Shown here: positions 1 through 64,000 of the stretch, one piece after another
Position numbering within the stretch: the first letter of the stretch is position 1
Layout: every line of letters begins with the position of its first letter
Assembly (NCBI RefSeq): GCF_048128805.1
Contig: NC_136017.1
Location: forward strand, 15,587,307 to 15,651,306
Reading direction: 5' to 3'
DNA length: 64,000 nt
Source of the DNA: Centroberyx gerrardi
Lineage: Eukaryota; Chordata; Actinopteri; Beryciformes; Berycidae
Notes under the pieces: model-generated
The model's input: only the letters and a program-made list of their open reading frames with translations
Databases searched by the model: none
Told to the model about the DNA's origin: nothing
Made by a program: the position numbers and the translations under genes

Positions 1-114
1 TTTACTCTCATTTCATTTTTATTGTAATTTGTTTTAATCTTGTAAAGCACTTTGTAACTTGTGTTAAAAAAAAGTGCTCTATAAATAAAGTTTATTATTA
101 TTATTATTACAGGC
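1..114 (+). repeat. LINE-type 3' tail with (TTA)n
   Basis: The stretch AAGCACTTTGTAACTTG followed by GTGCTCTATAAATAAAG and a short TTA microsatellite is the kind of 3' tail seen on L2-like fish LINEs and the SINEs that borrow it. Related tails recur at 826-875, 10106-10125 and 10606-10650. The 5' part lies outside the window. Confidence 0.6.
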
Positions 115-770
115 TTTTCAAGAGACAGAACCCCTGCAAAGCAGCCGGGCAGACTCTGTCTCTCCATCCACCCTGAAGCACTGTGCTGATCAGCTGTCTC
201 CGGTGCTTCACCACCTCACTGGAGACATGCCATGTACCAGCCTGCTTCAAGACCTCCACCATCATCCCCGTCCCCAAAAAGCCAAGGACCACAGGACGTT
301 GAATTATGACTGCTGCCCTCGTTTCTGTGAATTTTAGTGCTGACCTCAGCCCCTTCTCATCGCCGCATGCTGCCTCTCTTTCTTTTCTGTTTTATCCTGT
401 CTTTGTTGTTGCCCTTGATCCCGTCACTGTTTTGCCCGGCAAAAGGGGGATCCCTCCTTGCCTCAGCCCGCCCAAGGTTTCTTCCATTTTTTTCCTACTA
501 AGGTTCTTCTTGGGAGTTTTTCCTTGTGTGCAATCAGGGTCTAAGGCTGGTGGTGCCGGGTAGGTTAGGCTACGTAGAATAGGTAGACTGTTTGTCTTGC
601 TAAAATCTGTTCTGTCTGTCTTGTGCTCTTCGCTATGCTTGTCCTATATCATTTTGTTCACCATTGATTTTTGATAAGTTAGATCTAGTTAGGCTCATTC
701 TCTGTAAAGTCCTCTGAGACATGCTTGTGATAAAGGGCTATATAAATAAACAAACTTGAACTTAAAAACT
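115..770 (+). pseudogene. Truncated LINE (reverse-transcriptase remnant plus 3' tail)
   Basis: On the plus strand around 227-310 one frame reads CHVPACFKTSTIIPVPKKP, a conserved stretch of the reverse transcriptase of fish L2/Rex-like LINEs. The next conserved block (LN-Y) appears only in a shifted frame after a stop, so the copy is dead. It is followed directly by a typical 3' region (TTCTTCTTGGGAGTTTTTCC near 502) ending in GGGCTATATAAATAAACAAA at about 736-755. The rest of the ORF is missing, consistent with an internally deleted insertion. Family assignment is by recognition, not by search. Confidence 0.6.
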
Positions 771-825
771 TATTTACATCTAAAATCTTATTGCTGTATT
801 GTACTTTTTTATTCTTTTCTCAATG

Positions 826-1005
826 AAGCACTTTGTAACTTATTGTTTTCAAAAGGTGCTATGAAATAAAACTTAGCCTACCTACTGACTTACCTACTTA
901 TCATTTACAGTTTAAACAGTAGACTATATAGTATATAACTCAACCCGGCTACCATATCTATACTATCCAATGATACATAACTCTAAAAACATATGTAACA
1001 AAGTG
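826..1005 (+). repeat. Dispersed repeat fragment, also found right of the satellite
   Basis: The block from AAGCACTTTGTAACTT through GATACATAACTCTAAAAAC reappears in rearranged form at about 10490-10700 and again near 11260-11310. The satellite at 1640-9855 is therefore bracketed by members of one repeat family, as if it had expanded inside a repeat cluster. Confidence 0.5.
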
Positions 1006-1540
1006 GATATCTAATAAGGCATGGGTAGAGCACCTCAGTGATTAAGGACAAATAGATGGCAGACACTAAGTGGATATGGTAAAATAGAATTTTATTTAAA
1101 TTACAGGGCAAGGCAACCAATAAAAACAACCAAAAAGGTGGGGAACAACCCAAGCTGGCCTACAGTGAGTATCCTGCTATACGGCTGGGGAAAAGTTAAG
1201 GTTACATACAGCTGGAGAAATACTACCACAGTAAACGTGCTAAGACCATGCAGGATTAAGTAACCAATTCATTACAATTGCACAGCAAAACATACACCTA
1301 TCCACCCCAGCAAAGTAATAGTGTTAGGATACAATAAGTAAGAACAGCAATAGCTCAGGGCTAGGTTTCCCCCAAATTAAAAACAAAAATACATAGGCTA
1401 CCCCGTATATAAAATCTGCACTAAAAGCATACCAGCACATAAATACCAGAAGCCCCAATACAAGGGAACAATTGTGTGCACGCAAAAGATAAGTCTGCTG
1501 CAGAGCGAGCCGGGAGGCTTCATATGAGGAAGAACAGTCA
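1006..1540. other. Gene-free stretch
   Basis: AT-rich DNA without a convincing coding frame or recognised repeat. Nothing further can be supported. Confidence 0.4.
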
Positions 1541-1640
1541 CTCTAGGGGTGGGCGATATGAACTCAAATTAATATCACAGTATTTTTCACTGTGTGGACA
1601 GTATCGGTATTATGTCACGGTATTCAAAATTTAATTTAAT
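1541..1640. repeat. MITE-like end (GGGGTGGGCGATATG)
   Basis: The string GGGGTGGGCGATATG followed by short ATATCA/CAGTAT/CGGTAT motifs resembles the terminus of hAT-type non-autonomous elements common in vertebrates. No matching second terminus is visible on the far side of the satellite, so only one end can be claimed. Confidence 0.35.
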
Positions 1641-2219
1641 TTAAAATCAGTATCCACTTACCTGAAATACTTAACTGAAATAGCTGTGAAGACAAAATCA
1701 GTTCACACTTACCTGACATACTTACCTTATATACCCGTGAAAATAAAATCAGTATACACTTACCTGAAATACTTACCTGAAATAGCTGTGAAAACAAAAT
1801 CAGTAAACACTTACCTGAAATACTTACCTGAAATCGCTGTGGTAATAAATTTAGTATACACTTACCTGGAATACTTACCTGACATAGCTGTGAAACCAAA
1901 ATCAGTATACACTTACCTGAAATACTTACCTGATATAGCTGTGAAAACAAAATCAATATACACTTACCTTAAATACTTACCTGAAATAGCTGTGAAAGTA
2001 AAATCAGTTTACAGTTACCTCAAATAGATGTGAAAATTAATTCAGTATACACTTACCTGAAATACTTACCTGAAATAGCTGTGGTAATAAAATCAGGAAA
2101 CACTTACCTGAAATACTTACTTGACATAGCTGTGAAAACAAAAACAGTATACAATTACCTGACATACTTACTTGGTATAGCCATGAAAACAAAATCAGTT
2201 TACTTACCTGACACATTTA

Positions 2220-3230
2220 ACTGATATACCTGTGAAGACAAAATCAGTATACACTTACCTGAAACACTTACCTGATATAGGCTCTGTGAAAACAAAATCA
2301 GTATTCACTTACCTGACATACTTACCTGGTATATCTGTGAAAGAAAAATCAGTTCACTTACCTGACATACTTACCTGGTATATTTTTGAAAACAAAATCA
2401 GTTTACTTACCTCACATACTTACCTGATATAGCTGTGAAAACAAAATCAATATACACTTATCTGAAATATTTAACCTGACATAGCTATGAAAACAAGATC
2501 AGTTCACATTTACCTTAAATACTTACCTGACATAGCTATGAAAACAAGATCAGTTCACATTTACCTGAAATACTTACCTGAAATAGCTGTAGTAATAAAA
2601 TCAGGAAACACTTACCTGAAACACTTACCTGACATAGCTGTGAAAACAAAAACAGTATACAATTACCTGACATACTTACCTGGTATAGCCATGAAAACAA
2701 AATCAGTATACACTTACCTGAAACACTTACCTGATATAGGCTCTGTGAAAACAAAATCAGTATTCACTTACCTGACATATTTACCTGGTATATCTGTGAA
2801 AGAAAAATCAGTTCACTTACCTGACATACTTACCTGGTATATTTTTGAAAACAAAATCAGTTCACTTACCTCACATACTTACCTGATATAGCTGTGAAAA
2901 CAAAATCAATATACACTTATCTGAAATATTTACCTGACATAGCTATGAAAACAAGATAAGTTCACATTTACCTGAAATACTTACCTGAAATAGCTGTGGT
3001 AATAAAATCAGGAAACACTTACCTGAAACACTTACCTGACATAGCTGTGAAAACAAAAACAGTATACAATTACCTGACATACTTACCTGGTATAGCCATG
3101 AAAACAAAATCAGTTTACTTAACTGACATACTTAACTGATATACCTGTGAAGACAAAATCAGTATACACTTACCTGAAACACTTACCTGATATAGGCTCT
3201 GTGAAAACAAAATCAGTATTCACTTACCTG
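2220..3230. repeat. Higher-order repeat of about 465 bp in the satellite
   Basis: The ordered variants GGTATAGCCATG, GATATAGGCTCTGTG and GGTATATTTTTG occur in the same sequence near 2230-2400 and 2690-2860, and partly again near 3090-3230. The spacing is about 465 bp, roughly nine monomers. Confidence 0.7.
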
Positions 3231-5625
3231 ACATATTTACCTGAAATAGCTGTGAAGACAAAGTCAGTTCACACTTACCTGACATACTTACCTTGAATAC
3301 CCGTGAAGATAAAATCAGTATACACTTACCTGAAATACTTACCTGAAATAGCTGTGAAAACAAAATCAGTAAACACTTACCTGAAATACTTACCTGAAAT
3401 CGTTGTGGTAATAAATTCAGTATACACTTACCTGGAATACATACCTGACATAGATGTGAAACCAAAATCAGTATACACTTACCTGACATACTTACCTGGT
3501 ATACCTGTGAAGCTAAAATCAGTATCCCCTTACCTGAAACACTTACCTGATATAGGCTCTGTGAAAACAAAATAAGTACACTTACCTGGCATACTTACCT
3601 GACTTAGCTGTGAAAACAAAATCAGTATACACTTACCTGAAATACTTACCTGATATAGCTGTGAAAACAAAATCAGTATACACTTACCTGAAATACTTAC
3701 CTGAAATAGCTGTGAAAGTAAAATCAGTTTACACTTACCTGAAATAGATGTGAAAATTAAATCAGTATATACTTACCTGAAATAGCTGTGGTAATAAAAT
3801 CAGGAAACACTTACCTGAAATACTTACCTAACATAGCTGTGAAAACAAAAACAATATACAATTACCTGACATACTTACCTGGTATAGCCATGAAAACAAA
3901 ATCAGTATTCACTTACCTGACATACTTACCTGAAATAGCTGTGAAAACAAAATCAGTTCACTTACCTGACATACTTACCTGACAAACATGTGAAGCTAAA
4001 ATCAGTATGCCCTTACCTGAAATACTTACCTGAAATAGCTGTGAAAACAAAATCAGTTCACACTTACCTGACATACTTACCTTATATACCCATGAAGATA
4101 AAATCAGTATACACTTACCTGGCATACTTATCTGACATAGCTGTGAAAACAAAATCAGTATACACTTACCTGAAATACTTACCTGATATAGTGGTGAAAA
4201 CAAAATTAATATACACTTACCTGAAATACTTAGCTGAAATAGCTGTGGTAATAAATTCAGTATACACTTACCTGACATACTTAACTGATATACCTGTGAA
4301 AACAAAATCAGTATTCATTTACCTGACATACTTATCTGGTATATCTTTGAAAACAAAATAAGTTCACTTACCTACCATACTTACCTGATATAGCTGTGAA
4401 AACAAAATCAGTATGCACTTACCTGAAATACTTACCTGAAATAGCTGTGAAAACAAAATCAGTATGCACTTACCTGAAATACATACCTGAAATAGCTGTG
4501 AAAACAAAATCAGTATACACTTACCTGAAATATTTACCTAACATAGCTGTGAAAACAAAATCAGTATACGCTTACCTGAAATACTTATCTGAAATAGCTG
4601 TGAAAGTAAAATCAGTTTACACTTACCTGAAATAGATGTGAAAATTAAATCAGTATACACTTACCTGAAATACTTACCTGAAATAGCTGTGGTAATAAAA
4701 TCAGGAAACACTTACCTGAAATACTTACCTAACATAGCTGTGAAAACAAAAACAGTATACAATTACCTGAAATACTTACCTGAAATAGCTATGAAAATAA
4801 AATCAGTATACACTTACCTGAAATAGATGTGAAAATTAAATTAGTATACACTTACCTGAAATACTTACATGAAATAGTTGTGAAAGTAAAATCAGTTTAC
4901 AATTACCTGAAATACTTACCTGATATAGCTGTGAAAACAAAATCAGTATACACTTACATTAAATACTTACCTGAAATAGCTGTGAAAGTAAAATCAGTTT
5001 ACACTTACCTGAAATAGATGTGAAAATTAAATCAGTATACACTTACCTGAAATACTTACCTGAAATAGATGTGAAAATTAAATCAGTATACACTTACCTG
5101 AAATACTTACCTGGTATAGCCATGAAAACAAAATCAGTTTACTTACCTGACATACTTACCTGACAAACATGTGAAGTTAAAATCAGTATCCCCTTACCTG
5201 AAATACTTACCTGAAATAGCTGTGAAAACAAAATCAGCTCACACTTACCTGACATACTTACCTTATATACCCGTGAAGATAAAATCAGTATACACTTACC
5301 TGGCGTACTTACCTGACATAGCTGTGAAAACGAAATCAGTATACACTTACCTGAAATACTTACCTGATATAGTGGTGAAAACAAAATTAATATACACTTA
5401 CCTGAAATACTTACCTGAAATAGCTGTGGTAATAAATTCAGTATACACTTACCTGACATACTTAACTGATATACCTGTGAAAACAAAATCATTATTCACT
5501 TACCTGACATACTTATCTGGTATATCTTTGAAAACAAAATAAGTTCACTTACCTACCATACTTACCTGATATAGCTGAGAAAACAAAATCAGTTCACTTA
5601 CCTCACATACTTACCTGATATAGCT

Positions 5626-7347
5626 GTGAAAACAAAATCAGTATGCACTTACCTGAAATACTTACCTGAAATAGCTGTGAAAACAAAATCAGTATACACT
5701 TACCTGAAATACTTACCTGATATACCTGTGAAAACAAAATCAGTATACACTTACATTAAATACTTACATGAAATAGCTGTGAAAGTAAAATCAGTATACA
5801 CTTACCTGAAATACTTACCTGAAAAAGCTGTGGAAATAAATTCAGTATACACTTACCTGACATACTTACCTGACATAACTGTGAAAACAAAATAAGTATA
5901 CACTTACCTGACATACTTAGCTGGTATAGCCGTGAAAACAAAATCAGTTTACTTACCTGAAATACTTTCCTGACATAGCTGTGAAAACAAAATCATTTGA
6001 CACTTACCTGACATACTTACCTGGTATAGCTGTGAAAACAAAATCAGTATTCACTTACCTGACATACTTACCAGAAATAGCTGTGAAGAGAAAATCAGTT
6101 CATACTTACCTGACATACTTACCTGATATACCTGTGAAGACAAATTCAGTATACACTTACCTGAAACACTTACCTGATATAGGCTCTGTGAAAACAAAAT
6201 CAGTATTCACTTACCTGACATACTTACCTGGTATATCTTTGAAAACAAAATAAGTTCACTTATCTACCATACTTACCTGATATAGCTGTGAAAACAAAAT
6301 CAGTTCACTTACCTTACATACTTACCTGATATAGCTGTGAAAACAAAATCAGTATGCAGTTACCTGAAACTTACCTGAAATAGCTGTGAAAACAAAATCA
6401 GTATACATTTACCTGATATACTTACCTGATATAGCTGTGAAAACAAAATCAGTATACACTTACCTGAAATACTTACCTGAAATAGCTGTGAAAATAAAAT
6501 CAGTATGCACTTACCTGAAATACTTACCTGAAATAGCTGTGAAAACAAAATCAGTATACACTTACCTGAAATACTTACCTGATATACCTGTGAAAACAAA
6601 ATCAGTATACACTTACATTAAATACTTACATGAAATAGCTGTGAAAGTAAAATCAGTATACACTTACCTGAAATACTTACCTGAAAAAGCTGTGGAAATA
6701 AATTCAGTATACACTTACCTGACATACTTACCTGACATAACTGTGAAAACAAAATAAGTATACACTTACCTGACATACTTAGCTGGTATAGCCGTGAAAA
6801 CAAAATCAGTTTACTTACCTGAAATACTTTCCTGACATAGCTGTGAAAACAACATCATTTGACACTTACCTGACATACTTACCTGGTATAGCTGTGAAAA
6901 CAAAATCAGTATTCACTTACCTGACATACTTACCAGAAATAGCTGTGAAGAGAAAATCAGTTCATACTTACCTGACATGCTTACCTGATATACCTGTGAA
7001 GACAAATTCAGTATACACTTACCTGAAACACTTACCTGATATAGGCTCTGAAAACAAAATCAGTATTCACTTACCTGACATACTTACCTGGTATATCTTT
7101 GAAAACAAAATAAGTTCACTTATCTACCATACTTACCTGATATAGCTGTGAAAACAAAATCAGTTCACTTACCTTACATACTTACCTGATATAGCTGTGA
7201 AAACAAAATCAGTATGCAGTTACCTGAAACTTACCTGAAATAGCTGTGAAAACAAAATCAGTATACATTTACCTGATATACTTACCTGATATAGCTGTGA
7301 AAACAAAATCAGTATACACTTACCTGAAATACTTACCTGAAATAGCT
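5626..7347. repeat. Tandem duplication (862 bp) inside the satellite
   Basis: The block at about 5626-6487 is repeated almost exactly at 6488-7347. Diagnostic variants recur at a constant 862-bp offset: ATGAAATAGCTGTGAAAGTA near 5768 and 6630, GAAAAAGCTGTGGAAATAAA near 5821 and 6683, and the CTTTCCTGACATAGC unit near 5966 and 6828. One copy lost TG in GGCTCTGTG (near 7046), giving 860 bp afterwards. This is a recent segmental step in array growth. Confidence 0.85.
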
Positions 7348-9862
7348 GTGAAAATAAAATCAGTATACACTTACCTGAAATACTTACATGAAATAGCTGT
7401 GAAAGTAAAATCAGTTTACATTTACCTGAAATACTTACCTGATATAGCTGTGAAAACAAAATCAGTATACACTTACCTGAAATACTTACCTGAAATAACT
7501 GTGAAAATAAAATCAGTATACACTTACCTGAAATACTTACCTGAAATAGCTGTGAAAGTAAAATCAGTTTACACTTACCTGAAATAGGTGTGAAAATTAA
7601 ATCAGTATACACTTACCTGAAATACTTACCTGAAATAGATGTGAAAAGTAAATCAGTATACACTTACCTGAAATACTTACCTGAAATAGCTGTGGTAATA
7701 AAATCAGGAAACACTTACCTGAAATACTTACCTAACATAGCTGTGAAAACAAAAACAGTATACAATTACCTGACATACTTACCTGGTATAGCCATGAAAA
7801 CAAAATCAGTTTACTTACCTGACATACTTAACTGATATACCTGTGAAAACAAAATCAGTATTCACTTACCTGACATACTTAGCTGACAAACATGTGAAGC
7901 TAAAATCAGTATCCCTTACCTGAAATACCTTCCTGAAATAGCTGTGAAAACAAAATCAGTTCACACTTTCCTGACATACTTACCTTATATACCCGTGAAG
8001 ATAAAATCAGTATACACTTACCTGGCATACTTACCTGACATAGCTGTGAAAACGAAATCAGTATACACTTACCTGAAATACTTACCTGAAATAGCTGTGA
8101 AAACAAAATCAGTATACACTTACCTGAAATACTTACCTGATATACCTGTGAAAACAAAATCAGTATACACTTACATTAAATACATACCTGAAATAGCTGT
8201 GAAAGTAAAATCAGTTTACACTTACCTTAAATAGATGTGAAAATTAAATCAGTATACACTTACCTGAAATACTTACCTGAAATAGATGTGAAAATTAAAT
8301 CAGTATACACTTACCTGAAATACTTACCTGAAATAGCTGTGAAAACAAAAACAGTATACAATTACCTGACATACTTACCTGGTATAGCCATGAAAACAAA
8401 ATCAGTTTACTTACCTGACATACTTAACTGATATACCTGTGAAAACAAAATCAGTATTCACTTACCTGACATACTTAGCTGACAAACATGTGAAGCTAAA
8501 ATCAGTATCCCTTACCTGAAATACTTACCTGAAATAGCTGTGAAAACAAAATCAGTTCACATTTACCTGACATACTTACCTTATATACCTGTGAAGATAA
8601 AATCAGTATACACTTACCTGGCATACTTACCTGACATAGCTGTGAAAACGAAATCAGTATACACTTACCTGACATACTTACCTGGTATATCTTTGAAAAC
8701 AAAATAAGTTCACTTACCTACCATACTTACCTGATATAGCTGTGAAAACAAAATCAGTTCACTTACCTCACATACTTACCTGATATAGCTGTGAAAACAA
8801 AATCAGTATGCACTTACCTGAAATAGCTGAGAAAACAAAATCAGTATACACTTACCTGAAATACCTGATATAGCTGTGAAAACAAAATCAGTATTCACTT
8901 ACCTGACATACTTACCTGACAAACATGTGAAGCTAAAATCAGTATCCCCTTACCTGAAATACTTAAAAATAATACTTAAAAAATAGCTGTGAAAACAAAA
9001 TCAGTTCACACTTACCTGAAATACTTACCTGAAATAGCTGTGGTAATAAATTCAGTATACACTTACTTGACATACTTAACTGATATACCTGTGAAAACAA
9101 AATAAGTTCACTTACCTACCATACTTACCTGATATAGCTGTGAAAACAAAATCAGTTCACTTACCTTACATACTTACCTGATATAGCTGTGAAAACAAAA
9201 TCAGTATGCACTTACCTGAAATACTTACCTGAAATAGCTGTGAAAACAAAATCAGTATACACTTACCTTAAATACTTACCTGATATAGCTGTGAAAACAA
9301 AATCAGTATACACTTACCTGAAATAGCTGTGAAAATAAAATCAGTATACACTTACCTGAAATACTTACATGAAATAGCTGTGAAAGTAAAATCAGTATAT
9401 ACTTACCTGAAATACTTACCTGATATAGCTGTGAAAATAAAATCAGTATTCACTTACCTGACATACTTACCTGGTATATCTGTGAAAACAAAATCAGTTC
9501 ACTTACCTGACATACTTAACTGATATAGCTGTGAAAACAAAATCAGGTATTCACTTACCTGAAATACCTGAAATAGCTGTGAAAACAAAATCAGTTCACA
9601 CTTACCTGATATACTTACCTTATATACCTGTGAAGATAAAATCAGTATACACTTACCTGAAACACTTACCTGATACAGGCTCTGTGAAAACAAAATCAGT
9701 ACACTTACCTGGCATACTTACCTGACATAGCAGTGAAAACAAAATCAGTATACACTTACCTGAAATACTTAACTGACATAGCTATGAAAACAAAATCAGT
9801 TCACACTTACCTGACATACTTACCTGACATAGCTGTGAAAACAACATCAGAATACACTTATG

Positions 9863-9990
9863 GCGCTACACAAATTAAACACCACATTTACTGCGTGTAG
9901 ACGACGCTACACAGACAACCACATTTACTGCATATAGACTGCGCTACAGAGATAAACAACTACATTTACTGTGTGTAGACGGCACTACAC
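9863..9990. repeat. Short tandem repeat of about 40 bp, three copies
   Basis: Units beginning CGCTACAC and containing CACATTTACTGCGTGTAGAC start near 9864, 9905 and 9942, with a last partial one near 9983. It abuts the satellite and shares no obvious sequence with it. Confidence 0.7.
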
Positions 9991-10099
9991 ATAACAAAAA
10001 CAACATTTTCTTTATGAAGATCATGCTAAACTAACATCTATCCTATACTATCACATGATCTAAAATCTTATCACTATCATTTTTTTTTATTATTCTTTT

Positions 10100-11240
10100 C
10101 TCTGTGAAGCACTTTGTAACTTTTTGTTAATACAGTAGCCTATATATAGTATATAACAGGTCAGAAACCGAATTATATCAACAATTATAGACTACAGGGA
10201 TGCCTGACTCTGCTAGCTTCAGACAGCTTGCTCAGCAGATCAGAAACTGAATTGTATCAACAAACAATTGTACCAAGACCTGAGAACAGTGTATCTCCAC
10301 TCACTGCAGCTACCATATCTATACATAATTCTAAAAACGGATTTGCATGTAAATTCTTAGGAGGCTGCAGCTGACAAATATAGGCTAAAGGGACGGCTGA
10401 CTCTACTGACTTGGAATAGCCCGCTCAACATATCAGAAACCCGAACTGTATCAACAAACAATTATACAGAGACCTGAGAAGTGTATCACAACTCAAGCCG
10501 GCTACCATATCTATACTATCATATGATACATAACTCTACAAACGTATTAACATCTAAAATCTTATCACTATCATTTTTTTTGTTTTGTTGTTATTCTTTT
10601 CTTTATGAAGCACTTTGTAACTTCTAGTTTTCAAAGGTGCTATGAAATAAAACTTACTTAGTGACTTACCTACTTACCATTTACAGTTAATACAGTAGCC
10701 TATATAGTATATAACAGGTCAGAAACCAAATTATATCAACAATTATAGACTACAGGGACGCCTGACTCTGCTAGCTTCAGACAGCTTGCTCACCAGATCA
10801 GAAACCGAATTGTATCAACAAACAATTGTACCAAGACCTGAGAACAGTGTATATCAACTCACTGCAGCTACAATATCTGTACATAATTCTAAAAATGTAT
10901 TTAGGCTACATCTAAATTCTTAGGAGGCTGCAGCTGACAAATATAGGCTAAAGGGACGGCTGACTCTACTGACTTGGAATAGCCCGCTCAACATATCAGA
11001 AACCGAATTGTATCAACAAAAGTTTATACCGAGACCTGAGAACAGTGTATCACAACTCAACAATCAGACTACAGGGACACCTGACTCTGCTAGCTTGAGA
11101 TGGCCTGCTCAGCAAATCAGAAACCGAACTGTATCAACAAATATTAGCTAACGGGATGGCTGACTCTGCTGACTTGGAACAGCCAGCTCAGCAGATCAGA
11201 AACCGAATTGTATCAACAAACAATCATACCGAGATCTGAG
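10100..11240. repeat. Duplicated segment of about 560 bp plus a third partial copy
   Basis: The order CAGTAGCCTATATA, GTATATAACAGGTCAGAAAC, GACTACAGGGA, GCCTGACTCTGCTAGCTTC, GAGGCTGCAGCTGAC, GACTTGGAATAGCCCGCTC occurs at about 10130-10430 and again at about 10690-10990. A partial third copy lies at about 11050-11200. The region has no credible coding frame. Confidence 0.75.
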
Positions 11241-11349
11241 AACAGTGTATCACAACTCATTCCGGCTACTAAATCTATACTATAATATGATGCATAACTC
11301 TAAAAACCTATTTATGTCTAAAATCATACTATTTACAGTACCTACCTAT

Positions 11350-11583
11350 TCAGAGTCGCAGGTGTCTCTTGGGAGGAGGGGGGCTGCTGCTGCTGTCATC
11401 TGAGCTAGCCTTCCTCTTCCTCTGACGCATCACCACGTCTCTGGGCCTGGGCAGGGTGCAGAAGACCGACAGCAGCATGTGGCCCTCTGGACTGTAGTCC
11501 GTCAGCCTCCACCGGCCCGCCAGCTCCCCTCTCACAGAGCAGCAGACTGGAGAGAAGACCCTGAAGAAACGGCTGCCTGCCAC
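11350..11583 (-). CDS. Exon 4 of the 230-residue gene
   Basis: Entered through TTTCCAAG/GTGGCAG and ending at a stop at 11350. It encodes a Cys/Arg-containing segment (FFRVFSPVCCSVRGELAGRW) and the basic Ser/Pro tail. Intron 3 before it is only 141 bp. Confidence 0.7.
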   Translation of the reverse strand: MAGSRFFRVFSPVCCSVRGELAGRWRLTDYSPEGHMLLSVFCTLPRPRDVVMRQRKRKASSDDSSSSPPPPKRHLRL

Positions 11584-14525
11584 CTTGGAAATAAGACCAC
11601 ATTGGAAATAAGTGTCTTGTGTAACACTTTCATGTGCCATCCTCTGGGTTCAATGTAACACGCTAATTCTTTTAACATGTTTGATTATTTTTTTTGCCCG
11701 TAATAAATTCAATCAATCAATCACCTCCATAGGGCAGACGTGGTTCCTGGGGTCTGCCGTCAGGGCTGCTGGCTCGACCTTGTCTGGGTGGCTTGGAGTC
11801 ACAAGGGAGCGAGCAGAAGACCTGGAGCCGGCTGTGGACACCATCACAGCTGCCGGTGCTTCCATCACAGGACCTAGGGATGGGACAATATATTGAAATT
11901 CAATATATCGCAATACAAAAATAAATACGGATCGTGGGGCAGAAAAATGAATCGCAATATCAGCTAGGCCTATATCTTACTCTGGTGTAGTAATCACAAA
12001 CGAGACAGCTTGCCCATCACAAATTCACAAGCTCTCTATCAAAATTATATTATTTGCACTTTGTAATGACATTTTTAAATTCTTGTTTAGATTCTAGCAA
12101 GCCAATGCCATTGCTAGAAATATTTGTGGTTCAGAAATAAACATTACAGTATCGAATTGTATCATGTAATAAGCATATTGTCCCATCCCTACCCAGTGGT
12201 GTGTTCTCCATGCGGTCCTCGGAGGGATACACAAAGGGGGAAGCCAGCCGGACCACGTGCAAGGACCCCTCAACATGAATCCAAGCAAAGTCGCTGGACT
12301 CTCCGGTGAGGCGGCGGTGAAGGGTTGGGAGTGACTGACCAATGGCCAAGATGTTGCCCCAAGTCAGAGGACGGTTCCTCAGGTTGGTCACGTACATCGC
12401 TGTCCCAACGACTCTTGGCGGCCCATGCAGCCCAGCTAAATGGAAAACACAATGAGTCATGAATGACTTTTATTCATCTGACTACATGCCTTTCTTAAAA
12501 GCATGAAATTGTAAAAATAGGAATTTCATCAGTAATTCAGGAAAAATTAAAAACGTGAAAATATCATATCTAAGCTAAAATATTCTGTACTGTTGACAAA
12601 GAAATCCATGCCCAAGCAACAAAAAGGAGCGATGTAACCTTCAAAATAGCATGCTGAGAGAGAAAGCGCATCACTCTATTGTAGAAGAAAAATGGAAATC
12701 TATTTATTTAGCTATAAAAACATGATGTTTTGGTCTCTCGACCCTGTGCCTTTCTCTCTCAGCAAGCTCAAATATTCAGTAGGCTACGAATTAGGCTAAT
12801 TGTTGGATCATTGTCAAACACATGGATAAGTATATGTACATTGAATAAGATGGTGGGCTATTTCAGAAATGGTAGAAAAATTTGTTTGACAACGGGACTG
12901 AATCAGCGAAGGCCTCCAGAGAACGCTTAAACAGCTCTATAGTTGAGAGACTTGTTTTAATCTACATGCACCTAAATCTACATCACTGTTTGTGATTTTC
13001 TGCACAGTAAGTGAATTCCGCCTGGGAATGATCAAACTGTCCAACAATTGATAAGGACAACAAGACCTTTTCTGATAAATGGTGTTAAGTTCTGACAACT
13101 ACAGCCAAAGTTCACAAGGAAGTTCCTCCTCTGTTTTAGTAAAACACTCCATCAGGTATTACACTCACAACACAGCTTTGTGTCCGTTGTGAATGACAAA
13201 TGAGCCCTGAAAGTGAGTTGGCTGCATGTATAGGTCTTCATTTTATTTCAGCCACACATTATAACACTTTTGAAACATAGGCCTATATTGACTTTTAAAT
13301 ATTTTTTGTAGACTAAGACTAAGATGATTCTGTGGGTCTGATGATAGGTGCCCCAATGAGATGCCCACTGAGATGAGCTCTACAAATAAAATGTATTATG
13401 TTTTTTTTTTAACATACCCACAGTTAAGACAATTGTTTCCTGGGATTTGCCTGGACATGCTTTACTAATAAACTGCACTCTAATGTCAATATCTAAGAAT
13501 GATAGAGGAGTGTCAATTAGAAAATCTTGTTTGATATTAAATTTCCCTATGTAAAAGACTTGAACTAAGATCAAGCCTCTATTTGAATTGTAGAGGCATT
13601 TTGGGTTAGATAATGTAACACCAAAATCCACCCATTTCCTGCTGTTCATAACAATAAAATATAGGACTCCTAGCGGGAAATGCGTGTTTTTATATATCAA
13701 TTTACTATGTCCTTTGGGACATGCTTGTGACAGCGGGCTATATAAATAAACAAAAATGAAACTTAACACAAATTTATTTTGAAAGGTTATTTAATGAACC
13801 TAACCTGGCAACACATACGCTGGCTAGCCAGCATCCATTTAACAGCCAACTCTAATTGAAAACTGCACATTTGTAGTGTTTTAAGAAATCGTTTTTGGCT
13901 AACATTACGCTAGCTAGCTAAACAGTAGCGAGTAGCTAGCTGACATCCTACGTAGCTAACATTAGTTTTCAGTGATAATTGAATTTGCTTTTATTTGTTC
14001 AACACTTAAGATAGAAAAATATTTGAGGGTTACAAAGGTAGAGTAAAGAAAAACAATAATTGTTTGTCTAAGGCTCATATTTTAACGTATCATCTGTTTT
14101 CATCCAATTTACGTAAGCTAGCTAGTTGAGCTAAAGTTAGCTTGGCTAACTTTGACTTGCCGTATTTTGCCTTAACATGTTTTGTCATTTTTTTTATATA
14201 TTTTTTAACCAAACCCATATTTTGAAATTTTCTCATGTTGTTGAATCAATACGCATTTCTCGGCGAATGTCTCGCGTTTAATTGTGTGTTATTTTTGCGG
14301 TCAAACACTATGTTTGTGTACGTTGTACAAACGTAGCATTAAGATAGCTTGCAGTCGCGACCAAGGAGGTCCGCGACTCGCGGCTGTTAACACGTTATTA
14401 CTGGCTGCCACCGGCTGTTCCGGCCGCTAAATTAGGGATAAATGAATGAGCGAAGTACCTGCATGGTCCTGGTCTGGGTGGGGGAAGAAACTGGAAAGCA
14501 GGAGGTATTTCTCTCGCTGTGTCAT
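11350..14525 (-). CDS. Unrecognised four-exon gene, 230-residue protein
   Basis: Coding exons on the minus strand are 14525-14459, 12435-12193, 11873-11725 and 11583-11350 (stop included). The junctions are G/GTACTT, TTTAG/CT, G/GTAGGG, CCTAG/GT, GAG/GTGATT and CCAAG/GTGG. Phases 1, 1 and 0 all match and give 22+81+50+77 residues with no internal stop. The protein starts MTQREKYLLLSSFFPHPDQD, has a central segment with WGNILAIGQSLPTLHRR and DFAWIHVEGSLHVVRLASPF (about residues 50-90), and ends in a basic, Ser- and Pro-rich tail (RKRKASSDDSSSSPPPPKRH) that could serve as a nuclear localisation signal. The ATG lies 75 bp below a TATA box. I recognise no family and no function is claimed. Phase-consistent splicing over four exons argues for a real gene, but it could be a fast-evolving or lineage-restricted one. 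The nearest canonical minus-strand AATAAA I saw is at about 10086-10091. Confidence 0.7.
11725..11873 (-). CDS. Exon 3 of the 230-residue gene
   Basis: 149 bases between CCCTAG/GTCCTG and ATGGAG/GTGATT, encoding an Ala/Ser/Pro-rich linker. The acceptor AG is built partly from the end of the inverted-repeat element in intron 2. Confidence 0.65.
11875..12191. mobile_element. 317-bp inverted-repeat element (MITE-like) occupying intron 2
   Basis: Begins TAGGGATGGGACAATAT and ends with the exact reverse complement, ATATTGTCCCATCCCTA: a perfect 17-bp terminal inverted repeat. The ends resemble hAT-type MITEs. It fills the intron apart from one base at each side: the minus-strand GT donor takes its T from the element and the AG acceptor its A. 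I see no clear 8-bp target duplication (flanks ACAGGACC and CCCAGTGG). Confidence 0.8.
12193..12435 (-). CDS. Exon 2 of the 230-residue gene
   Basis: 243 bases, entered through CCATTTAG/CTGGG and left through CACTGG/GTAGGG. It encodes the most structured part of the protein (VVGTAMYVTNLRNRPLTWGN and onwards). Confidence 0.7.
13690..13765 (+). repeat. LINE/SINE 3' tail in intron 1
   Basis: CCTTTGGGACATGCTTGTGA followed by GGGCTATATAAATAAACAAA matches the tail at 708-755. It lies in the 2-kb intron 1 of the 230-residue gene; the rest of that intron shows no recognised feature. Confidence 0.55.
14459..14525 (-). CDS. Exon 1 (coding part) of the 230-residue gene
   Basis: Sixty-seven coding bases from the ATG in AACAATGACA to the donor CATGCAG/GTACTT. 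It ends in phase 1, which fits the acceptor at 12435. Confidence 0.65.
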
Positions 14526-14592
14526 TGTTTCGGACAGTCTGACTCTGGCAAATGCTGAAGTACAGAATGATAATTTGGAATATTCGGGTCTG

Positions 14593-14600
14593 CTTTTATA
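14593..14600 (-). promoter_or_regulatory. TATA box of the 230-residue gene
   Basis: Minus strand TATAAAAG, 75 bp upstream of the ATG at 14525. A start site about 30 bp below it would give a leader of about 45 bases. A TATA promoter suggests regulated or tissue-restricted expression (inference). Confidence 0.5.
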
Positions 14601-14704
14601 GACATCCACATCGTCTTGAACACAGAACCATTGTGACGGAACATGAGCCTTCTGTCTCCATTATGACAGGTGATGTAAACCCAATGTCCAAATACCTAGT
14701 GTTT

Positions 14705-14935
14705 TCATAGGCCTACATTGATTAGGTGAATCCATTATCCCTAATTGATTTTCCTTATTAAATCTATACCAATCACAAAGGAGGAGATGTAGATAAACAG
14801 AAGCAGACAAGTTGAAGGATTTTTAAGCTTGGAGACAACTGAGATGTCAATTGCACTAAAGGGGCTGCAACTCGATGTCTAGGGAGATGTCCCTATATTT
14901 TGTAGCCATATTCAGTGTATTTTGCCACGCAGAGT
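14705..14935 (+). repeat. Dispersed repeat, copy 1 of 3
   Basis: Contains TCTTTATTAAATC-like and ACCAATCACAAAGGAGGAGA blocks and AGACAACTGAGATG. It closely resembles 54165-54385, and a more distant relative lies at 56885-57020. No coding frame is shared. Confidence 0.65.
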
Positions 14936-15165
14936 GATTGAAAATACCTGGTCAAAGAATTAGAAAATCCTGGGGAAAATTAATCATTGGAAATTAAAAA
15001 AATACAGTGCAGAGGACACAATTGACATGTATAGGGTGGTGACACTCTCCCTCCATTTATACTAGGCATTCCCACAACTTTTTTTATTTTCGAGGGTGTT
15101 GTAGAGGAAGTTTTACCAGTGTATCTGGTCTTGGTTTTCATTGAGACAGACTGTTCACTCAGTAC

Positions 15166-16664
15166 ATGCTGTGGTGCTGTGGTGAAAAGGATGCAGAGAA
15201 GGTGGAGGTTATGAGTGTGGTGTTGATGGCCTATCTCTTCATTTTTAGATGCAAAGCAACTGATGGACCTGTAAAGTCACTGTCTGATCCCTATGGCACT
15301 GTCTACAGGCGACACACTGAACCAGGATCATTCACTCGCCTGCCTCCTCTCTGTAATACTGCTGAACTGTGTAGGCTGCTTCACATCTGTGACTCTGTGT
15401 GTCCTTGTTTCTTGAGGGGGGACTTAAACTCCAGGGTGCTGATGGTTTGTGTGAGCGGATGGACGACTGCTGGTGAGGAGGTGAGTGTTGGATGGAAGGT
15501 GAGTGACATGTTTTGAATTTCACTATCTTCAATGTGTTTCCACTGGGGGTCAAAGCTGGGCTCAGTGGAGTATGAGTGAGTGTACTTGTTGTAGATGTTT
15601 TCTGAGGAGGTTGGCTTTGTCCTGATCATCTTCAATATGTTGACCTTGGAATAGCAGAGTAGGAACGGTGTCATTGTGGTTCATCTCTGTTTTGCTAGAG
15701 GGGGATCTGTATTTATGAATTTCTGTCTGAGTTTGTGTTTTCTTATCAGGTGCAGAATGTGAGGTGGAAGCTGTTGCTGTGGTGGTTTGGTGGTGATGAG
15801 GGGAGCGGTGGGTTCCCAGGCTTCGGTGAGTGTTGCCATCTAATCTAGATTATGGGGGTTTCCTTCTATTTATGTTATATTTGATACTTGGTTAATTATG
15901 TGTTGTCTGTAGAGGAAAAACACAAAAATCTTAAAACTTTAGTATTTTAGTAACAATATTAAACTTTTAGAAACATAACAATCATCATCATTTGTGATCA
16001 CATTGTTATTCGATCAAGATAACACTGTTGTTGAGTGAATAGCCTATAGTGTAACAATTGTTTCACATTCCACAATTTCTCACAGTACGTCAGTCAGCTT
16101 GTTATCTGATCTCCAGTATGTTAGGCTGTTGAAGTTCACAAAGACTCAAACACCAAACAGTGTAAGTGGAAGTCACACAGCATTTCAGTGGAGGGCTGAC
16201 TTGACACCAGGGCCAACATGCTGTTAATAGGCTATGGGTTAAAATGGACTTTTCTTTATATACATTTTTAACCTCAATGTTTCCTTCCTTAAGGCAGGTT
16301 CTCTTTGGCTTTAGTATTTATTTTAAAGCTACAGCTTCACTCCGCATTTGATGGAATGACTTAAGCTGAATATTGTTGTACTATTTGTGTAATTTTGTAC
16401 ACCCTAATACTCATTTCCGCAATTTTTTTTCAAAGCTGGCATTCTATTTTGAAAGCAGACCGCCTTACTTCCTGTCTTACCCTGGCTAACTCTTGCCAGC
16501 TTGATGCAGCCTTATTTGTTGTAATACCCATTTTTCCCGCTAGATGGCAGCACACTACTGCATTATCATGTACGTAAGTCTATGAAGCCTTGAGTCAAGA
16601 CCATGCTCATGTTTCACCTTTTATACTTTTTGCAATATTGTTGTCATACTTTCATGCTAATAAA
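15166..16664 (+). CDS. Candidate three-exon transcript, coding status uncertain
   Basis: Three plus-strand segments join in one open frame through good splice sites. The first is 15166-15498 (donor GGAAG/GTGAGT; a possible upstream acceptor CTTCATTTTTAG precedes 15250). The second is 15750-15825 (acceptor TTTTCTTATCAG/GTG, donor TTCG/GTGAGT). The third starts at 16298 (acceptor TTAAGGCAG/GTT) and reaches a stop at 16312-16314. AATAAA follows at 16659-16664. The predicted protein of about 141 residues has no motif I know. The segments could equally be exons of a noncoding RNA, perhaps arising near the divergent TATA promoter at 14.6 kb. Confidence 0.3.
16659..16664 (+). terminator. AATAAA polyadenylation signal of the plus-strand candidate
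   Basis: AATAAA in GCTAATAAAGCAC, 345 bp after the predicted stop at 16314. It converges with the rcbtb1 signal at 16922, leaving about 260 bp between opposing ends. Confidence 0.4.
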
Positions 16665-16921
16665 GCACATCGAAATTAAAATTAAAATTAAATTACAGCA
16701 ATGAAAATACAGTAACAGACTTTAGTCCATCGATGATATGTAAAATATTTAAGATATCTATTCACTGTGGCTTAAACATGGCTCATTTAAATAATTGACT
16801 GTATGTGTATGAATATATAAGTGTAAAGTTGTATGTACAAAATAAGAATGAATTTAGAAAGAGGGAATTGCCGCAGTATAAAAGATATATAAACGAATGG
16901 AAACAAATCAGTTTGCAGTTA

Positions 16922-16927
16922 TTTATT
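16922..16927 (-). terminator. rcbtb1: Candidate rcbtb1 polyadenylation signal
   Basis: Minus-strand AATAAA (plus TTTATT) about 2.3 kb below the rcbtb1 stop. The interval 16930-19262 is AT-rich, has no coding frame and would form a 3' UTR. Other signals within it may also be used. Confidence 0.4.
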
Positions 16928-28477
<11,550 letters not shown>

Positions 28478-30163
28478 TCAGATAGGACAGGAGGTAGATG
28501 TGAACAAATAAGAAACAAGTCTCTCTCTCTCACACACACACAGACACAGACACACACACACAGCCTAACCTCTGCATCTTTTGTTGTAGTTTGGTCAGCG
28601 TTTTTCATCAAAGGACTTTTCTCAAGACAAAAGCGCTTCTTTTTTCCTTTTCTTGAGCAAAGTTCTTTGACTGAAAACGTTGACAAAACCTTAATACGAT
28701 GATGCAGATGAGACACAGTGGTTCTTTCTTACTTTGGAGAACCACTTTCTTGTTTTGCACTTTAGGTTTTGATTTCCTCTACCAGAAAAATGCAGCAGAA
28801 CGTGTTAGGTCTCTCTCTTCTTGACCAAAAACCTATGTCCCAGAATGGACTGCTTTTTTTTTTTAGCAGCAACTTTGACTATTGTACCAGAAAAAAACAC
28901 TGCTGCTTAGACAAAATTCCCAGTCCCAGCTAAAGACTCACCAGCATTTGTCTGGTAAACGGTATTCATGACCTACCCTTGTATTACCAGTATTCTTTGC
29001 ATTCGAAGTGTGAGTTTTGCACAAACATTTCCAACTCACAGAGTCTCATGAAACAGATCAAGACTATAAAAATAATATTCAGTTTCATAGACAGACTCTG
29101 TAGACAGATAGATATACACACACATAGATGCAAACATTCATAAATAACATGCACAGATTAATCCAGTGGTTCTTAAACAATGGGTCAGGACCAGGAATGT
29201 GTCTAATTCCCAGAACAAAACTCAATTTCTCAAATTTTGAGAACATTGAAGAACCCCTGGATCAATTCATTATTAGTCACGGCATTCAGTCAAGGCTTTT
29301 CATCAGCGTGCCATCATTGCTAAGGAATCTATAAAGGTTCATAGCCAGATTTATACTTTATAGATTTTGTTGACCTCTCCAACAGGGCTGATGCTGGCCG
29401 AGCCACAAGACGTGCCGTTTTCTCGTATAGGCAGAACGTCACGCCAAACTCCATTAAAAAAATCTGTCAATTTAATATAGCCAAATTCAGAGGCAAACAG
29501 ATACTTCAAAACATGACTCGAGACCTTTTATGAATCAGTAGGGTCCGCCCTTCGATTCGGCCTATATATCATCCGCAGAACAGCATATATTTGACTAAAA
29601 TTTCAATTTAGAATAGGTTCACACAACTCCCTACCGCCCACCACGGTATATTTTGATGGAAGACTACTGTGGGAATAACAGGCGAACCAATTCAATGATT
29701 TTAAATTTTAGTGGAATAAGTGACGTTTGACATATTGTATATATGCCGAACTGCATTATGGCTCCTGACAGTTTAGTAAAGGTTTTCAGTCATGTTTCAT
29801 TAGCTATGTACCTTAGCCGACAAGCAAGGCAACATTAAATTCACTTATTTTTCAATGGCATTCCGTGTGTTGTACCTTCCATACAAGAGAACGTATCGGG
29901 GTTAGCCAAAACACGCATCATTGAACAGCAATTCTGAGCGAGCAAATTTTCTAATTGTCAGCTAGATTAAACCAACCGAGTTAGCTAACTGGCTGGTGCC
30001 CCTTTCTGCCAGGGGAGAGACGACCAAATCGTTTATTACATGTCTGTTTAAACTTTTCATTTTAGCCATTTGGCTGGCACCACAGCTAGCTAGCTAGTAG
30101 GGGAGTTTATGATGGACGGGAGAAGCTAGTAGCTTAGTAAGCGCTTTCATGTGCTCTTCCTAC

Positions 30164-30700
30164 CTAAAGCATCGCTCCATGTCACCGAGTCAACTGAGAA
30201 AAGAGAGACATACAATGACAACATTTAATGACAATACCACTGCCAGCGAGACACCTACCTCTACTATATGTAGTGGTCTGAAATTACCAGAATGAAATCG
30301 TTTGCCCGGTGTTAAGTTGTCAACAGCAGAGAAGGCTAATTGACTTTACGTCAAGTTAGCATGACTAAGAAATCCGGCAAATCTTTCAAAATAAACTCCT
30401 TATTGACGAACACGTCGAGACGTTTAAAGTCGAGGATGCGAAAACAATCCAGTGTCAAGCCAACGGGAATAAAAATAAGACTTCCTGTTAATATTATTCT
30501 AACACTAAAACCATTATTGTCGAACACGTGTAAATGTTTTTGTTTTTTTTGAGTAATAGAATGCTAAAACAGCCAGTGTCAAAGTCACAGAAATAAGGAA
30601 CAAGACTTCCGGTTAACATTTTTCAAAATAAAGGCGCGGGTGATTTAAGATTATATAGCAAGGTTTTTCATATATTTGAATCCAGGATATCATATTGGGA
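30164..30700 (-). promoter_or_regulatory. rcbtb1: Candidate rcbtb1 promoter and noncoding first exon
   Basis: A good minus-strand donor, GCTTTAG/GTAGGA near 30164, sits below a region with GACGTCA-like, CACGTG and CTTCCGG (ETS) motifs at 30340-30630. It is about 2 kb above the ATG, as expected if the leader is split. No TATA box is evident. Confidence 0.35.
30395..30635. repeat. Imperfect direct duplication of about 120 bp in the candidate promoter
   Basis: Copy 1 (30395-30500) has TATTGACGAACACGTCGAG, CCAGTGTCAAG and GACTTCCTGTTAAT. Copy 2 (30513-30630) has TATTGTCGAACACGTGTAA, CCAGTGTCAAAG and GACTTCCGGTTAAC. The order and spacing are kept. Confidence 0.65.
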
Positions 30701-30999
30701 AAAAAAGAGATAACTAAGAACTGATCACTCCGAGTCAGATATCAAAATATGATGTAGCCATTGGTTGTGTTTGGATCCCAAAGGAGAAATCAACATACAA
30801 AGATACAGAAACAAATCAAGATATTAACACATATAAAACAAGCAAAAATATGAAGTTGTACAGACAAGTTTTCAGTGACTTTGCTCGCTTAGGTGGGTTT
30901 TATCATGAGATAATTATTCTGTAAGTAATTTGGAAACTTGTTATTATTCAAGACAATCAAGTTTCCATATTGAATGCAAACTCTCAGTTGCAGTTGGTG

Positions 31000-33560
31000 T
31001 ACTTTGGAGATTTGACAGTATTGTTGTGTGGCCTCCCTTGACCCTCAAAATCTTTACTGAGATGAAAAGAAACAGCACCATATTTCTGACAAAAAGCTCT
31101 ATCCATGGCACTTTTCAGCAGAGATGAAAGTCATCTATTTCCACTTGAGTGCCATCTTGAATAACGCTGCAAATACTGAGTGGAATAAGCTAGACATTTT
31201 GTTTTGCATGTAACAACCGGAAATGCTATTATAAGTCCATTGGTCTAGTATTAATGTGTTGTATTTCAGAATTTAAACAAGCTACTGTATCACACCATGG
31301 CTACAAGTATGATGTCTCATAGAAATACAAAGGCAGATTGTAAGTATACCTTCAGTTTTACCCAGTAAAGTTGAAACTATATTTGGCCAAACTCCTAACT
31401 ACTATACAATGAAAGAGTTTAAATTATATTTTAACTGTTCTGAAAGTAATGTGGTGTGTCAAACTAACACTACTTTTCGTAAGTAGTCCAATGAATGTCA
31501 TATTGGCATAATATCATTAATGCAAATTATGGCTATAAAAACAGATCACTGAGTCAGATAGAAGGTCCTGGTGAATCATACAGTACTGTAGAATTGGTTG
31601 CATGTGGAAAATATGGAAATAAATCTTTCAAAACTCAACTTGCGACTTGTACTCTACCCCTCAAGCCAAAAAAGCAAATGTCAAAGCAGTAGTATTATTC
31701 CAGTATTTTGCATGGTGATACCTCTTCACTAGATGTTTCTGTTGGATCTCTGCTCTAATTAGCTAGTCTCTCTAATGTGAAAATGTGACTTTATTGCTTG
31801 TGTCCATTACAGGCCACCGTAAGCTGCGCCAGAGTCCACTGGTTTGTCTCAGGCCCATAACGCTCAGCAGTGTACAATCACACAATCCATCAATTCCTCC
31901 CTTGGTTCACATGCAGCCATTCAAAAAAGCCTCTTTGTTGGGTTTCCCTATAAAGCTTTGGGTATATCTCTCATCTCTATTCTATTCTATTCTATTCTAT
32001 TCTATTCTATGGAGTAGCTTGGTTAAGATTGGTTTTGTACAGTTAATTCTATAATTAATTATTATTTCAATTCAGCTAAAAAAAAAAAGAACAAATGTGT
32101 TTTTCACTGTGGAAAAATACAACAGAAGATTTAGAGAAACTTCTTTCATTAAGGTGATTCCTTTCATCCTATCAGAATGAAATTTCATATGATATTGAAT
32201 ATCATATGAATATGCACACTAATACAAACACTTTTTGTATCATGGCCTTCATTGGTTCTGTTAGTAACATATTCAAATGAACTAATATTGCATAAAAAGT
32301 GCAAAGTTGCATATCAGTCAGAACGCTTTCTCAGTGGATAAACTATTTATAGTTGTTTTGATGATTGTTTTGTATTTTTCATGAAACTGCAGTAGTTATA
32401 TAGCAGAAGCAATATATTATAATATCTCAAAATGGAAAAATCCAGCCAACATTCACCTGTGGTGCCTCTCCTGAAGTTCCCTGTAGTTTCCCCTGATGGC
32501 CAGCAGGTGGTATAGTTCTTCTTCAGTTTGGTGCTGCAGCTTTACATGGAGTCACCTATGATCTTGAAAACAGTTCTGTACATTACCACAAAATGTTCTT
32601 TATGGTTTTAGCATGGCAGAACCCTTCATGGTGCTCTAAACAACTCTCAAGCAATGTATGAAATGTATTAAAAACTATTTTATTCAGCTTTCATGACTTT
32701 GTTTTCAAATATACTATGACTCAGGATATGAATAATGTTCTTCATGATCTTTTGCAAATAGATGTGATTTAGCTAAAAGGGTATTCATTGAATGAATTTG
32801 AAGAATTGCTATAACAGAGACCTTCTGACGAATCATACTGATGCTCTTTATTCTGATTTGCCAGATTTTTTTATTTAAAAAAATCAGAGGATTCTTTCAG
32901 TTGTTATGGTTCCATATCAAACCGCTAAGAACCCTTGAAGAACTCTCCATTTTTTGGGCATGGGTATTGCATTACAATAGGCTAGATGTAATGCATTTAT
33001 CTTGGACAGATACATGTCACATTATTCAAAGTACATTTACATATTGCATTGATTAAGAGGTTCAGGATTATTCCATATAGATTGGGAACACAGATCCTCC
33101 AACTAATTGTGTTCAACATATTATCAGAGTCCAGCAAAATCCTCTTATCTCCACATAAACCATTTTTATTTGTTACTATTATTGACAGCTAACATTGTCC
33201 TCCACTTGTAAAAATTGTTTCATATCCCTGGATTAGATCAAAGTATAGAAAGCATGCAAATCAACAATCCAACAATGTTTTCCCATATATTTCTGTTCCA
33301 GTCCATTCTGTAGTTTAGTGGTCTGTCATATGATATTCCCTGGACACAGGCCGGTTGTGCTGCAGCCAACAGATCAATACATCAGCAAGCTTAGTGCTAA
33401 CCCAGTTCTCTGTCCACTACATGCTCATACAGGGTTTCGCTCACTATAAAGCTGTCACTCAAACAGAGTTACTGTCAGTCTGTTGGTATCTTGTTGCCAC
33501 CAGAGCATTTGTCCACTGGGCTAAACGTGTTTAAAGTATTCAGTGACATTTTCATATAAA
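31000..33560. other. Gene-free stretch with simple and dispersed repeats
   Basis: No credible gene. It contains a (TATTC)n run at 31978-32010 and a dispersed repeat at about 32200-32480 (CACCTGTGGTGCCTCTCCT end) that recurs at about 52100-52670. Confidence 0.5.
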
Positions 33561-33595
33561 TAAATGTCTGTTTTGCTGCTGTCTCTATCTCTGAT

Positions 33596-33840
33596 TGTTA
33601 TAACACAATAGTGATTCAATGTATATCCAGTTCATAGCTTTTACATTTGCTGCTCTAAACAGCTGGTGTCTGGTAGCTTGTTCCCAGGAAAAATCCTCTG
33701 GCACACAGGTAGTGATGCATTTTACGTTTGGAATCAATAGAAGAAGAACTGGGTAGTTAGCACGAGCAGTGATAGCCACCATGGCTGAACAGACAAAGAA
33801 AAGAGCAACACCTACAGAAACTCAAACTGCATTTACAGAA
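33596..33840 (+). repeat. Dispersed repeat with strong Kozak ATG, copy 1
   Basis: Contains AACACAATAGTGATTCAA, GGTGTCTGGTAGC, GAACTGGGTAGTTAGCA and GCCACCATGGCTGAACAGAC. Further copies lie at 44655-44850 and 50810-51095. The frame after the ATG ends or diverges quickly in each. Confidence 0.75.
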
Positions 33841-34799
33841 AATTCAAGGAAAACAATTGCACTAAAGATGTTGCCAAAATCCCAAAATTGCGGATTACCA
33901 CTTCCTGATCTAGCTGTGGTCACTTCTACTGAGTTCTGCTGTGGAATGATGGCAGTGAAACTTTGTGGACTCTGGATGTTTCTTTGAGCTCATACAACTA
34001 CATATGACCTTATATCCTGGCAGTATTCTCAGTTCTAAGTCATAAAATGTACCTTTAGTCCCAGAAAGTAATCCTGGGCATTGTCATCTATATTGGAGTC
34101 TTGGCTCTTCTATTTCTAGCCTTGAAAGAAACTTGTCCACATTCTACAAATCTAGATCGAACTGTCCAGGATCATAACAGGAACAGAGTCTACGGATTGG
34201 ATTATACTGGCTGTCAAAACATCTGTTCCCGTAGAACTGAATCAAAGTTAAACTGCGACCAAATGCATCCTGTGAGAACTATTAGAACTGTCCTAGGTCA
34301 GACTACAAGACTGCCAAATGTTGCCAGACGAAGGCGGTTCAGACTAAACGACTGGTCTGCTTGGAAGCTGTTGACACTAGGCGATGGGACAAAGACGGGC
34401 GTCACTACCTGATTCTGTCATTCAAAAACATTTACCCATTTGTCCAGGACCGTTCACTGTAACTACTGTTACAAAATAGCTGTTCTATTGTTTCTTGATT
34501 GATGGTACAGAAGGTACAGTTGACATTTGAAGTGACATTATTACAAGGATAACATTGATGAAGAATTTCGTATGAGACTTCTTTCACTTAATTGTAATTG
34601 CAAAATTATATAGGCTGATCCTGGCATGTTGCCATTTTATATGAGGTCAATTCCTCGAGCAAGTGGAGTTGGGAATCTTACTGACATAAACTATCTTTGT
34701 GAGTGGGAGTTAATTGTCATTAAAAGCAGCTTCTCTTCCAGTTTATTCTCTTTTTCTTCCGCCTTGAGCTAAACTCTCGTTGGCTGTTGCCATGATCAC

Positions 34800-35075
34800 C
34801 CTCACATTTCAGCCTTGTCCTCTGCTCTCTCTTCCTCTGTCCTTTCATCCTTCCTTTTTGTTCCCTTCCTCCCCTTTGTTTTTCTTTTACATCCTCGCCT
34901 TCCTTCTTTCTTTGTTCCTTTCTTTGTTTCTTTGTTTGTTTGTTTGTTTGTTTCTTTCTTTCTTTCCTTCCTTCCTTCCTTTCTTCCTCACCTCCTTCTT
35001 TTCCCTCCTTCTTTTCTTCCTTCCCTCTCTTCCTCATTTACCTTTCCTCTCTCTCCCCTCTCCCTCCCTGCATGT
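34800..35075. repeat. Pyrimidine-rich low-complexity tract (TTCC/TTTG)n
   Basis: Nearly pure C/T on the plus strand with TTTG and TTCC tetramers. The frames on both strands are low-complexity. Confidence 0.85.
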
Positions 35076-35310
35076 TCCGGTAATACCATTTGCTGTGTGA
35101 TGATAGCAGTATGACATAAACACACACACACACACGCACGCAGTCATGGCTGTTTGCTCACTGGGTCGAAGCGGGTCTGTGCACACATGGATGATATTTT
35201 CAACCTTGATGACAGCAATCCCATGCTGCAGCCTTGAGCTCCTCACAACAACACAAGTCGTGAACAGTGTGTGAAAAGATGTGCCAGGCCTCAATCATCC
35301 TGCAGCAATG

Positions 35311-35311
<1 letters not shown>

Positions 35312-35348
<37 letters not shown>

Positions 35349-35376
35349 TCTGTGTGTGTGTGTATGTGTGTGTGTG
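35312..35376. repeat. (TG)n microsatellite
   Basis: TG run interrupted by TC and TA. Confidence 0.9.
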
Positions 35377-35729
35377 TTGTGATCCAAATGTCACAATGCA
35401 CAAGAATAGACAAGCAGGAGACGCGGCTGTCTGTGAGGACCGTTTTCCTGGACTCATTTATTGATGCTGCATTGCAGCTGAAAGTGACGGTTTGCTCCGG
35501 GAAGTTCAGCGTTTGTCTATAATTGGTCATTTGTGGCACTGCAGAGTTTCTCCCATTCAAACCCCAACGTGCGCCTGACAACATTTGAAAAGCGGCACCT
35601 TGCACAGACATTCACACAGCTGTATTTTCCAGTTTGTACCCTTGTGAAAAGGACAATTTTAGGTTCGAGGTTCTGCATTTTTAAACAACACATAATTGTG
35701 ATACCTTGGTATGATCAATGTAAACAAAT

Positions 35730-36180
35730 CAGACTATGGTGGAGATGATTGGTAGCTTCTATCTCACACTAGTGGTATTGTAAGTGCTTGTGTTTCTAAA
35801 AATTAGGACCACATTGCTTCCTGTCCCTCCTCCCACTCCCTGGTGTCTTTGTCTTTACTGAAGAGGATAAACATGTTGGAAGTGATTTTTCCATCAATCT
35901 TTCTCTCCTTCCACCATCGCTGTAACCAGAAGTTCTGAAAGCTTTAGCTCTGTTTGCTCTGGAAGAACAGCGGCCTCTTCCTGTTTTGTGCCATAAAGCA
36001 ATCCATCAGATTTCCCGTCAAATCTGATCCGGTGGCACACAATGTAAAATACAGTGTAGAGGCTGGTAGAGGCTGCCAATCTTCTTAGTGATGGTCTCAT
36101 TTGTTTGCTGTAATTACACTAATATCTCAAAATTAATGATTTATTGATTTTAAAATGCTACATATAGCACCTTTAAAGGT
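35730..36180 (-). repeat. Dispersed repeat, inverted partner of 49560-50090
   Basis: The minus strand carries GTGTGCCACCGGATCAG and a frame LLYGTKQEEAAVLPEQTELK. The same frame, with few changes, occurs on the plus strand at 49640-49860. Confidence 0.7.
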
Positions 36181-36199
36181 CAGAGTTAGAGTAAAACCT

Positions 36200-37250
36200 G
36201 ACTTTAACCTTTGTCTTATCAGTGTTGGGGAAGCTACTTTGAAGGTCTAGTTTTACAAGCTACCAGTTACTTCAATTGGAAGAAGATGAACTACAAAGCC
36301 TCTCTCAAGAGAAACATAGTGTTGTAACTAAAGTTACTTAGAAAACATAGTTCAAACGACTTTGTAAAAAATAATATATCTACATCTGCACTGTCATATA
36401 ACAAAAGATCAAATGACTGCAAAAATACAATTAATTAGGATGTTAACAGAAATGTAACCAAACAACCCTTGATCACAGGAAGTGCAAGTAAGGTACTGAG
36501 AAGTGTTCACCTTTTTGATATTCTTTATTTTAAGATATTTGACTGTTATTCTTCATCTTTTACTTATAGTTTTTCCACTTTTATTTCAGTGAATAGTGAG
36601 ATCGGGTGGTCAAACTGTAAACACGTCTAAAAAATTAACTCTTTTTAACGGGTTTGAACTTTTTTACCTTTTAAGTAAATACACTTCCATCTGCTTTCAA
36701 CCATTTTCTCCCGGAAAATGTTCTTTTTTCTAGCTCTTGTTGAGAGAGAACGATGAGTTTTCCAGTTCAGTTCCTGGCCTACACCTTCAATTCTGTCCGC
36801 TCAGAAAGGGGATTTATACATTTCAAACATCAAAGGCACTTTGGATATAAAAGCCTTCGCTCAATCAATCCGTGAATACTGCTGTTTGAAAAAGTGAATT
36901 GCTGTTTGGGTTAACTTCTTAAATTGACTGCATCAAAGGTAAATGAAGCACAAACCAGTCTGGAGAATGGATGGTGTGTTTTAAAAGCATTTGAAGACTG
37001 ACAAGAAAGCAAAGCACTATGGGAAGCAATCATTTGTGCCAAAGAAAACTGATAGGAACAAGTGTTTATTGCTGTATCTTTCAAATGTCTTCTATTCCAG
37101 TATGGGTCTGCTTTATTGGCAAAGTAATGAAGTCAGTTCATTGCTTGTTGTTGTGGTTTGGTTTGTTTCACCGGTTTGAAATGTCACTTAAATGTTATTA
37201 GTCCAGAGAGCTCCTATCTCAATAGGCTAATTATAGCTTACTGCCCATTG
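36200..37250. other. Gene-free stretch
   Basis: AT-rich, no credible gene, RNA or repeat recognised. Confidence 0.4.
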
Positions 37251-37349
37251 ATTAGGCTATGTGTGTGTGTGTGTGTGTGTGTTTGTGAGATCTCACGCGG
37301 ACAGTAAACCACCACAAGCTGATGCGGATTCAGCACTAGGGACAGCGCC

Positions 37350-37385
<36 letters not shown>

Positions 37386-38214
37386 TGGAAACCACTGCAG
37401 CATCCCCAGCTCAGTTTAAACGCGCCATGAACGCGAGACAGCCTAGCCCCGATTCCTTTCTCTCCTGTATGAACCTCACTCCAAACTCCGTTCAAAAATC
37501 GGACCGTTATACTACCTTGCTCATTATCAAAGATGACTTAAGACCATAAACGATTTGCTACGATCTACTCGTCAATTCGGCATGGATCCAACACACCAAG
37601 CAACACTTATTACAACAAAATGTTAACTTTAAAAAATCGTTCGACTGTTATTCTCACATTCGTATTCAACCACAATAGGCTACTCTGCACGGCGGTGCCG
37701 ATAGTGTGAACCAAAATCTAAAAGATTGGATTTTATTCAAATTAAGTGCTGTTTCATGGATTATCTATATGCCGAATTCACCAAAAGACCACAATGATTT
37801 GTGAATGGTGTTAATTTAAGTTCTAACAGGTGTGCACGTTTGCAGATTTTGCAGGCAAGGCAGCGTTAAACGGACAGATTTTTGAACGGAGTTTGGGGTG
37901 ACGTTCTCTCCCATACAAAGAAAGAAGCGCTCGTGTGGGGGGGTTGAGACAACCGTGAGAGAGCGAGGTATCTCGTCTCGTAGTGACGCCATTTCGCCGC
38001 CGCCCCCTCCCCAAATAATCCCAGTTACGGTTCATATACAGTCAGTCCGGTTACTGACGGTGTGGGAGCCACATGTCTACGTAACGGCAAGCGTTCTCGC
38101 AGTACAGAGCTGCGTCAAGCCAGACAGAGTTAGCTCGTGTAAGACTGGAAGTAAAGTTTTTCCTTCAAAAGAAAAGCGTAAAATTTGCTACTCCTTTTGC
38201 ACATGCCTATATGC

Positions 38215-38325
38215 AGGGATGTAGCCTAGTGGAGGGTAAACCCACGTAAACTAAGTTTACTCACCTTTATATTTGGGGAATAGAGTTAACCCACCTTTCC
38301 TAGGCTGACATAAATCTTTATTAGG
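38215..38325 (+). mobile_element. Fragment of the element seen whole at 42632-44069
   Basis: TGGAGGGTAAACCCACG followed by CTAGGCTGACATA matches the terminal repeat of the larger element in order and spacing, with divergence in between. Confidence 0.55.
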
Positions 38326-38877
38326 CTATAATTCCTATGAAATGTGTAGGCTGGTAGCCTACATCATAATAAGTAGTATCGAGCTGATGTAAGTTGTATG
38401 AGGATAAGGTCTTTTAAGGGAAAAAGCATAAATAAATATTCTGAAAATATAATAAACTTTTGTTTATGTTGGTGTTTTTGCCATAGTGTAGTTCTCCTTT
38501 CTATTTACCACTGCTTCACTGCGTGTGTAGGACAGTAGCCTACATACTGATTCCTCTTTTAATAATTCTTTATTGTCACTTCTGTGCTTTGTATTACTCC
38601 AAAAACATTTAGAAGCATGTTCTTTTTTTGTCAGTCAAGTTTTAATACAATATCATCACTAGTCACAGAAATATAGCTACACTGTTGTTGGTATTGCTAT
38701 GAACCTAATAATAATAATAAAAAAATAATAATAAAAAAAAAAAAAATAATAATAAATCAAAACAAAAACAAAATGAAAAAAGACAACATCCTCATAATCT
38801 TATTAAACTCAGTTACAATCAATGATTAAGTAGAAAAGCATGTTAGTTGATTGGGGCTTTTATTTTGAAGGGAATAG

Positions 38878-38885
38878 CCGGAAGT
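38878..38885 (+). promoter_or_regulatory. ETS site of the plus-strand gene at 39 kb
   Basis: CCGGAAGT, a consensus ETS/GABP site, at the edge of the GC-rich region that leads to the coding exon. Such sites usually lie at start sites of TATA-less promoters. Confidence 0.45.
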
Positions 38886-38899
38886 CGTGTTACGTATAT

Positions 38900-39278
38900 T
38901 TTTTTTCTGCCTTGACGCTGCTTCGGTATAGATAGTGCACCTCCTCGCGCCCCACCGGCTGTCGGTCGTCTCTCTCTAGTGCAGGTGAAGAAGAAGCTGA
39001 AGCACCAGAGGAGCGCGAGGCGACCACGAGCCGGACCCGGTCTTCTTCTTCTAGTTTCTGGGGGAAGAGAAGAAGAAGAAAAAGAAGAAGGAGCAGAAGC
39101 AGAGCCACAGAGTCCAGCAGCTCCTTTTCATCAGCAAGGTGAGGAAGAGGAAGAGGAGGAGGAAAGAGGGGAGAGGAAGAGGAGACAGACAGCAGCAGCA
39201 GCATCTTGGTGCATTGGATCTTATGGATTATTGAGAAACACGGATCAAATATTCATAAGGACTTTTTTTTAAGAGAAA

Positions 39279-39371
<93 letters not shown>

Positions 39372-39670
39372 TGAGTGCAGAGATTCCCTGCAGTGATTCA
39401 CCTGGCCGGTCCGGCGCTGCGCTCTGAATGACTAGAACGCGGCTGGAATAGGATTCTGCATCTAGTGTGTGTGCAGTGTGTGCGTGCGCGCGCGTGTGTG
39501 TATGTGTGTGTGTTTGGAAGGGAGCCCCCCCGCTGCAGTGCTCGCCTGCTGTACGGTTCCAGGGATGCCACCGGCTTGCTGACGGACACCCGGCATCCGC
39601 ACCCCCCACCTGCCCCCCCTCCTCCCGGACGGACGGACGGACGCACCGACCCCCTGCGATCCCCACTAAT
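38900..39670 (+). promoter_or_regulatory. Leader region of the plus-strand gene
   Basis: GC-rich and purine-rich region with a possible donor AGCAAG/GTGAGG at 39138 and an uninterrupted (GA)n run at 39282-39367. It is either 5' UTR or a split leader. The frames that cross the GA and GT runs are low-complexity. Confidence 0.4.
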
Positions 39671-40376
39671 ATGCAATGGTTTTTTGTGCAGAAGCCGCCA
39701 GCTGCCGCGTACCGCCGACTTCACGCTAGCGCCGCCGCATGCCTGTCCGCCGCTGTCGCCGCTCCGCTCCCCGCGCCGCGCGGCAGACGACGCCATCTGA
39801 AGAGGAGCGCCCGGGGGCTTTTGACGCCGCGGCGGCCGGGCGGCAGCAGCAGCAGCAGCACCAGCTGCACCAGCAGCGACCGCTCCTCCGCCGCTGAGGA
39901 TCACCGGCCGCAGGGGCAGCCGGAGGCGGAGACCGCGGGGAAAAGCGCCGCAGCGGTTGCTCTTTTCTTGCCGCACGACGACGACTGCGCGGAATACGTG
40001 CGGCTGCTGGTCTCCGAGCTTGCGGAGGAACCGGGCGAGAAACCGGGCGACGAGCCGGGGATCCTGCTCTTATTCTTGTCTATGGTGCAGATCGTGGGGC
40101 CGAAGCACCGCCGAACTGAGCCCAACAGCTGGCCGGCTCTGCTGGCATGCAAACAGGGGGCCGGCTCAGCCCCCATGCGGTGGGTGAATTTTAGGCTGCC
40201 GCATCCGGAGCGCCTCTCGTCCCCCACCTCCTCTTCCTCCACCACCACCTCCTCCTCCTCCTCCCCCGTCTCGGCCAAATCCATGCGGTTTATTTGGAAC
40301 AACATTTTCAGCAAAGGATCGCATATGCTGCAGTGTCTTTGTGGCAGGAGCCTCAAGAAAAACAAGAACCCAACTG
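39671..40376 (+). CDS. First coding exon of an unidentified gene
   Basis: From ATG at 39671 (AATATGC, weak context) to the donor CCAACTG/GTGAGT at 40376, phase 1, giving 235 residues. It starts MQWFFVQKPPAAAYRRLHAS. The first third is Ala/Arg-rich, then a Ser run (SSSSSTSCTSSDRSS). A more protein-like block follows (VALFLPHDDDCAEYVRLLVS, LLLFLSMVQIVGPKHRRTEP, SWPALLACKQGAG), then a second Ser/Thr run and a basic end (FIWNNIFSKGSHMLQCLCGR). It lies in a GC- and CpG-rich island. I do not recognise the family and could not identify the next exon, which may lie beyond the window. A start upstream at 39467 would run through a GT microsatellite and is unlikely. Confidence 0.55.
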
Positions 40377-40401
40377 GTGAGTTCTGTTGTGGTGGGATTG
40401 A

Positions 40402-40403
<2 letters not shown>

Positions 40404-40437
<34 letters not shown>
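40404..40437. repeat. (GA)n microsatellite just inside the intron
   Basis: GA run starting about 25 bases after the donor at 40376. Confidence 0.9.
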
Positions 40438-40440
<3 letters not shown>

Positions 40441-40566
40441 TCATGCCTGTGCGTGCGTGTGCGTGTCGGTGTGTGTGTGTTCCCCCCGAGACTGCACTGT
40501 TCGACTGCTTGCTGGTGTTGCTCTGCAATCGCAGTTGTGCAGCAAGTGAGCGCACTGGAAGGAGGC

Positions 40567-40592
40567 GGGGGGGGGGGGGGGGGGGGGGGGGG
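40567..40592 (+). repeat. Run of 26 guanines
   Basis: Uninterrupted G tract; it could form G-quadruplexes, and its length is also prone to sequencing error. Confidence 0.85.
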
Positions 40593-40699
40593 TGCTAACT
40601 TATTAGCACAGATACTGACTACAGTGCCAGTGCTTGTGCGTGTGTGTGAGAGCAAGCGTGCCTGCGTGCGTGGCAGAGATGCTGCAGAAAATCAAGAAT

Positions 40700-42630
40700 A
40701 ATGCAGCATGCAGAAACACCACATGGCTGTATTTAAGAGTTGGACAATGAATTTACAGTAAGATCTTTAAAAAACGGGAATACCCACTCGACTTCAGAAT
40801 CCCTGTATTATTCCCATGGCTTCAAACAGTCCAGTCTGTATTTGTGAACATAAACAACTCCCTTCCTCAGCTAGAAAGCAGAGATCTAAGACTGTGAGAA
40901 GTGTGATGCCAGAGCTGCTTGTGGGACTCATAAAATGTTTATCTGAGCTTCTAGCTTTGTATCATAATCCTAGGTACAGGTAGGCAACTTCTCCATCTTG
41001 TCCAATTGGATCTGTGTGCAGATGTGCATCAATATGACTTTAGAGATCAGGGTCAGGACATCCTTCTCTCACGTTTCCCTGGCTATGGGAGACAGTTGTG
41101 AGAGTTCATTAACAGGCAGAAGAATAGAGGAATGACATATTTAAAGGTGAAGTTCAGTTTAATTTTCCATCAGGTCTTTTACTTCTCTTATGCTTGCTCT
41201 CCAGAAAGTATAGATCAATTTTGAGGTCGTGTGAAATGAGCAACATTTAGTTACATTTCCCAACATGAAACTCTTATGAAACTCTTGTTCCTTGTAGCTT
41301 ACTTTGATATCCATCATGTTTTTTCCCCATTCACCATTCATCTCTTTTTCTATTCTCTGTTCTGCCTGGAGGCCGGACAGAGATTGACACTGACATTGCA
41401 TCATATAGTTGACATTGCATTGACATTGTTGACATTGCATATTGACATTGCATCAGAGAGTTGACACTGCATTGACATGGTTGACATTGCATATTGACAT
41501 TGCATCAGGAAGTTGCTTCTGTATCCTCATCATGGTGTTTCGGGGTCAACAGGCCCCATGTTGCATGGGCAACTCTCTGAGGCCAATCAGATTGTCTGTA
41601 TTATCTTATCATTAACTGCTGCTCAGTTTTGGCCATTGCCTTTGTTAAGTATTATAACTTTTATTTTGGCGTTTTATTGCAGTGTTATCCTGCATAGGCC
41701 ATTGGATATTTCTTCTTGCCATGCTAGCCCATTTTATCACGGTACTAACCTATGTAGTAGGGAAGTATGACTATCTAGTTGTAGTTTTGGACCATGCGGA
41801 CTGTGAAATGCCTGTCTCTCCACTTGTCTTACTGTCTTTCTTCATTTCTGGCAAAGTGGCTTTAAACTGGCACAGCCGTTAGCAGTGGTAGTGAAACTTT
41901 AGGAGTCACACTCCCAATTTCCACCAAGTCGCTGCTCTCAAAGTTCAACTGATTTGAACTTTGACCCAGTTTGCAGTTGACTTTTCAAAGCGCTTCCAAT
42001 CAGATTACAGCTTTATGTCTATGCACAAAGATGGAGGATGGAGGAACAAACTCATCTTGTGTGTGTTTGAATTCCCAGAACTGTATGATACAACAGTAAA
42101 GAGTTTGCAAATCAGGCAGGCCCAGGAAGCGAAAACTCACTGAAAAAAGTGAAAAAAGAAATAAAAACGAAGTGGATATTTTGACGGTGCTATGGGGTCA
42201 AAGACATTAATGCTGTGTCTTCTCTTTACAAGACAACAGACAGTTTTTTTTTCAGTTGGATTGAGTGAATACGAAGCACTGTCCCTCCGGATTTGAGCTG
42301 ATGTGTTAAAAAGACAAAGGCACGCACATTTTCAGCACCACGGACAGCAACCGGCATTTACAACCTCTGTCTCTCTCCACGTCTCACTCTTTCTCTCTCA
42401 CCTTGTCTTTCAGTAGATTACAGCTGCGTCAAGGCTTGCTGACACCGCTAGATTGACAAGGTGGGCAGTGAGTGAGTGAGAGTAAACCTTGACAACCTCT
42501 GAAGCAAACAGCACATCAACTATTGACTTACTGATTCTGATAGTGTCCTCATTCACTCAGTTCAAAAAAAGTAACTAATCAACTCAATATGAATGCTGCA
42601 GCATGCTGATTTTGAAGTTAGGGTGAGGAA
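40700..42630. other. Gene-free stretch
   Basis: No credible gene. A tandem of TTGACATTGCAT-type units occupies about 41385-41512 (two longer blocks of about 60 bp). Confidence 0.5.
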
Positions 42631-42631
42631 A

Positions 42632-44069
42632 TGACTGGATGTGGTTGAGGGTATGCACACATAATGGAGGGTAAACACACCCAAACTCAGAGTTTACCAT
42701 CCTTTTTTAGGCTGACATACGATACGATATGATACGATGCAATATGACACGATACGATACGATACAATATGACACGATACGATACAATATGACACAATAC
42801 AATACAATATGACACAATACGATACAATATGACATGATACAATACAATATGACACAATACGATACAATATGACACGATACAATACAATACAAAATGATAC
42901 GATACAATACAATACAAAATGATACGATACGATACAATATGACATGATACAATACAATTTGACACAATACAATACAATATGACATGATATGATACAATAT
43001 GACACAATACGATACAATACAATATGACACGATACAATACGATACAATATGACAAGATACGATACAATATGACACGATACAATGCAATACAATATAACAC
43101 AATACGATACGATACAATATAACACAATACGATACAATATGACACGATACGATACAATATGACACAATACGATACACTATAATATGACATGAACGATACA
43201 ATACAATATGACACAGTACGATACAATATGACATGACATGATACGATACAATATGACACGAACGATACGATACAATATGACATGACACAATACGATACAA
43301 TATGACATGACATGATACGATACAATATGACATGAACGATACGATACGATATGACAATACGATACAATATGACATGACATGATACGATACAATATGACAT
43401 GAACGATACGATACGATATGACAATACGATACAATATGACATGACATGATACGATACAATATGACACGAACGATACGATACGATATGACACAATACGATA
43501 GGATACAATATGACATGATAAGATATGATACAATATGACACAGTACGATACGATACAATATGACACGATACGATACATTATGACACGACACGATACAATA
43601 TGACATGACAAAATACGATACAATATGACATGATAAGATATGATACAATATGACACAGTACGATACGATACAATATGACACGATAAGATACAATATGACA
43701 CGATACGATACAATATGACACGATAAGATACAATATGACACGATACAATACAATATGATACGATACGATACATTATGACACGACACGATACAATATGACA
43801 TGACAAAATACGATACAATATGACACTATAAGATATGATACAATATGACATGACAAAATACGATACAATATGACACTAAGATATGATACAATATGACATA
43901 CGATACGATGCGATACAATATGACACGATACGATACAACATGACACGATACGATGCGCTAGAACTTTCATATCGTTTTGTATGTCAGCGTAAAAAACAGG
44001 ATGGTAAACTCTGAGTTTTGGTGGGTTTACCCTCCATTATGTGTGTATACCCTCAACTACATCCAGTCA
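42632..44069. mobile_element. Transposon-like element with about 90-bp inverted ends and a pentamer core
   Basis: The left end 42632-42720 (TGACTGGATGTGGTTGAGGG ... AGGCTGACATAC) and the right end 43979-44069 are near-perfect reverse complements. Between them is about 1.25 kb of GATAC/AATAC/GACAC pentamers. There is no transposase frame, so it would be non-autonomous. A fragment of the same element is at 38215-38325. I see no obvious target duplication. Confidence 0.8.
42721..43978. repeat. GATAC-type pentamer minisatellite
   Basis: Repeats such as GATACGATACAATATGACAC, with higher-order blocks (ACATGACATGATACGATAC, CACGAACGATACGATAC). Frames of up to 364 codons on the minus strand (SYCIVSYRIILY-like) result from the 5-bp period and are not proteins. 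Confidence 0.95.
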
Positions 44070-44654
44070 ACTTCACATACATCTTTATGAGATGAATTCT
44101 TGGTATGCAGCATAGTGAGCAGTGTCAAACTGGTGGAAGTTCTAGGAAATGTACAATCTTCGAGGTCGGCTCTATAAGGAAAAGCAATTGCTTTTCTGAA
44201 AAGCATTCACCTTTTTATTTACCTCCACATGCCTGTACAGACAGGAATACGCAACACACACACCTCTTCCTCTTGACATTTAGAGTAAGTATAAACATTA
44301 CTGAATTATACAGGACAAGTGGGGTTGCAGCATGCCCGCCTCGCTGCAGCAGTACGCTCATCACCTCAACCACCACTGTAGAACTCCTCCAAACAGCTAT
44401 TTGGTCTGTATCTGTGTGATCGATCAAATCAGTGAAGAGCTCTCCTCCGCAATCAGCCCAGTACTTGGAGGAGACTGTAGTTTGTGGAAGATAAATAAGA
44501 GATAATGAGGGAGGCGTCGATACTTTGACAGAGCTCGTTAGCTTAAACACCGTCTCTAAGGGATAAGATAGACGTTCGTTGCTTGTCACGGAAAGGATAT
44601 ACATGGTAAAGGTGCGTTTTAGTTTAACAATTTATTTAATGTTGTTAATACGAT

Positions 44655-44850
44655 TGATATAACACAATAGTGATTCAACCTATATCCAGTTCATGAAAGC
44701 TTTTATGATGCGTTTTACATTTCCAGTTTGTTTGGAATAAACAGAAGAAGAAGAACTGGGTAGTTAGCATGATCAGTGATAGCCACCATGGCTGAACAGA
44801 CAAAGAAAAGAGAAACTCAAACTGCATCAACAGAAAATCCAAGCTCCGCC
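44655..44850 (+). repeat. Dispersed repeat with strong Kozak ATG, copy 2
   Basis: Lacks the GGTGTCTGGTAGC block of copies 1 and 3 but keeps GAACTGGGTAGTTAGCA and GCCACCATGGCTGAACAGAC, then continues into TTGATTGACAGGTGAT. Confidence 0.7.
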
Positions 44851-45108
44851 CACACTGTTTGATTGACAGGTGATCTGTGGGAAGTGCACCTAAGACAAAG
44901 TTCCTTTTTAGTGCAATGTATCCCCCCTTCATACACATTTAAGAATAACACAATGTCTTTGGGAGAAAGGAGTAAGCCCAGCCCAGCAGTACATGGCCCT
45001 GTAGCAGAAACCAACAGTGAGGCTAATGTCTTTCTACCAACACCTTTTACCTTTCACTTTTGAGTTTAATTATAAATTGTGTACCCTGCCATGGCATTTC
45101 ATTGCAAT

Positions 45109-45111
<3 letters not shown>

Positions 45112-45160
<49 letters not shown>
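45112..45160. repeat. (TG)n microsatellite
   Basis: Uninterrupted TG run; a second one lies at 45317-45352. Confidence 0.95.
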
Positions 45161-45163
<3 letters not shown>

Positions 45164-45313
45164 ATGCATGATACACACAGCAGTCGGTGGTGAAATGTAG
45201 ACTTAGAGGGGGAGCAGGGAGAGTTCTGCTGACTCAGCACTTGTTGGTGTTTTTCCTCTGAATTGCACTATTAGTGGAAGTCCACTGGGAATGCAGAAAT
45301 ACAGCTCAGTTTG

Positions 45314-45353
<40 letters not shown>

Positions 45354-45546
45354 ACGTGTGGGTGACTCAATAAGAAGCAACTGCTTTCGCTTTCTTTTCT
45401 TTCTTTGTTTCTTTCTTTCTTCCAACCTTTTTCATTCTAAATGCATTCTAAACCTCCCTTTTAATTTTGTTTTGCCTTTTATATTTCTTACCATGCTTTC
45501 TTTGCATTTGCTGTCAATTTTATGTTTTATGTGTTTTACTCCTTTG

Positions 45547-45576
45547 TTATTATTATTTATTATTATTATTATTATT

Positions 45577-45614
<38 letters not shown>
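45547..45614. repeat. (TTA)n/(TAA)n palindromic microsatellite
   Basis: A TTA run passes directly into a TAA run, so the two halves are complementary and can fold as a hairpin. Confidence 0.85.
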
Positions 45615-45618
<4 letters not shown>

Positions 45619-46265
45619 AATTATAATTATTATTGTGTGAAATGAATCATATATTAAATTGGATTTTCCTTAAAATTATTATTAGTAGCATCATTTAAAG
45701 ATCATCCTAACCCCAGTCAGTTTAAGCTTCAACAAAAGCATGACATAATCAAAAAGTATTTTTTTTCTGAATATGAGAAAACACAGTAGTTAGTTTTTTC
45801 CCCCATCAAACCCATTAAATGTAACATTTGTTCAGTGATTTGGCTTGGTCCCAGTGCTACAACACATTTCCTATTAAAAAGTGGTGAAACAGCTTGAATG
45901 GACTTCCTGTGTTGTCAATGGGACTCCCTCTGTTCCCTGCAGATGAACCTGGGAGCATCAGCATCATTCATTGTTAAAAGGGGGGGGAAAAAGCACAATG
46001 TTACTCAATGTCTCCTTTCCCATGTGTCGTGACCCAGATAGAGGCTTTCGGCCTTTATAGCGCACGTTCGCACGCGCGCACACACACACACAAACCAATA
46101 TACTCTCCCCCCGCCTCGCACGCCTCCTCACCTCCTCTGGAGAGTCGCCATTAAGGCAACGTGCTGGATGTTTTATTTAAACCCTGGAGTATAGCGGTGG
46201 GGTGGTGCCATTTCAGATCTCTGTCTGCAAGTGAAAGGCCTGTTTTACACTCCGCTACCCACACA

Positions 46266-46300
<35 letters not shown>

Positions 46301-46619
46301 GAATCACACACAAATTCATACACAGTAATACAGAAACTTAAGAATTCATTCAGTGTGGCTTTTCCATAAAATTCTGGAGAGAAACAGAAACGTGATTGTT
46401 TTTTCCTTTTTTGTCGCAAAAATTGTCAAATAGATATTGAATATCGGCACAAAACATCATATATTGGCAGCTTCAATCCAAAAAATATCAGTATCGCCCT
46501 TCAAAAATCCATGTTGGTGAAACCTGTAAAGTGGATCACAAAATAGTCTACATCAGCACATTTTACACAACTTTCAAAATACTGCATAGAGGTTCTAACT
46601 GCATAAATTTGTATTCTCT

Positions 46620-46652
46620 CTCTCTCTCTCTCTCTCTCTCCCTCTCTCTCTC
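46620..46652. repeat. (TC)n microsatellite
   Basis: TC run with one CC interruption. Confidence 0.9.
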
Positions 46653-47087
46653 AGTTGCGTGCTGTTACGTTGTCCAAAGGTGATGAGTTGACAAAACAGT
46701 GACAGTCATAGTGATGTCTGTCCTCAACAGTGGAATGGAGGGTTCTGGTGCAGTACTCTAATACGCCCCAGTGTGTGTGTGTGTGTGTGTTTTGTTCAAA
46801 TTTCCATACAAAATAGAAGAGCTGGAAAACCTCTAAGTATTAGTTTTAAAGTAAGGGGTGAAGGAGCGGTGAGGGTGAAGGTGAAGATTAGGGGGTTAGA
46901 TAATGACTGCAAGACTATGCGTTTGTCTGTGGATGTGTGTGGTGTGTGTGTGTGTGTGAGTGTGTGTGTGTGTGCACTCTTTTATTAGCTCATCACCTCA
47001 TTGTCTAAACACTGAGTCTGCAGAAAGACAAAATGACTTTCCTGGTCTGTTCTGCTTTCATCTGAACTCGTACTCGTCATACGTCAT

Positions 47088-47092
<5 letters not shown>

Positions 47093-47141
<49 letters not shown>
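47093..47141. repeat. (CA)n microsatellite
   Basis: Uninterrupted CA run. Confidence 0.95.
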
Positions 47142-47146
<5 letters not shown>

Positions 47147-47629
47147 AGCTGTCTACTAATCACACACACATCCCACACACATAGGTCATCTTATATAATC
47201 AGACCAGAACAAACCCAAATAAAGTGAACTGAACAGGCTAAATTGATCAAGTATATCACCATGCCATATCCACACTGGCACATTTTGGTGTGGTATTCCA
47301 GTATGCTTTGTGCACACTGCACACTATTCTTTTTATTCCCTTAAATGACCATAGATCTAGCTGTAAGACCATGTGCAAAATAGACAATGAAATGCTGTTA
47401 ATGAGGTTTAGTAAGAATTTAGAGATATTCAATGGCAACACACACAAACACAATTCACAAGAAAGATGAATACAGAATGAGAGACACATCGAGTGAGGAG
47501 ACAAGGCCGCGAGGACAGAGGAGAGGACGCACTTTGGCCAAATGGAACGCACCTAAAGTTGCTCAGGCCTTTGATTACAGCCAGTATCTAGAGGAAAGAC
47601 TGAAAAGCTCTCAGAAAACAAGCTTAGAA

Positions 47630-48125
47630 TCCACATGACCCAGTGGCTCAAAGTGACAGACAGCTGTCAGTACAGTTTGATGTTCTGGGTTCAAGGTCTA
47701 GGCCCAGTTTCAGCCCAAGTAAAGATTGAAACACTGTGAGAAGAAAGCTTAAAAGGTGGAATGACCCAGTGGCTTGTAGAGTTAGATGCCTACATGAAGG
47801 TTTTGAGTTTGTGGGTTCAAGCCTGAGTCACTGAATTTTGAAAACCAACATCCCAACTAAAGATTGAAAAGCCCTGAGATAACAGGCTCCAAGGCACAAT
47901 GGCCCAGTGGCTTATAGGGATGGATGGCCACCTGAAGGTTTTGAGGTTGGTGGTTCAAGCCCAAGAAAGCTGGTAAATTTTGAAAGCCAACATCCCAACT
48001 GGATTGAAAGGCTATAAGAAAACAGGCTCCAAGGCAGAATGACCCAGTGGCTTATGGGGATGGATGGCTGGCTGAAGGTTTTGAGGTGGTTCAAGCCCAA
48101 GAAAGCTTGTAAATTGGAGTGCTGG
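47630..48125 (+). repeat. Tandem repeat with tRNA-like promoter boxes, four copies
   Basis: Units of about 120-140 bp each contain GACCCAGTGGCTTATAGGG-like and GTGGTTCAAGCCC-like motifs that match the tRNA A-box and B-box patterns. They start near 47637, 47761, 47900 and 48041. The last two are the most alike. No tRNA cloverleaf can be drawn, so this is a tandem SINE-head-like repeat. Confidence 0.6.
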
Positions 48126-48639
48126 GAGTCAAACCAACAACCTTCTACATGACAAGCATCTACTTATCTCACTGAGCTATGGCCAAGGACTACTTCAACT
48201 TTATTCATCAGCTTATTTATATAGGTGTTCTAACTACTGATGATAGTTAGCATGATTGTATCTTGTGAAAACACAAGAAGACTTTACGTTTGGTTTGAAC
48301 CAGCATCTTTGTGCATCATGTTTAATATTATCGTAAGTTTTTAGTCTTGGCTCAAAAGGTGTGTGATGGTCAACGACGCAGTTTATGATGTTGACAAGTG
48401 ACAACATTAGTGACAAGTGACAAGGCTCTACAGACAGACAAAGTAGTAAACATGGCGATGCTGGCAGGGAAGCACAAGTCCCGGTTCCATTGGACCATCA
48501 AACTGGAGGAGAAACTGGTGGAGCCGTGTATGTATCTGTGTGTGTGTGTGTATGTGTAGATGGTGGAGGAAGGGGATGTTGTACCTTCATTCACAATAGT
48601 CCACATCAGTGAATCACCTGAAATCCCTCCATACATTGT

Positions 48640-48815
48640 TTTACCTCTTTTACGTGACTTTAACCGTATAGTCTCACTCTTGTATGATTTTGGTCTGCAA
48701 CTTTTCTGTTTGTTTTGCTCCAGCTTTCCTGGGCAGGTCTCCCATGGGAAAAGAGATTCTTAACCTCAGTGGGACTAACTTGGTTAAATAAAGGTTCAGT
48801 AAATAAAAATAAAAA
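48640..48815 (+). repeat. Dispersed element 3' end
   Basis: GGCAGGTCTCCCATGGGAAA, then GAGATTCTTAACCTCAGTGG and TTGGTTAAATAAAGG, a very common tail in fish genomes. Confidence 0.6.
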
Positions 48816-49559
48816 TGTCTTCATTACGTTGGTGATGTGAAAGTGAAACACACAACTGCTCCAACTGATACTGTAGCATTTACCATGGCAGGACCAGTAT
48901 GGGTACAGCATGATACTTGTATAATTGGTAAAAACTTGTTTAACCGGCTTTTGAAAATGTTAGGGATTCATATACAGCAGTACTGAACGGTATTGAGCGA
49001 GGAACTGAGAGACTAAAATGACAGAGCATGGCTGTAGGAAGCATCTGTGAATTCATGAATGTGATGCGCTGATAAGAAACCTCGCAAGAAAACAAAAGAG
49101 CTTGTTTTCAGTCTGTGCTGCGTTGGCTGATAAAATTAACTCCGGTCTCAATCAGGCATCCACACTGTGCAACAGCTCTTTTTTTTAGCTCTGGTATCAT
49201 CTAGTATCTCTAGTCAGACCTCTGTTTGTGCTTCTCTTAGATATGGAAACACTCGAATTTGTTCACATAAAGAGAAAGAGAAATGATTAATAGCTTCTAT
49301 TCACGGTCATTGCTTTTGTAGGGTAGATAATGAACTCCTTTGGATACTAATGTTTTGGGAAATTGAAGGGATCATCCGTCTTCCATAGAAAAACAGTTTA
49401 TCTGAAAAATGGCAAATTATATAGGTCCCAATATTTCAAAATTATGCTCTAGCCAATAAAGAGACTTTTAGCCTATATCACTAAGCAATTACATTCAGCT
49501 GTGGGACATGACAACTGCAGACTTTGAGATTTATAGCCATGAGATTCGGGTTTAATTGG

Positions 49560-50090
49560 GGCTAGATTAAAGGTGCATTAATAAATCATTATCCCATTAT
49601 TTTTGAGACATTAGTATAATTACCATGAACAAACAAGCCCATCAGCGAGAGCACTGGCAGCCTTTACTGGTCTCTACACTGCATTTTACATTGTGTGCCA
49701 CTGGGTCGGATTTGGCGGGAAATCTGCTGGATTGCTTTACGGCACAAAACAGGAAGAGAGTGCTGTTCTTCCAGAGCAAACCGAGCTAAAGCTTTCAGAG
49801 TTTCTGACAGCAGATGGTGGAAGGAGTGAAAGACTGTTTACCCATGTTTATCCTCTTCAGTAAAGAGAAAGAGAAAATACTTAGGAAGCTCTATCCTTTT
49901 TATGACAGAACGCAACAGGGTTTATGGGAAATGAGGTCTTAATTTTGAGAAGCATTAGCACTAACAATACCACTGGCTACCAATCGTCTCCACCATGGTC
50001 TTATTTGTTTACGGTAATTATACCAAGGTACCACAATTAATTTGACAGTGATATATTGATGTTTAAAAATGCTACAGTTAGCATCTTTAA
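49560..50090 (+). repeat. Dispersed repeat, partner of 35730-36180
   Basis: The plus-strand frame LYTAFYIVCHWVGFGGKSAG continues to LLYGTKQEESAVLPEQTELK and matches the inverted copy. It carries no start codon in context and stops nearby. Confidence 0.7.
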
Positions 50091-50495
50091 TGCTCAAGAA
50101 GTGCTAGCTCTCCTGCTGTTCAGTTTCTCATTGCCAAAAACATTTGGCCATCTCTACTTTCTTTTCCCGCCATTTTAACAACACAGTTTTATTCAATGCC
50201 AAAGTACAACCCTACCAAACTCTTTCTATACATGGCTCTGCTACAAATATTTCAGAACCAGGCCCTGAAACAGTTGGCCATCATCCACAGAATAGCATTT
50301 GGATAGTGCTACAAACAGAAGTAAATGTGTGCAGCTTTGCAGTGTTAAAAAAAACAAAAACCCAGTGAGAACTCCGCTGTTGATTACAGTGTGATTAGAT
50401 CCAGCGCAGGAAACACAAATTTTCCAAATGAAGCAATGAGTCAAAAGAGAGGGAGCGGTGAATGAGGGAATGCGCGTATACGTGTGTTTATATGC

Positions 50496-50528
<33 letters not shown>

Positions 50529-50809
50529 TCATAGAAGTTTTGAGGGCTCGCTCTCCAGGTTTCTGTCAAGTGTGAGTGAGTGCAGAGTGTTACTTTTCCA
50601 AGTGCACTTAGAAGGCAGCAGGGCATCAAAGGCTCCAGTAAGAAGTGTTTTTCACAGACTGAATGATAAGAAGCAGAGAAACACCCGACAACAACTCCCC
50701 CTCTTTCTCTGTTGCGGTGTAAATTCAATTCAGAGTCTTTCATTGGCGTGGTTGGAGCTTCCAAAGCAGAAACACAACAACAACAGTGTTATAATTTGTC
50801 AATTGCTAT

Positions 50810-51095
50810 AAGACAATAGTGATTCAACCCATCTCCAGTTCAAAGCTTTTCCACTGTCTGTTCTAAACAGCCGGTGTCTGGTAGCTCTTTCCTGGGAAAA
50901 ATCCTCTGGAGCACAGGAAGTGATGCGTTTTACATTTCTGGTTTGTTTGGAATAAACAGAAGAGGAAGAACTGGGTAGTTAGCATGAGCAGTGATAGCCA
51001 CCATGGCTGAACAGACAAAGGAAAGAGAAACTCAAACTGCAGCAACAAGAAATCCAAGCTCCGCCCACACTGTTTGATTGACAGGTGATTTCTGG
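50810..51095 (+). repeat. Dispersed repeat with strong Kozak ATG, copy 3
   Basis: The fullest copy: AGTGATTCAACCCAT, GGTGTCTGGTAGCTC, GAACTGGGTAGTTAGCA, GCCACCATGGCTGAACAGAC and TTGATTGACAGGTGAT in order. Confidence 0.75.
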
Positions 51096-51329
51096 GGAGT
51101 GCAGTGCAGAAACACCACAGCAATGATGGAGACAAAATAAAAACAAACCAGGATCTTGAGGATAACCACTTTAACAATTAAAACTAAATGGCAGCTTGTA
51201 CGGATAATGATATAAAAACCAATCAAATGACTAAAAAAAAAAAAAAACGACCTTTGCACTCCTTAGTTTTGGTTTGCTTATAATTTTTCGGGATCTGAGG
51301 ATTGAAGCCTACTCTATTGTTGCACTCAT

Positions 51330-51375
51330 TGTAATGGATAATAGCATCAGCTAAATGGCCAAAATGTAAAATGTA
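51330..51375 (+). repeat. SINE tail fragment
   Basis: GATAATAGCATCAGCTAAATG matches the conserved AGCGTCTGCTAAATG tail of tRNA-derived fish SINEs. Confidence 0.5.
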
Positions 51376-51949
51376 AATTCAACCATAAAACTGATGAATT
51401 ATTCAACAGAAATAAATGAGTAAACAAACATAGATGTGAACCGTGCTAAGTGAGATGTGACAGGCTTTAATTTCCACTGACTTTTCACTTAACTGTATCT
51501 CTCTCTCTCTCTCTCTTTCTATATCTCGCTTTTCCATTTTTTTTACTCCTTTTGTCCGTCTCTCACTCTCACACACTTGACCTGGCTTTTTTTTTCAGTC
51601 TTCCACATGTCCGTGTTAACCTTTGGCTTGATGACAGCACTGCATGACACAATAGCCATATCTGTCCTGCTCAGTGTGTGTGTGTGTGTGCGTGTGTGCA
51701 TTTGAGGCCGTGTTGGGTGAGTTGAGGTGAATTGTCCAAGGAGTGAAGGGGGTTTGTGTTTGGAGGTGTGTGTGTGTGTGTGTGTGTGTTAATCATGGAC
51801 TTGGAAGCCATACTGAAGGTAGCAGAGAAGAGAATACGAGCTGCTTTGGGCAGAGCTGAACCAGGTAAGCTACTCATTTATGCAGTGGTAACCAAGTCAT
51901 CCACTGTGTCCATCTATCCTGAGAGAGAGAGAGACATAGAAACAGAAGT

Positions 51950-51951
<2 letters not shown>

Positions 51952-52001
<50 letters not shown>
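51952..52001. repeat. (GA)n microsatellite
   Basis: Uninterrupted GA run. Confidence 0.95.
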
Positions 52002-52003
<2 letters not shown>

Positions 52004-52099
52004 AGGGTGAGCACATTCACTTCTACAATGTCACTTTGCCTCAGAAATCTGTAGAGTATGAAGTCAAGATGAGGCACCACAGGTGAATAAGTAAAAAAA

Positions 52100-52680
52100 C
52101 AAAATCCTTTCATCATATCAGCAGTATGGCCTATGGAATATGGACATAAATACAAACACATTTTGTTTATTTTGTCGTTCTAATAACATGTTCAAATATG
52201 TTAGCATTTTTTTTTCTCATTGGATAAGGGCGGAGTGCATTTTCCTGTTTCATACTGGTGAACCATACTGGTGAAAATCCTATGTATATGGTGAAAATCT
52301 CAGATTGTTTGCCATATTTTTCAAATAAAATTCCCCTTAAAATAGAAATATTTCTGTTCAGAAATAGCAGGTCAAATCTAGTGGCCATAAATTAAGTTGA
52401 AAAAAGTGTATAAAAGTGTAAAATATGTCCTCTTGAGAAAATGACCAATTTGGGTTTTATGTGGTTATTTATTTATTTTATTTTTTTAAGCTAATTTTGT
52501 GCTTGTTGTAGTTGATGCAGCATAAAAGCATAAAAGCATAGTTGTGTTCAGTGGTTGTTTTGGATATTTTATGACACCAGAGTAGTTACAGAAGCAAAAT
52601 GTTATAATATCTCAAAATTGTCCAATCCAGACAAAATCATCGTTTTCACCTGTGGTGCCTCTCCTTAAGATGTTATTATC
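52100..52680. repeat. Dispersed repeat, partner of 32200-32480
   Basis: Shares TTATAATATCTCAAAAT and CACCTGTGGTGCCTCTCCT in the same order and spacing as the copy at 32 kb. Confidence 0.55.
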
Positions 52681-52812
52681 ACCAACATCCACCACTATGG
52701 TTCATTTCACGTTGTGTGAATCCAGTCACACATCGAAATATTTTTCACCTTTCAAACATCTGTCACATGATCTATCTTTCATCTGATTGCTGACAAAACA
52801 GGTGGTGCGCAC

Positions 52813-52815
<3 letters not shown>

Positions 52816-52884
<69 letters not shown>
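52816..52884. repeat. (GA)n microsatellite
   Basis: Uninterrupted GA run. Confidence 0.95.
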
Positions 52885-52886
<2 letters not shown>

Positions 52887-53039
52887 ATTTTTGTGGAGAA
52901 TGTGCTGGACTATTTCTGATCCTCATCATCATCATTGCAGATTGTCACTGGTTAAACAGAGTGTTGCCATTCAAGAATCACTACAAAAGATTGACAGCAA
53001 TTTGCATTACTGACAACAAACATGGCTGTTATAAAGCTT

Positions 53040-54160
53040 TAGTCGTGACTGAGCTACTGGGCCACTCTGGGCTTGAAAACAAACATTCCTAAATAATGAG
53101 GGGCTGTACCGTACGCATAAATTATCTTGAAATTATCTTAACTTATAAAATTGGCTGCTGTTGGACAACAACCTCATATCTCCAGAAAGTCCGTTTTTCA
53201 GGATCAAGAAAAATAATTCTTAGTTTCCCATCTGCTGTATTTTTATCCATCTGTCAAGCGAATTTTAAGTGAACTTTTGAAATGCGAACTAGTGAGTTTC
53301 CATCAGCTGCTACATCGTTATTTATTTGACAAATGAGTTTGCATCAATATTTATCGCATAACCTCCTTATGACAAAAACCTTTCTGCTTCAAACGAGCAT
53401 AAAATCCTTTGCAATATTGAGAAATTTCCATTTTCATGCAGCCTTTAAACATGATACGTCATAATTACATGATGGAAACTTCATACTTACACCACAGGTT
53501 CCCCCTATAGAGTAGATGATCTGATTAGATTTTGGAGAACCTTGCCGCATAAATTTGCATATTAATGAGGAAAAACTGATTTTCTTGAAGCTACTATAAC
53601 TCCTTAATGCTTTAAGATACAGATAGAAATATTTGCTAATTAATACATGAATTAGCTTAATTAATTACATTAATTTGCATTCATTAGCATAACTGCTTAT
53701 GTTTAGTATATCATAGTGATTATGGCAAGACATTAGGCAGCTCAAGTGCCTCTTGTTTAAATTACAGAATGGGTTTACATTACAGAACTGGTCCGAGTAA
53801 GACCATTACGGGATTAGTTTTCAGGATAATATGCGTAAAGTAACTATTGAACACAGGACATAAGAGATCTCTGTAATCAGTGTGCAAGTTGAGACTTTGG
53901 GTCTGATCTCGACATCTCCATTGCTGCTTATTGTAGAAAAATGGCCAAAGTCCAGAAAAACTTCTGCTATGGCAGGAATAGGTCTGACAACAATCAAAGT
54001 CAGTTTGGATAGGACTAGTTTGACCTGGGGTTATTTACTGGTGATTTCATAGGAGGTGAAAAAGGCTGGCATTTTTACCTCAAGCAGTCTGTAAAAATTA
54101 CAACATGGCAGATTGTGATGGTATTAAAATTACAGACATGCTCCAATCCCATCCGAATAG
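53040..54160. other. Gene-free stretch
   Basis: AT-rich with several TTAATTTGCAT-type motifs near 53550-53690. Nothing recognised. Confidence 0.4.
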
Positions 54161-54164
54161 GGCA

Positions 54165-54385
54165 CTGATGAGGTGAATCCAGGTAAAAGCCATTATCCCT
54201 TATTGATTTCTCTTATTAAATCTGTACCAATCACAAAGGAGGAGATGGAGCTAAAGAGAAGCAGACGAGTTAGAGGAGAAGTTTTAAGATTTGAGACAAC
54301 TGAGATGTGGATTGTGCAAAAGGGGCTGCGACTCAAAATCAGGAAGATGTTCTTATTATTTTGTACATTCAGTGTATGTTTTAGT
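54165..54385 (+). repeat. Dispersed repeat, copy 2 of 3
   Basis: Shares ACCAATCACAAAGGAGGAGA, GAGACAACTGAGATG and AAAGGGGCTGC with 14705-14935. Confidence 0.65.
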
Positions 54386-54649
54386 GGAATCTTAGAAAAT
54401 GAGTGCCGATTTCTGATCAGTTTTCTTATATTAGGTATATAAGGTTATTATATTAGGTTATATGACCTGATCACTAACCCCAACACAGTGCCTTTATTCT
54501 TAGCCGCCTCATGAATTTGAATCGGGACTATACACAAAGACATAACACACTCAGCACAGACACACACACCCTTTGTCGTGGTTGATAAGTCAGGCGTCAC
54601 ACGCTCTAGACTGTCTGGAGGGCTCTATATGACGTAGCTCTCAATGATG

Positions 54650-54663
54650 AGTGTGTGTGTGTG

Positions 54664-54705
<42 letters not shown>
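54650..54705. repeat. (GT)n microsatellite
   Basis: GT run with one GC interruption. Confidence 0.95.
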
Positions 54706-54711
<6 letters not shown>

Positions 54712-56364
54712 ATAGACATCAGCCGCTTCCTTCCCAGCAGGCTTGTCTCCTTGTTTCCTTTCCTTGTCTCCTATTCAGTTCTCCTATGGGTCACATGACT
54801 CCAAGGAAATCTTTTCATAAATGTGACACTCGATGTGTTTTTGTTAACCTCAGTATGATGAAAGACTATAGTTTGGCTGTGTGGTTTTGCCAGGCAAGGA
54901 CACATTGTTTTTTTTAATCCATCAATTTCCCTCCAAATCATTCAATTAAAATTACTTCTCTATGATCGCTTTGAGGCAGTGACATTTTATTTCACTGTGC
55001 CATGTGGGATGAAAGCAAATCCTCTTGTAACTGATTAAAAAATATCCCCAAACAGTATTGCTTGACCCTAAGTTCTCTTAGAAGGCTGTAAAAGAACAAA
55101 ATTAATTCAAGTTGCAGCTGAATTGGCATTTAGACGGTACAAAGTGAGACTTCAGATGGCTACATCTGTAACAGGAATGCTCTTCATATTGTGTTTCAAT
55201 GGAAAGCTCTCTCATCCACTTGTGCACCGAGAAGATCGGTAGCAATTTCATGCCTGTTTGCCCATCATTTAATTAGTTACAGTGCATGTTAACACTTTGT
55301 CATCTCAAATCCATTAGCCTCTGCTCTCTAAGGCTCTAAATAAGACACAGAGGTAAAACTGTTAGAGTAGCACTGTTTTCAATGCACAGCAGTTAGCGGC
55401 TCAGAGCTTATTTGGCAGGAGGCGGGTGTATTCGTCCAACAGAGAGGACGCCGTCTCCTTCATCCCCTCTCAAATCGCCGCTGTACCTGGGATTAGCGTC
55501 TGTATTAGGCTTGTATTGTGGCAGAGTTTGGATTAGATGAAGTATTATGTGAGCTTTAGGGGCTAGATGGGATCCGCCAATGCGCCGTGGTGCTGACGTG
55601 TTCACATTGTCAAGGAAGTGAATTACTGTATCCACACACGCGCACAAACGCATACACGTCCACATATACACCTTAAATGCAGTGCTGCGGGGAAAACAGA
55701 TTAGCCAATATTGTAACTCACTTCAACAGGATTATCAGCCTCAGAAATATGTTTTCATCATCTAGTGCAGCAGTTCTGATGTTGTTTTACTGACTAGGGA
55801 TCGTGGCTTTAATTCTGCATTTTGTCAGTGTCCTTTTGTTACTATAGTAAAACCGTTATCTAAAGTTAAACTTGACTTGTTATCCAAAGAAGGCCAAGGG
55901 AAAAAAAATACCCAGCAAAGCAGAAATATATTCTATCATTTCTGTGTAATTGTCACGTTGGATCACTATGAAATAGTATATATTTCATACATATACATAT
56001 TGCAAAAGTTTTTTGTTGCTCAATCTACAAAGAGGTATTTTAAAAACAAACTTGTTCACTCTTTTATATGATGTCAATGCTGTGACAGCATTGGCACCGC
56101 AGTCAAAGAATGACCCAGCTCGGACCGAACTGGCTCATTACCAGAGAGTCCAGCGGGTTACCTTGATGTGAACATCTCAGAGGCTTGTGAGATAAGTAAT
56201 TGCTTTCGCTCTTTAAAGGGCCAATGCAGTGGAAGGTACTGTTGACAGTGGTGCAGTGGATTGGGAATTGTGGTTGTTACTGTGATTGGAAGAGTGTAGC
56301 TGTTGGCAAACCAATCGATTCTACTCTGGATCCAAGTGCCTTCTGACCTAGATCAACAACAACA

Positions 56365-56402
56365 GTGTGTGTGTGTGTGTGCAACACACACACACACACA
56401 CA
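56365..56402. repeat. (GT)n-CAA-(CA)n inverted microsatellite
   Basis: A GT run followed after a few bases by a CA run, able to fold back on itself. Confidence 0.85.
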
Positions 56403-56520
56403 CTCATACACACACACATGCACACGCACACGCACACGCACACACACATACACAGTAAATGAATTAGTATTGACAAACACATAAACATATTAGATTTCAT
56501 TGGCACTGCTCCAGTCAGCA

Positions 56521-56587
56521 CTGTAGTGTACTGTACTGTACTGCACTGTACTGTACTGTACTGAACTGCACTGTACTGTACTGTACG
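56521..56587. repeat. (GTACT)n pentamer repeat
   Basis: About thirteen CTGTA/CTGCA-type pentamers, e.g. GTACTGTACTGTACTGCACT. Confidence 0.85.
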
Positions 56588-57481
56588 CCACTGAAAGCAT
56601 TGTACACATGGATGTTGATTAGGTATTAGATGTTGGAACTCGCCATACCTTAGCCTGAATCCAAATCTGATCTAGTTTTTAGCATTATAATGGATCAGGG
56701 AACACTCAGGACCAATGTTCCTTCTAAGCTGATAGTTTGGTGACCTCCAACAGATTTATCATCAGTCATCAGTCATCACTTCACTTTGTCCCCAGAAATT
56801 TAGTTGATATAAGCGGGTTTGGAGGTTTTAAGTGGCAAATGATATTAGATACAGGGACTTTGCCAATGAGTCAGAGAATGACCTCAAGGTATTAAGTGGA
56901 TCCAGGTAAAAGCTCCAGTCTCTGAGAGATTTCACCTATTAAATTAAATCCAGTCATGAGGGGGGATATGTAGATGAAGTGGAGGAGACATGTTTAGATA
57001 ATAGAGATGAGATGAATTGGTACCATGGCGGCCTAGTTGAATGAATGTACTGGATGATCTAGAGGGAGGTACGGAGGATGAGAGGGAGACGGAGGAAGAA
57101 AAATAAAGAGATAAGGAGAGAGAGAGAGACATAGAAAGAGATTGATTGCAGTCATTGACTCCCTTCCTCCAGTGTGCTGAATGTGATTCATGCTTTTACA
57201 TGATGTGTGTGAAGCATAAGGGTATCATGACATGATGTAGAGTAAAAAACGGATTGGCTGACCGTAAACTCTGGGTGAAGAACATGGAACTGTACTGACT
57301 GAACTGCATTTAGAACCATGAAACCTGGTTCAGACTGTGCCGTTTTTGCCTTTATTTCCCAGACAAAAATTTTCACACCACATACAATTTCTTTTGAGCC
57401 CTCCCAACGCCCCACCCAGCTCTGATTTCAAGGCATATCTAGGGGAGCTGTGGTTGGAACTCTTGCTTGAAGGAGTTCTTT

Positions 57482-57512
<31 letters not shown>

Positions 57513-57894
57513 AGTTATCTCTCTCTTCCCCATCCCCAGTTGCACCCTCTTCCGTCTCCCTCCCCTCCTCCCGTCTTCCTCTGTTGTTCTCAGTTTTTTT
57601 GGGGGGAAAAATCTGGAGCGCTTATGTAACCGCTCTGTTTCAGAAGACTCACCAGAAGTCTCCCATTCTGAACCGACATCGTTTTACGTGAAAAATTATC
57701 ATTGAAGACCAATTTATTCTTCATTTAGTTGACTTGAAGAAAATGCAGGTATATGTGACTATATATATACTTGTCATTCAAATGTTTCTACTTAATATGC
57801 TCTTAACACATTGTAATCGTCAGCTGCGTTATGTTTAAATGCCCCCACATTGCTATATTCCTACTTATATTCTATTTTTCTTTGCTGTATCCTA

Positions 57895-57960
57895 TTACTA
57901 CATGCTGCTGCAATGACCCAGTTTCCCCTCGGGCATCATTAAAGTTTCATCTTAGATTTT
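57895..57960 (+). repeat. LINE 3' end
   Basis: TGCTGCTGCAATGACCCAGT followed by ATTAAAGTTTCATCT, a relative of the tail at 24890-24975. Confidence 0.55.
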
Positions 57961-58429
57961 GAAAAGCCAGCTCACCAGTATTCTAGTTAGAATGTACAGC
58001 AATAAGGGATAATTGCTGATGATGCTAAGAGTCAAGTTTTCCCTCAGGATATACCACCTCCTCATTAATTTAGATTGACAACAAGTCAAGTCTTCCCTTA
58101 AGTTCCTCTGAAGCCAAAAGCAGGTTGCTTTTAGATGAGAGATTAATAATGATGTCTTAGATGTGGAGAGGGCTTTCTAGAGTCCACAAAGCCCTTGCAA
58201 GTCCTGCTGTGGGTAGGATTTCATCTGTTGTGGAGAATCTACAGGGCGTCCGACAAGTCGGGAACTGTAGGGATCAGTAAAACCATATATTTTATCTCCC
58301 ACCATTAAATCCGGGCGGAGGACTATGGATCGATCTCTGTTTGTTTGTACGTACATCACATGCGATAACTTTGATATCTCTGATCGGATTTGCTTCTTGT
58401 TGCACTCGTATTCCCTGCAAACACTAGTT

Positions 58430-58505
58430 GTCAGGATGGTGGTCTAAGGCTCCAGGGATTCTGGTCTCCAATTGGAGGTTTAGGTTTGAATCCCACTTCT
58501 GACAG
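58430..58505 (+). pseudogene. tRNA-Leu-like pseudogene
   Basis: GTCAGGATGGTGGTCTAAGG at the start, GGTCTCCAATTGGAGG as the long variable arm, and TTTGAATCCCACTTCTGAC as T arm and acceptor end follow the tRNA-Leu pattern. Compared with a normal tRNA-Leu, about five bases are missing from the D arm and the anticodon loop is shortened, so no functional anticodon can be assigned. Confidence 0.65.
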
Positions 58506-59959
58506 GCAGTTCTGAACAGAATGGCAACTAAACAAGTATCAGAACTTCTTGTCAGAAGTGGGATTTGTCCCCACACCTCAGGCACCTAAGACTGGGGACA
58601 CTCTAGAGGATTATTGGGCCGATCTATTTGCCACCCTGACACTTGGAGGGGAAATCTCGATTGGAGGCTTGGTCAGGACGACAGTCCGCTCAAATTATCT
58701 GGTAGTGTGAGGGGATTATAGATTCAATCTGAACAGACTGATCTGAGCCAAATGTTTCTTAGTCCGCCAACACCCAATCAGAGCCAAGTTCACAGTAAGC
58801 TGAGGAGGAAGGGTAAAATGGGGGTAAAATGAGCCACTTTTTCCATTTTGTGATACAATGGCAAAATTAATGTGTACTTCAAACACCTTGACAGAAGTTG
58901 GTCTTTTGACACAACTTACCCCAGGTTGTCCTTTTCAGTCCTTTCACTCGGGCCTTATGAGCCTAGGGGGCAGAACGTCTGTTTCTCCATTCTGTCTCCT
59001 CTGAAAATCGCATTCTAGCAACATAACCAATGTTTACTTCAAAATAGCATGGTGATAATCCTTTCAAAACACAACTTGGCTCCGCACAACTGTCAGCGCA
59101 ATGTTTTGCGGTGTGTATGAGTGTGTGTGTGTCATGGTTCATGGTATTGCTCCATTGATTTTCTCAGGAGTCGCTCTTTAGTGTCAGTCTATCTATCTTT
59201 TGTTCCCTTGCCTCTGATCGAATCGGCTTCCTCGGCTGCTCTTTTCAGATCCTCCGCGGGGGCTGAACCCCTGTTGGTTTTCTGTTTGTAGTCTGCTGGC
59301 ATAATGATATCTGCTCTGTAATGTTCGAAAATAGCTCTTGAGCAACAGCTTCACATGGCAAATCGGGCTGACGAAATCATCTAACATACTAAAAATCATA
59401 TCTTTTTTGTGACCTGGCTCTCTTACTAGGTTCTCCATTTTTTCTCCTCCATTACAGAAAATTGAGTTAGTCTTCCTAAACCTGTGGTCACATGATTGTT
59501 TTTGGGTATGGTTGCCTCAAAACAAGGGGTGGCTCATCTTACCCACAGGCTCAACTTACCCCGTTCTCCCCTATTAAAATGTTGTATTAATGATAATAAT
59601 GTGTAACTAGTTAAAAGTCATCTCAACCCACAATGACCGCAACTCTCCAACCACAGTTTGACTCTCTTTTAGTGTTTTTTCTTTGGTTTTTCATTGCATA
59701 TTAATACATGTTGTTGTACAGATTTACAACTGAGCGACAAAAAACAAATCTGTGAAATTTGTTATTTGTGCTCATTTTCAATGTCTTCCAGTGTGTTCCC
59801 AGCCTTAAACCATCCTGACAACCGGTGTGTGCAGGGAGAACAAGTGCAACCAGAAGAAATATATGGTGCTACTGTTTTCCCTGTGATTCCAGAGTTTGAC
59901 TCTGACACCCGGTAGATGTCAAGTTTCCTGCTGTTCTCTGTGCTGTGAGAGGCATTGAA

Positions 59960-59960
59960 A

Positions 59961-59996
<36 letters not shown>
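59960..59996. repeat. (GA)n microsatellite
   Basis: GA run within a longer purine-rich stretch. Confidence 0.9.
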
Positions 59997-59998
<2 letters not shown>

Positions 59999-60132
59999 CA
60001 AGGCACTAGAGACAGCAGACAGACATGGAGGAAACGAGGAAGAGGAGAAGAGAGGAGGGGGTGTGGATGAATAATTTACTCCCTCCATTCCCTCTCTCCT
60101 CCTCCCCACTGAGTTGGTGATGTTGCTAAGAT

Positions 60133-60195
60133 AGAGAGGAGAGGAAAGGAAAGGAAGGGAAAGGAAAGGAAAGGAAACAAGAGGAGAGGAAACAG
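60133..60195. repeat. Purine-rich (GGAAA)n tract
   Basis: GGAAAGGAAAGGAAGGG-type repeats without pyrimidines for about 50 bases. Confidence 0.8.
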
Positions 60196-60215
60196 TGACA
60201 GTTTAATAGCTTGAA

Positions 60216-60249
<34 letters not shown>

Positions 60250-60544
60250 CTTGTTTGTATGTGTTTGTATATTCTCCTCAAAGCATTCAGCAGGTGTTGA
60301 ACAGCCCGACTCTGAGTGAGTGTGTGTGTGTGTGTGTCGGCCTCTCAGCATTCAGCAGGTGTTCTCCCTCCGCTCGGAGACACACCTGCGTCACTAATCA
60401 CTCGTTACCTAGGTAACAGCGGACTTCCCCGAGTCTGTGTGTGTGTGTGTATGTGTACACGCGGGTGTGTGGGTGTGAATTATGACTCATCCAGCTCAGT
60501 TCAGAGTGGCTATCCTCACACCCATGTCTGGGGAACACCCACCC

Positions 60545-60547
60545 ACA

Positions 60548-60580
<33 letters not shown>
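60545..60580. repeat. (TC)n microsatellite
   Basis: Uninterrupted TC run. Confidence 0.9.
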
Positions 60581-60588
<8 letters not shown>

Positions 60589-61039
60589 TTCCTCCCTCCC
60601 TCCCTTATGTTTATCTCTCTATCTCTCTAACATCCTATAGTTCCCTCTTTCTACCCAATCTTACCTGCATAATTTTGCCATTTGTGAATCAGTCTGGTTG
60701 TTTGATTCATTGCACTGGAATCTATAAATTACATCTCTTTCTATTGCTTTCCAGTTGTCTCTTGCTAGCTGAAAATCTTTTTTAAGAGCGGGCCTCCCTG
60801 TTTAGTTAGTCAGGGTAAGTGGGACAGATTATCTTGTAGTGTGAATGGTCTCAAGACTTGAGATTGTGGTCCTCCCGATGACTCCGGACTAGTTGGAGCC
60901 CGACAAAATGGTTTCAAACGTGTTCGTTTTGTCACGTCCAGTCTTGACTGTAGAGGCTCATGCACACCTTCAGTTTCTTGTAGACAGGTGCGTAGGAGGA
61001 AATGTCCATAGGCAAGAGAAGAGAGAATTCCTGCACACT

Positions 61040-61110
61040 GTCCTTTTACTTGCAATAAACTTTATTACTGATACAACGTTTCGGTCCTTAGACCTTCATC
61101 AGGTCATGTC
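61040..61110 (+). repeat. Dispersed repeat (AACGTTTCGG core)
   Basis: CAACGTTTCGGTCCTTAGAC followed by CTTCATCAGG, a widespread vertebrate repeat motif. Confidence 0.55.
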
Positions 61111-61464
61111 CAGTCTGAAATCTGAGACTCGTCTAACAGCCAATGGGAGTTTAGCTCAAGGAGGACGAAAAAGAGAATGAACCGGAACAGAAGTATGTTT
61201 GTTTTGTCTCGCAATTCTCTCATGACTTCCTTTTTCGAAGATTTGCGAATTTTGAAACAAGACGCTGACAAAATCGGGTAGTGTGTTTTCTCTTGTCTTC
61301 ATGTATGTGACGCCCCATCTTTGCAATGTCGCCTAGTGTGCACAGATTTCCTATGGCAAGGCAAGGATTTACCCATGACCAGCCGTTTAGTCAGAACTGC
61401 CCTCATCAGGAAATGTTTGTGTAGTCTTGTAGTGTGACCTAGGCTTTAGACATTGGAAGTGTTG

Positions 61465-61612
61465 TGTTGGGTGGCCTAGTGGTTAGTGAGATTGTCCCAT
61501 AAGGTCACAGGTTTGAGTCATTTTGTCTTGACAAAGTGTCCTTGAACTAGACACTGACCCCTTACTTGCTTACTTGCTGTATGAATAAAAGCGTCAGCTA
61601 AATGCTTGTATA
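61465..61612 (+). mobile_element. tRNA-derived SINE
   Basis: Head GTGGCCTAGTGGTTAGTGAG (A box) and CAGGTTTGAGTC (B box), body, then the conserved tail AAAAGCGTCAGCTAAATG. Apparently full-length and of the V-SINE type. Confidence 0.75.
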
Positions 61613-62039
61613 ACCGACCAATCAGTTTGCCTCCTTTTGATTGGTCATGTCTGTTGTTGTTGTCAACCCATAACACACTGTTTAGAAAGTTCCAAATCTT
61701 ACTTTAGTTTTCATTTCATCTTTATTTAACTGGGTTTGTCACTATCAGAATAAGAATCTCTTTTTCAAGGGAGTCCTGGCCAGGAAAGCAGCATGAAGAC
61801 AAACAGAAAAAATGCAGACCAACAACATACAACATACAGTCGGAATGTAGTTAAATTCATATAAAAGAAAGAGCAAAGTGTGTAAAATCAAAATCACAAA
61901 GTAAAATCTTTTGTATAAGCGCTCCAAAAGACACTATTCCAATATCAATCATATTGGGCAGTCTAGGGTTGGACCAATACACCGGTTAGCCAATGGTTGG
62001 CTCTTCTTTCCACCATGTTTTTCTATCTTCATCATCCTT

Positions 62040-62660
62040 TTCTTCCCCTTCCTGCTGTTCTATAGGGAGGAGAGAGGATAGGTGGATGGATAGAGGAGTA
62101 ATGACAGAGAAAAAATAGGATGAGAGGAGAAGAAGAGGGATAGAGAGAGGTGGGAAGGAGGTGGGGAGAGGAAAAGAGAGAGCAGGGTTAAAGGCGAAGG
62201 GAGAGGAGGGAAAAAGAGAGAGAGAAGGATGAGTGACAGCTATGACGTCTATCTGCCTGATGACTCTGACCTCTGACCTTTATCTGTACCGTTTAGAAGA
62301 GTGAGAGTGAAAGATGAAAAACTAGAGATAACAAGAAGGCTTAGACTGATATATATGCTGATACTGGTCTTTTATTAAAAATCAGATCTGGTCCAGTCAG
62401 TGTGGTATTCCTCTGATATGATGGATATGATGCAGTTTGATTGATTACATATTTATTGTGGAATTGATCAATAACAGATAAGACCTGGTTTGAACAAGAA
62501 GAGAGAGGAAGAGAAAGACAAGATAGTGAAGAATTGGAGGGAGAGGAGAGGGAGAATGGGCTGAAAGGAGGAGGAGGAAGAAATTGAGAGGAAGAGGGGA
62601 TGGAGAGGAGAGGAAGGAAAGGAGAGAGAGGAGAATGAGACGAGTGGAGAGAATGCAGTT
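62040..62660. repeat. Purine-rich low-complexity region
   Basis: Long AGGAGAG-type stretches on the plus strand at 62060-62230 and 62490-62645. No gene. Confidence 0.7.
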
Positions 62661-62717
62661 ACTTTCTAGAGCCTGTGGAGGGCGCTGCTGCCTTTGTACA
62701 GACAGGGTAAAACTGTA

Positions 62718-62719
<2 letters not shown>

Positions 62720-62762
<43 letters not shown>
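62720..62762. repeat. (AC)n microsatellite followed by GAATA repeats
   Basis: An AC run, then ATAGAATTGAATAGAATAG at 62768-62795. Confidence 0.9.
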
Positions 62763-62766
<4 letters not shown>

Positions 62767-62968
62767 TAAAATAGAATTGAATAGAATAGAATAGAAGTGT
62801 GTGTTGACATCAGCTTTCTTGTAGCTGGAGAGACAGAGAGATAGACAGTGAGAGAGAGAGAGAGAAAGACAGACAAATATCAGTATAAAGATATGCGTTT
62901 ATTGTGCATGTGTTGAATATATTTATGTTTTCCTACTTGCTTGATTTTGGTGTGTGTGTGCTCGCATT

Positions 62969-63002
<34 letters not shown>

Positions 63003-63069
63003 TGTTTCTGTACTTCCAATCCCTCTACCATAAAGCAGGAAGATTTGGGACGAGGTGCTGGTAGAGGAG

Positions 63070-63070
63070 G

Positions 63071-63111
<41 letters not shown>

Positions 63112-63112
63112 T
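63070..63112. repeat. (GT)n microsatellite
   Basis: GT run; another is at 62972-63001. Confidence 0.9.
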
Positions 63113-64000
63113 GTAAAAAATGTTCCTTTTGAAGATTAAGAGCTGTCTTTCCCCCCCCTCCTCTTCTGATGTTATATAAAGCAGCAGGAGAGATGAATTT
63201 TAATGTAAATGTAGCTTTGATTTATTCATAACTCACTTCACTTGGGCTGACCTGGATAAAACAGCGCGTGCACACACACACACGTCTTTTTGTTCTCTCT
63301 TTCTGCTGTCTGGGAAAGAGACGGAAGCGAAGGAGAATCAGTGGTTCCTTCTAAATTTAAATAGTTCTGTGTCAGCAGCATCGAGGACAAAAGGAAGAAA
63401 GCCTGTCGAAGATTCTGGGTTTACCTGCACTACAGTCGCTCAAATAGCTGCATTTGATTGGTTAATGGGACAAAAGATGACATCATATCAAAGTCCCGAA
63501 TTACAGAAAAAATGTCTGAATCGGTGCTGCCTTTGTTTCTATATGATTCATTAGTATTGAAGACATTTTTCACTTTTTAAACTGCAAAATTTACCCACCT
63601 TTTCAGCCTGAGATGAATCTTCATCATGTAAATTCATACTTGATATCACAGTAAGTAGCGTAAAACGAATGAAGATAGGATCTTTTAATATGGAGAGAGA
63701 TCGGACTCAAAACTATTGACAAATTTGTGTATAATGACACATTTGTGTGTGGATCAGCAGCTATTTGTGTGTGGATTGAGCAGGAACGGCGAAAGGATAG
63801 TCTCAAAATCATACAAATAAATGAGGGAAAGTCTCAAACTTGCGCCACTGAATGATCCACAAATGCAGATTCAACACTTCACAAGCCAATTTTACATTTG
63901 AGAATGCTTATTGCAAAACATACATGGAAATTGGAAACATATATGTTTTGTTTTTTTCCTATACAAAGTGTGAGATATAAGTACAAAAGGGAGAACATAT

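Follow-up and report, generated by a model that had tools for sequence, protein, structure and literature searches.

A tandem array in which each unit reads like a splicing cassette raises the question of whether its junctions could act in recursive splicing or whether it belongs to a noncoding repeat family that carries splice-like motifs. Such an array lies in a 64,000-bp stretch of Centroberyx gerrardi DNA (NC_136017.1, positions 15,587,307 to 15,651,306; here called the window; Table 1). An earlier note had described about 160 units of 51 bp at 1640..9855 and had likened their junctions to the ratchet points of long introns. We consider it probable (roughly 70%) that this array represents a single copy within an old and dispersed family of noncoding complex minisatellites, founded by a unit that had a full splice signature.

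Table 1. Features of the window around the array
Feature	Position	Strand	Evidence and remarks
Tandem array, ~165 units of ~51 bp	1643..9860	-	TRF, counts, per-unit alignment
Companion minisatellite, ~41 bp, 3.7 copies	9862..10008	-	TRF, blastn; precedes the array (minus-strand reading)
Array-abutting stretch beginning TAGGGGTGGGCGATATG	1544..1642		Sequence, motif search
Degenerate ~200-bp repeats, higher period ~558 bp	10126..11328		Repeat search, self-BLAST; upstream of the array (minus strand)
Part of the same ~558-bp repeat, far side of the array	759..1000		Self-BLAST, 82-91% identity
Nearest recognised gene, RCBTB-like (name presumed)	19266..28477	-	Exon frames; Pfam RCC1 and BTB

Organization of the repeat unit

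The size of the array agrees with the earlier description: TRF reported a period of 51 and 161.4 copies, and a wrap-around alignment gave 165 rows. The units lie head to tail and share a consensus, as in minisatellites and satellites generally, and the same is true of six other long arrays described below. On the minus strand, the consensus reads GTTTTCACAGCTAT[T/A]TCAGGTAAGTATTTCAGGTAAGTGTATACTGATTTT, so the parts named by the earlier note are present, i.e., a branch-point-like stretch (CTGAT), a pyrimidine-containing acceptor-like stretch (TTTTGTTTTCACAG), and the donors, with two AG/GTAAGT junctions in the majority of units. The motif CAGGTAAG occurs 222 times on the minus strand of the array and 0 times on its plus strand, compared with 2 occurrences in the remaining 55.8 kb, both strands counted, and a mean of 0.085 in the mononucleotide-shuffled array. 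Of the 165 rows, 120 have an intact AGGT at junction 1 and 153 have one at junction 2 (together 273/330); the proposed order of 300 was slightly high. The full CAGGTAAGT block is found in 100/165 rows at junction 1 and in 107/165 at junction 2, and its two sites are spaced 13 bp apart in most units. The G of GT is lost at junction 1 in 20 of 156 scored units.

The minus strand contains 93 exact copies of CAGGTAAGTAT and the plus strand consequently 93 copies of ATACTTACCTG, which we take to match the start of U1 snRNA exactly over its first 11 bases. Plus-strand RNA might on this basis pair with the donors of other transcripts and act as a decoy. We regard such a role as extremely unlikely, given that 87 blocks, about as many as those with CAGGTAAGTAT, read CAGGTAAGTGT and do not match the U1 start, and that no Rfam family, U1 included, was matched in the window at gathering thresholds.

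The acceptor-like parts are uneven. Pyrimidines occupy 12 of the 17 positions upstream of both junction 1 and a competing acceptor-like CACAG, which lies 9 nt upstream of junction 1, and 9 of the 17 upstream of junction 2 (i.e., a weak tract). The window array and the C21 arrays have CTGAT in their consensus, but the C10, C11, and C15 arrays do not.

The array was also considered as protein-coding sequence. Its frames are open for ~390 bases on both strands, but no homologue of either translation came up at E 0.001 (in one of the searches, among the 8,000 best candidates), and this reading was rejected. The absence of a homologue favors the noncoding minisatellite family.

Relatives of the array and their surroundings

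A search of the genome for the same monomer, as suggested in the earlier note, revealed long arrays at six other places (two on C10, one each on C11 and C15, and two on C21). Among the matches listed, there are at least seven long arrays in total, including that of the window, and two relics; exact matches number 397 for CAGGTAAGTATTTCAGGTAAGT and 342 for GTAAGTATGTCAGGTAAGTGTATAC genome-wide. The strand with CAGGTAAG carries at least 2,074 copies of this motif in the analyzed stretches of seven loci. On C10, C15, and C21, the array is preceded by a diverged noncoding module, and the orientation is common to every place examined. The dispersal, the copy number, and this shared arrangement all support the minisatellite family reading. 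The exact monomer was absent from viral contigs.

The modules looked exon-like, which suggested that the arrays might lie in an intron of a multicopy coding gene. This candidate was not supported: copies of the module differ by frame-breaking indels, their protein identity (42-80%) is not clearly above their DNA identity (~75-84%, in matching stretches), and the best frame of the module has no homologue and no Pfam family.

We recognised no gene that extends across the window array. The nearest one, with RCC1 and BTB domains and presumably RCBTB, has its last coding exon ending near 19266, ~9.4 kb before the array on the same strand, and the array is not in one of its introns. Among the matches listed, for which the flanks of the other loci were partly covered, none of the arrays or relics was seen inside a recognised gene. 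Exons on the opposite strand at C21:13.8 Mb, which we take to belong to an NDFIP gene, had no Pfam match above the cut-off.

Conservation of the donor-like block

In the earlier note, ACTTACCTG looked like the part of the unit that varies least, and the tendency is right. In the window array alone, the conservation of the two 9-mers is equalled by 5 and 4 of the 51 circular placements, counting the real one. Averaged over seven related arrays, CAGGTAAGT is the most constant block, and the block pair exceeds the 50 other placements. The excess conservation is real over the seven arrays, although these are related and therefore do not provide seven independent tests, and it counts against the minisatellite reading. 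Since both the motifs and the excess are real, the outcome that the earlier note had set against its own proposal (i.e., neither transcription nor excess conservation) was not obtained. The C15 array was analyzed minus its middle 6 kb and the C10 array only in its smaller part; the C10 middle stretch (181 rows; +1G, 0.76 and 0.81) was excluded from the seven-array values because it is heterogeneous and contains inserted LINE-like sequence.

The block is moderately conserved, but in a pattern unlike that of donor-site selection: among its nine positions, conservation is lowest at the obligatory G of GT (+1G), and single-unit variants are not depleted in it. Over two junctions and seven arrays, conservation of +1G is 0.935, below that of -2A (0.985) and +6T (0.984), where real donors tolerate change. 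In the five arrays used for unit-level comparisons, 85 of 1930 cells were changed at +1G versus 19 of 1913 at -2A, and variants confined to single units numbered 43 in 90 block columns versus 78 in 167 others. Both results favor the minisatellite reading, and they speak against selection on single units. Strong donor selection was initially suggested by a large difference between the core and the rest of the unit; this candidate was dropped, as the difference shrinks to 0.961 versus 0.936 once ten columns that vary within or between arrays (a list entered by hand from the consensus comparison) are omitted.

Two other comparisons count against the minisatellite reading. In the five arrays, variants shared by at least two units are less frequent in the block (A/T columns, 0.48 versus 1.03 per column), and 0 of 18 block columns differ among the C10, C15, and C21 consensus sequences, compared with 8 of 33 others (p 0.039, or 0.078 if three adjacent changes count once); the latter comparison likewise used the hand-entered list of variable columns. 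The lack of block changes between these three array lineages is compatible with weak selection on whole arrays. Mutations in five arrays showed no sign of an asymmetry due to germline transcription, in a comparison of low power.

These values bear on two readings in which the sites themselves have a role. CAGGTA is, on our assumption, the binding motif of ZEB/Snail-type zinc-finger proteins, and the array might serve as a cluster of candidate DNA-level sites for them. The whole CAGGTAAGT block is kept, beyond the positions that a donor needs, and most units offer two such sites at the 13-bp spacing; the G positions of the motif, however, show no better conservation than other G/C positions (0.941 versus 0.935; n = 8 and 4), and we consider this role very unlikely. 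Recursive splicing, with the junctions as ratchet points of a long intron, appears highly improbable. The motifs and the excess conservation of the block agree with it, as does the recurrence of juxtaposed AG/GTAAGT, hundreds of times on one strand. It is opposed by the unprotected +1G and undepleted single-unit variants, the loss of CTGAT from three array groups, the poor tract at junction 2, the competing CACAG ahead of junction 1, and the failure to find a long host intron or to recognise a host gene. Ratchet points, as PMC8605326 describes them, are well conserved, lie mostly in long introns, and need a cryptic exon of ~50 nt with its own donor. The array shares with them a GTAAGT donor directly after an acceptor AG; it differs in that the sites are in tandem, are repeated hundreds-fold, have no recognised host intron, and are not conserved in the manner of donors. 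Recursive splicing remains a resemblance, and we found nothing to indicate that sites of the array are used in splicing.

Likeness to known systems

Tandem units, an internal subrepeat, higher-order repeats, and locus-specific variants are features that the array has in common with vertebrate complex minisatellites and satellites. It differs from them in the two perfect donor motifs and the acceptor-like motif found on one strand of most units, and in the branch-point-like motif of some arrays. Tandem copies of an AGGT segment are also present here, and units of this kind may be able to supply both ends of an intron. The array might be able to grow in or behind genes by splicing itself away. 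Intact AGGT at most junctions, the 12/17 pyrimidines ahead of CACAG and junction 1, and the block unchanged between array lineages are consistent with such growth, which nevertheless seems unlikely in view of the lack of a recognised host intron, the poorly kept +1G, and the loss of CTGAT from the C10, C11, and C15 consensus. The usual vertebrate intron, moreover, is longer than one 51-bp unit. PMC4974935 describes introns gained when AGGT segments are duplicated in tandem, among them fission yeast introns formed by tandem 24-bp units, and this is in favor of such growth; the present array shares the tandem AGGT units and differs in having ~165 of them outside any recognised gene. In Epstein-Barr virus internal repeat 1, splice sites likewise recur in each tandem unit, but each unit there has a promoter and coding exons and its transcription is known (PMC5834210). 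Introners resemble the array as repetitive DNA that brings splice signals; according to PMC9860276, they insert into many genes and form introns, whereas long tandem arrays with no insertion in a recognised gene are seen here.

Origin and implications

We infer a founder unit, its spread by duplication, and the absence of a present splicing role. The founder (~38 bp) would already have had the donor-like, branch-point-like, and acceptor-like motifs. The rarity of a full splice signature in shuffled 38-mers (5/60,000) counts against the minisatellite reading. An internal 13-bp duplication (GTAAGTATTTCAG) would then have produced the 51-bp unit; units of 38-39 bp that lack the duplication occur in the window and in the C15 relic and support this order. 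Unequal exchange probably then multiplied the 51-bp unit, and copies of it reached several chromosomes; at six places, an upstream module of a few kilobases was presumably copied along with it. Variants that break CAGGTAAGT may have spread less between units, through weak selection on whole arrays or a bias in amplification, which would account for this block being the most constant.

On the minisatellite reading, RNA from the strand with CAGGTAAG, if made, is predicted to present U1 with hundreds of binding sites; it would tend to be retained in the nucleus and could be spliced in whole-unit steps. A further reading is that of a satellite transparent to splicing. If U1 bound the array RNA, and this RNA were kept nuclear and spliced out by whole units, the constancy of the block would be explained, and the array could expand beside or within genes harmlessly. 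We consider this quite unlikely.

If transcribed, the arrays would place hundreds of near-identical donors and acceptors one after another and so provide a natural test bed. They would bear on how the spliceosome chooses between equal sites, on whether U1 binding alone can hold RNA in the nucleus, and on tandem AGGT arrays as a stage toward new introns. If they are silent, the family would exemplify the spread of a complete splice signature in the form of satellite DNA and would caution against calling recursive splice sites from sequence alone.

Flanking repeats

The stretch that abuts the array and begins with TAGGGGTGGGCGATATG resembles, in our view, the end of a DNA transposon. A transposon with paired ends may enclose the array, but the window has no second end and, at up to 2 mismatches, no second copy of the motif. 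The ~558-bp repeat is present on both sides, and the array and its flanks therefore sit inside an older repeat. The ~41-bp companion minisatellite also adjoins the arrays at both C10 places and at C21:13.8 Mb, and the relic at C15:0.94 Mb.

The splice-motif array and its family

On the minus strand, the unit of the window array reads GTTTTCACAG-CTAT[T/A]TCAG-GTAAGTATTTCAG-GTAAGTG-TATACTGATTTT, and our own alignment resolved the array into 165 rows. The earlier note had described a satellite with two splice-like AG/GTAAGT junctions per unit and some 300 such sites in total. The motif array was borne out: the minus strand has 222 copies of CAGGTAAG and the plus strand none (mean of shuffled arrays, 0.085; two occurrences in the remaining 55.8 kb of the window, both strands counted). 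AGGT is intact at the two junctions in 120 and 153 of the 165 rows, i.e., 273 intact junctions rather than approximately 300.

In the genome (779 Mb; 278 contigs), exact CAGGTAAGTATTTCAGGTAAGT and GTAAGTATGTCAGGTAAGTGTATAC were found 397 and 342 times, respectively. Among the matches listed, the search for the same monomer proposed earlier recovered six further arrays and two relics; loci were drawn from the first 100 places per motif, so there are at least seven arrays and at least two relics, and more may exist. The fetched stretches of the seven arrays hold 2,074 CAGGTAAG in array orientation.

Features of the window and members of the array family on contigs C2, C10, C11, C15, and C21
Feature	Location	Strand	CAGGTAAG in fetched part	Remarks
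Window array	1643-9860 (C21:15.589-15.597 Mb)	minus (splice motifs)	222	Period 51, 161.4 copies (TRF)
41-bp minisatellite	Window 9862-10008			Precedes array on minus strand
RCBTB-like gene	Last coding exon ends near window 19266	minus		RCC1 and BTB matches; nearest recognised gene
Array	C10:28.43-28.51 Mb		338	Fetched: C10:28.4-28.5 Mb
Array	C10:30.90 Mb		82	
Array	C11:18.776-18.789 Mb		377	
Array	C15:3.441-3.452 Mb		163	
Array	C21:13.826 Mb to beyond 13.847 Mb		678	
Array	C21:15.174 Mb to beyond 15.181 Mb		214	
Relic	C15:0.935 Mb			
Relic	C2:5.574 Mb			

We regard these loci as minisatellites of one family, set apart by an unusual motif that provides candidate splice-like sites. No such array was described in the titles and abstract openings of the open-licence papers listed on satellites, minisatellites, and splice sites; a description may exist elsewhere. 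Individual loci had peculiarities of their own. The C2 relic (L009 4330-4900) comprises approximately 1.5 isolated units and an adjoining inverted partial unit, distant from the other loci. The C11 array stops right at TTAGGGTTAGGG, two telomere-like repeats (L013 6765-6800; C11:18.789 Mb). In a C10 array (L018 and L010; C10:28.43-28.445 Mb), an inserted stretch that resembles a LINE tail (GAAGCACTTTGTTACCTG...AATAAAG) was amplified along with the array, giving larger repeat units.

Upstream module and founder unit

C10, C15, and C21 each have two copies of a non-coding module of a few kilobases (67 to 91% alike), which lies upstream when the array is read on its CAGGTAAG strand; at C15:0.94 Mb, only the array relic follows it. 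C11 shares one short module block, upstream and in the same orientation. Upstream of its array, the window has just the 41-bp array in common with the other loci; this array also occurs at the two C10 loci, C21:13.8 Mb, and C15:0.94 Mb. The 41-bp array was absent from the TRF output for C15:3.45 Mb and C11 (score threshold, 200) and from that for the stretch of C21:15.17 Mb that was fetched (threshold, 80). Local duplication is likely, since similarity is 86.5% across 2 kb between C21:13.8 and C21:15.2 Mb, and 85 to 91% in the long matches between the two copies on C10.

Period-38 stretches (TRF) that lack a 13-bp duplication, together with the approximately 39-bp units of the C15 relic, suggest a founder unit of approximately 38 bp. 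Of 60,000 shuffled 38-mers of the same composition, 5 combined donor, acceptor, and branch-point patterns (either strand counted), under criteria chosen after the unit had been seen. Because of this post hoc choice and the many minisatellites per genome, the founder's splice signature may have arisen by chance.

Conservation of the donor-like block

The proposal that the nine-position donor-like block is the most constant part of the unit was upheld across the seven arrays (mean conservation of the two blocks, 0.961, versus 0.893 elsewhere), the real placement being the best of all circular placements, but the difference narrowed (0.961 versus 0.936) once ten columns variable within or between arrays were removed; at G/C positions it was then 0.941 versus 0.935. 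When the consensus sequences of C10, C15, and C21 are compared, none of the 18 block columns differs, versus 8 of 33 others (Fisher P = 0.039, or 0.078 with three adjacent changes counted once). In the module, 19.6 to 20.8% of ungapped columns vary among these lineages, and therefore 18 unchanged block columns represent a 1.5 to 2% event.

Single-unit variants are equally frequent inside and outside the block (43 per 90 versus 78 per 167 columns), while variants in at least two units are rarer per column in the block (G/C, 1.32 versus 1.60; A/T, 0.48 versus 1.03). Block variants thus seem to emerge as often as elsewhere, yet spread less, which either weak selection on whole arrays or an amplification bias could cause. 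The block profile is unlike that of a donor: across the seven arrays, conservation is lowest at +1G (0.935) and highest at -2A (0.985) and +6T (0.984), +1G is best or joint best in one of seven arrays at each junction, and rank correlations with donor frequencies, computed for 12 junction rows, lie between -0.47 and 0.55. The position of the branch-point-like CTGAT is CCCG or ACCG in the C15, C11, and C10 consensus.

Possible RNA behaviour and genomic surroundings

A consensus donor motif remaining in RNA is reported to inhibit export (PMC4380460), and fission yeast introns are reported to be formed by tandem AGGT units (PMC4974935). By analogy with these reports, we infer that array RNA, if transcribed, would be retained in the nucleus, and splicing of whole units is possible. 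A search of the array mutations, which had little power, revealed no trace of germline transcription.

No gene was recognised whose intron encloses the window array. Approximately 9.4 kb separate it from the last coding exon of the RCBTB-like gene, both on the minus strand. Between them lie several minus-strand exon-like frames (window 11353-14540), one with its stop approximately 1.5 kb before the array; two that were checked against Pfam had no match. Should these frames form a gene, that gene and the array would share a strand, with the array just past the gene's 3' end. By eye, window 11880-12190 (approximately 300 bp) has inverted ends of the GGGATGGGACAATA type and is probably a small DNA transposon.

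Both flanks of the array contain repeats with a higher period of approximately 558 bp, and its far end adjoins a transposon-like end at 1544. Window 42717-43954 (1.2 kb) is an array of 5-bp units, degenerate and of the ATACG type, in which A strongly outnumbers T. In the fetched stretch L019, positions 8307-9317 (plus strand) carry a LINE reverse transcriptase frame (RVT_1; E = 1.8e-34). Within window 1-700, the first 300 bases resemble a further LINE fragment. Long open frames at 1842-3734 (minus strand; C21:15.579-15.581 Mb), approximately 6 to 8 kb left of the window, match OTU protease and, weakly, Herpes_teg_N, and a second OTU-like stretch lies at 730-1104; the region resembles the beginning of a fish helitron-like transposon.
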